Shown here: positions 1-47,755 of the stretch, piece after piece
Layout of the letters: every line of letters starts with the position of its first letter
Numbering within the stretch: the stretch's first letter is position 1
From: Nitrospirota bacterium
Lineage (GTDB): Bacteria; Nitrospirota; Nitrospiria; 2-01-FULL-66-17
Reading direction: 5' to 3'
Length of the DNA stretch: 47,755 nucleotides
Assembly: GCA_040757335.1 (NCBI GenBank)
Contig: JBFLXB010000030.1
Coordinates: 1-47,755, forward strand
Program-made: the position numbers and the translations under genes
The notes under the pieces: generated by a model
Told to the model about the DNA's origin: nothing
Seen by the model: the letters and a program-made list of their open reading frames with translations, nothing else
Database searches by the model: none

Positions 1-37
1 GCCCCCGCTCCCAGGGTCCTGAACTGCGCAGACTCGC

Positions 38-156
38 AGGTTGCTCAAAAAGCTCCAGCCGCAAGGCCGCAGCGAGGAGGAAACCGGAGCGTACTGGTTC
101 GTACGTGAGGATTTCCGACGAGCGAGAACGCAGCGGATGGACTTTTTCAGCAACTT
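38..156. repeat. Intergenic repeat at the 3' end of surA
   Basis: The ends are imperfectly inverted: GTTGCTCAAAAAG at 40-52 pairs with CTTTTTCAGCAAC at 142-154. The interior carries the words 'ggagcgtactggttcgtacgtgagga' in broken form and 'aacgcagcggatgg', which resemble the interior of the other repeats in this window, although the ends differ. The stop codon of surA (TAG, 160-158 on minus) lies just outside the right end. The element probably forms a long RNA hairpin that protects or terminates the transcript. The 37 bases to its left show nothing recognisable. Confidence 0.7.
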
Positions 157-157
157 G

Positions 158-1129
158 CTAAAGCTTGATGTCGATGTGCGCCCGCCCGCGGAGCTGCCGC
201 AGCCAGCGGTGGTAGAAGTCGGTGGCCTGCTCCTGATACACGAACTCTTCGGCCTGACGCCTGACGTCCTCCAGCGGCCGAACCGATCCGGACTCAATGT
301 CCACGACGTTGATGACGTGGAAGCCGACCGGCGAGATTATGACGGGGCTCACGTCACCCGGGCGCATGTTCTTCAACGCCGTGTCGATCTCCGGAAGCAG
401 TTCCCCCAGCCGGACGAACCCCAGATCGCCGCCGCGGGCGGCCTCCGCACCTTGCGACCGACGGCGCGCGAGTTCCCCAAAATCCGCCCCGTGAGCGGCT
501 TCGGCGCGAACGGCGTCGGCTTCGGCTCGGGCCGAGGCTGTTGCCGCGGGATCGCCGCCGGCCGGCGCTTTGATAAAAATTTGCCGGATCCGGTATCGGG
601 TGGGACGCGTGAACCGATCCGGGTGTGCGCGGTAGTACGCGTCCACGTCGGATGAATTGATCATGAGTCGCGATCGCACTTCGCGGTTGACCAGCTTCAC
701 GATCGTGAGTTCGTCTTGAACCCGTCGCCGGATCTCTTCGGAGGACGCGCCGTTCAAGCCGTCCAGGCGACGCTCCTCCGTGAGCGCCTGCACGGCGGCT
801 CGGGCTTCGTCGTCCGTGGCGGTGAGGCCCAGCGCGCGGGCTTCCTGCAGCAGCAACCGTTGGTCGATCAGCGACTCGAGCGCGTCGCGGAACGTCGGGT
901 CTTCCCGCCGGCCGTCCACTCCGGGCAGGATTTCAGCCAGGAGATTGAGCGCGGCCAGCGACCGCGAGGCGTCCACTTCGCTGGCGGTGATGAGCTCGTC
1001 GTTGACCACGGCAACCAGCCGGTCCGCGGCGGCGCCGGCAAGCGGCGTCGCCATCACCACGGCCGCGACCAGTGCCGCCATGACGCGGGTCAGCCTGCCA
1101 CTCCTGCGCTGGGGGTGCAGCCGACTCAT
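158..1129 (-). CDS. surA: SurA-like periplasmic peptidyl-prolyl cis-trans isomerase
   Basis: A 323-residue exported foldase. Residues 1-35 form a signal peptide: a basic start, a hydrophobic run (VMAALVAAVVMATPL) and AGAAA before the mature N-terminus. The next segment, with VAVVNDELITASEVD, is typical of SurA N-terminal chaperone regions. A single parvulin (rotamase) domain spans about residues 178-278 and includes the RQIFI strand, the GGDLGF motif and GFHVINV near its end. Classical SurA has two parvulin domains; one is common outside Proteobacteria. It should assist outer-membrane protein folding in the periplasm. The ATG overlaps the mfd stop (ATGA), so it is translationally coupled to mfd. 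The TAG stop abuts a repeat. Confidence 0.88.
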   Translation of the reverse strand: MSRLHPQRRSGRLTRVMAALVAAVVMATPLAGAAADRLVAVVNDELITASEVDASRSLAALNLLAEILPGVDGRREDPTFRDALESLIDQRLLLQEARALGLTATDDEARAAVQALTEERRLDGLNGASSEEIRRRVQDELTIVKLVNREVRSRLMINSSDVDAYYRAHPDRFTRPTRYRIRQIFIKAPAGGDPAATASARAEADAVRAEAAHGADFGELARRRSQGAEAARGGDLGFVRLGELLPEIDTALKNMRPGDVSPVIISPVGFHVINVVDIESGSVRPLEDVRRQAEEFVYQEQATDFYHRWLRQLRGRAHIDIKL

Positions 1130-4100
1130 GTCCGCGCCGTGGTCTCCAGTGGGGACGATGCACCAAGACGATTGAGCAATTCGACCAGGCGTTCGAACAC
1201 GAGGCTCCAGCCTCCGCCCTGGTGCGTGATCATGAACGCGTAGTCGGACAGGAACCGGACCGCACGCGGGTAGGCGCGAAGTAGCGCGTCCACCGCCTCC
1301 TTGGGCAACGGGGCGCGCGGGGTGGCGGCCACCACGATTCGGCGTTCGTCCGCTTCGACCTTCGCAATCCGCAAAGTACGCGCGAGACGCTTGATTTCCA
1401 TCGCCTCGAAGAGCCTCACGACGGGCTCCGGCAACGGTCCAAAGCGATCCTGGAGTTCCGTCCGTAGCGCGGTGAGCCGCTCGGCGGTCTCCGCAGAACC
1501 GATCCGCTTATAGATGGCGAGTCGGTCGTACGCGTCGGGGACGTACTCTTCCGGGATGAAGGCCGAGACCGGCAGGGTCAGCACCGGATCGATCTCCGGC
1601 TCGTGGTCGGCGCCGCGCAAGGCGTCCACGGCCTCCTGAATCATCTTGAGATACAGATCGAACCCCACTGCGGCGATGTGCCCGGACTGTTCCGCTCCCA
1701 AGAGGTTGCCCGCGCCTCGAATCTCAAGGTCCCGCGCCGCAATCTTAAACCCGGATCCGAGTTCGGTAAACTCCTGCAACGCCTCGAGTCGCCGGTGCGC
1801 CTCTTCGGACAACGCGGTTTCCGGCGGCACCAGAAGGATCGCATAGGCCTGGCGGCCCGATCGCCCCACCCGTCCGCGGAGCTGGTAGAGCTCCGCCAAG
1901 CCGAACCGGTCGGCGCGGTTGATGAGGATGGTGTTCGCCGAGGGAATGTCCAGCCCGGATTCGATGATGGTGGTGGAGAGCAGGAGGTCGGCTTCTTTCG
2001 CCAGGAATTTCGCCATCATCCGCTCGAGCTGTCGTTCGCTGAGTTGGCCGTGGCCGACCACCATCCGCGCTTCCGGCACCAAGCGCCCCAGTTCCTCGGC
2101 CACGCGTTCGATGTCGGCGACCCGGTTGTGGACGACGAACACCTGACCGCCGCGAGCGAGTTCCCGGCGCACCGCGTCGCGGATGATCTCAGGGTCCCAC
2201 CGGGCCAGGGTGGTGCGAATCGCGAGCCGATCAGCCGGCGCGGTTTCGATCAACGACAGGTCGCGGATCGAGCCGAACGCCATCTGGAGCGTGCGGGGAA
2301 TGGGCGTGGCGGTCAGCGTGAGCACGTGCACGTTTTTCCGGAGTTCCTTGAACCGTTCCTTGTGGCGCACGCCGAACCGTTGCTCTTCATCGACGATGAC
2401 GAGACCGAGGTCGTGAAAGACCACGTCCTTCTGCAGCAGGCGGTGGGTGCCGATCACGATGTCCACGCGGCCGTCGGCCAGACCGGCGAGCACCTCGCGC
2501 TGCTCGGTCGGCGGCCGGAACCGGCTCAGTACCTCGACCCGCACCGGAAACGGCGCGCAACGCGCCGCGAACGTCCGCCCGTGTTGTTCGGCGAGCAGCG
2601 TGGTCGGGACCAGCACCGCCACCTGCTTGTGATCCATGACAGCCTTGAACGCGGCGCGCAGCGCGACCTCGGTTTTGCCGTACCCCACGTCGCCGCACAC
2701 CAGTCGGTCCATGGGCCGCGGTCTCTCCATATCCAGCGTGACCTCCGCGATCGCTCGGGCTTGATCGGGCGTCTCCTCGTATTCGAACCCGGCGGCGAAG
2801 TCCCGGGCCTCCATGCCGTCGGGTGCGAAGGCATGGCCCTTGGCCACTTCGCGTTCCGCGTACAGCGAGAGGAGATCGGCCGCCATTCGCTGGATCGCGC
2901 GTTTGACGCGCTGCTTGGTCTTGACCCAGCCGGTTCCGCCCAGCGCCTCCAATCGCGGGGTCTTGCCCTCCACGCCGCCGTACTTCTGGACCAGGTCGAG
3001 CCGATCAATGGGGACGTATACCTTGTCGCCGCCCAGGTAGCGCAAGACCAGGAACTCGCTCTCGGTGCCGCCCATGGTCATGCGGCTCAGGCTCTCGTAA
3101 CGGCCGATCCCGTATTCGGCGTGCACTGCGAGATCCCCGGGCCGCAGCTCGTCGATGGACGACAGGAACGGCGCGAGGCGGGCGCGACGTGCAGGCCTGG
3201 CAAGGCGCTCCTTGCCGAGCAACTCTTCCTCGGTGGTCAGCAGAAGCCGCGAGGCGGAGTCGATCAGTCCTCCGGACAGTTCCCCGACCGTGACGAACAC
3301 GGGGCTTGAAGCGGTCGCGTCAGCCAAACCGTCGGGTGGAAGCTCGGCAACGGGCACTCCGTGATCCGCGGCCGAGGTCTTGAATCGCCCGACCTGCTCG
3401 GCGCTCCGACAGACGACCACGGCGATACACTCGCGGCGCCACGTGTCCAAGCGCTGGAACGCCTCGGCAATGGATGGTCTCGCTGCGCCGGGTCCGAATC
3501 GGTCCGGCGCGCCGTGCTCGACCGACAACGCGCTCCAGCCGCGCGGTGCCGCGATGGCCAGCGAGTGGAGGGTGACCACGCGTCCCAGGTGCAGCGCGCC
3601 TTCCGGGGCCGCCAGGCAACCGTCGAGCGGCGGATCGGTCAACAGGTCCGGTTCGTCCAGCACCAACAGGGTATCGAGTCGAAGGTACGAGGGCAGGGTG
3701 GAGTCGGCGTCCGCGTGGACAAACGCGGGGGCCGGGCCCACCACCACGCGCTCCACATGTCGTTGCGAGCGCTGGGTCAAGGGATCCACCAGTCGTAGGG
3801 ACGACACCTCGTCCCCGTCCAACTCAATGCGAATAGGCGTCTCCGCCAAGGGCGAGAAACAATCCACGATCCCTCCGCGGATCGCCGCCTCACCTGGCAG
3901 CGTCACCGTCGACACCACGTCGTAGCCTGCGCTCACGAGAAAGTGCGACAGCTCCTCGCGCGCGACGGTCTGACCGACTTCAATGGTTCGGGTGTATGCG
4001 CGGAACGCGGCCGGCGCGATGAGCGGAGCCCGGAGCGCGTCGATCGGCGCCACCGTGACGGCGGCGGATCCCTCCAACAACGCGGCCAGCGCCGCGACCC

Positions 4101-4410
4101 GTCGCGCTTCCAGGTCGATGGGCGGGGGGAGCGAGGGATTCCAGTCTGGGATGACCTGCACCGAGGCCCGCTCACCGGACAACGCCGAGACGAATCGGAG
4201 GTCGCCGGCCAACGTATCCGCGGCGTCGAGCGACCCCGTGATCACCAACACCGGGCCCGCGGCAGCGGCCTCACGCACCACCGCGGACTTGGCCGGCGGG
4301 CGAAGCCCTGACACGTGAACGCGGGCCTCCCCGGAACGAAGCGCCTCGCGCAGGTCGATCGACGGCACGCTGATCAAGGGAACAGTCACGGACGGGCTGG
4401 TGAGAGGCAC
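1126..4410 (-). CDS. mfd: Transcription-repair coupling factor Mfd
   Basis: Mfd removes RNA polymerase stalled at DNA lesions and recruits UvrA. The reading frame is open further upstream, to 4656, but that part overlaps rfaE2 and is not Mfd-like. I place the start at GTG 4410, 8 bases after the rfaE2 stop, giving about 1,094 residues; a second GTG at 4389 is possible. Visible in order are a UvrB-like N-terminal module (VSGLRPPAKSAVV onward), the RNA-polymerase-interacting CarD-like region (HAEYGIGRYESL), the translocase with Walker A GDVGYGKTE and DEEQ box (VDEEQRFGV), and the C-terminal TRCF domain (FIPEEYVPDAYDRL). The length is slightly below the E. coli protein (about 1,150). It lies in the same transcription unit as rfaE2 and surA. 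Confidence 0.95.
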   Translation of the reverse strand: MPLTSPSVTVPLISVPSIDLREALRSGEARVHVSGLRPPAKSAVVREAAAAGPVLVITGSLDAADTLAGDLRFVSALSGERASVQVIPDWNPSLPPPIDLEARRVAALAALLEGSAAVTVAPIDALRAPLIAPAAFRAYTRTIEVGQTVAREELSHFLVSAGYDVVSTVTLPGEAAIRGGIVDCFSPLAETPIRIELDGDEVSSLRLVDPLTQRSQRHVERVVVGPAPAFVHADADSTLPSYLRLDTLLVLDEPDLLTDPPLDGCLAAPEGALHLGRVVTLHSLAIAAPRGWSALSVEHGAPDRFGPGAARPSIAEAFQRLDTWRRECIAVVVCRSAEQVGRFKTSAADHGVPVAELPPDGLADATASSPVFVTVGELSGGLIDSASRLLLTTEEELLGKERLARPARRARLAPFLSSIDELRPGDLAVHAEYGIGRYESLSRMTMGGTESEFLVLRYLGGDKVYVPIDRLDLVQKYGGVEGKTPRLEALGGTGWVKTKQRVKRAIQRMAADLLSLYAEREVAKGHAFAPDGMEARDFAAGFEYEETPDQARAIAEVTLDMERPRPMDRLVCGDVGYGKTEVALRAAFKAVMDHKQVAVLVPTTLLAEQHGRTFAARCAPFPVRVEVLSRFRPPTEQREVLAGLADGRVDIVIGTHRLLQKDVVFHDLGLVIVDEEQRFGVRHKERFKELRKNVHVLTLTATPIPRTLQMAFGSIRDLSLIETAPADRLAIRTTLARWDPEIIRDAVRRELARGGQVFVVHNRVADIERVAEELGRLVPEARMVVGHGQLSERQLERMMAKFLAKEADLLLSTTIIESGLDIPSANTILINRADRFGLAELYQLRGRVGRSGRQAYAILLVPPETALSEEAHRRLEALQEFTELGSGFKIAARDLEIRGAGNLLGAEQSGHIAAVGFDLYLKMIQEAVDALRGADHEPEIDPVLTLPVSAFIPEEYVPDAYDRLAIYKRIGSAETAERLTALRTELQDRFGPLPEPVVRLFEAMEIKRLARTLRIAKVEADERRIVVAATPRAPLPKEAVDALLRAYPRAVRFLSDYAFMITHQGGGWSLVFERLVELLNRLGASSPLETTART

Positions 4411-4418
4411 TCGGCTGG

Positions 4419-4922
4419 TCAGGTCCTGGTCGGTTTGGCGGTCGCGCGGTCCAAGATGCGGCGCACGAGCCCGCTGGTGGACGCGCCGGGCACGAGGGGA
4501 AGGGAGACGACCTTCCCGCCGCGGGCCTGCACTACCTCGCGCCCCACGATCCGGTCCACCGGCCAGTCGCCGCCCTTGACCAGCACGTCCGGCTGGAGTG
4601 CCGCGATCACGTTGCCGGGGTCCGGCGCGTCGAAGATCGTGACAAAATCCACGCACGCGAGCGCAGCCAGCACCTCGGCCCGCTCCTGCTCCGGCACGAG
4701 CGGCCGCTCCGGCCCCTTGAGCGCGGAGACCGAGGCATCGCTGTTGATCGCTACGATCAAGAGATCACCGAGCGAACGGGCTTCCTGCAAGTAACGCGTG
4801 TGGCCGATGTGAAGGAGATCAAAACAGCCGTTCGTAAAGACGACACGGCGACCATCTCTCCTGGCAGCCGCCGTGAGTTGGGCGAGTTCAGAAACCCTCT
4901 TGAGCTTGGGCGTTGTCAACAA
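4419..4922 (-). CDS. rfaE2: D-glycero-beta-D-manno-heptose 1-phosphate adenylyltransferase
   Basis: A 167-residue nucleotidyltransferase that makes ADP-heptose for LPS inner core. The family signature FTNGCFDLLHIGHTRYL gives the HxGH motif. Later motifs are LVPEQERAEVLAAL and LVKGGDWPVDRIVG. It equals the C-terminal half of bifunctional HldE/RfaE; the kinase half is absent here and must be encoded elsewhere. The start is TTG (4922-4920); a tandem TTG follows. A promoter at 4936-4965 would give only a 6-nt leader. gmhA, another heptose gene, is close by on the same strand. Confidence 0.92.
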   Translation of the reverse strand: MLTTPKLKRVSELAQLTAAARRDGRRVVFTNGCFDLLHIGHTRYLQEARSLGDLLIVAINSDASVSALKGPERPLVPEQERAEVLAALACVDFVTIFDAPDPGNVIAALQPDVLVKGGDWPVDRIVGREVVQARGGKVVSLPLVPGASTSGLVRRILDRATAKPTRT

Positions 4923-4935
4923 GTCGCTGCTGGAA

Positions 4936-4965
4936 ACTATAACCGTTTGCCCGGCGGGGTTGCAA
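4936..4965 (-). promoter_or_regulatory. Sigma-70-type promoter of rfaE2-mfd-surA
   Basis: On the minus strand, TTGCAA (4965-4960), an 18-bp spacer and TATAGT (4941-4936). The predicted start of transcription is near 4929, leaving about 6 nt before the TTG start codon. The same two hexamers with the same spacing occur in front of the histone-deacetylase-like gene. Confidence 0.6.
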
Positions 4966-4973
4966 GAATTGCC

Positions 4974-5150
4974 CTTCCCATTTACGGGGTCGCGCGCCTG
5001 TTTCCACTCGTGGGTTCGGTCTCTCTGTACGCGACCGGGCTACTCGGCTTCAATCTGTTCTTCGGCGACGCCTACAAAGGCAGCGGTAGCCTGGAGGGCG
5101 GAGGGCATCTCGGTGCGGGGGCGGGGCTGCTGAGAGCCACGATTCAGTGA
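4974..5150 (+). pseudogene. Possible C-terminal remnant of an outer-membrane beta-barrel protein
   Basis: The 321-bp gap between rfaE2 and the next minus-strand gene holds an open stretch that ends in TGA at 5148-5150. Its last residues read VSLYATGLLGFNLFFGD, then HLGAGAGL. This resembles alternating aromatic/glycine beta-strands of small outer-membrane barrels. Third codon positions are GC-rich, as in real genes here. No start, signal peptide or ribosome site is present upstream, because the frame runs into rfaE2 antisense. I read it as a decayed fragment; chance is possible. The rest of the gap holds the rfaE2 promoter and nothing else I can name. Confidence 0.3.
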
Positions 5151-5243
5151 GGACGTCGGTCCAACGACATTCTGATGCGAACAGGCGACAATCGGTTTCT
5201 GGGTTCCCGCCCCGAGGGAATGACGTATCAGGAGAGATCGCCT

Positions 5244-6227
5244 TCAGGACTTCTTCGGTCTGTCCCGTTCCAGGGTTTCGATCACCCCCGCCGCCAATAA
5301 CGGAAACATAATCTCGTGGTGTCCCGTCAGCGTGTAGCCTCGACCGCCGGCTTGGGTGGGGCGGCGGACCACGTTGGTGACGGGGCGGTAGTGTTGGGTG
5401 AAGTCCATGTTCACGGTGGTGAAGTTGACGACGCGATGGCCCAAGTTGCGGGCAATGGTCACGGCTTTGAGGAACACCTCCGGAAGCAGAACCGCTGATC
5501 CCAAGTTGAGATACACGCCGCCTTCGAGGTGAGCGACCACGGCGGTCAGGCGCTTGAAGTCTTCCAGCGACGTCGCGCCGATTGCGGCGCCGTCGGCCGA
5601 GGGGTGCATGTGGATGATGTCGGTGCCGATCGCCACGTGCACCGTCGCTGGGATGCCCAGGCGGCTGCAGGTGGCCAGCAGACTCATGTTCTTGTACGGA
5701 AACTTGCCGCGCAGGATCGCATCGCCCACGGCCTGACCCATGCCGAGGCCGCGCTTCGCGCCGGCGCTGATCGCGGCGTTGAGCAACTCCGCGGTGTCGC
5801 GGGCCATGCCGAAGCTGCCGTCGTCGATCCCGGCCTCCACTTCCTCGGATGTCTTGCCTACCAACGCCAGCTCCAGGTCGTGGATGATCCCGGCGCCGTT
5901 CATGGCGAGGCATGAGACCACGCCGCGTTTCATCAAATCGATCAGAATCGGATTCAGCCCGACCTTGATGGGGTGGGCGCCCATGCCCACGATCACGGGG
6001 CGGCGGGTGCGGGTGGCACGCGCGATGTCGGCGATCACGGCCTTGAGCGTGCGGGCCGCGAGGATATCGGGCAGGGTGTCGAGGAAGCTCGCGAGGCTTT
6101 GGCCCTTGCGGTGGGGCCGGCCGATGTCTTCGACGCGGACTTTGCTGGGGCGCGATTGCGTGGAATAGGTTTTGACCCTCGAGAAGTCGAGGGGCGGGAA
6201 CCGTGGACTGCGGCGGCGGGGCTTCAA
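5244..6227 (-). CDS. Deoxyhypusine-synthase-like protein lacking the catalytic lysine motif
   Basis: A 327-residue protein of the deoxyhypusine synthase fold. The N-terminal half has MGAHPIKVGLNPILIDLM, followed by a HMHPSADGAAIG segment and a GGVYLNLGSAVLLPEVF segment, matching NAD-binding and core strands of the family. True synthases modify eIF5A through a lysine in a C-terminal SGA...EA.SWGK motif. Here the equivalent end reads GYTLTGHHEIMFPLLAAGV and has no such motif. Bacteria lack eIF5A, so the substrate is unknown; a polyamine or small-molecule reaction is possible. The start is TTG at 6227, 52 bases after gmhA, so it is probably cotranscribed with gmhA. The start choice is moderately sure. 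Confidence 0.75.
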   Translation of the reverse strand: MKPRRRSPRFPPLDFSRVKTYSTQSRPSKVRVEDIGRPHRKGQSLASFLDTLPDILAARTLKAVIADIARATRTRRPVIVGMGAHPIKVGLNPILIDLMKRGVVSCLAMNGAGIIHDLELALVGKTSEEVEAGIDDGSFGMARDTAELLNAAISAGAKRGLGMGQAVGDAILRGKFPYKNMSLLATCSRLGIPATVHVAIGTDIIHMHPSADGAAIGATSLEDFKRLTAVVAHLEGGVYLNLGSAVLLPEVFLKAVTIARNLGHRVVNFTTVNMDFTQHYRPVTNVVRRPTQAGGRGYTLTGHHEIMFPLLAAGVIETLERDRPKKS

Positions 6228-6279
6228 CGCAGGGTGAGCGAATTCGGGTCGGTGGCGCCGAATCCCGACGGGACGGGGG

Positions 6280-6861
6280 TCACCGGCCCGGTGGGAACAG
6301 GGCGTCTTCCACCAGCTCGCACAACACGTGTGCCAGCGTGATGTGCGTTTCTTGAATGCGCGGGGTGCTGTTGGACGGCACGATGAAGGCGTGATCGACC
6401 AGGGACGCGAGCTTTCCCCCGTCCTTGCCCGTGAAGGCGATCGTCACCATCCCCAGGGGCTTTGCCGCGTCGACGCCGCGCAACACGTTGGGCGAATTGC
6501 CGCTGGTGCTCAACGCGATCGCCACGTCGCCTTTGCGCCCGAATGCCCGCACCTGCCGGGAGAAGAGGTCCTGAAAGTCGTAGTCGTTGCTGATGCTGGT
6601 CACGACCGAGGGGTCGGACGCCAACGCGATGGCCGGCAGCCCGTCGCGGTCGCGGTTGAAGCGGTTGACCAACTCGCCGGCGATGTGGGAGGCGTCGGTC
6701 GCGCTGCCCCCGTTGCCGAACAGCAGCACCTTGTGGTCTTTCTTGTACGCCGTCACGATTTTTTTGGCTACGTCGGCGATCTGGTTCTCGTATTGCGCCA
6801 GGAACGCCTCTTTGACCGAGATGCTGTCTTTGAACGAGCGGCGGATTTGATCGATCATCAC
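6280..6861 (-). CDS. gmhA: Sedoheptulose-7-phosphate isomerase GmhA
   Basis: A 193-residue SIS-domain enzyme making D-glycero-D-manno-heptose 7-phosphate, the first step of LPS heptose synthesis. Visible family motifs are LLFGNGGSATDASHIAGEL (substrate-binding loop), DPSVVTSISNDYDF, ALSTSGNSPNVL (SIS core) and IQETHITLAHVLCE near the C-terminus, which carries catalytic Glu and His. The start is ATG 6861; a second in-frame ATG follows at 6858. It is the first gene of the minus-strand run and has its own strong promoter. rfaE2 downstream catalyses a later step in the same pathway. Confidence 0.95.
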   Translation of the reverse strand: MMIDQIRRSFKDSISVKEAFLAQYENQIADVAKKIVTAYKKDHKVLLFGNGGSATDASHIAGELVNRFNRDRDGLPAIALASDPSVVTSISNDYDFQDLFSRQVRAFGRKGDVAIALSTSGNSPNVLRGVDAAKPLGMVTIAFTGKDGGKLASLVDHAFIVPSNSTPRIQETHITLAHVLCELVEDALFPPGR

Positions 6862-6900
6862 GAGTGGACGGTCGGTTCCGAGCGGTTGAGACCCGGCGAC

Positions 6901-6929
6901 ATCTTAAGCACGGTGCTCAAGGTTGTCAA
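6901..6929 (-). promoter_or_regulatory. gmhA promoter with an embedded palindrome
   Basis: On the minus strand, TTGACA (6929-6924), a 17-bp spacer and TAAGAT (6906-6901), giving a predicted start near 6894 and a 33-nt leader. The spacer and half of the -10 box are covered by a 9-1-9 palindrome at 6903-6921 (CTTAAGCAC-G-GTGCTCAAG, one mismatch). Such placement is typical of a repressor operator. Confidence 0.6.
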
Positions 6930-6993
6930 GGTGAGGTCGGGGGGGTATCATCTGCTACGCGTCGTGCGCAGGGATCGCGCGCGGCGCACTTAA

Positions 6994-7170
6994 CCCGGAT
7001 TATTCATGAATCTTTCTGCTGCAACCGCGGATCCGCCGCTGCACCGGGCGGTCTCGCCGCTCAGTCGGTCAACGGACTGCAGGGAGTACGCCTCCCTCCT
7101 TCGCGGCTCCGAGCGCCCGGCTCGCTGGCGTTTGCGCGGTTTCGCGACGAACGCTCATGAATAATCCGGG
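6994..7170. mobile_element. Miniature inverted-repeat element (177 bp)
   Basis: A perfect 16-bp terminal inverted repeat, CCCGGATTATTCATGA at 6994-7009 and its reverse complement at 7155-7170, bounds a GC-rich core with no coding capacity. It lies in the 312-bp gap between the divergent gmhA and HEAT-repeat genes. The right end stops 3 bases before the ATG of the HEAT gene. No transposase is nearby, so any movement would need one encoded elsewhere. The remainder of the gap holds the gmhA promoter. Confidence 0.7.
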
Positions 7171-7173
7171 ATA

Positions 7174-8583
7174 ATGGTCCAATTGAGCGATCCTTACACG
7201 TGGTGGTCGGCGGCGATCTGGGCGCCGGCTGCGTCGGCCGCGCTCGCGGCCGCGGGCGCGGGCTATGCGTTGACGCGGCGGTTGGTGCGCCGCGCCGCGC
7301 TGCAGCGACGCGACGCCAGGCGCGCCGGGTATCGCGCGATCGTTGACGACCTGTCGGACGCGAGACTGGGCGTCCCCACCGCCCCCGCCGAGTTGCCCGC
7401 GGCGGTTCTGACCGACCACGTGTTCCTGGCCTGCCTGGCCGAAGCCTTCGACTGCGCGTCTCCCGAGCTCCGCGCGCGGCTCATCGGGCACTGCGGACGA
7501 TTCGGTTACGGCGAACGGTTTCGCGCGTTGACCTGCAGTCCCTGGGCGTGGCGCCGCATGGACGCGGCGCGGTGGCTGGGGCGCCTGGGACAGCGCGATG
7601 GTCTCCCGCATCTGATCCGGCTCACGGGTGATCGGTCGGCCCGCGTGCGATCGGCGGCCGTCGGCGCCCTGGGGGCCTTGCGCGATCCCGAGGCGTGCGA
7701 CGCGCTCGTGAGGTGCCTGGACGAGATCGCGTCGGCGTTCGATCGTCGCGCGGTGCCGCCCGATGTGTTGACGCGCGCGCTCGTGGGCCAGGGTGCCGAA
7801 GCGGTGCCCGCGCTGTTGCCGCGCATGCAGAGCCGGTCGGGTGTGGTCAGGAAGATCGCGGTCGAGGTCTTGGCGTGCGCGCCCGAGTCCGATCCTCGCG
7901 TCCGAGGCGCCCTGTTGTCCGCGTTGGAAGACCGCGACGCGGAGGTGCGCGCCGCCGCCGCGAAAGCGATCGGGCACGTCAACGACACCAGTGCGGTGGC
8001 GCTGTTGGCCAAGTCCCTGTCGGATCCGGTCTGGTTCGTTCGTCTCCAGGCCGCTCGGGCGCTCGGGACGCTGGCGCTCCAGCGCGCGCTCCGCCCGCTG
8101 GTGTCGGCGTTGACCGATGAGTCGTGGCAGGTCCGCGCGGCTGCGGCGGACGCGTTGCGTCGGCTGGGAGAACCGGCCGTGCCCGCGCTGACCGAGTGTC
8201 TGTTCACCAGCCGCGACCGCTACGTCAAAGAACAGGTGGTCGAAGAGCTCCAGCGCACGCCGTTTCTCCACGAGCAAGTCGAAGCGCTCGACAGCCAGGT
8301 TCCCGGGGCGGTGTTTGCGGCGCAGCGCTTTCTGCGCGCAGTGGCGCGGCACGGCGCGATCACGGTGTTGCTCGACGCGCTGCGCACCCACCGGCGCGTC
8401 ACCGTACGCCGGAGGCTCGCTCTGGCGTTGGGCACGGTGGACGTGCCGCGGGTCATCGCGGTCCTGCACGACCTGGCCGAACACGATCGGGATGCGGGCG
8501 TTCGTGAGGCGGCACGGCGCGCCCTGACGGGCCGCTCGGACCTCGCGGCCGGCGGACCGACCGCGAGGGAGCAAGCCGCGTGA
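7174..8583 (+). CDS. HEAT-repeat membrane-anchored protein
   Basis: A 469-residue protein. Residues about 9-32 form one hydrophobic segment, followed by a basic patch (TRRLVRRAALQRR), so it is likely anchored with a cytoplasmic C-terminal body. From about residue 125 onward there are repeated two-helix units of the HEAT/PBS-lyase type, for example VRSAAVGALGALRDPEA, VRAAAAKAIGHVNDTSA and VRAAAADALRRLGEPAV. Such solenoids bind proteins. The ATG lies 3 bases after the inverted-repeat element, and no clear Shine-Dalgarno site is visible. The next gene starts on its stop codon (GTGA). HEAT proteins paired with GT2 glycosyltransferases recur in several phyla, so a scaffold role for its partner is a reasonable inference. 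Confidence 0.82.
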   Translation: MVQLSDPYTWWSAAIWAPAASAALAAAGAGYALTRRLVRRAALQRRDARRAGYRAIVDDLSDARLGVPTAPAELPAAVLTDHVFLACLAEAFDCASPELRARLIGHCGRFGYGERFRALTCSPWAWRRMDAARWLGRLGQRDGLPHLIRLTGDRSARVRSAAVGALGALRDPEACDALVRCLDEIASAFDRRAVPPDVLTRALVGQGAEAVPALLPRMQSRSGVVRKIAVEVLACAPESDPRVRGALLSALEDRDAEVRAAAAKAIGHVNDTSAVALLAKSLSDPVWFVRLQAARALGTLALQRALRPLVSALTDESWQVRAAAADALRRLGEPAVPALTECLFTSRDRYVKEQVVEELQRTPFLHEQVEALDSQVPGAVFAAQRFLRAVARHGAITVLLDALRTHRRVTVRRRLALALGTVDVPRVIAVLHDLAEHDRDAGVREAARRALTGRSDLAAGGPTAREQAA

Positions 8584-9965
8584 TCGATTCGGTGCTCTCG
8601 CCCATCGCGTACGCGTTGGCATGGTATGCCGTGGCGGCGGCGATCGGCGGGCTGGCGCTCACCGCGTCGGCCGCGTGGCTGGTGTTTCGCCATCGCCGCG
8701 AGTATGAGTTGAGCCCGGACGCCGGCCCGCCGGACGGACGCACGATGCCCCCGGTGTCCGTGGTGCTGGCGACGTCGGACGACGACGCGTTGATCGGCGA
8801 GCGGTTGGACGCGCTCGGCGCGCTCGACTACCCCGCGTTCGAGGTGGTGGTGGTATCCAACGGGCCCATCAGCCCGCAACTGGCCCGCGTGATGAGCCGT
8901 TTACAGACCAAACCGGTCGATCTGATCTACCGTCCCCTGATCAAAACCGGACGCGTCACCGCGTGTTACCACAGCGCCGCCCCGCTCAACCTGACGGTGT
9001 TGGAAAAGGAGCGAGGAACCGCGGCCGACGCGTTCAACGCCGGGTTGAACGCGTCGCGGAGTCCCTATGTGTGCCTGGTCGAACTCGGCGCGTGGCTGGA
9101 TCGCGCGGCGCTCACGCGGCTCATGGCTCCGGTCATGGACGACCCCGAGCGGGTCGTGCTCACGGCGGGCATTGAGCGCGTGATGAACGGGTGCGAGTTC
9201 CGTGACGGCGATGTCGTGGTGGCCGCGTGCCCGGGTCGGCCCGCGGTCGCGTGGCAGGTCCTCGACGGACTCCGACGCGCCATGCTGGCGATCGGGGCGG
9301 GGCCTTTGCTCGGCGCGGGCGTCGCGCCCCGATCGTGCGTGTTGGTCCAGAAACGGGAAATGCTCCGCGTGGAAGGGGTTCCGCCGAACGGGGGCGCGAG
9401 AGATCTCGCTGCGCTGGCCTGGAGCCGGCCCGGCCTGCGCTCGGCTATCGTGTCCCTGCCCGTGGCGTGGGCGCCAGTCCCGCTCACGCTCGCCGGTGTC
9501 GCCGAGCGGCATCGGGCCGACGCGGCCGCGGCGCTGGACGCGCTCCGGGGACTGTGGAGGCCCTGCGGCCGCATCACGCACACGGGCCCGGCCTGGCGCT
9601 TGATCCCACTCGCGCGCGGGGTGCGCACGGTCACGCCGGTGCTCGATGTGGCTGCCCTGGCGGTTGCGACCGCGGGGCTCGGCGGAGGCCTGGTGGATTT
9701 TTCGTGGCTGCTCGCGGTGTGGTTCAGCGTGCTGGTGGGCCGCACCGCCGTGTCGTCGGCCGCCATCCTGCTCCACGATCTGACGCCCAAACGGTATCCC
9801 ACGCCCTGGGACGTGTGCCGGCTGTTCCTTGCCGCGTTGCTCGATCCCGTCCTGGGGCGGCTGCTGACCGCGTGGTGGACCCTCACCGCGGTGTGGCGCC
9901 GGGTCCCAACGCCGCCGGCACCGAGCCCGGAGCCGCAGGCTGCACCAGTCGGACTACAGAGCTAG
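8580..9965 (+). CDS. GT2-like membrane glycosyltransferase with degenerate active site
   Basis: A 461-residue protein, GTG start, overlapping the HEAT gene by 4 bases. An N-terminal membrane segment (about 9-35) precedes a GT-A domain: PVSVVLA at 57-63, then LIGERLDALGALDYPAFEVVVVSNG. C-terminal hydrophobic segments lie at about 353-400 and 410-440. In processive GT2 enzymes the stretch after NAGLNASR carries a DxD, and a later GED supplies the base. Here these read VELGAW (residues 167-172) and GGARD (261-265), and the usual GGKAD is ERGTAAD. The catalytic set therefore appears lost. It may be a pseudoenzyme working with the HEAT protein, or a divergent transferase. It overlaps the convergent MFS gene by 4 bases. 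Confidence 0.72.
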   Translation: MIDSVLSPIAYALAWYAVAAAIGGLALTASAAWLVFRHRREYELSPDAGPPDGRTMPPVSVVLATSDDDALIGERLDALGALDYPAFEVVVVSNGPISPQLARVMSRLQTKPVDLIYRPLIKTGRVTACYHSAAPLNLTVLEKERGTAADAFNAGLNASRSPYVCLVELGAWLDRAALTRLMAPVMDDPERVVLTAGIERVMNGCEFRDGDVVVAACPGRPAVAWQVLDGLRRAMLAIGAGPLLGAGVAPRSCVLVQKREMLRVEGVPPNGGARDLAALAWSRPGLRSAIVSLPVAWAPVPLTLAGVAERHRADAAAALDALRGLWRPCGRITHTGPAWRLIPLARGVRTVTPVLDVAALAVATAGLGGGLVDFSWLLAVWFSVLVGRTAVSSAAILLHDLTPKRYPTPWDVCRLFLAALLDPVLGRLLTAWWTLTAVWRRVPTPPAPSPEPQAAPVGLQS

Positions 9966-11134
9966 CGCGGTTCCAGTCGCACCGCGCGCAGAAATCCGAC
10001 GGCGAAGACCAGACCGCCGAACGCGGCGAGCGCGCTGAGGCCGAACAACGGCGCGGCACCCCACGCGGCATAGAGCGCGCCGTTGAGCAACGAGCCGCCG
10101 GCCGACCCGACGCCGTAGGCGAGGCTGCTGTAGAGCGTCTGCCCGGTCGACCGCAGGGACGGCGGCGCGGTCCGGTGCACGAGCGTGACCGCGGCCACGT
10201 GGAACGCGCCGAATGTGAGCGCGTGCAGCCCCTGCGCCAGCACAAGGCCCACCAGCCCGGGCGAACTGCTCATCACCGCCCACCGCGCGACCGCGGCGGC
10301 GAACGCGACCACGAACAAGCCTTCGGCGCCGATCCGTCCCATGGCACGCGCCGACCAAAACATGAAGACCACTTCGACCAGGATGCTGGCGGTCCAGAGC
10401 GCGCCGAGGGACCACGGCGCCCAGCCCCGGCTCTCCAGCCAGATGGAGAAAAATCCGTAGTAGGTGCCGTGGCTGAACTGCATCAGCAGGCATGCGAGGT
10501 AGAACCCGGACAATGCGCGTAATCCACGCACAGCGTGGGTGGAGACCGGAGACGCCAACGCGGGGAGGCGCGTGGTGGGGATCGCACAGGCGGCTGCGGT
10601 GGCCGCCGCGAACCCGCCGAGGATGCCGTACAAGATGACCCGATCGGACGACGCGGTTTTGAGCCAGACGCCCATCAACAGGGTGGCCACGATGAAGCCC
10701 AACGATCCCCAGAGCCGGATACGCCCGTAGTCGAAGCGTTTGAGTCGATCCAGGGTTTCGAGCGTGGTGGCTTCGACCAACGGCAGCACCGGGGCCCACG
10801 CCACCGCGAACACCACCATCACCGCCAAGACGCTCAAAAAGGTGGTCGAGACCAGAAACGCGGCGAACGAGAGCGTGGTGGCGGCGGACGTGGCGATGAT
10901 CAGCAGCCGCCCGTGTCCCGTGCGATCGGCCACGAGCCCGAAGGCCGCGGGGACAAGAATTTTGAAGAGGGGCGGCATGGCCGCGACCACGCCGATCTGC
11001 CAAGGGGTGAACCCCAGGTGCAGGAGGTACAGATTGAAGTAGGGGAGGTAGACGCCGAGGGCCGCGAACGATCCGAAGTAAACGGCGATCAGCGCAAGCG
11101 CGGCCCGCACCGTATGGGCTAGGAGCCTGTCCAT
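9962..11134 (-). CDS. Major facilitator superfamily transporter (MFS_1-like)
   Basis: A 390-residue integral membrane protein with about 12 hydrophobic segments. The N-terminal half has FNLYLLHLGFTPWQIG and FGLVADRTGHGR, the loop 2-3 signature of the HcaT/3-phenylpropionate-type MFS group. The substrate cannot be told from sequence. The ATG at 11134 and the first five codons lie inside a repeat (11122-11308). A GTG at 11110 (residue 9), just outside the repeat, is the likely ancestral alternative. No ribosome site is visible for either. The 3' end overlaps the convergent GT2-like gene. Confidence 0.85.
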   Translation of the reverse strand: MDRLLAHTVRAALALIAVYFGSFAALGVYLPYFNLYLLHLGFTPWQIGVVAAMPPLFKILVPAAFGLVADRTGHGRLLIIATSAATTLSFAAFLVSTTFLSVLAVMVVFAVAWAPVLPLVEATTLETLDRLKRFDYGRIRLWGSLGFIVATLLMGVWLKTASSDRVILYGILGGFAAATAAACAIPTTRLPALASPVSTHAVRGLRALSGFYLACLLMQFSHGTYYGFFSIWLESRGWAPWSLGALWTASILVEVVFMFWSARAMGRIGAEGLFVVAFAAAVARWAVMSSSPGLVGLVLAQGLHALTFGAFHVAAVTLVHRTAPPSLRSTGQTLYSSLAYGVGSAGGSLLNGALYAAWGAAPLFGLSALAAFGGLVFAVGFLRAVRLEPR

Positions 11135-11308
11135 GAAAGGCCATCTGCGGCGTTGCTTCGCGATCCGGGCGGAGGGCGTCGATTTCCAGCCACTCCCTCG
11201 GAGCGGAGCGGATTGTCGGTCGGCCTTGCGTGCTCACGTACAACCCAGTACGCTCCGCGCGCAAGGACGTCCCTCCGCCTTGCATCTGGCCTTCCCTGAA
11301 CAGGCTCC
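11122..11308. repeat. Stop-associated palindromic repeat, copy 1
   Basis: Ends are GGAGCCTGT and ACAGGCTCC. The interior runs from 'ggccatctgcggcgttgc' to 'gccttgcatctggcctt' and includes 'cacgtacaacccagtacgctcc'. At 187 bp it is longer than most copies. It starts inside the 5' end of the MFS gene and ends 9 bases from the stop codon of the ferredoxin gene. Confidence 0.85.
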
Positions 11309-11317
11309 AACACGCGA

Positions 11318-11668
11318 TTACTTGGCCCCGCTCCGAGATTCGGCGGGTTTGGCGTCGAACGGGATCAACAGGCGGGTTACGACCTCGCCCCGCCCGATGT
11401 GACGGTCCATTACCTCGATCACGTCGGCTTCGGTCTTCACCCGGTACCACACCCCATCGGGATAGATCACCACCGTGGGCCCGTATTCACACGCGTCCAG
11501 GCACCCCGCCTTGTTGGCCCGCACTTCGGCCTGCAGGCCGCGGCGCTTCACTTCGGACTTGAACAATTCCTGCAGCTTGGCCGATCCCTTGGCCGTGCAA
11601 CTGCCGCGCGGGTCTTCCGCCGACCGTTCGTTGATGCACATGAAGATGTGATACCGGTACCGAGACAT
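11318..11668 (-). CDS. Thioredoxin-like [2Fe-2S] ferredoxin
   Basis: A 116-residue protein starting MSRYRYHIFMCINERS. Cysteines are in the thioredoxin-like ferredoxin pattern: C11, C24 (DPRGSCTAKG), then C55 and C59 in NKAGCLDACEYGP. This matches the NuoE-like or Aquifex Fd4 fold that binds one [2Fe-2S] cluster. VVIYPDGVWYRV follows, as in the family. It should act as a soluble electron carrier, partner unknown. The ATG at 11668 is supported by an upstream GGGGGTGA ribosome site; the frame is open further upstream but looks non-coding there. The transcript probably ends in the adjacent repeat. Confidence 0.87.
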   Translation of the reverse strand: MSRYRYHIFMCINERSAEDPRGSCTAKGSAKLQELFKSEVKRRGLQAEVRANKAGCLDACEYGPTVVIYPDGVWYRVKTEADVIEVMDRHIGRGEVVTRLLIPFDAKPAESRSGAK

Positions 11669-11693
11669 CGTCACCCCCGTTGGAGCGGCGTGG

Positions 11694-11699
11694 AGTATA
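11694..11699 (-). promoter_or_regulatory. Extended -10 promoter of the ferredoxin gene
   Basis: On the minus strand TGCTATACT forms an extended -10 box (TGN before TATACT). No good -35 box is visible. Predicted start near 11687, about 18 nt before the ATG, with the ribosome site between. Confidence 0.45.
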
Positions 11700-11838
11700 G
11701 CACGGCGCGCGACCTGCGGCACGCGCGGCGATTTCCCCGGCACTCCCGTTGCCATGAAAACTGCAATATCCTTCGCGTGATGCCGGCGGCCCTCCGTGGG
11801 TGGGGCATTGGTTCGACGCGGGGTCGACGCCGTACTCC

Positions 11839-11876
11839 AAAAAAAGGGGGAGGCGCCGCTATGGCGCCGCCCCCTT
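11839..11876 (-). terminator. Rho-independent terminator of the 600-residue lipoprotein gene
   Basis: Reading the minus strand, a GC-rich stem (GGGGGCGGCGCC, loop ATAGC, GGCGCCTCCCCC) is followed by seven T. It lies 25 bases downstream of the lipoprotein stop codon. Confidence 0.85.
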
Positions 11877-11901
11877 CGTTTTCGGCGTCGCGATTACTCG
11901 G

Positions 11902-13704
11902 TCACTGGAACGCGTACCAAATATCGGTCTCTTCGCCGTTCGTCCCACTCACTACGACGTTGATGCTTGGGTAGGACGGGTTCACCTCTACCGCGTTGCC
12001 GTTACAGGTGGTGGGGAGCGTGATGGTGCCCGAAGTCGCGGTGGGGGAGAGCAGCGGGCCCTCGATGTCGCAGCCGTCTCCAGTCACCGATTTGACAAAG
12101 CCGTACATAGACACCTCCTCGATGGGGAACGTGACCGGGAGGTTCCACGCGAGCGTCACGGGGCTGCCCAGGGTCGCGCTGGCGCTGTGGCCCACGGTTG
12201 TTTCGACGCCGGCCTGAACATCAAAAGCCTCGGTCGTCGAAGCCTCGAGGACGCGGGTGTAGCTCTGGGTGGTCGAGTCCGAGAAGGTCACCTCGATGGT
12301 ATACTCCGTGCCCGCCGGCGGAAACGCGTCGGGGCTCACCTGATACCACCAGCTGTTGGCGTCGACCAGATCGAAGTGTTCGGTGGTCACGCCCCCGTCC
12401 GTGAACGTGCCGGCGTTCTTGGTCAGGGCGATCGTTTGAGTCGTTCCTCCGATGGGCCCGGTGATCGCGGCCGACTGGACCACGCCGACGGGCGCTCCGA
12501 CCTGGACTTTCAGCGCGTAGTACACGCCGTCGCAACCGGTCTGGCAGGTGGTGCCCAGCATGCGCCGTTCGGTGATCAGTCCCACCTGGGCCCTGGCGCG
12601 TTCTTGGTTGCCGTAGAAGAGCCAGCGTCCGTCGGATTGTTTCTTGAAGATCAGACCGTCGCCGTCTTCATCCACGATTTCGTCAACCGTCACTGCGCCT
12701 TGGCTCAAGCTGGCCGCGCCCGCAACGCCGATGATGTTGTTGGCCGCGTCGAAATCAACCACGTGGTCCACGCGGAACGCGTTGAACGTCACGCCGGCAA
12801 AGTCCTGGGCAAAACCCTCTGCGTCCTGATTCTCGTCAAGGCCCCGACTGAGGTAGTCCGCGTCGTAGAACGGGAGGAGATCGGCGGCTGTCAATGCGTC
12901 GCCCTTCGTGTTCGCCGTGTTGGCCAGGTCCTGCAACGTGGCCAGGACGCCGTCCAAGGCGGCCTGCTCCTCGGGGGTCGTGGGGATGTAGGCCGACGTA
13001 AAGCTGGTGCTCGTGATCCCGTTCTCGGTGACGGTGGTGCTCGCCGTGACCGTCCCGCCGCTGATCGTCAGGTCGGTTTGCTGCGTGCTGGTCCCGTCGT
13101 CGAGTGAGATGACGTGCGTGGTCGTGTCGACTTGGAGCACGTCCAGCACCCCGTCGAACCCGCTGCTGTCGGCGTCAAAGGGCGTGGTGAGCATATCGAA
13201 CTGGGCCGGGTCCAAACCGGCGTCGACCAGCCATTTCTTCACTAAGTTCTCGACGACGGAAACGATCACCTGCAATTCGGTATCCGAAGGCGGCGGTGCG
13301 GCCGTCGGGTCCGCAAACGCGGCGTCGATCGTGTCGCCTTGTACCTCGTACCAGGTCCGAATGATCAGATCGGTGAGGGGATGGACGTTCACCGTGCCGG
13401 CCGTCTCGCCCACGCTGTACAGGAACGAGCCGCCGCCCACGTCGACTTGCAACAGAAACGGCGGTGTCATGCCGGTCACGTCCAGGCTGTACGTGCCGTC
13501 GGTCCCCGTGGTCGCCGTCGCCGTGTCCCCAGCGGCGTCCTTGATCGAGATCGTGGCGCCGACGATCGCCGCCCCTGTGGCCGCGGTGCCGGTGACCGTG
13601 GTGGCCGCCGGGGAGGAAGAACCTCCTCCTCCATTGCAGCCCGCGAGAAGTATGAGTCCCAGGAATGCTCCCAGGCTCTCCAACCTCACCCTGGCCTGCT
13701 TCAT
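11902..13704 (-). CDS. Large secreted lipoprotein, function unknown
   Basis: A 600-residue protein. The signal peptide ends in the lipobox LLAGC, followed by a flexible NGGGGSSS linker, so it is a lipid-anchored envelope protein. Residues about 36-100 look like a carboxypeptidase-regulatory/Ig-like beta-sandwich (GAAIVGATISIKDAAGD, then GTDGTYSLDV). The remainder is Thr/Ser/Asp-rich beta-type sequence, including DEDGDGLIF and several possible Ig-like strands in the C-terminal 200 residues. I do not recognise the family. ATG 13704 is fixed by a near-perfect AAGGAGGGA ribosome site. It is monocistronic: a terminator follows and a long upstream region precedes it. Confidence 0.8.
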   Translation of the reverse strand: MKQARVRLESLGAFLGLILLAGCNGGGGSSSPAATTVTGTAATGAAIVGATISIKDAAGDTATATTGTDGTYSLDVTGMTPPFLLQVDVGGGSFLYSVGETAGTVNVHPLTDLIIRTWYEVQGDTIDAAFADPTAAPPPSDTELQVIVSVVENLVKKWLVDAGLDPAQFDMLTTPFDADSSGFDGVLDVLQVDTTTHVISLDDGTSTQQTDLTISGGTVTASTTVTENGITSTSFTSAYIPTTPEEQAALDGVLATLQDLANTANTKGDALTAADLLPFYDADYLSRGLDENQDAEGFAQDFAGVTFNAFRVDHVVDFDAANNIIGVAGAASLSQGAVTVDEIVDEDGDGLIFKKQSDGRWLFYGNQERARAQVGLITERRMLGTTCQTGCDGVYYALKVQVGAPVGVVQSAAITGPIGGTTQTIALTKNAGTFTDGGVTTEHFDLVDANSWWYQVSPDAFPPAGTEYTIEVTFSDSTTQSYTRVLEASTTEAFDVQAGVETTVGHSASATLGSPVTLAWNLPVTFPIEEVSMYGFVKSVTGDGCDIEGPLLSPTATSGTITLPTTCNGNAVEVNPSYPSINVVVSGTNGEETDIWYAFQ

Positions 13705-13738
13705 TGAATCCCTCCTTGTCGAAAGCGCATGACGCGAG

Positions 13739-13754
13739 CGGGACCCTTGTCCCG
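13739..13754 (-). other. Short hairpin in the lipoprotein 5' leader
   Basis: CGGGAC (13739-13744) and GTCCCG (13749-13754) form a 6-bp stem with a 4-nt loop, 35 bases upstream of the lipoprotein start. No T-run follows, so it is not a classical terminator. Confidence 0.4.
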
Positions 13755-13857
13755 TCGGCGCATGGAGAAGGAGTCTAGCTTGCTGCGACAACCTGTCAAC
13801 ACGTACCCACAGCCTCATCCCGCGGAGGGGTTCCTTGACGCTTGAAATCCGCAAGGA

Positions 13858-13930
13858 GCTAAGCTGGGCACCTGTCTTCGCGGCACGCCGTCGCCCCGGC
13901 CGCGGAACCGCTTGCCTTGAGGGTTTAGCC
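13858..13930 (-). other. Possible structured leader RNA upstream of the lipoprotein
   Basis: The 358-bp gap 13705-14062 separates the lipoprotein gene from the dehydrogenase gene; both are on the minus strand. In it, GGCTAAACC (minus strand, from 13930) and TTAGC (13862-13858) can close a helix around a GC-rich interior, ending about 150 nt before the lipoprotein ATG. The 5' part, CGCAACGGCTAAACC, loosely resembles the start of cyclic-di-GMP-I riboswitches, but the conserved GCAAAGCC is not present. A separate hairpin at 14023-14041 (GTGCGAC/GTCGCAC) may end the dehydrogenase transcript. No gene is visible in this gap. Confidence 0.25.
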
Positions 13931-14062
13931 GTTGCGTCGATTACTTCGCGACCGCCAGAGTCTCACGCCGCACGAGATTCGCGAGGGGGTGGGCGTGACC
14001 GCGGGGATCTGTCAGGGAAAGCGTGCGACACGAGGTCGCACACGACGTTGTCGGGACCCCTT

Positions 14063-15199
14063 CTACGCAAATCCCGGGGCGGATGAAAACAGGGAGAACC
14101 GCCGCAAGCTCATCGCCTTCTTGACCCGCTGGAGGGCCAGTTCCGTTGCGGCCTCTCGCGGCAAGATCCGTTTCCGCGCGGCGGTTTCCAGCACCAGGCG
14201 CGTGTTGCGTCGCAGTTTGTCCTCGATGATCTGAAACACCGTGGACTCGCCGGCGCCCCGGTACTCCATCGCCGCGCAGATCACGCCTCCCGCGTTGGCG
14301 ATAAAATCCGGCACGCACACGATGCCGTTCTCCGCCAGGATCTTTTCCGCGCCGAGCGTGATGGGGATATTGGCGCCTTCGACCACCAGCTTGGTCTTCA
14401 AGCGGTGAACATTGTCTTCGTTGATCACATCCGGGCGGGCAGCGGGAATCCAGATCTCACACTCCACGTCGATGATCGCGTCGCGGTCGATGGCCTTGCC
14501 CTTGGCAGACTCCGACACGCTTTTCCCTCGCTGTTTCAACCCAAACAATTCGTTGAGATCGAGCCCATCCGGATCGTGAACGGCTCCGGTTGAATCCGAT
14601 GCCGCCACCAACACCGCGCCTTTGTCCGCCAGAAAGCGCGCCGCATGTTGGCCCACCGCGCCGAACCCCTGGACTGCAAACCGCGCTCGTTTCTTCGCGG
14701 CGATCTTGCAGAATTCCAGCGCCACGTCGGCGGCATGGCTGACCCCCCAGCCCGTGGCGCCGATTTCATCCAGTGGGATGCCGCCAAGCTCGCGGGGCAC
14801 GCCGACCGCACGTCCGATCTCATCCTTCACCCAGCCCATACAGTCTTCATCCGTGCCCATGTCGGGTCCGAAGATATAGTCTTCCTCGTTGCGCAAGGCC
14901 TTGGCCAAGCCGCGTATCAGCGTTTCCTTGTCGGCCTTGGGCATCTTCGGATCTCCGAACACCACGGCCTTGCCGCCCCCGTGGGAAAGCCCGGCGGCTG
15001 CGTTCTTCAGGGTCATGGCTCGGGCGAGGCGGACGCACTCTTCGGTGCTCACGTCAGGGGCCATTCGTAGCCCGCCGATGGACGGTCCCGCGGCCACGTT
15101 GTCGACAACCAAGATCGCCTTCAACCGAATCGACGGCTCGTACACGTGGATGATCTTCATCGGCCCCAACTCGTCCGCGAATCGAAATAGATCCGTCAT
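14063..15199 (-). CDS. Glu/Leu/Phe/Val dehydrogenase
   Basis: A 378-residue amino-acid dehydrogenase catalysing NAD(P)-linked oxidative deamination. LSHGGGKAVVFGDPK contains the conserved glycine-rich loop and lysine, GPDMGTDEDCMGW carries the catalytic aspartate, and FAVQGFGAVGQHAARFL is the Rossmann dinucleotide motif. LVVEGANIP and the IANAGGVICAAMEY segment complete the family pattern. GGGKAV leans toward leucine/phenylalanine dehydrogenases, but specificity cannot be fixed. I start at ATG 15199 because GAGGAGGGCGAG precedes it; an in-frame ATG lies 18 bases upstream. It is divergent from rarA. Confidence 0.9.
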   Translation of the reverse strand: MTDLFRFADELGPMKIIHVYEPSIRLKAILVVDNVAAGPSIGGLRMAPDVSTEECVRLARAMTLKNAAAGLSHGGGKAVVFGDPKMPKADKETLIRGLAKALRNEEDYIFGPDMGTDEDCMGWVKDEIGRAVGVPRELGGIPLDEIGATGWGVSHAADVALEFCKIAAKKRARFAVQGFGAVGQHAARFLADKGAVLVAASDSTGAVHDPDGLDLNELFGLKQRGKSVSESAKGKAIDRDAIIDVECEIWIPAARPDVINEDNVHRLKTKLVVEGANIPITLGAEKILAENGIVCVPDFIANAGGVICAAMEYRGAGESTVFQIIEDKLRRNTRLVLETAARKRILPREAATELALQRVKKAMSLRRFSLFSSAPGFA

Positions 15200-15256
15200 C
15201 TCGCCCTCCTCGATCACTCCAACCCGACCAGGACATATTGCACGTCAAACGCCCCG

Positions 15257-15262
15257 TATAAT
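15257..15262 (+). promoter_or_regulatory. Possible -10 box for rarA
   Basis: A perfect TATAAT lies 33 bases before the rarA ATG, with no convincing -35 box at the right distance. A weaker -10-like TAGCAT occurs 9 bases before the ATG. Which one is used cannot be decided from sequence. Confidence 0.35.
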
Positions 15263-15294
15263 CAAGTGCGATTCTGTGGTAGCATCCCGTCTCG

Positions 15295-16620
15295 ATGGAC
15301 CTGTTCGCCGCCGACTCACCGCAATCCGCTGAGCCCCGCCCGCCGCTTGCCGAGCGGATGCGGCCCCGGAGTCTGGAAGAATTCGTGGGGCAGGAGCACC
15401 TGGTGGGCAAAGGAAAGTTCTTGTCCATGGTGCTGCAGACGGACCAGCCGCCGTCGTTGATCTTCTGGGGGCCGCCGGGATCCGGCAAGACCACGCTCGC
15501 GCACCTGATCGCCACCAGCACCAAGTGCCGGTTCGTGTTCTTCTCCGCCGTGTTGTCCGGCGTCAAAGAAGTCCGTGAACTCGTGGCCGAGGCGCGCGTC
15601 AGGCGGCAACGCGGGGAGCGCACGATCCTCTTCGTTGACGAGATTCATCGGTTCAACCGCAGCCAGCAGGACGCGTTTTTGCCGCACGTGGAGGACGGCA
15701 CCATCGTGCTGATGGGCGCCACGACGGAAAACCCCAGCTTCGAAGTTAATGCGCCGTTGCTCTCGCGCTGCAAGGTGCTCACGCTCAAACCCCTGCGCGT
15801 CGAGGAAGTGGTGGCGGTGCTGCGTCGGGCGGTTCATGACCGGGAGCGCGGGTTGGGGGATTTTCACGTCGTGTGCGACGACGCGTTGTTGGCCGAGATC
15901 GCGGAGTGGGCCGAGGGCGACGCGCGGCGCGCGCTGAACCTGCTCGAACAGGCGGTCGCCCTGTGTCCGATGACCGACGGTCGATGCGTGCTCCATCCGG
16001 CCGAGGTGCGTGAAGCCGCGCAGCATCGCGTGCTGCTGTTCGACCACGGACGCGAAGAGCACTACAACGTGATTTCCGCGTTCATCAAGAGTCTGCGCGG
16101 GAGCGACCCCGACGCCGCGGTGTATTGGCTGGCGCGGATGCTGGAGGCCGGGGAAGATCCGTTGTTCGTCGCGCGCCGCATGGTGATCTTCGCGTCCGAA
16201 GACGTGGGCAATGCGGACCCGCAAGGTCTGGTCGTGGCCGTGGCCGCGTTGCAGGCCTTTCACGCGGTGGGCCTGCCCGAGGGGTGGATCCCGTTGAGCC
16301 ACGCGGCCACCTACCTGGCGTCCGCTCTGAAAAGCAATGCCAGCTACGTCGCGTACCGCCGGGCGGCCGCTGAAATCCAAGAGACCGGCACGCTCCCGGT
16401 CCCCCTCCATCTTCGCAACGCCCCCACCAAGCTGATGAAGGCCGAGGGCTACGCGGAAGGCTACCGGTACCCGCACGACTTCCCGGGCCACGTCGTGGCG
16501 CAGCAGTATCTCCCCGATCAACTGGTGGGACGTCGCTACTACGACCCGAGCGACGAAGGCCACGAACGAGACATCCAACGCCGCCTCCGAGCCTGGCGAA
16601 AAGAGCCTCCGGAGGAGTGA
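15295..16620 (+). CDS. rarA: Replication-associated recombination protein A (AAA ATPase)
   Basis: A 441-residue RarA/MgsA (WRNIP1 family) clamp-loader-like ATPase acting at stalled replication forks. The N-terminus has LAERMRPRSLEEFVGQEHL, followed by Walker A GPPGSGKTT (residues 59-67), Walker B ILFVDEIHRF (111-120) and the sensor 1 strand VLMGATTENPSFEVN. The C-terminal part holds LLFDHGREEHYNVISAFIKS and SDPDAAVYWLARMLEAGEDP, diagnostic for the tetramerisation domain. The length is normal. The ATG has no obvious Shine-Dalgarno site. It is followed at 66 bases by the folate genes, which have their own promoter. Confidence 0.95.
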   Translation: MDLFAADSPQSAEPRPPLAERMRPRSLEEFVGQEHLVGKGKFLSMVLQTDQPPSLIFWGPPGSGKTTLAHLIATSTKCRFVFFSAVLSGVKEVRELVAEARVRRQRGERTILFVDEIHRFNRSQQDAFLPHVEDGTIVLMGATTENPSFEVNAPLLSRCKVLTLKPLRVEEVVAVLRRAVHDRERGLGDFHVVCDDALLAEIAEWAEGDARRALNLLEQAVALCPMTDGRCVLHPAEVREAAQHRVLLFDHGREEHYNVISAFIKSLRGSDPDAAVYWLARMLEAGEDPLFVARRMVIFASEDVGNADPQGLVVAVAALQAFHAVGLPEGWIPLSHAATYLASALKSNASYVAYRRAAAEIQETGTLPVPLHLRNAPTKLMKAEGYAEGYRYPHDFPGHVVAQQYLPDQLVGRRYYDPSDEGHERDIQRRLRAWRKEPPEE

Positions 16621-16648
16621 GTCGTCCGCTGGTCGTGCCGTGCCCCGC

Positions 16649-16677
16649 TTGATTGTTCCCCAGGGGCTTGCTATCCT
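16649..16677 (+). promoter_or_regulatory. Promoter of the folate block
   Basis: TTGATT (16649-16654), a 17-bp spacer and TATCCT (16672-16677). The predicted start near 16684 leaves a leader of about 3 nt before the GTG start codon, so the mRNA would be practically leaderless. Confidence 0.5.
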
Positions 16678-16686
16678 GGCGCCGCC

Positions 16687-17289
16687 GTGGGTGCCGCTGA
16701 AGAGCGCGAACGTGTGCGCCGGGCGGTGTTGGCTCGACGAGACCAACTCGCGCCCGAGACCCGCACGGAGTTCAGCCGGGCGATCAGCGAACGGTTCTGG
16801 AACCTGGAGGAACTCCGCGAGGCGGGCACGATCCATCTCTCGTTGTCCGTGGGCAGCGAAGTTTCGACCCAAGGCATGGTGACCGAAGCCCGCCGCCGGG
16901 GTGTCCGGGTGGTGGTGCCCGTGACCGTTCCGGCTGAGCGGCGTTTGCTCCTGACCGAACTCGTGGACGGCGTGACCCTGGTGCCGGGCCCGTTCGGTAT
17001 TCCCGAACCCCCTCCGGAGGCGAGGGTCCCCGTGGCGATCGAGGCCCTTGGGGCGGTGGTGGTCCCGGGGGTGGCGTTCGACCCACGCGGCAATCGGCTC
17101 GGTTGGGGTGCCGGCTATTATGACCGGCTGCTGGCCGGCGTCGGACCGGGTATTCCGGTCGTGGCGCTCGCGTTCGAATGTCAGATCGTTCCGACGATTC
17201 CATCGCTCGGCCACGACGTGAGGATGTCGGTGATCGTCACGGAGCAGCGAGTCATCCGCTCGGGGGGCGAATTGATCATTGATCGATGA
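16687..17289 (+). CDS. 5-formyltetrahydrofolate cyclo-ligase
   Basis: A 200-residue enzyme converting 5-formyl-THF plus ATP to 5,10-methenyl-THF, returning a storage folate to the active pool. Family features are an N-terminal basic helix (RRAVLARRDQL), a central strand (HLSLSVGSEVSTQ), VVVPGVAFDPRGNRLGWGAGYYDRLL (split here: GVAFDP and RLGWGAGYYDR) and a C-terminal HDVRMSVIVTEQ. GWGxGYYDR is the ATP/substrate loop. The GTG at 16687 has no ribosome site, consistent with the near-leaderless promoter. folD follows after 24 bases. Confidence 0.92.
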   Translation: MGAAEERERVRRAVLARRDQLAPETRTEFSRAISERFWNLEELREAGTIHLSLSVGSEVSTQGMVTEARRRGVRVVVPVTVPAERRLLLTELVDGVTLVPGPFGIPEPPPEARVPVAIEALGAVVVPGVAFDPRGNRLGWGAGYYDRLLAGVGPGIPVVALAFECQIVPTIPSLGHDVRMSVIVTEQRVIRSGGELIIDR

Positions 17290-17313
17290 AAGTGAGCAAG
17301 AAGGGAGGGACGG

Positions 17314-18183
17314 GTGGCGGCGCGATTGATTGACGGCAAGGTCGTGGCCAAGGCGGTCAAAGAGGACGTGGCCGGGCGCGTCCAAGCGCTCAAAGCCAAG
17401 GGCATTCGGCCCGGACTGGCGACCGTACTCGTGGGGGACGACCCGGCGTCACACGTCTACGTGCGCAACAAGCAGCGGACGTGTGAAGAACTCGGCATGC
17501 ACACCATCGGCCACCATCTGCCCGCCGCCACGTCGCAGGACGAGTTGTTGGGCCTAATCCATCGACTGAACGACGACCCCTCGATTCACGGCATTTTGGT
17601 TCAGTTGCCGTTGCCGAAACCCCTTCGGAGCGAGCCCATTCTCAGCGCGATGTCTCCGCACAAGGACGTGGACGGCTTGCACCCGTTCAACATGGGCAAA
17701 CTGCTGATGGGGGAACCGCGGTTCGTGCCGTGCACCCCGGCGGGCGTGTTGACGATGCTGGACTATTACAAACTGCCGATCGAAGGGAAGACGGCGGTCG
17801 TGGTGGGGCGCAGCAATCTGGTCGGCAAGCCGGCCGCCCTCCTGTTGATGCACCGGCACGCGACCGTCACGGTCTGTCATTCCAAGACGCCGGATCTCGC
17901 GGAGGTCTGCCGACGGGCCGACATCTTGGTGGCGGCCATGGGCAAGGCGCGGTTCATCACCGGCGAGATGGTCAGGGACGGAGCCGTGGTGATCGACGTC
18001 GGAATCAACCGTCTACCCGACGGTCGGTTGGTCGGTGACGTGGATTTCGAGGCGGTGGCGCCGAAGGCGTCGTGGATTACGCCGGTGCCGGGGGGGGTGG
18101 GCCCCATGACGATCGCGATGCTCATGCAGAACACGCTGCTGGCAGCGTCGATGGCCGCGGACGTTGGGTCCCATCGCCATTGA
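17314..18183 (+). CDS. folD: Bifunctional methylene-THF dehydrogenase / methenyl-THF cyclohydrolase
   Basis: A 289-residue FolD that interconverts methylene-, methenyl- and 10-formyl-THF. Motifs in order: [15 protein letters not shown], with the catalytic lysine of YxxxK type (Y and K in VYVRNK), [57 protein letters not shown] (NADP loop) and [19 protein letters not shown]. The start GTG 17314 follows an AAGGGAGGGAC ribosome site. It supplies the methylene-THF used by metF and panB downstream. Confidence 0.96.
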
Positions 18184-18193
18184 GGATGGCGTG

Positions 18194-18215
18194 TCCGGCC
18201 GCGAAACGCGCCGGA
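18194..18215 (+). other. Hairpin after folD
   Basis: TCCGGC and GCCGGA form a stem around CGCGAAACGC, 11 bases after the folD stop. No T-run follows; it may work together with the adjacent repeat as a transcript end or processing site. Confidence 0.3.
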
Positions 18216-18250
18216 TGGTCTAGGAGACTATCGGAGATTTGACCAGCTAA

Positions 18251-18369
18251 GGCCGTTCAGGAAAGCGCCAGATGCAAGGCGCCGCGAGCACCGGAGCGCA
18301 GCGTACTGAGTTGTACGTGAGCACCGGAAGCGCAGCGGCAACGCAGCAGATGGCCTTTCCTGGACGGCC
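18251..18369. repeat. Stop-associated palindromic repeat, copy 2
   Basis: Ends GGCCGTTCA and TGGACGGCC. The interior 'gccagatgcaaggcgccgcgagcaccggagcgcagcgtact' (split here in words) to 'gcggcaacgcagcagatgg' is the reverse orientation of copies 1, 3, 5 and 7. It sits between folD and metF, with the metF ribosome site immediately after it. Confidence 0.85.
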
Positions 18370-18384
18370 TCCGAAGGAGGGAGC

Positions 18385-19263
18385 ATGCGGCGATTGCGTG
18401 AAGTGGTCGAGGCCGGGGACTTCGCGGTCACGGTAGAATGTGAGCCCCCCAAGGGGACGGACGTCACCACGGTGCTGGCCCGGACCAAGGGGCTGTTGGG
18501 CCGCGTCCACGGCATCAACGTGACCGACAATCAGGCCGCGGTGATGCGGATGTCGTCGCTCGCGATGTGTCGGTTGCTCTATGAGCAGGGGCACGACCCG
18601 GTGCTGCAGATGACCACGCGGGATCGCAACCGCCTGGCCATCCAGTCCGATCTGTTGGGGGCGCACGCGTTGGGCGTGCGCAACGTGTTGTGCCTGCGCG
18701 GCGACGACCCCACGGTGGGGGACCATAAGGATGCCAAGCCGGTGTTTGACTTGGACGCGGCGCAACTGCTCGGAGTCGTGAACGGTCTCAACGGCGGGAA
18801 GGATCTTGCGGGCAACGCCTTGAAGGGCACGACGGATTTTTTCCCCGCGGCCGCGGTCAGCCCCGAGATGCAGCCTCCCGATGGGCAACTGGCGGGCCTC
18901 GAAAAGAAACTTCGCGCGGGGGCCCGGTTTTTCCAGACCCAGGCGGTGTACAACCCGGATCGCTTCACGGCGTTCATGGAAAAAGCGCGCCCGCTGGGCG
19001 CGCGGATCCTCGCGGGGATCGTGGTGCTCAAGTCGGCCAAAATGGCCGAATACATGAACAAGAACATTCCCGGTATTTCGGTGCCCCAAGCGCTGATCGA
19101 CGAACTGGCGGCCGCCGGCAAAGAGCAGGCGCTCGGGGTCGGGATCGAAATCGCCGTCCGCTTGATCGCGCAGATCCGCGACGCGTGTCACGGCGTGCAC
19201 ATCATGGCGGTGGGCGCGGATCAAGCCATTCCCGAAATTCTCGACCGCGCGCGTCTGGGATGA
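18385..19263 (+). CDS. metF: 5,10-methylenetetrahydrofolate reductase
   Basis: A 292-residue flavoprotein of the MetF TIM-barrel family that reduces methylene-THF to 5-methyl-THF for methionine synthesis. VTVECEPPKGTD at the N-terminus carries the conserved glutamate, GINVTDNQAA and LQMTTRDRNR are the folate/FAD strands, and RNVLCLRGDDP is the FAD-binding loop. GARFFQTQAVYN and AGIVVLKSAKMAEYMN follow. The ECEPPKG form is common in MetF proteins of autotrophic lineages (family knowledge from memory). ATG 18385 follows GAAGGAGGGAG. It overlaps panB by ATGA. Confidence 0.93.
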   Translation: MRRLREVVEAGDFAVTVECEPPKGTDVTTVLARTKGLLGRVHGINVTDNQAAVMRMSSLAMCRLLYEQGHDPVLQMTTRDRNRLAIQSDLLGAHALGVRNVLCLRGDDPTVGDHKDAKPVFDLDAAQLLGVVNGLNGGKDLAGNALKGTTDFFPAAAVSPEMQPPDGQLAGLEKKLRAGARFFQTQAVYNPDRFTAFMEKARPLGARILAGIVVLKSAKMAEYMNKNIPGISVPQALIDELAAAGKEQALGVGIEIAVRLIAQIRDACHGVHIMAVGADQAIPEILDRARLG

Positions 19264-20066
19264 CGGTGTCCGACCGGGTCACAATCCCCGATCTCCAACG
19301 CCGGAAATCCGAGGGGCGGCGGATCACGATGGTGACCGCGTACGACTATCCCTTCGCGCGTATCGTCGACGACGCGGGGATCGACGTGGTGCTCGTGGGC
19401 GATTCCCTCGGGATCGTGATCCAGGGGCATAAGACCACGTTGCCCGTGACCATGGACGAGATGATCTACCACACCCGCATGGTCTCGCGCGGAGTTCGGC
19501 GTGCGCTCGTGATCGGCGACATGCCGTTCATGTCGTTTCAGGTCTCCGACGAGGAAGCGGTGCGCAACGCCGGCCGGTTCCTCCAGGAAGGCGGAGCCGC
19601 CGCGGTCAAGCTGGAGAGCGTGCCGGCGATGATGTCGCGGGTGGCGGCGATCGCGGCCGCCGACATTCCGGTGATGGCGCACCTCGGGCTCGCGCCGCAA
19701 TCCGTCCATAAGATGGGCGGCTACAAGGTGCAGGGCAAGACGCCGGGGACGGCGCAACGGTTGCTTGACGACGCCAAACGCGCGGAAGACGCGGGCGCGT
19801 TCGCCGTGCTCATCGAGGGCGTGCCCACGGCGGTGGCGCGAGAGATCACGCGGGCGCTCTCGATTCCCACGGTCGGCATCGGGGCGGGTCCCGGGTGCGA
19901 CGGCCAAGTCCTGGTGCTGCACGATCTCCTGGGATTGTTCGACGAGTTCAGCCCCAAATTCGTCAAGCGGTACGCCAATCTCCGCGAGGCCGCCGTCGCC
20001 GCGCTGACCGCTTATCGTGAGGAAGTGATGGCGGGCAAGTTTCCTTCCGAGCGCGAAAGCTACTAG
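19260..20066 (+). CDS. panB: 3-methyl-2-oxobutanoate hydroxymethyltransferase
   Basis: A 268-residue PanB that makes ketopantoate from 2-oxoisovalerate and methylene-THF, the first step of pantothenate synthesis. MVTAYDYPFARIVDDAGID and VVLVGDSLGIVIQGH hold the metal-binding Asp. DMPFMSFQVSDEEAVRNA, MAHLGLAPQSVHKMGGYK and PTVGIGAGPGCDGQVLVLHD are further signatures. I start at ATG 19260, which overlaps the metF stop; the open frame upstream is inside metF. Its TAG stop is one base from repeat copy 3. Its use of methylene-THF explains the grouping with folD and metF. Confidence 0.95.
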   Translation: MTVSDRVTIPDLQRRKSEGRRITMVTAYDYPFARIVDDAGIDVVLVGDSLGIVIQGHKTTLPVTMDEMIYHTRMVSRGVRRALVIGDMPFMSFQVSDEEAVRNAGRFLQEGGAAAVKLESVPAMMSRVAAIAAADIPVMAHLGLAPQSVHKMGGYKVQGKTPGTAQRLLDDAKRAEDAGAFAVLIEGVPTAVAREITRALSIPTVGIGAGPGCDGQVLVLHDLLGLFDEFSPKFVKRYANLREAAVAALTAYREEVMAGKFPSERESY

Positions 20067-20067
20067 C

Positions 20068-20190
20068 GAGGCTGTCCAAGAGCGGCCATCTGCGGCGTTG
20101 CCGCTGCGCAGCCGGTCCTCGCGTCCGCACTTAGTACGCTCCGGTCCGGTGCTCGCAGCGCCTTGCATCTGACCACTCCTGAACAGCCTC
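20068..20190. repeat. Stop-associated palindromic repeat, copy 3
   Basis: Ends GAGGCTGTCC and GAACAGCCTC. The interior has 'ccatctgcggcgttgccgctgcgc' and 'gcgccttgcatctgacc'. It begins one base after the panB stop codon. It occupies the left part of the 402-bp gap before the oxidoreductase operon. Confidence 0.88.
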
Positions 20191-20256
20191 CGCTTCGCGG
20201 GAGAACTTCTTAAAAAGCGGCCCTGATCACGGAGTCGAACGCCGAGGCGGTTCACG

Positions 20257-20286
20257 TTGACAAGGTTTTGGCTGGGTCGTTATAGT
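20257..20286 (+). promoter_or_regulatory. Strong promoter of the 2-oxoacid:ferredoxin oxidoreductase operon
   Basis: A perfect TTGACA (20257-20262), an 18-bp spacer and TATAGT (20281-20286). It is one of the best sigma-70-type promoters in the window. Predicted start near 20293, giving a leader of about 175 nt. Confidence 0.75.
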
Positions 20287-20292
20287 GGGGCT

Positions 20293-20468
20293 CCGGTCCT
20301 CCTTTGCCTTGGAGGCATGGGGCCGAAAGTCCTAGCTCTTCGTTAGGTCTTCTGCAGAATTGACGCGGGGTTAAGAATTCGATATTGTACCCCGAGATAA
20401 CCCCGGGTTTTGCGTTTGTGAATCAGTGAGTTTGGTCGGAACACGCGAGGTGAGAGGAGCCGTCCCCC
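20293..20468 (+). promoter_or_regulatory. Long structured leader with terminator-like hairpin
   Basis: The leader can fold a first hairpin around CCTCC/GGAGG (about 20298-20325), then CCTA/TAGG (about 20332-20347). It then has a hairpin CGGGGTTA (20366-20373) with TAACCCCG (20398-20405), followed by GGTTTT. The same 5' arm can instead pair GGGGT with ACCCC at 20389-20393. Two mutually exclusive pairings before a T-run are the hallmark of attenuation. No riboswitch class is recognised. The ribosome site GAGAGGAG lies 9 bases before the ATG. Confidence 0.45.
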
Positions 20469-21206
20469 ATGTCGAGTGCGACAAGTCAATTGCGTTATCA
20501 AGTCCTACCCGGTCCTGAGGGGCTGCTGCCTCCTTCGGCGTCCGCAATGGGGGTGGTGCTCCCCCAGGACGGCGAGGGATTGGTCGAAGGTGTCCTGACC
20601 GCGGAAGACCTGGCCCTGAAGGCGGCGGCGCGGGCCATGCTCACGCGCCGGAATCCGACGCTCTTTCCGGGTCCGCTCGTGGTCTGGGGATGGAACAAGC
20701 ACACGCAGGAAAAAGCCAGCGTGGTCCTGGAGATCGCAGCCGAGATCCCGGGGGTCAAAATCATCCCCATGCCGGACTACCGGCCGATTTACCCCAAGAT
20801 CGATCCCGAAGCCGTGATTAATCCCTGCCATCCCAACCTGACAATCTGGCACAACAAGATCGAGGCGTGCATCTTCGTGGGGGTGCATTGTCATTTTGCG
20901 AACGTGACCCTGAAAATGGTCCGCGCGGGCACGAACTGTTACACCATCGCGCTGTGCGCGGAAGCCGGGCACGAAGACGCGATGGTCTCGCTCCCGAAAT
21001 GCGGGACCGAGAAGCTGCAGAAGATGGTCAAGGCGTTGCGGCAGGTCAAAAAAGAGGGCATCACGCCGTGGGCCCTGACGCCGAACGGCAAGCGCGAACT
21101 AGAGGCGGAGCGGGACCAGCGGAGAAAACAGCGCGAGGCGATTGCGTCGGCGGCGCCGGACTTCGCCCACGAACTCGTGGCGGGGCTGGACGAAAACGAG
21201 GAGTGA
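20469..21206 (+). CDS. 2-oxoacid:ferredoxin oxidoreductase, epsilon-type subunit
   Basis: A 245-residue accessory subunit of the five-subunit pyruvate/2-oxoglutarate:ferredoxin oxidoreductases known from Hydrogenobacter and Nitrospira. NPTLFPGPLVVWGWNKHT, DYRPIYPKIDPEAVINPCH and EACIFVGVHCHFANVTLKM resemble a carbon-monoxide-dehydrogenase epsilon-like Rossmann domain. The C-terminal 40 residues are charged and helical. Its exact role is not established. It is the first gene of the operon; alpha follows after 3 bases. Assignment rests on gene context plus remembered family similarity. Confidence 0.8.
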   Translation: MSSATSQLRYQVLPGPEGLLPPSASAMGVVLPQDGEGLVEGVLTAEDLALKAAARAMLTRRNPTLFPGPLVVWGWNKHTQEKASVVLEIAAEIPGVKIIPMPDYRPIYPKIDPEAVINPCHPNLTIWHNKIEACIFVGVHCHFANVTLKMVRAGTNCYTIALCAEAGHEDAMVSLPKCGTEKLQKMVKALRQVKKEGITPWALTPNGKRELEAERDQRRKQREAIASAAPDFAHELVAGLDENEE

Positions 21207-21209
21207 GTC

Positions 21210-22487
21210 ATGGCTGAAGGGCTCGAGACCGAAGTCAAAACGAACCCCCAGGGCGACGTCATTACCACGACCGAAGCCCCCAAGAAGGAACAAAAGGAAA
21301 GCAAGGCCGCCAAACAACGGGTGGTGACCCCCGAACATCTCTTTTTCGAAGCGCCCCGCACCAAGACCTTTATTACCGGCAGCGAGGCCGCCAAAGAAGC
21401 CATTCGTCGGGCCAACGTTGATATCGCGATCTCGTATCCGATCACGCCGCAGAGCGAAACCATGCAGCAGGTCGGGTACCTCTACGCCGAAGGGTATCTC
21501 AAGGACTACTACCGGGGTGAAGAAGAATACGGCGTGATGTCCGCGGTGGCGGGAGCTTCGCGATCCGGCGTGCGCGCGCTGACCGCGACGGCGGGACCGG
21601 GGCTGATGCGCGGGATGGAGGTGATCACCTCGTGGCCGGGGGGCCGCATGCCGCTCCTCCTCATGGTGATGTGCCGCGTCATCAACGCGCCATTGGCGAT
21701 CCAGCCGGACAACGTTGAGTTGTCGTATCTCCTCAATTGCGGCATTCTGGTTTTTCACGCAGAAAACCAGCAGGATTTCTACGACTTTCCGCTCAAAGCG
21801 TACGTCATCGCGGAGAAGTGCGAGGTGACGTTGCCTGCCGCGGTGGCGGTGGACGGGTTCTTCGTGACGCACGCCCGTGGGTGGGTCGAGTTGCCTCCGG
21901 AAGACATCAAGCTGCCTCCGCGCGACTGTTATCACGAAGCGGTGCCGATGATGGACAACGAGAACCCCCCGGCCCGCCTTTCGCGCGACGCGCCGATCCA
22001 GAAGAGCAACTTCATCAGCTATCAGATGCACGCGTCCTGGCAGCAGGAGATCTGGGCGGCCGTCGACCGTGCGCGGCCGTGGGTGAAGAAATATATGGGC
22101 GGGCTGATCGAAGTAGTCAATCCGGGCGCGGACACTATGATCGTGGCGTCGGGCAGCGCGGTGTCGCAGTCCCGCGAGGCGGTCCGACAGGCATCTGAAC
22201 GGGGGGACCGCATCGGTCTGGTGAAGATTCGGTCGCTGCGGCCCTGGCCGACTCAGGAGCTGATCGAGGCGTGTCGGCACGCCAAGCGCATCATTGTTCC
22301 GGAGTTTAACTGTGTCGGTTGGCTGGCCAAAGAAGTCCGGTCGACGTTGTACGGGCACACCCAGGCCGAGATTGTTTCGGGGCCCAGGGTGTTCGGCGGG
22401 ATGTCCATGCCGACGGAGCTGATCTTGGAGTACCTCTACAAGACGCCCAACGAGGCTCGGTTGACGGACAAGCCGTTGTCGATTTGA
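21210..22487 (+). CDS. 2-oxoacid:ferredoxin oxidoreductase, alpha subunit
   Basis: A 425-residue catalytic subunit for reversible CoA- and ferredoxin-dependent decarboxylation of a 2-oxoacid. Domain I begins after a charged 45-residue N-terminal extension. It has FITGSEAAKEAIRRANVD, AISYPITPQSETM, the ATAGPGLMRGMEVI pyrimidine-binding region and PLLLMVMCRVINAP. Domain II, with NPGADTMIVASGSAVSQ and GLVKIRSLRPWP, binds the CoA side. Pyruvate versus 2-oxoglutarate specificity cannot be told. The lysine/glutamate-rich extension (KKEQKESKAAKQR) is unusual for short archaeal homologues. ATG 21210 lies 3 bases after the epsilon stop. Confidence 0.9.
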   Translation: MAEGLETEVKTNPQGDVITTTEAPKKEQKESKAAKQRVVTPEHLFFEAPRTKTFITGSEAAKEAIRRANVDIAISYPITPQSETMQQVGYLYAEGYLKDYYRGEEEYGVMSAVAGASRSGVRALTATAGPGLMRGMEVITSWPGGRMPLLLMVMCRVINAPLAIQPDNVELSYLLNCGILVFHAENQQDFYDFPLKAYVIAEKCEVTLPAAVAVDGFFVTHARGWVELPPEDIKLPPRDCYHEAVPMMDNENPPARLSRDAPIQKSNFISYQMHASWQQEIWAAVDRARPWVKKYMGGLIEVVNPGADTMIVASGSAVSQSREAVRQASERGDRIGLVKIRSLRPWPTQELIEACRHAKRIIVPEFNCVGWLAKEVRSTLYGHTQAEIVSGPRVFGGMSMPTELILEYLYKTPNEARLTDKPLSI

Positions 22488-22515
22488 ACCGGCGAAAGCC
22501 AAGAGGAGAAGACTC

Positions 22516-23397
22516 ATGTCACTCGAGACACTAAAGATTTCGCCCGGCTTTGAGTCCTATATGCCCAAGGAGTACGTTGACCTGGTCGAGCGTGGACCTT
22601 ACGGCCGTGAAGTCAAGGTCAGCGAGATGGGGACATTCAAAGAGATCCTTGAAGAGCACCCGATGTGCGCGGGGTGCGCCATGACCTTGTTCATCCGAAC
22701 GGCGCTGATCGGCCTGCCGGCTCCCGAGCATACGGTCATTTTGGGCACCGCCGGGTGCGGCCGTCTCGCGCTGTCGCAGGCGTCGATTCCCTTCATCTAC
22801 GGCAACTACGGCGACACCAACGGCGTGGCGTCCGGTCTGAAGCGGGGATTGGGAATCCGGTTCCCCAACCAACAAAAGGACGTCGTGGTGATGGCCGGCG
22901 ACGGCGGACTTTCCGACATTGGGTTTAGCTGCGTAATGCACTCCTGGTTCCGCAAGGAAAAATTCACGACCGTGATGCTCGACAACGAGGTGTATGGGAA
23001 TACGGGGGGCCAAGAAAGCGGCATGACCAATAAGGGCGTGGTGCTCAAGATGGCGCCCCACGGGAAGAAGTTTGAGAAGATGGACATGATCGGTCTCGCG
23101 AAGACGGCCGGCGTGGCGTACATCGCCCGTCTCGCTCCGACCAATCCGACCCGAATCGCGAATACCATCCGCAAGGCGGTCTTGATCGCCCGCGAGGTCG
23201 GACCGACCTACGTGCAGGCCTACACGTCGTGCAACATCGAATACGCGATCCCGACCCCGAAAGTGATGGACGACGCACGGGCGGTGGAGAAGGATCGCTA
23301 CGGCTTCATGGAGATTATCTCCGACGAAGCCAAGGCCTACTTGGAACGGATCGAGCAGGAGAAAAAGGCGAAAGCCGTGGCAGGGCCGAAGGCGTAA
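22516..23397 (+). CDS. 2-oxoacid:ferredoxin oxidoreductase, beta subunit (TPP-binding)
   Basis: A 293-residue subunit binding thiamine pyrophosphate and the proximal [4Fe-4S] cluster. Cluster ligands are visible as HPMCAGCAM, AGCGRLAL and YTSCNIEY. The TPP motif runs from GDGGLSDIGF to LDNEVYGNTGGQ (GDG...N). It follows the alpha gene by 28 bases with an AAGAGGAGAAG ribosome site. The catalytic site forms at the interface with the alpha subunit. Length is typical of beta subunits of separate-chain oxidoreductases. Confidence 0.93.
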   Translation: MSLETLKISPGFESYMPKEYVDLVERGPYGREVKVSEMGTFKEILEEHPMCAGCAMTLFIRTALIGLPAPEHTVILGTAGCGRLALSQASIPFIYGNYGDTNGVASGLKRGLGIRFPNQQKDVVVMAGDGGLSDIGFSCVMHSWFRKEKFTTVMLDNEVYGNTGGQESGMTNKGVVLKMAPHGKKFEKMDMIGLAKTAGVAYIARLAPTNPTRIANTIRKAVLIAREVGPTYVQAYTSCNIEYAIPTPKVMDDARAVEKDRYGFMEIISDEAKAYLERIEQEKKAKAVAGPKA

Positions 23398-23440
23398 ACG
23401 TGGTTGGACGACAGCGTCGAGGACAACAGGAGCGGGCGTT

Positions 23441-24160
23441 ATGAAGCGGTATAACATCCGGATGGCCGGCATCGGCGGGCAGGGCGTGGTGACGGCGTCG
23501 CACGTGATGAGCAACGGGGTCATCATCGCGGGGGGAGAAAGCACCCTCGTGCCCTTCTTCGGGTCGGAAAAGCGCATGGCGCCGGTGGAAAGCTACGTGC
23601 GCGTCGCCGAGGGCCGGATTTTTGAGATCGGCGAAATCATCTACCCGAACGTCATTATGATCTTCCACACCCAGGTCATCACTCACGGGAAGTCGTATAC
23701 CATGCCGTTCTATTCGGGCCTGAAAGACGACGGCGTGGTGTTGATCAACTCCGAACATCCGTTGGAACTCGAACCGGATCAGGAGCGCGAGCTTCGCGAA
23801 AAACGGGCCAAAGTATTCTATGTCCCGGCCAGCAAGCTGGCGGCGGAGATCGGCGGCACCGAGCTGGCCACCAACATGGGTATGGTGGGCGCGGTTGCTG
23901 GGACGATCGGCCTGCCCGACTTGGCCTCGCTCGAACAGTCGGTCAAGGAGCGCTTCCTCGGGAAGGGCTTCGTGGTGTCGGGAGGCACGGCCTCGCTCGA
24001 CAACGTGATCGAGAAGAAATTCGGCAAGAAAGTGGAGTTGATTCAGAAGAACATGGATGTGATCAAGGCGGCGCACAAGTACGCGCTGGATCACAGATGG
24101 AACGAACTCACGGCGACTCAGGCGGCCGCGGCGAATACCCTGGCTGCGGCTGGTCGTTAG
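23441..24160 (+). CDS. 2-oxoacid:ferredoxin oxidoreductase, gamma subunit
   Basis: A 239-residue gamma domain. It starts with the family signature RMAGIGGQGVVTASHVMS, continues with PFFGSEKRMAPVESYVRV, and has the LPDLASLEQSVKERF segment near the end. The domain helps hold CoA and completes the catalytic assembly. An ACAGGAGCGGG ribosome site precedes ATG 23441. It lies 43 bases after beta and 29 bases before the ferredoxin subunit, so it is clearly cotranscribed. Confidence 0.92.
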   Translation: MKRYNIRMAGIGGQGVVTASHVMSNGVIIAGGESTLVPFFGSEKRMAPVESYVRVAEGRIFEIGEIIYPNVIMIFHTQVITHGKSYTMPFYSGLKDDGVVLINSEHPLELEPDQERELREKRAKVFYVPASKLAAEIGGTELATNMGMVGAVAGTIGLPDLASLEQSVKERFLGKGFVVSGGTASLDNVIEKKFGKKVELIQKNMDVIKAAHKYALDHRWNELTATQAAAANTLAAAGR

Positions 24161-24189
24161 TCGGCAGTACCTTGAGACAGGAGTGACGC

Positions 24190-24453
24190 ATGTACGCAGT
24201 GGCGCAGATCGATGTCGATATCTGTTCAAAAACGAGTTGCCGGCTTTGTACCCAGTTCTGTCCAGAGTCCAATACGATTAACTACGACGTCAAGCGCAAC
24301 ACCGCGTACGTGGCGGTGGATCGCTGCAAAGGATGCGAAATTTGCGTGGGCATCTGCGACAACCTGGCCAAACATCACGCGATCAAGATGGTGCCGATCA
24401 CGGAGGTTGTGGCGGGCTACGAGATTTCAAAGCTCGGCTTCCACAAGTTTTAG
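24190..24453 (+). CDS. 2-oxoacid:ferredoxin oxidoreductase, delta subunit (2[4Fe-4S] ferredoxin)
   Basis: An 87-residue ferredoxin-type subunit passing electrons from the beta-subunit cluster to free ferredoxin. Two cysteine groups are seen: CSKTSCRLCTQFCPE (C-x4-C-x2-C-x3-C, a widened first spacing) and CKGCEICVGICD (C-x2-C-x2-C-x3-C). The C-terminal tail GYEISKLGFHKF is outside the cluster domain. It is the last gene of the operon, followed by a terminator. Confidence 0.9.
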   Translation: MYAVAQIDVDICSKTSCRLCTQFCPESNTINYDVKRNTAYVAVDRCKGCEICVGICDNLAKHHAIKMVPITEVVAGYEISKLGFHKF

Positions 24454-24470
24454 GGGACGCGAAGGACGCG

Positions 24471-24510
24471 AAAAGGCCGGCCACCCGGGAAGGGGGCTGG
24501 CCTTTTGCCT
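24471..24510 (+). terminator. Terminator of the oxidoreductase operon
   Basis: AAAAGGCCGGCC (24471-24482) pairs with GGCTGGCCTTTT (24495-24506), with one wobble, around a 12-nt loop. The stem ends in a T-run on plus and, by symmetry, a shorter one on minus. It lies 18 bases after the last stop codon. Confidence 0.8.
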
Positions 24511-24526
24511 TTCGAGGCGCGGGGTG

Positions 24527-24724
24527 ATGCTCGTTGTCTGTCCACGCTGCGGCCGGGAGAACGTCACCCGGTCGAGCTTTTGCGAAGGATGCCTCTACGA
24601 ATTTCCGTCGGAGGCGTGGGAGTCGCGACGCTTGATCTGCCCGGAATGTCGGTACGAGAACTCGTATGACAACCAGCATTGCGAGCGCTGCCACGAGCCC
24701 CTCAAACCCGGGCAGTCGGAATAA
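24527..24724 (+). CDS. Small double zinc-ribbon protein
   Basis: A 65-residue protein made of two zinc knuckles: VCPRCGRENVTRSSFCEGC and ICPECRYENSYDNQHCERC, each CxxC-x10-CxxC. This is the double zinc-ribbon (DZR-like) pattern seen in many small bacterial proteins of unknown function. The start is ATG 24527, or GTG 24524 directly before it. It begins 17 bases after the terminator, so expression would need read-through or an unseen promoter. It converges with the DUF1841 gene. Confidence 0.7.
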   Translation: MLVVCPRCGRENVTRSSFCEGCLYEFPSEAWESRRLICPECRYENSYDNQHCERCHEPLKPGQSE

Positions 24725-24745
24725 ACTCCGTCGGGAACCTTTCTC

Positions 24746-25171
24746 CTACTCGGGAGGGAGTGCGAGCTGCTTGAGCAACTCGGCGTAGGTGCCTTCTTCA
24801 AACTGTTGCCCGCGCCGGAAACTCGTAAAATACAGATCGGCATACACGGACGCGATGGCGTGCACCGCTTCGTGGCGATCCACCCCGCGCCGGAGCAGCG
24901 TGGCCAGCGTATCGGTGATTTCAGGCGGCGATTTTTCGGTCAATTGTTTTTCGATGAGCACGTGCAACGCGGTATGGATAAACGGATTCACCACGGTGCC
25001 GTTGATTTCCTGGGGCGTGGCGGAGAGCTCGCCGAGCTCCCACAGCGGGTCCAGTTCGGGGTGGAGATCCATGGCCTGGGCGATCAACGCCTCCTCGCCT
25101 TCCAGCGCGGCTTGTCCGCGCTTTTTGGCGATCGTGGTAAATCGCCATTGGTTGTCCCGGTCGAATAACAC
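24746..25171 (-). CDS. DUF1841-like protein
   Basis: A 141-residue protein starting MLFDRDNQWRF. The central part, AMDLHPELDPLWELGEL then NGTVVNPFIHTALHVLIEKQL, matches my memory of the DUF1841 family, which has HPEY and NPFLHMGLHLAI at these places. The C-terminal helix is VDRHEAVHAIASVYADLYF. The conserved His residues hint at a metal or catalytic site, but no function is known. It starts 9 bases after the preceding minus-strand gene, so the two form an operon under the promoter at 25508-25537. Confidence 0.65.
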   Translation of the reverse strand: MLFDRDNQWRFTTIAKKRGQAALEGEEALIAQAMDLHPELDPLWELGELSATPQEINGTVVNPFIHTALHVLIEKQLTEKSPPEITDTLATLLRRGVDRHEAVHAIASVYADLYFTSFRRGQQFEEGTYAELLKQLALPPE

Positions 25172-25180
25172 GGTTCTCCG

Positions 25181-25465
25181 TTACGGGGTGTCGGTGGTGT
25201 GGATCCGGCGAACGGATCCCGTGCCGCCGTAGACCGCGAAGATTTTCTTGCCTTGGCGGACGTGGTAGTTGGCCCACGCGGGACTCTGATCCCCGTATCT
25301 CGCGTCGGGGTCCGTTCCCTGGGCCTTCAGGAAGTCGGGATAGGTCAGGCCGGCCTCGTACACGTCGGCGAGCAAGCAGTCGGTACGAAACCCCTTGCCG
25401 TGGAGTGAAATCTTGCCGAGCAGCTCTTCGATGGCTTCGGGGTCATTTAGCTCGATCGGTTCCAT
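25181..25465 (-). CDS. Hypothetical protein, 94 residues
   Basis: I do not recognise this protein. It is acidic at the N-terminus (MEPIELNDPEAIEELLGKI) and compact, with a single cysteine and a C-terminal basic strand (KKIFAVYGGTGSVRRIHTT). No signal peptide or membrane segment is visible. Good third-position GC, its own promoter with a 36-nt leader, and tight coupling to the DUF1841 gene support it as real. Confidence 0.65.
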   Translation of the reverse strand: MEPIELNDPEAIEELLGKISLHGKGFRTDCLLADVYEAGLTYPDFLKAQGTDPDARYGDQSPAWANYHVRQGKKIFAVYGGTGSVRRIHTTDTP

Positions 25466-25507
25466 CTTACACTCTTTGCTCCGGGACTTTGCAACAATGT
25501 AAGATCA

Positions 25508-25537
25508 TTATAGGAAAGAGCTGTGTATGGGTTCAAG
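25508..25537 (-). promoter_or_regulatory. Promoter of the hypothetical-DUF1841 operon
   Basis: On the minus strand, TTGAAC (25537-25532), an 18-bp spacer and a perfect TATAAT (25513-25508). Predicted start near 25501. The remaining 145 bases of this gap, up to 25683, show no gene or clear plus-strand promoter. Confidence 0.65.
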
Positions 25538-25683
25538 GTTGCCGGAAACCCGGCGTCGGATCATCCCCGTGGAACCAGGAATCTGGCACGTATCCGACCG
25601 AGTGAAAACGTGGTGTCTGAGGGTGGGCATATCTTTTGAATTATTTGGATTGATACGCGAAAACCGTAACGCGGGACCGGTGG

Positions 25684-26433
25684 GTGATTAGACGGTTGAT
25701 CAAAAGGGTGGTCATCACGGGTGTGGGCACACGGGCGGCCGGCCATGCCGTGGACGCGTTCAAACGGCGGGGCTGGCTCGTGGTCGGGGCGGATAAGGAA
25801 TTTCACCCGCAGCACGTCAATCAATTCTATATCGTGTCGCGTGGAGATCACCCCGGATTCGTCGACGAGTTGTTGATGTTGGTTGGGAGAGAGCGGACCA
25901 CTCTCCTGGTTCCCACGCGAGACGTTGAATGGCTGCCCATCGCGCGGCGGAGTCAGGACTTCCGCCGGCTTGGCGCCGCAGTTTTTATTCCGGAACCCGT
26001 CATCGTCGAGGACATCGTCAGCACGCGGCAGATGACCTCCCTGCTACGACGTGCGGGTATCGACGTGTGGGAGTCCGCGGTCTTCCCACCACCCCCGATG
26101 CACGGCGTGCAATGGTTCGAGGTCACGGTGTGTCGGGATGGAAGGATGCCCTACGAGTCGTTCGTCTGCGCGGTGCACGAGCTGGATGTCGGCGACCCTG
26201 CCTCCGCGCCGCGAGTCGAGCGCCGAAAAGGGGAGCCCGAGGTCGAGGAGTTGGCGGTTCGAACCGCGCAGGCGTTCGGACTGCCCGGACCGTCCACCGT
26301 GCACCTCCGACGCGACGCCGACGGCCGGCTGGCCGTGGCCCGCGTTGCGCTCACTCCGTGCGAATATGCACCCCTGACCGACGACGTACTCGACGCGTTT
26401 CTCGCGCTGTGGGAGCGCGTCCAGCCGCCCTAA
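25684..26433 (+). CDS. Truncated ATP-grasp-like protein (PylC/carbamoyl-phosphate-synthase type)
   Basis: A 249-residue protein. Residues 8-120 match the pre-ATP-grasp Rossmann-like domain of PylC/CarB-type ligases: VVITGVGTRAAGHAVDAFKR, GWLVVGADKE, then FYIVSRGDHPGFVDEL and TTLLVPTRDVEWLPIA. In ATP-grasp enzymes this is followed by a DK motif and a glycine-rich ATP loop. Here the site reads STRQMTSLLRRAGIDVW, and no glycine loop or metal-binding Glu/Asn pair is visible in the shortened C-terminus. It may be a non-catalytic binding protein. Starts: GTG 25684 (used here), TTG 25696 or GTG 25708. Confidence 0.6.
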   Translation: MIRRLIKRVVITGVGTRAAGHAVDAFKRRGWLVVGADKEFHPQHVNQFYIVSRGDHPGFVDELLMLVGRERTTLLVPTRDVEWLPIARRSQDFRRLGAAVFIPEPVIVEDIVSTRQMTSLLRRAGIDVWESAVFPPPPMHGVQWFEVTVCRDGRMPYESFVCAVHELDVGDPASAPRVERRKGEPEVEELAVRTAQAFGLPGPSTVHLRRDADGRLAVARVALTPCEYAPLTDDVLDAFLALWERVQPP

Positions 26434-26437
26434 TCGA

Positions 26438-27970
26438 TCAGGGCACCGAGAGGCTGTGTGATACGGCGGGGGAGCCTTCGACTTGTACCGCGAACGTGTA
26501 CCGTACTCCGCTCTGTAACTCGCCATATCGGTAAGCTGTCGCAAGAACGGGCGTCGATCCCATCCGGAGCGCACCCCCCCCGTCCTGTTCCCACCAGTAG
26601 AGTCGGTACCCTGACCGTGCGGGGCTGATCGGGCTCCAACTGACGAGCACCTCCGCATTCTGAAGGGTCACCGCCAGTCCGGTCGGCGCGGGATTTGGCG
26701 CAAGCACCTCGTCGCGGTAGGTCGACGTCGTGAGATCGGCAAAGGTCGCAATCAGTTCAAACGGGCTCGTGGATGTCGGGGCGCGATACAGCCGCTGGCC
26801 CATGAGGCTTCCGCCGGTCGGCGGCGTCCAGGACAAGTCCCGGGCGTAGGGCGAGTCAGGTGGTTCGATGCTCGCTACCTGAATATCGGCGGATTCACTC
26901 GAACCATCGAATCCACGGATCACATAAGGGTAGACCGCACCAGGCGTATGCGGGACGGGAACGAACGCGAGTGATTCGTCCGGGGGGAGCGGGCGCCCTG
27001 ACTCGGTTCCTTCATCGATGCGCGGGCTCGCCACGCCGTCGTTGATGGCTTCGACCCGGTAGGCGTAGGTCACTCCAAATTGCGCCGGCATGTGGACGTA
27101 GCGGTTCTCTCGGAGTGGGGAACCATCAGATGCGCTGAGTTGTTGCTCCAGCCCGTCCGGGAGTGTCTTCACGTAAATCCGATACTCCCGCGCATGTTCG
27201 GTCTCCGACCATGACAGCTGGACGGCTCCTTGGGGCGTCCCGATCGGATTCGCTTCGGTCTTCACGATAACGATCCGGGCCCGGACATCGGTAAACACCG
27301 GGCTTCCAGGCGTGGCCGGCATCGGCACGGCAGTGACGGCGGACGACCAGGGTCCGAAGGAATTACCGAATTGACCGCGAATGCGGTACTGATACCCGGC
27401 GCAGGCAGGGTTCGAGGTTGGGGCGCAATTGAGGAGGGAACTATGGACGAACGGGGGCATGACGGGATCGGGGACCGAAAACTTACCGAACTCGCTGACT
27501 ACCTCGACTTGATATCCGGTGGCCCCTTCGACAAGATCCCAATCGAGTGTGACCTGGCGATCCCCGGCGATGGCCCGGACATTCTGGGGCGCTTCCGGAT
27601 CCGGGCCTGATGGCGTGATGGTCACGACCGGCGAAGGCCGACCAGGCACTCCTCGGTCGTCGACCGCAATGACGACGTAGGCAAGAGTCGCGCCGAATTC
27701 AGACGCTTGGTGAACATACGGGGGGGCGGATGTTCTGCTTTGCGTGCCAGATGTTGTCGTGACGGTGGGGGCTTGCGCCCAATACACAAGATACGATGAG
27801 GCGCCCGCAACCGGTTCCCACGAGAGGGTCACGCTGAGACCGGCGGTCTGAATCGTGAGATTGGCTGGCGCAGGAAGGCGGGTCTGCTCCGGGAGATCGG
27901 TTCCGGCTGTTCCGCACGCGCACAGCGCGCTCATGAGACCGACGAACACCGACCAACGTGCGTACCGCAT
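26438..27970 (-). CDS. Fibronectin type III repeat lipoprotein
   Basis: A 510-residue lipoprotein. The signal peptide ends SALCAC, with lipobox LCAC followed by GTAG. At least four fibronectin-III-like modules follow, seen from repeats such as VTLSWEPVAGASSYLVYW, VTLDWDLVEGATGYQVEV, VQLSWSETEHAREYRIYV and VLVSWSPISPARSGYRLYW. These mark a surface or periplasmic binding protein of unknown ligand. ATG 27970 is chosen because the signal peptide begins there; the frame upstream is antisense to cinA. A TGCTAGAAT extended -10 ends only 5 bases before the ATG. The 3' end converges on the ATP-grasp-like gene with 4 bases between. Confidence 0.8.
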   Translation of the reverse strand: MRYARWSVFVGLMSALCACGTAGTDLPEQTRLPAPANLTIQTAGLSVTLSWEPVAGASSYLVYWAQAPTVTTTSGTQSRTSAPPYVHQASEFGATLAYVVIAVDDRGVPGRPSPVVTITPSGPDPEAPQNVRAIAGDRQVTLDWDLVEGATGYQVEVVSEFGKFSVPDPVMPPFVHSSLLNCAPTSNPACAGYQYRIRGQFGNSFGPWSSAVTAVPMPATPGSPVFTDVRARIVIVKTEANPIGTPQGAVQLSWSETEHAREYRIYVKTLPDGLEQQLSASDGSPLRENRYVHMPAQFGVTYAYRVEAINDGVASPRIDEGTESGRPLPPDESLAFVPVPHTPGAVYPYVIRGFDGSSESADIQVASIEPPDSPYARDLSWTPPTGGSLMGQRLYRAPTSTSPFELIATFADLTTSTYRDEVLAPNPAPTGLAVTLQNAEVLVSWSPISPARSGYRLYWWEQDGGGALRMGSTPVLATAYRYGELQSGVRYTFAVQVEGSPAVSHSLSVP

Positions 27971-27975
27971 GGCCC

Positions 27976-27984
27976 ATTCTAGCA
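27976..27984 (-). promoter_or_regulatory. Extended -10 promoter of the FN3 lipoprotein gene
   Basis: Minus strand TGCTAGAAT (TGN plus TAGAAT), 5 bases upstream of ATG 27970. If used, transcription would start at or within the start codon. No strong -35 box is seen. Confidence 0.35.
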
Positions 27985-28036
27985 CGCCAAGGACAGCGGC
28001 CGCACCCGACGTTTCATCGGCCCTGGAACCTCCGGC

Positions 28037-28066
28037 TTGTCCGTCCCAGCGCCGAGGTGGTAGACT
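28037..28066 (+). promoter_or_regulatory. Promoter of the CinA-like gene
   Basis: TTGTCC (28037-28042), an 18-bp spacer and TAGACT (28061-28066). Predicted start near 28073, 16 nt before ATG 28089, which supports that start codon. Confidence 0.45.
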
Positions 28067-28088
28067 CGCGGCGCTATCCGGGTATCCG

Positions 28089-28892
28089 ATGTTGCCATTC
28101 GACAAAGGTCTGGTGGGTGATGCGTCCGCACCCAACTCATCCCCCGTGCCTCCTATCATTCGAGCCGAAATCCTCATTATCGGCAACGAGATTCTCTCCG
28201 GAAAAGTCGCCGACGAACACACGGCGTTTTTGTGCCGGGAGTTTCGCGAACTCGGGGTGGATGTCCGGCGGGTGGTCGTGATCCCGGACGAGGTGGACGT
28301 CATCGCAGACGCCGTTCGGAACGCGTGGGATCGGGCGGATCTGATCGTCACGACCGGGGGCGTGGGACCCACTCACGACGACGTGACCTTGGCCGGTGTC
28401 GCCCAGGGCCTCGGCCGTCCCCTGGTGCGCCACCCTGGGTTGGCGGACCTCGTTCGCGAAGTCTACGGAGTCTCGGACAACCCGCACGTGAATCGCCTGG
28501 CTGATGTGCCGGAGGGGGCGGTGTTGCTGACCGCCGCGGGGATGCGGGTCCCGGTGATCACGGTGGAGAAGATCTACATCTTCCCGGGAGTTCCGGAGAT
28601 CTTGCGGAGAAAATTCGACGCGATCAAGTCACGCTTTCGCAGCGCCCCGTTCCATCTGCGAACGATCTACCTTCGGGTCGGGGAAGAACCGATCGCCGCA
28701 ATGCTGTACGACGTGGCCGACCGTTTCCCGAACGTGGCGCTCGGGTCCTACCCAGTGATCGCCCGACCCCAGTACCGAACCAAGCTCACCCTGGAGTCGA
28801 AAGACGCCGGGACGGTAGACGCGGCGTTCGAGTTCCTGATCGCGCGCTTGCCGGCTGGATCCGTGGTGGGAGTGGATTGCGAGCCGGCCTAG
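28089..28892 (+). CDS. CinA-type molybdopterin-binding domain protein
   Basis: A 267-residue protein with the MoaB/Mog fold of CinA N-terminal domains. IIRAEILIIGNEILSGKVADEH is split across the first strand and loop; DLIVTTGGVGPTHDDVT is the signature; ADVPEGAVLL and EKIYIFPGVPEIL follow. Full CinA has a C-terminal nicotinamide-mononucleotide deamidase domain, which is absent here, so it is a stand-alone N-terminal type. That domain has been linked to ADP-ribose/NAD-type pyrophosphatase activity in some species. Start ATG 28089 fits the promoter; GTG 28146 is an alternative. The gene converges on the desaturase, separated by a repeat. Confidence 0.85.
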   Translation: MLPFDKGLVGDASAPNSSPVPPIIRAEILIIGNEILSGKVADEHTAFLCREFRELGVDVRRVVVIPDEVDVIADAVRNAWDRADLIVTTGGVGPTHDDVTLAGVAQGLGRPLVRHPGLADLVREVYGVSDNPHVNRLADVPEGAVLLTAAGMRVPVITVEKIYIFPGVPEILRRKFDAIKSRFRSAPFHLRTIYLRVGEEPIAAMLYDVADRFPNVALGSYPVIARPQYRTKLTLESKDAGTVDAAFEFLIARLPAGSVVGVDCEPA

Positions 28893-28938
28893 CAGGAGAC
28901 GCCGACAAGGGCGTACATGCCCAGTACGCCTCGAGATC

Positions 28939-29147
28939 GGAGCCTGTTCAGGAATGCGTCAGCTGCAAGGCGCCACGAGACCCGGAGGGAGTCGAGCCAC
29001 CGGCGTCGGTGACCTCCGCACTCCCTGGCTGTTGGAGCACCGGAAAGCGCTTCGCGCAGACTTATCGCGCTGTCAATGGCCACTTCCTCTTGCTTGGCGA
29101 AGCAAGCGCAGTGGCAACGCAGCAGATGACTATTCTGGACAGGCTCC
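28939..29147. repeat. Stop-associated palindromic repeat, copy 4 (long variant)
   Basis: Ends GGAGCCTGTTCAGGA and TCTGGACAGGCTCC. At 209 bp it is the longest copy: the central part, between 'gcaaggcgccacgag' and 'gcagtggcaacgcagcagatg', is expanded with unrelated sequence. It separates two convergent genes. The G of the desaturase stop codon TAG is the first base of this element. Confidence 0.85.
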
Positions 29148-30307
29148 TAGGCCGCCGCGGCTTCGAGCAGCAAGACCCACGACGCGTGGGTGTGAAGAAA
29201 CTGGCGGCGAGCGGTGGCCAGTTCCTCTTTCAGGGCGGCCGCGAGATGCCGGCGTCGTTCATCCATGGAGCGCTTCGCAGCGGCGTATTCCACTTTCAAA
29301 TGTTCCCACTTCGAGCGCGCCGCCACCAAAGCCTCGTGCGCGGCGTGCAGCTTGTGCTCCATCGCGGTGCGGAATTCGTGCGAGCGCCGCGCGAGTTGAC
29401 GCTGAGCGAGCACCCGCTGAACCTCAAGTTTCGCCTGGAAAATGTGCGCCGCTTTGGCGGTTCGCAACCGCTGCGCCCAACCAATGAATGCGAGCGCGTT
29501 GATCAGCCACTTGGTGGGGTCCCAGTGGTACCACTTGATGCCGTTTCGGTAATCGTATTGGAATTGATGGTGAAAGTTGTGGTAGCCCTCGCCGTAGGTC
29601 AGCAGGGCCACGAGCCCGCTGTCGCGTGACGAGTCCTCGATCGAATAGGGTTGCTTGCCCAGGAAGTGGCACAAGGAATTGATGAGAAAGGTCGAATGGT
29701 GCACGATGACGGTCCGTGCGACGCCCACCAGCAGGAATCCTCCCCACCAGTCCCCGACGGTCCACCCGAAAAGCAGCGGCAGCACGCCGCCCACGCCAAT
29801 CGCGATCGGAACGTAGTACCGATTCTGCCATCGGACGAGGGGGTCCTTCTGCAGGTCTTGGACGTTACTGAAGTCGTAACTCGGCTTCTTGAAGAAGATC
29901 CAACCGATGTGCGCCCAGAAAAATCCCCGCTTGATGTTGTAGGGGTCCTGCTCCTTGTCGACATACAAATGGTGGACGCGGTGGTCGGACGCCCACTTCA
30001 GGGCGGAGTTCTGGCACGCCGCTGCTCCGAAGACCAAGAAGAACGCTCGCACCGGGGCAATCGTTTGGTAGGCCTGATGCGAGAAGAGGCGATGGTAGCC
30101 TGCCGTGATCGAGAGCCCAGTCGCCGCCAGATAGAAACCAAAAAGGGCCACGATCGGCCATGAAAAACCGACGGTCGCGAGATGCAGGGGAACCCCCACC
30201 ACGGCGACCGCGAACGTGCTGATCAGAAACAGGGTGTTCACCCAATCCACGGTCTGACGACCGGTTGGTGTAGTATTCGCAGTCTCAACCGCTTCCGTAG
30301 CCTTCAT
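29147..30307 (-). CDS. Acyl-CoA/acyl-lipid delta-9-type fatty acid desaturase with coiled-coil tail
   Basis: A 386-residue membrane di-iron desaturase that puts a cis double bond into saturated acyl chains. The three histidine boxes are HRLFSH (72-77), HRVHH (109-113) and HNFHH (243-247). Hydrophobic segments lie at about 24-64, 84-99 and 166-206. Residues about 283-370 add a long, Ala/Arg/Glu-rich predicted coiled coil (RTAKAAHIFQAKLEVQ, then EHKLHAAHEALVAARSKWEH), not part of the standard enzyme. ATG 30307 is preceded by GGAG at a good distance. It has its own strong promoter. The stop codon borders a repeat. Confidence 0.92.
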   Translation of the reverse strand: MKATEAVETANTTPTGRQTVDWVNTLFLISTFAVAVVGVPLHLATVGFSWPIVALFGFYLAATGLSITAGYHRLFSHQAYQTIAPVRAFFLVFGAAACQNSALKWASDHRVHHLYVDKEQDPYNIKRGFFWAHIGWIFFKKPSYDFSNVQDLQKDPLVRWQNRYYVPIAIGVGGVLPLLFGWTVGDWWGGFLLVGVARTVIVHHSTFLINSLCHFLGKQPYSIEDSSRDSGLVALLTYGEGYHNFHHQFQYDYRNGIKWYHWDPTKWLINALAFIGWAQRLRTAKAAHIFQAKLEVQRVLAQRQLARRSHEFRTAMEHKLHAAHEALVAARSKWEHLKVEYAAAKRSMDERRRHLAAALKEELATARRQFLHTHASWVLLLEAAAA

Positions 30308-30382
30308 CACTCTGTTCTCCAATCGTTCAGTCGTGCGATCCCGGACCACGATTACCGACCAAGGTCATCGTAAATTCCGGCG

Positions 30383-30411
30383 AATATAAGGGACCCCGTC
30401 TTCGCTGTCAA
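30383..30411 (-). promoter_or_regulatory. Strong promoter of the desaturase gene
   Basis: Minus strand TTGACA (30411-30406), a 17-bp spacer and TATATT (30388-30383). Predicted start near 30376, leaving a 68-nt leader with the ribosome site near its end. Confidence 0.75.
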
Positions 30412-30469
30412 GCGTGCCGAACCGTTCCGAACCGCCTGGCCCTAAGTATTAACGCAGCCGGCTGGATCG

Positions 30470-30823
30470 TCAATTGAGCGGGTGGGGGCTGGATGGGGCG
30501 GCTGGGCGAATTCTGATCAGGTACTGGCGGCGATTTCCCGCAGAGAACTTCCAACCGACGCGGTATTCCAAGTCAAGGGCGTGCTCTCCGGGGGTCTTGG
30601 CGAGAAACGTGAAGGTTCGCCGTCCGTAATCGGCGGTATCCACGTTTACCGTGCGCTGATAGTCGTCATCGATGAGATCAAAGGCAACGGGGTCGTACCG
30701 AGGAGTCCAACTGTAACCAGCGGTCCGGTCTTCCCATAACGTGATCTCGAAGGTGTCTCCTGCTGTGGCGTCGAGCGTTTTCGCCGAGTGCTGCTGCGTC
30801 GTAACCAATGGCCCCTTCCCCAT
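30470..30823 (-). CDS. Chagasin-like cysteine peptidase inhibitor (I42 family)
   Basis: A 117-residue beta-sandwich protein. Chagasins inhibit papain-type peptidases with three loops. Here the first reads [12 protein letters not shown] (family NPTTGYxW). The later strand [19 protein letters not shown] ends in the YRVGWKF loop, corresponding to RPW. The expected GxGG loop is weak (DDDYQRT). No signal peptide is visible after ATG 30823, whereas many bacterial members are exported, so it would be cytoplasmic or the start may be further upstream. The start codon lacks a good ribosome site. Confidence 0.7.
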
Positions 30824-30841
30824 CTTGTTTACGTTGCGCGC

Positions 30842-30847
30842 ATCATA
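30842..30847 (-). promoter_or_regulatory. Possible -10 box for the chagasin-like gene
   Basis: Minus strand TATGAT, with a poor -35 (TGACGT, 17 bp upstream). Predicted start near 30835, about 12 nt before the ATG. Confidence 0.35.
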
Positions 30848-30961
30848 CCACAAACACGAGGTCGACGTCACCAAGTCTGCGAAGACGCACGCTGGTTGCT
30901 GCGCTACGCGCAGAGAGCCCGCGGCATCAGGTTCTCGGCGCGCCCTTGGCGCGTTGCGCGT

Positions 30962-30990
30962 TTGAAAACGAGCTGGGCTTCCGGTATCAT
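30962..30990 (+). promoter_or_regulatory. Promoter of fabI-serB
   Basis: TTGAAA (30962-30967), a 17-bp spacer and TATCAT (30985-30990). Predicted start near 30997, giving an 18-nt leader with a GGTGGAGG ribosome site. Confidence 0.6.
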
Positions 30991-31014
30991 CGGCCACCGG
31001 GGTGGAGGACCGCG

Positions 31015-31803
31015 ATGGGCGTGTTGGACGGCAAGACGGGCGTCGTGATGGGAGTGGCCAGTGAACGCAGCATTGCCTGGGGGATCGCTCAGGCGTTGCA
31101 CCAAGAAGGTGCTCGACTCGCGTTCACCTACGCGGGTAAGGCGATGGAGCGGCGGGTTCGGCCGTTGGCGGAATCGCTGGGGTCAAAGACCGTCGTGCCG
31201 TGCGACGTCACCAACGACGACGAGATTGCTCGAGCGTTCGACATGATCGGCGGCGAGTTGGGGGGACTCGACCTGTTGATCCACTCGCTGGCGTTCGCCA
31301 CTCGCGAGGACCTCAAACAGCGGTTTGTGGACACGTCGCGGGACGGGTTTCGCGTGGCGCTGGACGTGAGCGCCTACTCGCTCATCGCCGTTGCTCGCGC
31401 CGCGTTGCCGCTGATGAAGGGCCGCCGCGCCAGCATCGTGACGCTGTCGTACTACGGGGCTGAGAAGGTGATCCCCAATTACAATGTGATGGGCGTGGCG
31501 AAGGCCGCGCTGGAAGCCGGGGTCCGTTATCTCGCCGCGGATCTCGGACCGGAGGGCATCCGGGTCAACGCGATCTCGGCGGGTCCCATCAAGACCCTGG
31601 CCGCGGCGGGTATCGCCGGTTTTCGCGAGATGTTACATCGGGCTGAAAGCAGTGCGCCGCTGCGCCGCAACGTGACCTTGCAGGACGTCGGGGGCGCGGC
31701 CTTGTTCCTGTGCAGCGAGTGGGCGGCCGGCGTCACCGGGGAAATCCTGTATGTGGACTGTGGTTACCACATCATGGGGATGGGAGATCTCTCCCCCACG
31801 TGA
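31015..31803 (+). CDS. fabI: Enoyl-[acyl-carrier-protein] reductase (NADH)
   Basis: A 262-residue short-chain dehydrogenase of the FabI type, doing the last step of each fatty-acid elongation cycle. The NAD-binding region reads [21 protein letters not shown], given here in two pieces: [11 protein letters not shown] and [10 protein letters not shown]. The catalytic pair is in [14 protein letters not shown] (Tyr-x6-Lys), and [15 protein letters not shown] is diagnostic. [14 protein letters not shown] contains the substrate loop targeted by triclosan in FabI enzymes. ATG 31015 follows GGTGGAGG. The stop overlaps the serB start. The desaturase nearby is another fatty-acid enzyme, but on the opposite strand. 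Confidence 0.94.
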
Positions 31804-32717
31804 GCCACGGCGATCAATTCGTCCTGACCGCTCTCGCTGAGTCCGATCCCTCGTCCGCCATCGACGCCGCGACGGCCGTGCTGAGCGGCCAGGGAGTCCG
31901 GGTGCTGGACCGGCGATCCATCGGGGCCGGTCGGTTCCAGGGGGTCGCCTGCGACGTACGCGCGTCAGCTCCGCTGGTGTGGCGCGACGCGACGCGAGCG
32001 TTGCGGCCGCTGCAGGCCCGCTTCGGCGCGGACCTGGCGGTCCTCCCCGCGGACCCGGCGCGCCGCGCTCCCAGACTGTTGGTCATGGATATGGACTCCA
32101 CGCTCGTCCAGAGCGAAGGGATCGACGAACTCGCGAAGGAGGCGGGGGTGGGCGAACAGGTGGCCGCGATCACGCGTCGGGCCATGAACGGCGAACTGGA
32201 CTTCCGTGGAGCGCTCACGGAGCGTGTGGGGTTGCTGCGAGGGCTGTCGGCTGACGCGCTTGTGCGCGTCGAAGGGCGGACGCGGTTGACGTGGGGAGCC
32301 GAGACCCTGGTGGCCACGCTCCGGAAGGTCGGATGCGCCATCGCCGTAGTGAGCGGGGGGTTCGACTACTTTACCGACCGACTCAAAACCCGCCTCGCTC
32401 TCGATCACACCTTTGCGAACCGCCTCGAGATCCGGGACGGTCGGCTCACGGGACGGCTGCTGGGCGACATCGTCGACGGGTCCCGTAAGGCTCTGGTCAT
32501 CGACGAGTTGGCCGACCTGTATCAAACGGACCGCGATCGTGTGGTCGCCGTCGGCGACGGGGCGAACGACTTGGCGATGCTTGATCGTGCGGGGCTGGGG
32601 GTGGCCTTCTGCGCCAAACCCGCGGTGCGCGAAGCCGCACCCGTCACGGTCAGCGTCAAAGACCTGGCGGCCGTGTTATGCTTGCTCGGGTACACCGAAC
32701 AGGAGTTCGCCCTATGA
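31800..32717 (+). CDS. serB: Phosphoserine phosphatase
   Basis: A 305-residue HAD-family SerB completing serine synthesis. The N-terminal 95 residues look like a regulatory ACT-like region ([18 protein letters not shown]). The catalytic domain has [19 protein letters not shown] (nucleophile DxDST), [15 protein letters not shown], and [19 protein letters not shown] near the end. The start is GTG 31800, overlapping the fabI TGA. The TGA stop shares its last two bases with the first bases of repeat copy 5. Confidence 0.93.
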
Positions 32718-32840
32718 GCCTGTCCATGAATGGTCATCTGCGGCGTTGCCGCTGCGCATCCGCTCCTCACGTACGGACCCAGTACGCTCCGGTGCGGTGC
32801 TCGCGGCGCCTTGCATCTGACGCATTCCTGAACAGGCTCC
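32716..32840. repeat. Stop-associated palindromic repeat, copy 5
   Basis: Ends GAGCCTGTCCATGAA and TTCCTGAACAGGCTC. The interior is 'catctgcggcgttgccgctgcgc' to 'gcggcgccttgcatctgac'. It starts inside the serB stop codon and ends 31 bases before the VOC gene. Confidence 0.88.
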
Positions 32841-32871
32841 GATTGCGGAATACACGGAGAGGGTCCCTCTG

Positions 32872-33489
32872 ATGCAGACCGTCGCTGATTTGGTCCGAAC
32901 GTACGATGCGCCGGTGGCGCGGCTGGTCGAGCGATACTTTGAGGACAATGAGGCCGCTCGCGCGGCGCTGGATCTGGCCAACCGAGCCGGACGGGAGTTG
33001 GTGATCGATCACATCACTATCCGCACCCGGCGAGTCGATGAGCGGGCTCAGGAATTCCACCGCCTGGGCTTCCAATACCGCGACGAACTGATCGAGTATC
33101 CCGATCAAGGGTGGTGGGCCAAGGTGTATCGGAAGGCCGGGATGCCGGCGGTGTTCATCGATCAGGCGTACGACGACGCCCGCGGCGGGAAAAGCCTGCT
33201 GCCTGCGTGGGTCGACCGCTTTGGCGACCAGGTGCTCCACCACATCGCGATCCGAGTGCCGGATATCGAGGCGGCCAAGGCGGAGCTCGAACGAGCCGGC
33301 ATCCAGTTCTCCGGATCGATCGTGGGGCCGCGGGGCACGCGTTTGCGCCAGATCTTCACGGCCGCCGAGGTGCGCGACGGCCAGGCATTTACGGTGTTGG
33401 AGTTGGCCGAACGCAACGGGTACGAAGGGTTTGTGCCCGAGCAGGCCGATGGGTTGATGCAATCTTCGATCGTCAAAAAGACGGCATGA
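32872..33489 (+). CDS. VOC-superfamily protein (glyoxalase/dioxygenase fold)
   Basis: A 205-residue protein with two vicinal-oxygen-chelate halves. Metal-ligand candidates are the His of VIDHITIRT (near residue 46), the His pair in VLHHIAIRVPDIEAAK, and the Glu of FTVLELAERNGYEG. The N-terminal 40 residues form a helical lead. The layout recalls hydroxyphenylpyruvate-dioxygenase-like and DUF1338-like enzymes, but it is too short for either, so the substrate is unknown. ATG 32872 follows GGAGAGGG. The next gene starts 35 bases on. Confidence 0.75.
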   Translation: MQTVADLVRTYDAPVARLVERYFEDNEAARAALDLANRAGRELVIDHITIRTRRVDERAQEFHRLGFQYRDELIEYPDQGWWAKVYRKAGMPAVFIDQAYDDARGGKSLLPAWVDRFGDQVLHHIAIRVPDIEAAKAELERAGIQFSGSIVGPRGTRLRQIFTAAEVRDGQAFTVLELAERNGYEGFVPEQADGLMQSSIVKKTA

Positions 33490-33524
33490 TGAGATCGCGC
33501 ATTGGGATACAGGGGGGAAATCAG

Positions 33525-34319
33525 ATGTGGCGTAAACAAGCGTTTCTCGGGGTCGCAGTACTTGGAGTGGGGATCGCGTCGGCGTGGGCTGGTGACGAGG
33601 TGGCGACGGTGAACGGCCAACCCATCAGCAAGGCCGCGTTCGAGGAAGCGTTGGCCGGGATTCCGCCCCAGATGCAGAGTCAGATGACCACGCAGGAGGG
33701 GCGGGAGGCGTTACTGGACGACCTCGTCACCCAGGAAGTGCTGATGCAGGAAGGTCGCCGGGTGGGGGTCGAGAAAGATGCCGCGGTGAAGAGCCGGCTG
33801 GAAGACGCACGCCGGCAGATCCTGGTCCAATCCGTCCTTCAAAAGATCGTGGAAACCGACGTGACCGACGAGAAGGTCAAAGCCTACTACGACTCCCACA
33901 AGGAGGAGTTTCGACAGGTTCGCGCGAGCCATATTCTGGTCGAGACCGAGCAACAGGCCAAAGACGTGAAGAAACGCGCGGTCGGGAGCCCCGACTTTGC
34001 CGCGCTGGCCAAGGAAGTGTCGACCGATCCGTCGGCACAGGAGAACGGCGGTGACTTGGGATTCTTTCGCAAAGATCAGATGGTCAAACCGTTCGCCGAC
34101 AAGGCGTTTGCCATGAAAGTCGATGAAATCAGCGACCCGGTGAAGACGGAGTTCGGCTACCACATCATCAAGGTCGCTGAAATCAAGGACCCGGAGCCGT
34201 TGGACGCGCTGGATCCGCAATCGCTGAACGGGATCAAGCGCAGCGTATTGAACAAACGCGTGGAAGAACTCAAGGGGCGCGCCAAGATCGTCACCCACAA
34301 GGAACGGCTCCTGCCGTAG
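33525..34319 (+). CDS. PpiC/parvulin-type peptidyl-prolyl isomerase
   Basis: A 264-residue exported foldase. The signal peptide is MWRKQAFLGVAVLGVGIASAWAG. The SurA-like N-terminal part has VATVNGQPISKAAFEEAL and a LVTQEVLMQEGRRVGV helix. A single parvulin domain at about 123-215 shows RASHILVETEQQAKDV, ENGGDLGFFRKDQMV and FGYHIIKVAEI. ATG 33525 has AGGGGGGAAATCAG in front. It differs from the surA of this window in sequence and is a separate periplasmic chaperone. Confidence 0.9.
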   Translation: MWRKQAFLGVAVLGVGIASAWAGDEVATVNGQPISKAAFEEALAGIPPQMQSQMTTQEGREALLDDLVTQEVLMQEGRRVGVEKDAAVKSRLEDARRQILVQSVLQKIVETDVTDEKVKAYYDSHKEEFRQVRASHILVETEQQAKDVKKRAVGSPDFAALAKEVSTDPSAQENGGDLGFFRKDQMVKPFADKAFAMKVDEISDPVKTEFGYHIIKVAEIKDPEPLDALDPQSLNGIKRSVLNKRVEELKGRAKIVTHKERLLP

Positions 34320-34328
34320 CGCCCGCGG

Positions 34329-34640
34329 TTATTTGAACAACGACTTCAGCCCGCCGAGAAACCCTCTCTGCTCCTTCGCATCGAGCAGCAGTTCGAGTTC
34401 CCCGCGGTCAAAATAAATCCCTCCGCACTGACCACATTGATCCACCTTGATGCCCTGGCGCTCGATCTCCGTCATGTCCGCGCCGCACTTGGGGCACTTC
34501 ATCCAGTGCGGGTGAACCTGCTGTTGTTGGGCCTTGCGTTTCGCGTCGAGTTCCCGCCGCCGTTTTTCGATGAGTTCTCTGTTCTGTTTGTAGAAATACT
34601 CTTCTTCCTTGTTGTAGCCCTTCTCCTGCAGGTCTGACAT
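34329..34640 (-). CDS. TFIIB-type zinc-ribbon protein
   Basis: A 103-residue protein. The N-terminal half is a charged helix (KEEEYFYKQNRELIEKRRRE). The C-terminal half is a zf-TFIIB domain: MKCPKCGADM, then VDQCGQCGGIYFDRGELE, giving two CxxC pairs. This family is widespread with unknown role. ATG 34640 is chosen, 8 bases after GGAG; GTG 34643 directly upstream is an alternative. It converges on the PpiC gene with 9 bases between. Confidence 0.8.
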   Translation of the reverse strand: MSDLQEKGYNKEEEYFYKQNRELIEKRRRELDAKRKAQQQQVHPHWMKCPKCGADMTEIERQGIKVDQCGQCGGIYFDRGELELLLDAKEQRGFLGGLKSLFK

Positions 34641-34704
34641 CACGTGATCTCCTCTCTGGATTCGTTCAGAAGTCCCGATGTGTCGGTTTCATCCGTTCTT
34701 GTCG

Positions 34705-35655
34705 TCACGCGGCGAACCCGGCGAGGCACCGGACGTGCGCGTCCACCGAATCAGCCAACGCCGTCAGGTTATACCCTCCCTCCAGGCAGGAGACGATCCT
34801 TCCCCGCGCGGTCGTCGACGCCCAGTCCTTCACCGATTCGGTCATGGCGCGGTAGCCCGTTTCCGTGACGTTCATCATCGCCAAGGGGTCGTCCCGATGG
34901 GCGTCAAATCCTGCCGAGATGAGCACAAAGTCCGGGGAAAATTCGCGTACCGCGGGCTGAACTCGCAGCTCGAACGCGCTGAGATACTCGTCGTCTCCGC
35001 GTCCGGCGGCCATCGGCACATTCAGGGTGTAGCCCTCGCCCGGGCCGGCTCCGACTTCTTCCGCGCCGCCCGTCCCGGGATACCAGGGATATTGATGAAG
35101 GCTGACGTAGAGTACGCTGGGATCGTCGTAGAACGCCGCCTGGGTTCCATTCCCGTGATGCACGTCCCAGTCCAAAATCAGCACGCGCGCGAGGCCGTAC
35201 CGTTGCTGCGCGTACCGCGCGCCGACCGCCACGTTGTTGAAGAGACAGAACCCCATGGCGCGGCTGGGTTCGGCGTGGTGTCCCGGCGGCCGCACCGCGC
35301 AGAACGCATTGGCCACGCGACCCTTCATGACGGCATCGATCGCAGCGAGTGTGCCGCCCACGGCTTGCAGCGCCGCGCGGTACGAGCCCGGCGACATGGG
35401 GGTGTCGGCATCCAAATACACATACCCTTGATCGGGGGCGTCGGACTGGATCCGGTCGACGTGTCGCGCCGTGTGGACGGTCTCCAGCCATTTCCGATCC
35501 ACCAGCGGAGCCGGTAGACGAGTGATCCGTTTCTGAAGGTCCGACTCGTTCAGACGACGCGTGATCGCCTCCAGACGCCGGGGCGATTCGGGATGCGTCG
35601 GCCCGGTGTCGTGGGCGAGAAATCCGGGGTCGGTGACCAGTCCCGTGGGCAGCAC
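34705..35655 (-). CDS. Histone-deacetylase-family amidohydrolase
   Basis: A 316-residue zinc hydrolase of the arginase/deacetylase fold (AcuC/acetylpolyamine amidohydrolase group). Motifs: HPESPRRLEAI, RPPGHHAEPSRAMGFCLFNN (the HH charge-relay pair), ILDWDVHHGNGTQ (zinc Asp and His), ISAGFDAHRDDPL (zinc Asp) and SCLEGGYNL. It could remove acetyl groups from proteins or polyamines. The frame stays open upstream into the HAD gene antisense. I start at GTG 35655, which coincides exactly with the transcription start predicted from the promoter at 35662-35691; no other ATG/GTG lies near. Confidence 0.88.
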   Translation of the reverse strand: MLPTGLVTDPGFLAHDTGPTHPESPRRLEAITRRLNESDLQKRITRLPAPLVDRKWLETVHTARHVDRIQSDAPDQGYVYLDADTPMSPGSYRAALQAVGGTLAAIDAVMKGRVANAFCAVRPPGHHAEPSRAMGFCLFNNVAVGARYAQQRYGLARVLILDWDVHHGNGTQAAFYDDPSVLYVSLHQYPWYPGTGGAEEVGAGPGEGYTLNVPMAAGRGDDEYLSAFELRVQPAVREFSPDFVLISAGFDAHRDDPLAMMNVTETGYRAMTESVKDWASTTARGRIVSCLEGGYNLTALADSVDAHVRCLAGFAA

Positions 35656-35661
35656 GGCCGT

Positions 35662-35691
35662 ACTATATCGGGCCGCGCGAGGTTGTTGCAA
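35662..35691 (-). promoter_or_regulatory. Leaderless promoter of the deacetylase-like gene
   Basis: Minus strand TTGCAA (35691-35686), an 18-bp spacer and TATAGT (35667-35662). Six bases follow before GTG 35655, so the first transcribed base should be the G of the start codon. Confidence 0.55.
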
Positions 35692-35738
35692 CCGCTGGGC
35701 CTTCTCGCTCGCGGAACGAGCCTTGCTGCAAAGAGCGG

Positions 35739-36335
35739 TTACAGGCAGCCCAACGCCGTCAAACGCTGTTCGCATTGCGCGGTGTTTTCGAACTGAATCG
35801 TGCGGATTCCGAATCGAGCTGCGGCTTCCAGATTGACCACCGTGTCGTCGACAAAGATTGTGTCCGCCCCGTCGAGTCCGTGCTTCTCCAACAAATAGGC
35901 GTAGATCGCGGGTTCCGGTTTGATCAGGTGGATGCGACACGAAATCACGACCCCGTCGAACACGTCCCAGAAGGGATAGGCCCGTTCCAGGTGCTCGATC
36001 GAAGCGACCTGCATGTTCGAGAGGCAATACAAGCGGTGTCCGGCGGCCTTCAACCGATACATCAAATCCACGGTCTCGGGAATGGGCACCAGCGCGTGTG
36101 GGACGCCTGTGAGGAAGCCCGCGACGTCCTGGATCGGCAGTCCGGTTCGTTCCGCCGCGCGGACGATTGCGTCATGTTGAGACAGGACGCCGCGGTCCAG
36201 CGCGAGCCAGTCGGGATGATCGATGACTTCGGTGCGCACCGCGGTCCGCACCGCCGGGTCAGCGAACGCGCCGGCGATGATGACATCGGGTTCCCACCGG
36301 ACCACCACTCGACCGAGATCAAAGACGATATTCAT
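35739..36335 (-). CDS. HAD-superfamily phosphatase (YihX-like)
   Basis: A 198-residue HAD-IA hydrolase. The nucleophile motif is VFDLGRVVVRW, with the D-x-G variant typical of the YihX/glucose-1-phosphatase group. The second motif is LYCLSNMQ, the lysine LIKPEPAIY, and the acidic motif IFVDDTVVNLEAA. The cap is small and helical. The substrate is unknown. ATG 36335 has GGAGGCGCC before it. It is divergent from the alpha/beta hydrolase, each with its own promoter. Only 83 bases separate its stop from the deacetylase start. Confidence 0.85.
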   Translation of the reverse strand: MNIVFDLGRVVVRWEPDVIIAGAFADPAVRTAVRTEVIDHPDWLALDRGVLSQHDAIVRAAERTGLPIQDVAGFLTGVPHALVPIPETVDLMYRLKAAGHRLYCLSNMQVASIEHLERAYPFWDVFDGVVISCRIHLIKPEPAIYAYLLEKHGLDGADTIFVDDTVVNLEAAARFGIRTIQFENTAQCEQRLTALGCL

Positions 36336-36361
36336 GGCGCCTCCAGGCTGGACATGGCCCC

Positions 36362-36390
36362 GGTATATGCCGGTTCTGCCGCGGAGTCAA
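36362..36390 (-). promoter_or_regulatory. Promoter of the YihX-like gene
   Basis: Minus strand TTGACT (36390-36385), a 17-bp spacer and TATACC (36367-36362). Predicted start near 36355. It lies back to back with the hydrolase promoter at 36404. Confidence 0.55.
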
Positions 36391-36403
36391 GCTTTTCTCT
36401 TGA

Positions 36404-36432
36404 TTGCACGCCCCAGGCTCCCACGGTATGAT
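36404..36432 (+). promoter_or_regulatory. Leaderless promoter of the alpha/beta hydrolase
   Basis: TTGCAC (36404-36409), a 17-bp spacer and TATGAT (36427-36432). Exactly six bases lie between the -10 box and ATG 36439, so the A of the start codon is the predicted first base of the mRNA. Confidence 0.5.
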
Positions 36433-36438
36433 GCGGTC

Positions 36439-37191
36439 ATGGCCCGGCTTACGGTGGGGTCGGGCGGCGACTACGTGGACTACACGCTGGCCTGCCCCCC
36501 GTCCTGTGAGAATCCAGATACGGTCGTCATCTACGTCCACGGTTTTGCCTCGCACCAGCGCGGGGAGAAAGCACTGTACTTCGGCGAGCGGTTTGTCGCG
36601 CGCGGGGACGCGTACCTCGCCTTCGACCTGCGAGGACACGGCGCATCCAGCGGGTCGATGGTCGATCTGACCGTCACCCGCGCACTGGCGGACGTGGAGG
36701 CGATCCTGGCGTGGGCGCAGCCGCGGTTCGCCCGACTCGTGGTGATCGGGTCGTCGCTGGGCGGGCAGCTCGCGGCGTGGGCCGCGGCGCGCGATCCCAA
36801 GCGGGTGACGGCCAATCTGCTGATCGCCCCCGCGTTTTCCTTTTACGAGAACCGCGTGCGCGATCTGGGAGCCGAGGGGATGGCGCGGTTGCGGGCCGAG
36901 GGGTACGCCATCGTGCGCAACGAATGGGTGACCACTCCCATAGGCCGGTATCTGGTCAGTGACGCCGAAGGCTACGGGCTCGACCGCCTGCTGGCCGCGT
37001 ACCGAACGCCCACGTTGATTCTTCACGGCACGGAGGATGCCACGGTGCCGCTGACCGGCAGTGTGGAATTTGCCACGCGATCGTCCGCAAGGCCGCTGGA
37101 GCTCATGGCCATCGCGGGGGGCGATCATCGCCTGACCGATCATAAGGCGACGCTGTTCCATTATATGGTTGGATTTCTGGAGCAGCTATGA
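36439..37191 (+). CDS. Alpha/beta hydrolase
   Basis: A 250-residue serine hydrolase. The oxyanion region is IYVHGFASHQRGEKAL, FDLRGHGASSG follows, and the nucleophile elbow is VIGSSLGGQLAAW (GxSxG). The acid is likely the Asp of LILHGTEDATVPL, and the His is in AIAGGDHRLTD. This is the YqiA/UPF0227- or BAAT-like thioesterase type; the substrate is not known. No ribosome site precedes the ATG. The stop lies 23 bases before a repeat. Confidence 0.85.
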   Translation: MARLTVGSGGDYVDYTLACPPSCENPDTVVIYVHGFASHQRGEKALYFGERFVARGDAYLAFDLRGHGASSGSMVDLTVTRALADVEAILAWAQPRFARLVVIGSSLGGQLAAWAAARDPKRVTANLLIAPAFSFYENRVRDLGAEGMARLRAEGYAIVRNEWVTTPIGRYLVSDAEGYGLDRLLAAYRTPTLILHGTEDATVPLTGSVEFATRSSARPLELMAIAGGDHRLTDHKATLFHYMVGFLEQL

Positions 37192-37214
37192 CCCTCGGAC
37201 TTGCCGCGAAAGCG

Positions 37215-37338
37215 GAGCCCGTTTAGGAGCGCGCCAGATGCAAGGCGCCGCGAGCACCGGAGCGCAGCGTACTGGGTGCGTACGTGAGCACCGGATGCGC
37301 AGCGGCAACGCCGCAGATGGCCGGTCCTGGACGGGCTC
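37215..37338. repeat. Stop-associated palindromic repeat, copy 6
   Basis: Left end GAGCCCGTTTAGGA, right end TCCTGGACGGGCTC, same orientation as copies 2 and 4. It separates two convergent genes, and the G of the adenosine deaminase stop codon is its outermost base. Confidence 0.88.
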
Positions 37339-38363
37339 TAGACCGCGGCGGGTGACGCGGGACGCACGTCCCGCAAGAACGAGTGGGCGCGCGCCCGGTC
37401 GTGGATGTCGGCGATCTCGATGAGCGAGAGCTTCTCGGCGAGTCTGACGTTCTCCGCGGTTTGGTGGGTCCGCGACACGGTGGTGTTGTCGGTGCAGACC
37501 GCCACCGGCACTCCGGCCTCGAGAAACGTATAAATCGGGTGCGGCCGGCCGTTCTTGACCGCGCCGGTGTGGTAGTTGGACGTGAGGCAACACTCCACCA
37601 GCACCCGGTCGGCAGCCAGGCGCTTGATCAGCGCGGGGTCCTGCACCGCCGAGCAGCCGTGACCAATCCGCGTCACGCCCAGCACGTCCAGCGCTTGCCA
37701 GATACATTCCGGGCCTTCGTCTTCCCCCGCGTGCACGGTGAGCCCGAGTCCGCCTTTGCGGGCGATGTCGTACGCGTCGCGGAAGAGCCGCGGAGGGTTG
37801 CCGCGCTCCGCGCCGGCGAGGTCGAAGCCCACCACGCCGGTGCGAGTATGCAAGTGCTGGGCTTCGCTGATCGCCTGCCGAGCCAGGATCTTGGCGATGT
37901 GGGGGCCCTGCTGGCGCATGGCGATGATGATCAGGCCGGTCCGAACGCCGTAGCGGTCTTCCGCGTGGTTGAGGCCCGATAACACGGCGCTGGTGGCCTG
38001 GCGCAGGGTCAGCCCCGCGTATGTGTGGATCACGGGCGAGTAGCGCAACTCCAGCGCCGTCACGCCGTGGCCAGCGGCCTCGCCGACAATGGCCTCGACG
38101 ACGCGGGTGATGTTGTCGTAAAACTGAGTGATCCAGGCCGGGTAGTGGAACTTGTCCAGGTAGCGAATCAACGTGCCTTCTTCCTCGGACTGGAGGGTGA
38201 GCAACCGTTCCATGTCCGCGATGGTCTCGACCGGGGACAACCCGTGCTTGGTCATCAGCTCCCAGGTGAGCTCGACCGGTATCGACCCGTCCACGTGCTG
38301 GTGGAGCTCGGTTTTCGGGATTTGGCGGACGGCGTTGGTGAAGTCGGTGGCGGGATCGGTCAC
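37338..38363 (-). CDS. add: Adenosine deaminase
   Basis: A 341-residue TIM-barrel metal hydrolase of the adenosine/AMP deaminase family. Motifs in order: PKTELHQHVDGSI (metal His pair), VVGFDLAGAERGNP, LTVHAGEDEGPECIWQAL (catalytic Glu and His), RIGHGCSAVQDP, VECCLTSNYHTGAV and VAVCTDNTTVSRTH (metal Asp). TDN instead of the more common TDDP occurs in part of the family. It would convert adenosine to inosine in purine salvage; adenine specificity cannot be excluded. Start GTG 38363 follows an extended -10 TGTTATAAT with only about 3 nt of leader. Confidence 0.88.
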   Translation of the reverse strand: MTDPATDFTNAVRQIPKTELHQHVDGSIPVELTWELMTKHGLSPVETIADMERLLTLQSEEEGTLIRYLDKFHYPAWITQFYDNITRVVEAIVGEAAGHGVTALELRYSPVIHTYAGLTLRQATSAVLSGLNHAEDRYGVRTGLIIIAMRQQGPHIAKILARQAISEAQHLHTRTGVVGFDLAGAERGNPPRLFRDAYDIARKGGLGLTVHAGEDEGPECIWQALDVLGVTRIGHGCSAVQDPALIKRLAADRVLVECCLTSNYHTGAVKNGRPHPIYTFLEAGVPVAVCTDNTTVSRTHQTAENVRLAEKLSLIEIADIHDRARAHSFLRDVRPASPAAV

Positions 38364-38373
38364 GGTGAACGAA

Positions 38374-38382
38374 ATTATAACA
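38374..38382 (-). promoter_or_regulatory. Extended -10 promoter of the adenosine deaminase gene
   Basis: Minus strand TGTTATAAT: a perfect TATAAT (38379-38374) with TGN upstream. The -35 region is poor. Predicted start near 38367, 3 nt before the GTG start. Confidence 0.55.
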
Positions 38383-38390
38383 AATCACGG

Positions 38391-38419
38391 TTGCGGGACG
38401 AGAAAGACCTCGCTATGCT
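38391..38419 (+). promoter_or_regulatory. Promoter of the beta-hydroxyacid dehydrogenase operon
   Basis: TTGCGG (38391-38396), a 17-bp spacer and TATGCT (38414-38419). Predicted start near 38426, so the ATG inside the -10 box cannot be used and ATG 38445, preceded by GAGG, is the start. Confidence 0.5.
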
Positions 38420-38444
38420 GAACCACGTCACCGAGGCTTCGGAC

Positions 38445-39338
38445 ATGCGGACGATCGCGTTTTTGGGACTGGGCATCATGGGGAGCCGAATGGCCGCGCG
38501 GCTGTTGGCGGCCGGCTGGGGCGTGCGTGTGTGGAACCGCACGCCGGCCCGCGTCCAGGTCCTGGAGCAGAAGGGAGCGGTGGTGACCCGGTCTCCGTCG
38601 GAGGCGGCTTCCGGCGCCGACGTCGCCATCACCATGCTGGGTGATCCCGCGTCCGTGCGGGACGTGGCGCTGGGCGCTGGCGGGCTGATCGAGGCGCTCG
38701 CGCCGGGCTCGATCTATATCGACATGACGACGGTCGATCCAGCCACGTCAAGAGGGTTGGACTGCGCCTGCCGAGCCCGCGGCGTGGCGTTTGTGGACGC
38801 GCCGGTAACCGGCAGCAAACTGGCCGCGGAAAAGGGCGAATTGGTCCTGATGGTGGGCGGCGCCGCGGACGTCGTGGCCCGGCTGGCGGCGGTCTTCGCG
38901 CCGATGGCCAAGCACGTGGTGCACGTGGGACCGGTGGGCTCGGGGGCGATGATGAAACTCGTGAACAATCTGGCTATCGCCGGTTCCATGGCGGCCCTCT
39001 TCGAGGCGTTGACCTTGGGGCGCCGCGCAGGGTTGGCCGACGAGAAGATGCTCGATGTGCTGACCAACAGCGCGTTGGCGTCGCCGCTCCTCACGCTCAA
39101 GGGCGAGGCGGTTCGGCGCCGTGATTTCGAACCCCACTTTTCATTCAAACACATGGCCAAGGACATCCGATTGGCGCGCGCCGAAGCGACGGAACGGAAT
39201 GCCCCGCACGCCGTCGGCGATGTCCTGGACATGCTCTTTTCGGCCGGGCTCGACCAGGGCCTGGGGGAAGAAGATTTTGCGGCGCTGGTGAAGGTGGTGG
39301 AAGGTCCGGCCGCGCAGCCGGGGTCGCGGGCCCAATGA
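38445..39338 (+). CDS. NAD(P)-dependent beta-hydroxyacid dehydrogenase (3-hydroxyisobutyrate dehydrogenase family)
   Basis: A 297-residue enzyme. The N-terminal Rossmann motif is IAFLGLGIMGSRMAARL. DAPVTGSKLAAEKGELVLMVGG is the substrate-binding signature, shown here in two parts (DAPVTGSK and GELVLMVGG). The catalytic lysine lies in GSGAMMKLVNNLAIAG. Candidates are succinic semialdehyde/glyoxylate reductase or hydroxyisobutyrate dehydrogenase. It begins an operon: the cupin ATG overlaps its TGA, and the EEP gene GTG overlaps the cupin stop. Confidence 0.9.
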   Translation: MRTIAFLGLGIMGSRMAARLLAAGWGVRVWNRTPARVQVLEQKGAVVTRSPSEAASGADVAITMLGDPASVRDVALGAGGLIEALAPGSIYIDMTTVDPATSRGLDCACRARGVAFVDAPVTGSKLAAEKGELVLMVGGAADVVARLAAVFAPMAKHVVHVGPVGSGAMMKLVNNLAIAGSMAALFEALTLGRRAGLADEKMLDVLTNSALASPLLTLKGEAVRRRDFEPHFSFKHMAKDIRLARAEATERNAPHAVGDVLDMLFSAGLDQGLGEEDFAALVKVVEGPAAQPGSRAQ

Positions 39339-39691
39339 GTGACCCAATGGCTGAACGGCTGTTGCACGAGACGCTGGCCGACGGCGTACAGATCCTGCGC
39401 TGGCCCCACCGTCACGCGTTGCCGGAGCGCGAGGTGCTGGCGTTCTTCGAGGCGCGCGGCGTGCCGGCGACTCGGTGGACCAACGCGCCGGGCAGCGTCT
39501 ACCAGGTGCACCACCACCCCTATCGCAAGACGCTCTTCTGCATCGCTGGGACGATCACGTTTTCCCTTCCCGATTCGGACGTGAACGTGCCGCTCGCGCC
39601 CGGCGATCGCCTGATCCTTCCGGCCGGCACGCGCCACGGCGCGACCGTCGGCCCGGACGGGGTGACCTGTATCGAGGGAGCCGGGGCGTGA
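39335..39691 (+). CDS. Small cupin-domain protein
   Basis: A 118-residue single-domain cupin. YQVHHHPYRKTLFCIAGTITFS supplies the first cupin motif with several His; APGDRLILPAGTRHGATV is the second, with the typical PGD and a metal His. It may be a metal-binding isomerase or sensor; substrate unknown. ATG 39335 overlaps the upstream stop; a later in-frame ATG at 39347 is possible. It is translationally coupled on both sides. Confidence 0.82.
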   Translation: MSDPMAERLLHETLADGVQILRWPHRHALPEREVLAFFEARGVPATRWTNAPGSVYQVHHHPYRKTLFCIAGTITFSLPDSDVNVPLAPGDRLILPAGTRHGATVGPDGVTCIEGAGA

Positions 39692-40689
39692 CGCGTCTCG
39701 CGACCAAGATGGGGCCTGCGGGTTGGGCCGTGGCGGCGTTGGCGCTCGCAGCGATCGGTCTCCCCCTGATCGGGCGCCTGGCGTGGTTGGCGGAACTCAG
39801 TTCGCATTTCGTGGCCCAGTACGCGGCGGCCGCGGCGATCCTCGCGCTCGGACTGGCATTGAAGAATCGACCGTGGTTGGCCGCAGTGGCCCTGGCGATT
39901 TGTCTGGTGCAACTGGCTCGTCTGGCCCCGCTCTGGACGCACCCCGATCCGCCGACGCTGGCAATCGCGCCGGAGCGGCTCACGATCACGCAGCTCAACG
40001 TCAACATCCGTCATCAGGATCCGCGCCGCGTGGTCGAGTGGGTCATCGCGGAGGATCCCGACATCGCGGTGCTGATCGAGGTGAACCGGGCCTGGTCCGC
40101 ATCGTTGACCGCGTTGCGGGAGCGGTACCCCCATATGTTGGTCGGTATGCCTCCCGACGGGTCGGGTATCGCCGTGTTCGCGAAGGGCCCCAAACCCTCT
40201 TTGCGGTTGGAGCCGTTGGTCGACGCCTGGTGTCCGGCCATTGTGTTGGATTTCCCCGAGGCGCCCGGGCCGTCGCCCCTGGCGCTCATTGCCACCCATC
40301 TGAGGAGTCCGATGACGCCGCGCGACGCGGTGGCTCGGAATCGGCAGCTCAGGGCATTGGTCCAGCGCGTCGCGGCCGAACCCGCGCTCCAGAAAATCGT
40401 GGTGGGTGATCTCAACATCACGCGCTGGTCGCCGCTCTTCGCCCAACTCACCACGATCGCGGGCGTGCGGGACGGGCAGGAGGGGTTCGGTCTGGGCGGG
40501 AGTTGGCCCAGTCCCTTCGGGAGATGGCTGGGTATTCCGATCGATCAGACGCTCGTGTCTGCGGGCATCCGCGTGGTTCGCCGAAGCGTGGGACCCAACC
40601 TGGGATCGGATCACCTGCCGGTGACGACGACCATTGAGTTTTCGCAGGGGATGGGCGCGCGCGCCGACGACCGCGACTTCTCCGGGTGA
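39688..40689 (+). CDS. Membrane-anchored endonuclease/exonuclease/phosphatase-family protein
   Basis: A 333-residue protein. Three hydrophobic segments lie within residues 10-90 (WAVAALALAAIGLPLIG, YAAAAAILALGLAL, LAAVALAICLVQLA). The EEP domain follows: ITQLNVNIRH, DPDIAVLIEVNRAW, ALIATHLRSPMTPRDA, KIVVGDLNIT and a final GSDHLPVTTTI (catalytic GDxN and SDHxP). Membrane-tethered EEP proteins may be nucleases or phosphodiesterases; the active site faces an unknown side. The start is GTG 39688 (GTGA overlap). Its TGA forms the first bases of repeat copy 7. Confidence 0.85.
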   Translation: MTRLATKMGPAGWAVAALALAAIGLPLIGRLAWLAELSSHFVAQYAAAAAILALGLALKNRPWLAAVALAICLVQLARLAPLWTHPDPPTLAIAPERLTITQLNVNIRHQDPRRVVEWVIAEDPDIAVLIEVNRAWSASLTALRERYPHMLVGMPPDGSGIAVFAKGPKPSLRLEPLVDAWCPAIVLDFPEAPGPSPLALIATHLRSPMTPRDAVARNRQLRALVQRVAAEPALQKIVVGDLNITRWSPLFAQLTTIAGVRDGQEGFGLGGSWPSPFGRWLGIPIDQTLVSAGIRVVRRSVGPNLGSDHLPVTTTIEFSQGMGARADDRDFSG

Positions 40690-40811
40690 GGCTGTTCATA
40701 AGGGGCCGTCTGCGGCGTTGCCGCTGCGCGTCCGCTGCTCACGTACGACCCAGTACGCTGCGCTGCGGGCGCTCGCGGCGCCTTGCATCCGGCCCGCTTC
40801 TGAACAGCCTC
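40688..40811. repeat. Stop-associated palindromic repeat, copy 7
   Basis: Ends GAGGCTGTTCA and TGAACAGCCTC, a perfect 11-bp inverted pair. The interior is 'gccgtctgcggcgttgccgctgcgcgtcc' in words, to 'gcgccttgcatccgg'. It begins inside the EEP gene stop codon and lies between convergent genes. Confidence 0.9.
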
Positions 40812-40857
40812 CGCAGTGCGGACGAAGTTCGTCCACGCTGCGGTATAACCAGTTGCG

Positions 40858-41517
40858 TCAGTCCGGGAGCAGGCGGGGCAGGTGCGATCCCAGGTCGGGG
40901 AGGCGAGGGACCACGAGGTCGGCGCCGGCCTCGGTCAACTCGTCGGCTTCATGGGCGCCCCAACCCACGCCGATCGCGCGGATCCCGGCCGCGCGGGCCA
41001 TTTCCACGTCGAAGGTGGTGTCGCCCACCATCACGGCGCGATCGGCTGAGAGCCCCAACTCGTCCAGGATCTGCAACAGCATCTCGGGGTGAGGTTTGGG
41101 ACGGCACACGTCCCCGGTTCTGATCGTCGCGAAATAGTCGCCCAATTGGTGTTCGGCGATGACCCGTAACGCGCCGGCGCGGCTCTTGCCCGTGGCCATC
41201 GCCATCCATCGGCCCTCGCGGCGCACCGCGTCGAGAAAGTCCCGAACGCCGGCGAAGAGCGGATCGCGGCCCGCTGCCTCGACCGCGTATCGAGCGCGGT
41301 ACGCGTGGATGATACGGGGTTTGACCGCCTCGGGGCAGTCGGGAAGCAAACGCCCCAGCGCGTCGTCGAGCGACAACCCGATCACCCTTGCGACGCGGTC
41401 GGTGCTCAGCGGCGCGTACCCAAAGCTGGCAATGGTTTCGTTGAACACCACCGCGATATGCGCGGCGCTGTCGACGAGCGTGCCGTCGCAGTCGAGAATG
41501 ACGAGGCTCGGTGTCAT
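40858..41517 (-). CDS. HAD-family phosphoglycolate-phosphatase-like hydrolase
   Basis: A 219-residue HAD phosphatase. VILDCDGTLVDSAAHI is motif I, MAMATGKSRAGALRV motif II, CRPKPHPEMLLQIL motif III with the lysine, and VMVGDTTFDVEMARAAG motif IV. The helical cap covers about residues 17-85. Phosphoglycolate is a likely substrate by similarity, but related sugar phosphates are possible. ATG 41517 lies 14 bases after a TATACT box, a 7-nt leader. It converges with the EEP gene across a repeat. Confidence 0.85.
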   Translation of the reverse strand: MTPSLVILDCDGTLVDSAAHIAVVFNETIASFGYAPLSTDRVARVIGLSLDDALGRLLPDCPEAVKPRIIHAYRARYAVEAAGRDPLFAGVRDFLDAVRREGRWMAMATGKSRAGALRVIAEHQLGDYFATIRTGDVCRPKPHPEMLLQILDELGLSADRAVMVGDTTFDVEMARAAGIRAIGVGWGAHEADELTEAGADLVVPRLPDLGSHLPRLLPD

Positions 41518-41531
41518 AGGGTCCGCGACCG

Positions 41532-41537
41532 AGTATA
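41532..41537 (-). promoter_or_regulatory. -10 box of the phosphoglycolate-phosphatase-like gene
   Basis: Minus strand TATACT with only a weak -35. Predicted start near 41525, 7 nt before the ATG, too short for a normal ribosome site. Confidence 0.4.
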
Positions 41538-41577
41538 ACGCACCGATCTGTCCGTGGGGAGGCCGCGTGTCAACGGC

Positions 41578-41606
41578 TTGATTCGAGTCGCACGCGAGAG
41601 TAGACT
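41578..41606 (+). promoter_or_regulatory. Promoter of the methyltransferase gene
   Basis: TTGATT (41578-41583), a 17-bp spacer and TAGACT (41601-41606). Predicted start near 41613, about 2 nt before the GTG start codon. Confidence 0.5.
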
Positions 41607-41614
41607 ACCGCGCA

Positions 41615-42298
41615 GTGAGCGGGCAATCGACAGGCATCTACCGCGCGCAGCGAGCGTATTTCTCGCACGCGTATGAGACCGGCCGGCACGGATGGCCGAC
41701 CGTCGGCGTCTCGCCGATGGTGGCGCGATTTCTGCGGTCGGTGAAGGGGCGCGGCGGCCGCGCGCTCGACATCGGGTGCGGCGAAGGCCGCCACAGCGCG
41801 GCCTTCGCACAGTCGGGTTTTCTCACCGTGGGGGTGGATCTCGAGCCGAAGGCCTTGGCGCGGGCCCGCGCCGCCCTCAACGGCGCGGCCGACGGGCCGA
41901 CGTTCCTTCAGGCCAACGTGTTTGCGCTTCCGTTTTCCGCAGGTACGTTCGACGTCGTGGTGGACTACGGCTGCCTGCACCACATACGTCGGCCGGACAC
42001 GCGGCGATACCTGGATCAGGTCGTGCCGCTGCTCAAACCCGGGGGGTATTACCTCCTGTCCTGTTTCTCCACCAAGTTCAAACATCACGCCGGAGAGCGT
42101 CGAACCCGTGACTGGTTGGTGCACGCGGGTCACTACGACCGCTTTTTCCGTCGGGCGGACTTCCCGGCGATCTTCGGCCGGTGGTTCGACCTCTTGGAGC
42201 TGACCGAAGATCGGGACGGGTTGTACGTGTTCCATAACGTGCTGATGCGCAAGCGCGCGACCTCACGCGGCAGCCGGCCGGGTCGGGGGAGCGCCTGA
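41615..42298 (+). CDS. Class I SAM-dependent methyltransferase
   Basis: A 227-residue methyltransferase. Motif I is ALDIGCGEGRHSAAFAQSG, motif II VGVDLEPKALARAR, then FDVVVDYGCLHHIRRP and LLKPGGYYLLSCF. The tellurite-resistance/TehB-like layout (GCGEGR, HHI) is visible, but the substrate cannot be assigned. GTG 41615 fits the promoter; no ribosome site. The aminotransferase follows after 4 bases, so the two are an operon. Confidence 0.87.
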   Translation: MSGQSTGIYRAQRAYFSHAYETGRHGWPTVGVSPMVARFLRSVKGRGGRALDIGCGEGRHSAAFAQSGFLTVGVDLEPKALARARAALNGAADGPTFLQANVFALPFSAGTFDVVVDYGCLHHIRRPDTRRYLDQVVPLLKPGGYYLLSCFSTKFKHHAGERRTRDWLVHAGHYDRFFRRADFPAIFGRWFDLLELTEDRDGLYVFHNVLMRKRATSRGSRPGRGSA

Positions 42299-42302
42299 AT
42301 TT

Positions 42303-43202
42303 ATGCCCGCGATCGCGTGCGTGAACGGACGGTTCCTCCCCATCTCGCGGGCTACGGTGTCGGTCGAGGATCGCGGGTTTCAGTTCGGGGACGGGGTCTA
42401 CGAAGTCGTGCGCAGCTATGGCGGGACGCTCTTCCGGCTCGACGAGCATCTCGACCGGCTGGTTCAGAGCGCGCGCGCCATTCGGTTGCCGATGCGCTAC
42501 TCGCTGGCTCAGTGGCGGCGCCTGATCGTTCGCGCGCACCGGATGAGCCGCTTCCCCGACGCCAAAGTGTATCTGCAACTGACTCGCGGACCCGCGCCGC
42601 GCGAACACGGTTTTCCCACGACCGTGCGGCCCACGGCCGTGATCACGGTCCGCAAACTGGAGCCGCTGAACCCCGCGCTGCGACGCGACGGCGTGAGTGT
42701 GATCACGGTTCCGGATCTGCGCTGGGGGCGGTGCGACGTCAAATCGTTGAACCTGCTGGCGAACGTCCTGGCGCGGGAAGACGCGCGGGCGGCGAAAGTG
42801 TTCGAGGCGATTCTGGTCCGGGAGGGTTCCGTGACCGAAGGGGCCATCAGTAACGTGTTCGCGGTGATCCGGGGGACCGTGACCACCTCGCCGACCGATC
42901 CGTCGATCCTGCCCGGGATCACGCGTGCGGCCACGCTCGATCTCGTGCGGGCCGACGGGCTTCCGCTCGTCGAGCGGACGTTCTCGCTGGACGAACTGCG
43001 CGCGGCCGAGGAAGTGTTTTTGACCGGGACCACGATCGAGATCGTCCCGGTGGTGTCGGTCAACGGAGAGAAAATCGGGACGGGCGAGCCCGGTCCGGTG
43101 ACCCGGCGCCTCGCCGGACGGTTTGCCGCCATGGTGGAGGCCGAATGCGGCGCGCGCGACGTGTCGCCTCCCGCGACGCGTCGACGGAAGCGCTCGAGGT
43201 GA
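42303..43202 (+). CDS. dat: D-amino-acid aminotransferase (class IV)
   Basis: A 299-residue PLP enzyme. SVEDRGFQFGDGVYEVVRSY is the fold-type IV N-terminus, LTRGPAPREHGFP matches the TRGxxxRxHxFP carboxylate-binding segment of D-alanine transaminases, and CDVKSLNLLANVLA carries the PLP lysine. EGSVTEGAISNVFAV and TRAATLDLVRADG follow. It would make D-glutamate or D-alanine for peptidoglycan. A branched-chain or 4-amino-4-deoxychorismate role is less likely. The C-terminus is unusually basic (RRRKRSR). ATG 42303 follows GGGGGAGCGCC. Confidence 0.87.
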   Translation: MPAIACVNGRFLPISRATVSVEDRGFQFGDGVYEVVRSYGGTLFRLDEHLDRLVQSARAIRLPMRYSLAQWRRLIVRAHRMSRFPDAKVYLQLTRGPAPREHGFPTTVRPTAVITVRKLEPLNPALRRDGVSVITVPDLRWGRCDVKSLNLLANVLAREDARAAKVFEAILVREGSVTEGAISNVFAVIRGTVTTSPTDPSILPGITRAATLDLVRADGLPLVERTFSLDELRAAEEVFLTGTTIEIVPVVSVNGEKIGTGEPGPVTRRLAGRFAAMVEAECGARDVSPPATRRRKRSR

Positions 43203-43214
43203 GGGCGTGTTCGC

Positions 43215-43244
43215 TTGCAGCCCACGAATTCAGTGTGGTATAGT
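43215..43244 (+). promoter_or_regulatory. Promoter of the rimP-nusA-infB operon
   Basis: TTGCAG (43215-43220), an 18-bp spacer and TATAGT (43239-43244). Predicted start near 43251, giving a 96-nt leader. Confidence 0.6.
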
Positions 43245-43250
43245 CTGCCA

Positions 43251-43346
43251 GCTTTGGCATCCGACGGGTCCCACGCCCACGGCGTGGCGGAGCGAAGTGG
43301 GCAGTGGTTGGCCCACTTTTTTTGTTTCAGGACCAGACGGGATCGG
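43251..43346 (+). ncRNA. rimP leader with attenuator-like terminator
   Basis: The leader contains a perfect hairpin AGTGGGC (43296-43302) / GCCCACT (43311-43317) followed by seven T, 24 bases before the rimP ATG. Upstream are further pairings (CCCACGCCCACGGCGTGG). Many bacteria carry a conserved rimP leader with just such a GTGGGC...GCCCAC stem and T-run, proposed to control nusA-operon transcription, possibly with NusA itself. The match here is by eye. Confidence 0.65.
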
Positions 43347-43823
43347 ATGAAGGCGATGGTGCAGGGCGAGGTTGAAGCGCGCGTCGCACGGGTGGCGGAG
43401 CCGATTGCGTCGGGAATGGGGTTGAGTCTGATCAAGGTGCGCTACCAAGGGACCAGAACCCACGGCGCGTTACGGTTGACCATCGACAAGCCGGGCGGGG
43501 TCACGCTGGACGACTGCACCCGGTTGAGCCGGGCGGTGGGGCACGCGTTGGATGTGGAGGGACCGATCGATCATCGGTACGCTCTGGAGGTGTCGTCGCC
43601 GGGGCTGGATCGGCCGTTGGAGGATCGCCGCGACTTTGAACAAGCCGTGGGGCGACTGGTCCGCGTCAAGACCTCGCCGTCCTGGGAGGGCCCCAGACTG
43701 CTGATCGGGCGTCTGCGGGGACAAGACGCCGCGGGCGTCAGGCTCGAAGAGGGGGAGGGAAACCGGGAGTGGAACGTACCGTGGGAAGCGATCGCCCACG
43801 CCCGGTTGGAAGTCGAGTGGTGA
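43347..43823 (+). CDS. rimP: Ribosome maturation factor RimP
   Basis: A 158-residue RimP needed for 30S subunit maturation. Visible are VARVAEPIASGMGLSLIKVRY in parts (EPIASGMGLSL), LRLTIDKPGGVTLDDCTRLSRAV, the LEVSSPGLDRPL signature, and a C-terminal SH3-like part (RLLIGRLRGQDAAGVRL). ATG 43347 is used; ATG 43356 is an alternative. It heads the conserved rimP-nusA-infB cluster, behind an attenuator-like leader. Confidence 0.93.
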   Translation: MKAMVQGEVEARVARVAEPIASGMGLSLIKVRYQGTRTHGALRLTIDKPGGVTLDDCTRLSRAVGHALDVEGPIDHRYALEVSSPGLDRPLEDRRDFEQAVGRLVRVKTSPSWEGPRLLIGRLRGQDAAGVRLEEGEGNREWNVPWEAIAHARLEVEW

Positions 43824-43893
43824 ACGGCTGCGTTCAGCAAGCTCGGCGGGAGGAAGCCGAGAATCAACAGCATCTCGCAGCCTCGGCGCTGGA

Positions 43894-43927
43894 AACCGCG
43901 CCTACGTTGCGCTACGCAAGCGCGGTT
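43894..43927 (+). other. Stem-loop before nusA
   Basis: AACCGCGC (43894-43901) and GCGCGGTT (43920-43927) form an 8-bp stem, with inner TTGCG/CGCAA. A smaller stem CTCGG/CCGAG lies upstream in the same 119-bp spacer. No T-run follows, so an RNA-processing or stability role is more likely than termination. Confidence 0.45.
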
Positions 43928-43942
43928 GGGAAGGGGTAGTCC

Positions 43943-45157
43943 ATGAATCGTGAATTGTTGTCGGTCATCGGGCAGATTGAACGGGAGAAGGGGATCAAGG
44001 GGGAGAAGATTCTCCAGGCGGTGGAACTCGCCGTGCAGACCGCCGCGCGCAAGCGCTACGGGGCGGGAGAGAACATCCAGGTCCGGCTCGACCCGGAGAC
44101 CGGGGAAATCGAAGTCGTGTCGCTCAAGAAGATCGTGGAGACGGTCAGCAACCCCAAGGCCGAAATCGCGCTGGAAGACGCGCTGGAAATCGATCCCGGA
44201 GCGGAGTTGGGCGACGAGATCGGGGACCTCATGCCGATGGAGGATTTCGGGCGGATCGCGGCGCAGACGGCGAAGCAGGTGATCTTTCAGCGGGTGCGCG
44301 AAGCCGAGTTGGAGACGGTGTACAAGGAATACTCGGTGCGTCAGGGCGAGATCATCAGCGGAATGATCCTGGGCCAGGAGCGACGCAACTATATCGTGGA
44401 CCTGGGCAAGACCGAGGCGCTGCTGCCTGTCAGCGAGCAGATTCCCCGCGAGGGCTTTCGGCGGGGCGACCGACTGCGCGCCTATTTGTTGGAGGTGAAA
44501 CCCTCCTCGCGGGGCCCGCAGTTGATTCTCTCGCGGGCCTGTCCCGAGTTCGTCAAGAAACTGTTCGAGCTCGAAGTGCCCGAGGTGGCCGAGGGAATCG
44601 TCCAGATCCGCGGGGTGGTGCGCGAACCCGGCGATCGGACCAAGATCTGCGTGTCGTCGCGCGATAAGGCGGTCGATCCGGTCGGCGCCTGCGTCGGCGT
44701 CAAAGGCGTTCGCGTTCAGGCGGTGGTCCGCGAGTTGCGCGGCGAAAAGATCGACATCATCACCTGGACCGAAGACCCGCGAACCTTCATCGGCGAAGCG
44801 CTGAGTCCCGCGGTGGTGGAGAAGGTCGGGATCACCGAGTCCGAGAAATCCGCCATCGCCGTGGTCGCCGACCACCAGTTGTCGCTGGCGATCGGCAAGA
44901 AGGGGCAAAACGTCCGGCTGGCGGCGAAATTGACCGGCTGGAAGATCGATATCATCAGTCAGAGCGAATACGAAAAGGAGCGCATCAAGGAGCGCGACAA
45001 AGAGATCAGCGCGGCGATCGCCCACGAGCAGGCGTTGCAGGACGAACAGCAGGCGCGGTTGGCCGCGGCGGCTTCTCCGTCGGGCGAGACCGAGTCCACA
45101 ACGACTCCGGCCGAGGGTGAGCAGGCCCAGAGTCCCGATGCCGGATCTGGGTCGTGA
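43943..45157 (+). CDS. nusA: Transcription elongation/termination factor NusA
   Basis: A 404-residue NusA. The N-terminal RNA-polymerase-binding domain (MNRELLSVIGQIEREKGI) runs to about residue 125. An S1 domain with SGMILGQERRNYIVDLGKTEAL and KH domains with DPVGACVGVKGVRVQAV and LAIGKKGQNVRLAAKLTGW (given here in family pieces) follow. The acidic repeats of the E. coli C-terminus are absent; instead there is a charged, Gln/Ser-rich tail of about 40 residues. infB follows after 37 bases without the ylxR gene often found between them. Confidence 0.95.
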   Translation: MNRELLSVIGQIEREKGIKGEKILQAVELAVQTAARKRYGAGENIQVRLDPETGEIEVVSLKKIVETVSNPKAEIALEDALEIDPGAELGDEIGDLMPMEDFGRIAAQTAKQVIFQRVREAELETVYKEYSVRQGEIISGMILGQERRNYIVDLGKTEALLPVSEQIPREGFRRGDRLRAYLLEVKPSSRGPQLILSRACPEFVKKLFELEVPEVAEGIVQIRGVVREPGDRTKICVSSRDKAVDPVGACVGVKGVRVQAVVRELRGEKIDIITWTEDPRTFIGEALSPAVVEKVGITESEKSAIAVVADHQLSLAIGKKGQNVRLAAKLTGWKIDIISQSEYEKERIKERDKEISAAIAHEQALQDEQQARLAAAASPSGETESTTTPAEGEQAQSPDAGSGS

Positions 45158-45194
45158 CAGGAGACGTGGTGAGTCGGATCAGAAGGATTAGGCG

Positions 45195-47603
45195 ATGAGA
45201 GTCTTTGAACTGGCGAAACAACTGGAGAAGACCAGTAAAGAACTCTTGGCGGACCTCGCCAAACAAGGCGTCGCGCTCAAGAACCACATGAGCGTGATCG
45301 ACGACGACGTGGTCGAGACCCTGCTGAAGAAACACGGTCCCAAGAAGGAGGCGGCGAGCACCGCGCCGAAACGCGGGCACGTCTTGATCAAGAAGCGTCC
45401 GCAGCCGGAAGTCGCGGCGCCGGAAGTCGCGATGGAATCGCCGGCTGCGCCGGTACAGGAGGCCGCGCCGCTACCGTCCACGCCCGTGCGCCCCGGGCCG
45501 GAGGTGTTCCGTCCCCACGCTCCGGTGGTGGTTCCCCAGCCGCAGCCGGAGCCTGTCAGGCCCGCGGCCGCGGCGCCGACCGCTCCCGTCTCCCCGCCTC
45601 GTGGCCCCGTGACGGGCGATGTGGGGGTCAAAGAGCGAGAGAAGGAACGGGAACGACTCAAGAAACTCAAAAAGGGGGTCAAGCGGGACAAGGGCGAGGA
45701 TACCGCCGCGGTCCCTCTCCAGCAGGACGCGCTGGTGTGGCAGGACTTCAAACCCCTGCACCGCCGGGATGAACGCCTGCGCGCGCAGTTGCGTCGGGCG
45801 CACCAAGGGACCACCAACCTCGAGCCCACCAAGCCCCGGAAAAAGACGGTCAAACTGCACGCCGGCCTTACCGTGAAAGATCTCGCCGATCTCTTGGGCG
45901 TAAAAGCCGCCCAGGTCCTCGGTCAGCTCATGGCGATGGGTACGGTCGCCACGATCAATCAAACCGTTGATCTCGAGGCCGCGGTACTGGTCGCGGAACA
46001 CTTCGGCGTGAAGGCCGAGGGCGTGGCGGAGCGAACCGAGGAGGATCTCATCGAGACCGTCCCGGACGAGCCCGCGATGCGAGTCCCCCGGCCGCCGGTG
46101 GTGACGATCATGGGCCATGTGGACCACGGCAAGACGTCGTTGCTCGACGCCATCCGGTCCACCAAAGTGACCGAGGAGGAGGCGGGCGGGATCACGCAGC
46201 ACATCGGGGCTTATACGGTCTCGGTCCACGGCAAGTCCGTCACGTTCCTCGACACGCCGGGACACGAAGCCTTTACCAGCTTACGGGCCCGGGGTGCGAA
46301 GGTGACCGACCTGGTGGTGCTGGTGGTCGCGGCGGACGATGGCGTGATGCCCCAAACTGTGGAGGCGGTCAACCACGCCAAAGCCGGCGAGGTGCCGATC
46401 ATCGTGGCCGTCAACAAGATCGACAAGCCCGACGCCCAGCCGGATCGGGTGAAGAATCAGCTGAATGAACATGGGCTGATACCCGAGGCGTGGGGAGGCA
46501 CGACGATTTTCGTCGAGGTGTCGGCCAAGAAAAAAACGGGGTTGGACGCCTTGTTGGAAATGATCCTGTTACAGGCGGATGTGCTGGAGTTGCGAGCCAA
46601 CCCCAACAAGCCTGCGGTGGGGACCATCATCGAAGCGCGTCTGGACAAGGGACGCGGGCCGGTCGCCACGGTTCTGGTTCAGGACGGCACCCTGCGGATC
46701 GGCGACCTGTTCGTCACGGGCGTGCAGTCCGGGAAAGTCCGGGCCTTGCTCGATGATATGGGCCGCCGCACGGATAAGGCCGGCCCGTCGACGCCGGTGG
46801 AGCTGATCGGGCTCGAGGGCATGCCGCTGGCGGGCGATCTCTTCCAGGTGGTAAAGGACGACCGCACGGCCAAGGAGATCGTGGCTGCCCGCGTCGAGAA
46901 AGCCCGAGCGAGCGGCCAGGTCGGGGCTGCGGCTCCGCGGAAGATGACGCTCGAAGATCTCTACGGCAAAACCGCCGAGGACGGAGCGAAGGAACTGCTC
47001 ATCGTGCTCAAGGCCGACGTGCAGGGCTCCCTGGAAGCGCTCAAACATTCGTTGGAGAAGCTGTCGACGGATCAAGTCCGTCTGCGCGTCCTGCACACCG
47101 CGATCGGGGGGATCACCGAGAGCGATGTCCTGCTTGCGGCGGCCTCCAACGCGGTGGTGATCGGGTTCAACGTGCGGCCCGAGAGCAAGGCGCAAGCCGT
47201 GGCCGAACGCGAGCACGTGGACATCCGCACCTACCGGATCATCTACGAGGCGGTGGACGACGTCCGCGCGGCGATGGAAGGACTGCTTGCGCCCACCCTC
47301 AAAGAGCAGTCATTGGGGCGTGCCGAGGTCCGCCAGGTGTTCATGATCCCGCGCGTCGGTGCGGTGGCGGGCTCGTACGTGACGCAGGGCGTCATTACCC
47401 GCGCAAGTTCCGGCGTCCGCGTGGTGCGCGACGGCGTGGTGGTGTACCAGGGGAAACTGGGGTCGCTCCGGCGCTTCAAAGACGACGTGCGTGAAGTGCA
47501 GTCCGGGTATGAGTGCGGCATCGGCGTCGAGAACTTCAACGACCTGAAGGTCGGCGACATCATCGAGGCGTTCTCGATGGAGAAGATCGCGGCGAAACTC
47601 TGA
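45195..47603 (+). CDS. infB: Translation initiation factor IF-2
   Basis: An 802-residue GTPase that brings initiator tRNA to the 30S subunit. The N-terminal IF2_N domain starts [18 protein letters not shown] low-complexity Pro/Ala/Lys linker (residues about 60-210) precedes a second IF2_N module ([20 protein letters not shown]). G1 is GHVDHGKT (307-314), G3 DTPGHEAF and G4 NKIDKPDAQ. The C-terminal domains end with VRRFKD-like strands, seen as [23 protein letters not shown] 45195 is preceded by AAGGATTAGGCG. Confidence 0.96.
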
Positions 47604-47654
47604 CCCCCCCACCCATCCCTCCCCCTCACGGGGGGAGGGTAAGGGAGGGGGTGG
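47604..47654. repeat. C/G-rich long hairpin between infB and ylxP
   Basis: CCCCCCCACCCATCCCTCCCC is mirrored by GGGGAGGGTAAGGGAGGGGGTGG around a TCACG loop, an imperfect stem of about 22 bp directly after the infB stop. Similar CCCTCCC/GGGAGGG hairpins are common dispersed repeats in GC-rich genomes. It might attenuate the downstream part of the operon. Confidence 0.55.
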
Positions 47655-47670
47655 CCCCGCTCGGATGGGA

Positions 47671-47755
47671 ATGATCATTGGAGTCTGTCGGATCGAGCTT
47701 CATTTGCCGGACCGGCACTCGTTAAAGGAGAAGCGACAGGTGGTCAAGAGCTTGA
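47671..47755 (+). CDS. YlxP-like DUF503 protein (partial, cut by window end)
   Basis: Only 28 codons are present: MIIGVCRIELHLPD, then RHSLKEKRQVVKSL. This is the N-terminal signature of DUF503/YlxP (SLKxKRxVVKSL), a small protein usually encoded between infB and rbfA. An in-frame ATG at 47665 is an alternative start. Its position extends the rimP-nusA-infB operon; rbfA would be expected beyond the window. Confidence 0.75.
   Translation, partial: MIIGVCRIELHLPDRHSLKEKRQVVKSL

Follow-up and report, generated by a model that had tools for sequence, protein, structure and literature searches.

How does a membrane glycosyltransferase that has lost the residues for catalysis come to be kept in a bacterial genome, and what does the protein encoded next to it do? 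The question is raised by a stretch of 47,755 nucleotides, hereafter the window (contig JBFLXB010000030.1, assembly GCA_040757335.1), from a Nitrospirota genome that belongs to a group of little-known groundwater bacteria and is available as a 3.56-Mb draft, 99% complete. On its forward strand the window carries a gene for a HEAT-repeat protein of 469 aa (7174..8583; Pfam HEAT_2, E 1.2e-44), followed by one for a protein of 461 aa (8580..9965) that Pfam, a structure model and alignment together characterize as a pseudo-glycosyltransferase (GT) with a GT2 fold of the PgaC/HAS/BcsA-like kind. The two share a GTGA stop/start overlap (8580..8583, forward strand), and we could confirm on the window sequence both the reading frames and the overlap described in an earlier note on this DNA, which took the GT for a maintained pseudoenzyme with a HEAT partner of its own.

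Results

Catalytic motifs of the glycosyltransferase

The order to which the window belongs was sampled by three draft genomes from two genera, namely that of the window, G001 and G002, the latter two being 65% and 88% complete in one order or the other. The HEAT-GT pair is present in all three, the GTGA overlap is identical in G001 and G002, and the spacing between the genes is -4 in both the window and G001. As the GT sequence of G001 is cut by a contig end, QxxRW was read in the window and G002 only. For comparison, 395 genomes of the phylum were searched by alignment, 73 of which yielded a member of the GT family at E <= 1e-25, and 77 loci were aligned, comprising these 73 genomes, a second fragment from G051, G002 and two Acidobacteriaceae records. 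Subtracting the three members of the clade, as well as the G175 row and the second G051 copy, which fall short of the DxD motif, leaves 72 intact rows; among these the G152 row reaches DxD and ends before the C-terminal motifs, and the G460 row reads X at QxxRW. The GT relative of G175 (locus L161) is split across two frames, whether by a true frameshift or through a fault of the assembly.

In GT2 synthases the motifs in question serve the donor, the catalytic base and the acceptor, as known from work on BcsA and HAS; a BcsA alignment covers the DAD, ED and QRxRW stretches. The landmarks by which the protein had been recognized (LDYPAFEVVVVSNG, AFNAGLNASR and VMNGC) are all found in the window GT, as are the reported substitutions VELGA (residues 167-171), ERGT (144-147) and GGARD (271-275). 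Alignment with the intact relatives places the DxD motif at codons 168-170 (9081..9089, forward strand, as are the sites that follow), where the window reads E-L-G, G002 GPR and G001 AAG, versus D-x-D in all 72 intact rows covering this column (71 DAD and one DSD). The lysine of GGK, K in the intact relatives, falls at codon 148 (9021..9023) and is replaced in every clade member, by A in the window and by A and V in the others. Two further losses had been missed by the earlier note: QxxRW (codons 310-314, 9507..9521) is replaced in both clade members that reach this stretch (RHRAD in the window, AYRAR in G002), and the SGAF loop is gone from all three.

The third site named by the earlier note is less clear. 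The GED position (codons 273-275, 9396..9404) reads A-R-D in the window and AEP and AEY in the sister species, so that only the window has an aspartate aligned there, the sisters having P and Y, and because seven residues are missing right beside it, the site is ambiguous; judging by the alignment, the aspartate may be retained in the window. Thus the proposal that three sites had changed holds clade-wide for DxD and the GGK lysine and remains equivocal for GED. The 77-locus alignment and the structure match described below support a loss of canonical GT2 catalysis in a protein that has kept the fold, and where the motifs for donor and acceptor are concerned the pseudoenzyme claim stands.

Of the columns at least 90% conserved in the 72 intact rows, 1/19 catalytic versus 27/90 other columns are retained in every clade row (Fisher p 0.023), and counted by cells the figures are 11/53 versus 109/248, that is, conserved non-catalytic cells are retained about twice as often as catalytic ones.

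Could the protein nevertheless be a working glycosyltransferase of an unusual kind, whose donor site needs no metal or whose chemistry differs? The GT-A core is kept, D150, K143 and the NAGxN stretch are retained in all three clade members, D275 of the window may be kept as well, and metal-independent enzymes are on record in family GT6 (PMC3961637). However, a new active site should be conserved inside the clade, and when the three sequences were inspected for alternative acidic residues at the donor site, the DxD column proved to hold no conserved replacement, acidic or other. Together with the loss of the GGK lysine and of QxxRW wherever these could be read, this makes an active enzyme very improbable.

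Fold and membrane segments

Recognition of the GT by sequence is marginal: the Glycos_transf_2 model (PF00535) gives 25.1 bits, which passes the gathering cut-off of 23.3, and a search of PDB sequences with the window GT alone returned no match up to E 1. In the AF2 model the GT-A core (residues about 60-190) reaches a pLDDT of about 80-90, the C-terminal half is weak and the overall mean is 60.6. The model matches the structures of chlorovirus HAS, BcsA, plant CesA and PcManGT (Foldseek E down to 3e-11; VIA Z 15-18, top 17.8). Unlike HAS, BcsA and CesA, the window GT lacks DxD, the GGK lysine and QxxRW, and its identity to them is 9-19% over the aligned stretches. Hydrophobic segments are kept at both ends of the protein, at the N-terminus and at about 350-430. 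In its AF2 model (mean pLDDT 86.0) the HEAT protein starts with a single helix at about 7-62, after which comes the HEAT solenoid; a fold search with this model returned designed alphaRep and PP2A/importin solenoids and was hence uninformative.

The HEAT protein is an ancestral partner

In the tree of the family the three clade members form one branch, which has a support of 1.0 and a stem 1.47 substitutions per site long. Outside the class a HEAT gene lies directly upstream of the GT, on the same strand and overlapping or within 85 bp, in 18/20 loci of the phylum, the other two having none inside the stretch examined. The same arrangement occurs in G006, G063 and both Acidobacteriaceae records, and in nine Nitrospiraceae loci with flanks a HEAT gene lies 2.3-6.1 kb from the GT in varying orientation. 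The repeat W[FY][VI]R[LV] is common to the HEAT protein of the window and to those that accompany intact GTs. These pairs are direct relatives of the window pair, sharing HEAT sequence features and the HEAT-then-GT order, usually overlapping or adjacent, and they differ from it in keeping the catalytic motifs that the clade has lost. The notion of a dedicated HEAT partner had therefore to be abandoned, as the partnership is ancestral: the HEAT protein already accompanied intact GTs of this family before the motifs were lost. Searches of open-access papers brought up no description of a partnership between HEAT proteins and PgaC-like synthases of Nitrospirota.

Two observations on the intact family are added here. 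In one family of the phylum (L145, L146 and L148) the intact GT is paired with a giant HEAT protein of 1173-1321 aa, and the one that was scanned, in L146, showed HEAT repeats only. In G006, a member of the class with intact motifs whose HEAT and GT proteins are among the best matches, the GT measures 358 aa and meets an in-frame TAA near a contig end, so that it may be truncated too.

The best reading of the original system is an exopolysaccharide locus of the PGA-like, synthase-dependent type that included a HEAT subunit. It rests on the HEAT gene beside the GT, on the neighbours of the intact members, which include TPR/YaiO porin-like proteins and a polysaccharide deacetylase (PF01522, E 4.3e-25 in L137) resembling pgaA and pgaB, and on the nearest NCBIfam model, PgaC/IcaA (TIGR03937), which is the best match of the window GT (29.8 bits) and of two intact relatives (131 and 148 bits), all three scoring below its equivalog cut-off of 422.3 bits. 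Like PgaC/IcaA with PgaD, these systems combine a GT-A domain set amid membrane segments with a co-encoded inner-membrane partner, which here is a HEAT solenoid rather than PgaD. PgaC of E. coli depends on its small membrane partner PgaD (PMC8461298); by analogy the HEAT protein may occupy the place of PgaD. In several Nitrospirota (L034 2694-3245, L132 404-898 and L142 4581-5063) the HEAT-GT pair is adjoined by a small membrane protein that contains a GPYP stretch, and the L034 copy alone matches a tyrosine phosphatase model (Pfam PF03162).

The window GT departs from this system not only in its catalytic residues. The YaiO domain (TIGR04390) was detected in none of the three genomes of the order (65%, 88% and 99% complete), whereas a Nitrospira locus gives a match to this model at E 2.5e-22. 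The deacetylase-like protein of Nitrospira proved of little use as a marker of the export locus, since it was found neither in the three genomes of the order nor in G003 and G006, whose GTs are intact.

Constraint on the pair

If the export machinery was lost, the synthase could have lost its purpose with it, and the pair could persist as an in-frame relic under weak and fading constraint. Such slow decay is the main rival to a maintained role, and on balance we consider it unlikely. The failure to detect a YaiO porin and the 7-residue deletion at the GED site both favour it, and so do the substitution rates. In a rough NG86 estimate on three clade pairs, which are not independent and partly cover different stretches, dN/dS was 0.42-0.48 for the GT and 0.30-0.42 for HEAT, ratios that are likely too high as synonymous sites are close to saturation. 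Both are raised over the active relatives: in a reference set of 36 pairs from nine Nitrospiraceae genomes (34 GT and 33 HEAT ratios computable; row G041x is locus L041 of genome G055, its HEAT stretch cut at 188 aa) the values were 0.044-0.182 for GT and 0.109-0.309 for HEAT. Neighbouring genes of the clade gave 0.15-0.22 (SIS), 0.14 (ferredoxin-like), 0.14 (deoxyhypusine-synthase-like) and 0.35 (MFS). Since the GT ratio lies far above the Nitrospira pairs and near the MFS neighbour, selection on the GT is weak. A broader reference made of all active pairs with pS 0.45-0.60 (117 pairs; dN/dS median 0.048, range 0.022-0.584) was dropped in favour of the Nitrospira pairs, because its five highest values all came from very divergent G278 pairs.

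Against mere decay, GT identity within the clade is 48-58%, where neutral evolution simulated at dS 0.93 leaves 20% and at most 25%, and the preferential retention of conserved non-catalytic residues points the same way. The open frame itself was rejected as proof of selection, given that a gene so rich in G+C seldom acquires stop codons; the simulated genes gained a mean of 2.8, and 7.6% of runs ended without any. Relatives were also checked for frameshifts, and the sole apparent one, in the HEAT gene of G002, is a run of N and was discarded as a sign of decay. The HEAT and GT genes are thus under constraint, if a looser one than their active relatives, and its weight has shifted from the enzyme to the partner: GT identity exceeds HEAT identity in 36/36 Nitrospira pairs, whereas HEAT identity exceeds GT identity in all three clade pairs (HEAT/GT 54/50, 60/53 and 72/58).

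The region upstream of the pair

The region before the HEAT gene bears on the same question from both sides. A promoter-like site for the pair, TTGTCA-17-TATCAT, lies at 6923..6951 on the forward strand, and TTGTCA-17-TATCCT occupies the equivalent place upstream of the pair in G001 and G002. A second, divergent site (6901..6929, reverse strand), whose first hexamer overlaps the former, would serve the gene of a SIS-domain (GmhA/DiaA-like) protein (6280..6861, reverse strand), the divergent neighbour in 3/3 genomes of the order, which we mention as context; the two sites compare with 0.2 expected in the region. Beside the SIS gene, positions 5244-6227 encode a deoxyhypusine-synthase-like protein (PF01916, below cut-off) that is 87% identical in G002. 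An Rfam scan of 6700-10300 gave no match.

Downstream of the promoter-like site, directly before the start codon of HEAT, the window has a MITE-like element of about 180 bp (6994..7173) with inverted ends of 15-16 bp (CCGGATTATTCATGA). The element has 11 other matches in its own genome, many of them partial, and its end sequence occurs four times in G001 and once in G002, at other places; the flanks suggest TA target sites. In G001 and G002 the spacer before HEAT is shorter and free of the MITE-like stretch. In the window genome the insertion may have taken the place of the native ribosome-binding site. No other single finding hints at decay as strongly, and as far as the sequences show it is limited to this one genome.

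The earlier note had held that the pair is maintained and not decaying. What survives of this claim is that motif loss spread across the order (3/3 genomes, two genera) together with a conserved frame, GTGA overlap and promoter-like site is not what a fresh frameshift wreck looks like; what has to be qualified is the strength of maintenance, as active relatives hold their GT under much stronger constraint and the MITE-like insertion sits directly before the pair. Maintenance of the pair is likely.

Discussion

We propose that the ancestor was a two-gene synthase module of the inner membrane, made of an N-terminally anchored HEAT-repeat protein and a processive, PgaC-like GT2, and that it would have been encoded, as in the relatives, alongside a polysaccharide deacetylase and an outer-membrane porin of the TPR/YaiO type. 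The GT in the order of the window, where no such porin was detected, has lost residues that, by analogy with BcsA and HAS, bind sugar nucleotide and metal and hold the acceptor polymer, and yet it keeps the GT-A fold and membrane segments. It could now be a non-catalytic membrane scaffold that carries the HEAT solenoid, in which case the function retained would reside in the HEAT protein, in binding another protein and perhaps in regulating another synthase of an envelope polymer. That the dead synthase is kept as such a scaffold we hold in even balance. The fuller account, by which an order-wide pseudo-glycosyltransferase arose from a biofilm-polymer synthase as the export machinery was lost and the former accessory HEAT protein became the functional subunit, is put forward tentatively, with somewhat less than even confidence. 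A physical complex of the two proteins, its role and its target are all presumed in these proposals.

The dead GT might instead act directly, as a regulatory subunit of or decoy for other GT2 enzymes of its genome, which are intact and cellulose-synthase-like. That genome does hold 15 matches to PF13641 at E <= 0.001, including BcsA-like proteins of large size, and in L096, one of these, DTD, ED and QRQRW are intact; but a genomic link between these loci and the pair is absent, and we find a direct role of this kind rather improbable.

For the scaffold reading there is a parallel in BcsE and PelD (PMC8461298), which carry degenerate GGDEF domains in polysaccharide systems. As proposed for the window GT, the fold of a former enzyme is kept there for binding in an envelope-polymer system, although the folds are unrelated.

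As the clade separates the HEAT partnership from catalysis, it is unlikely that the HEAT protein helps the dead GT of this clade in polymer synthesis. The clade thereby makes both the role of the HEAT subunit and the use of a dead GT2 testable and, if our proposal is true, it would offer a test, set up by nature, of the part that the HEAT protein plays where the system is intact.
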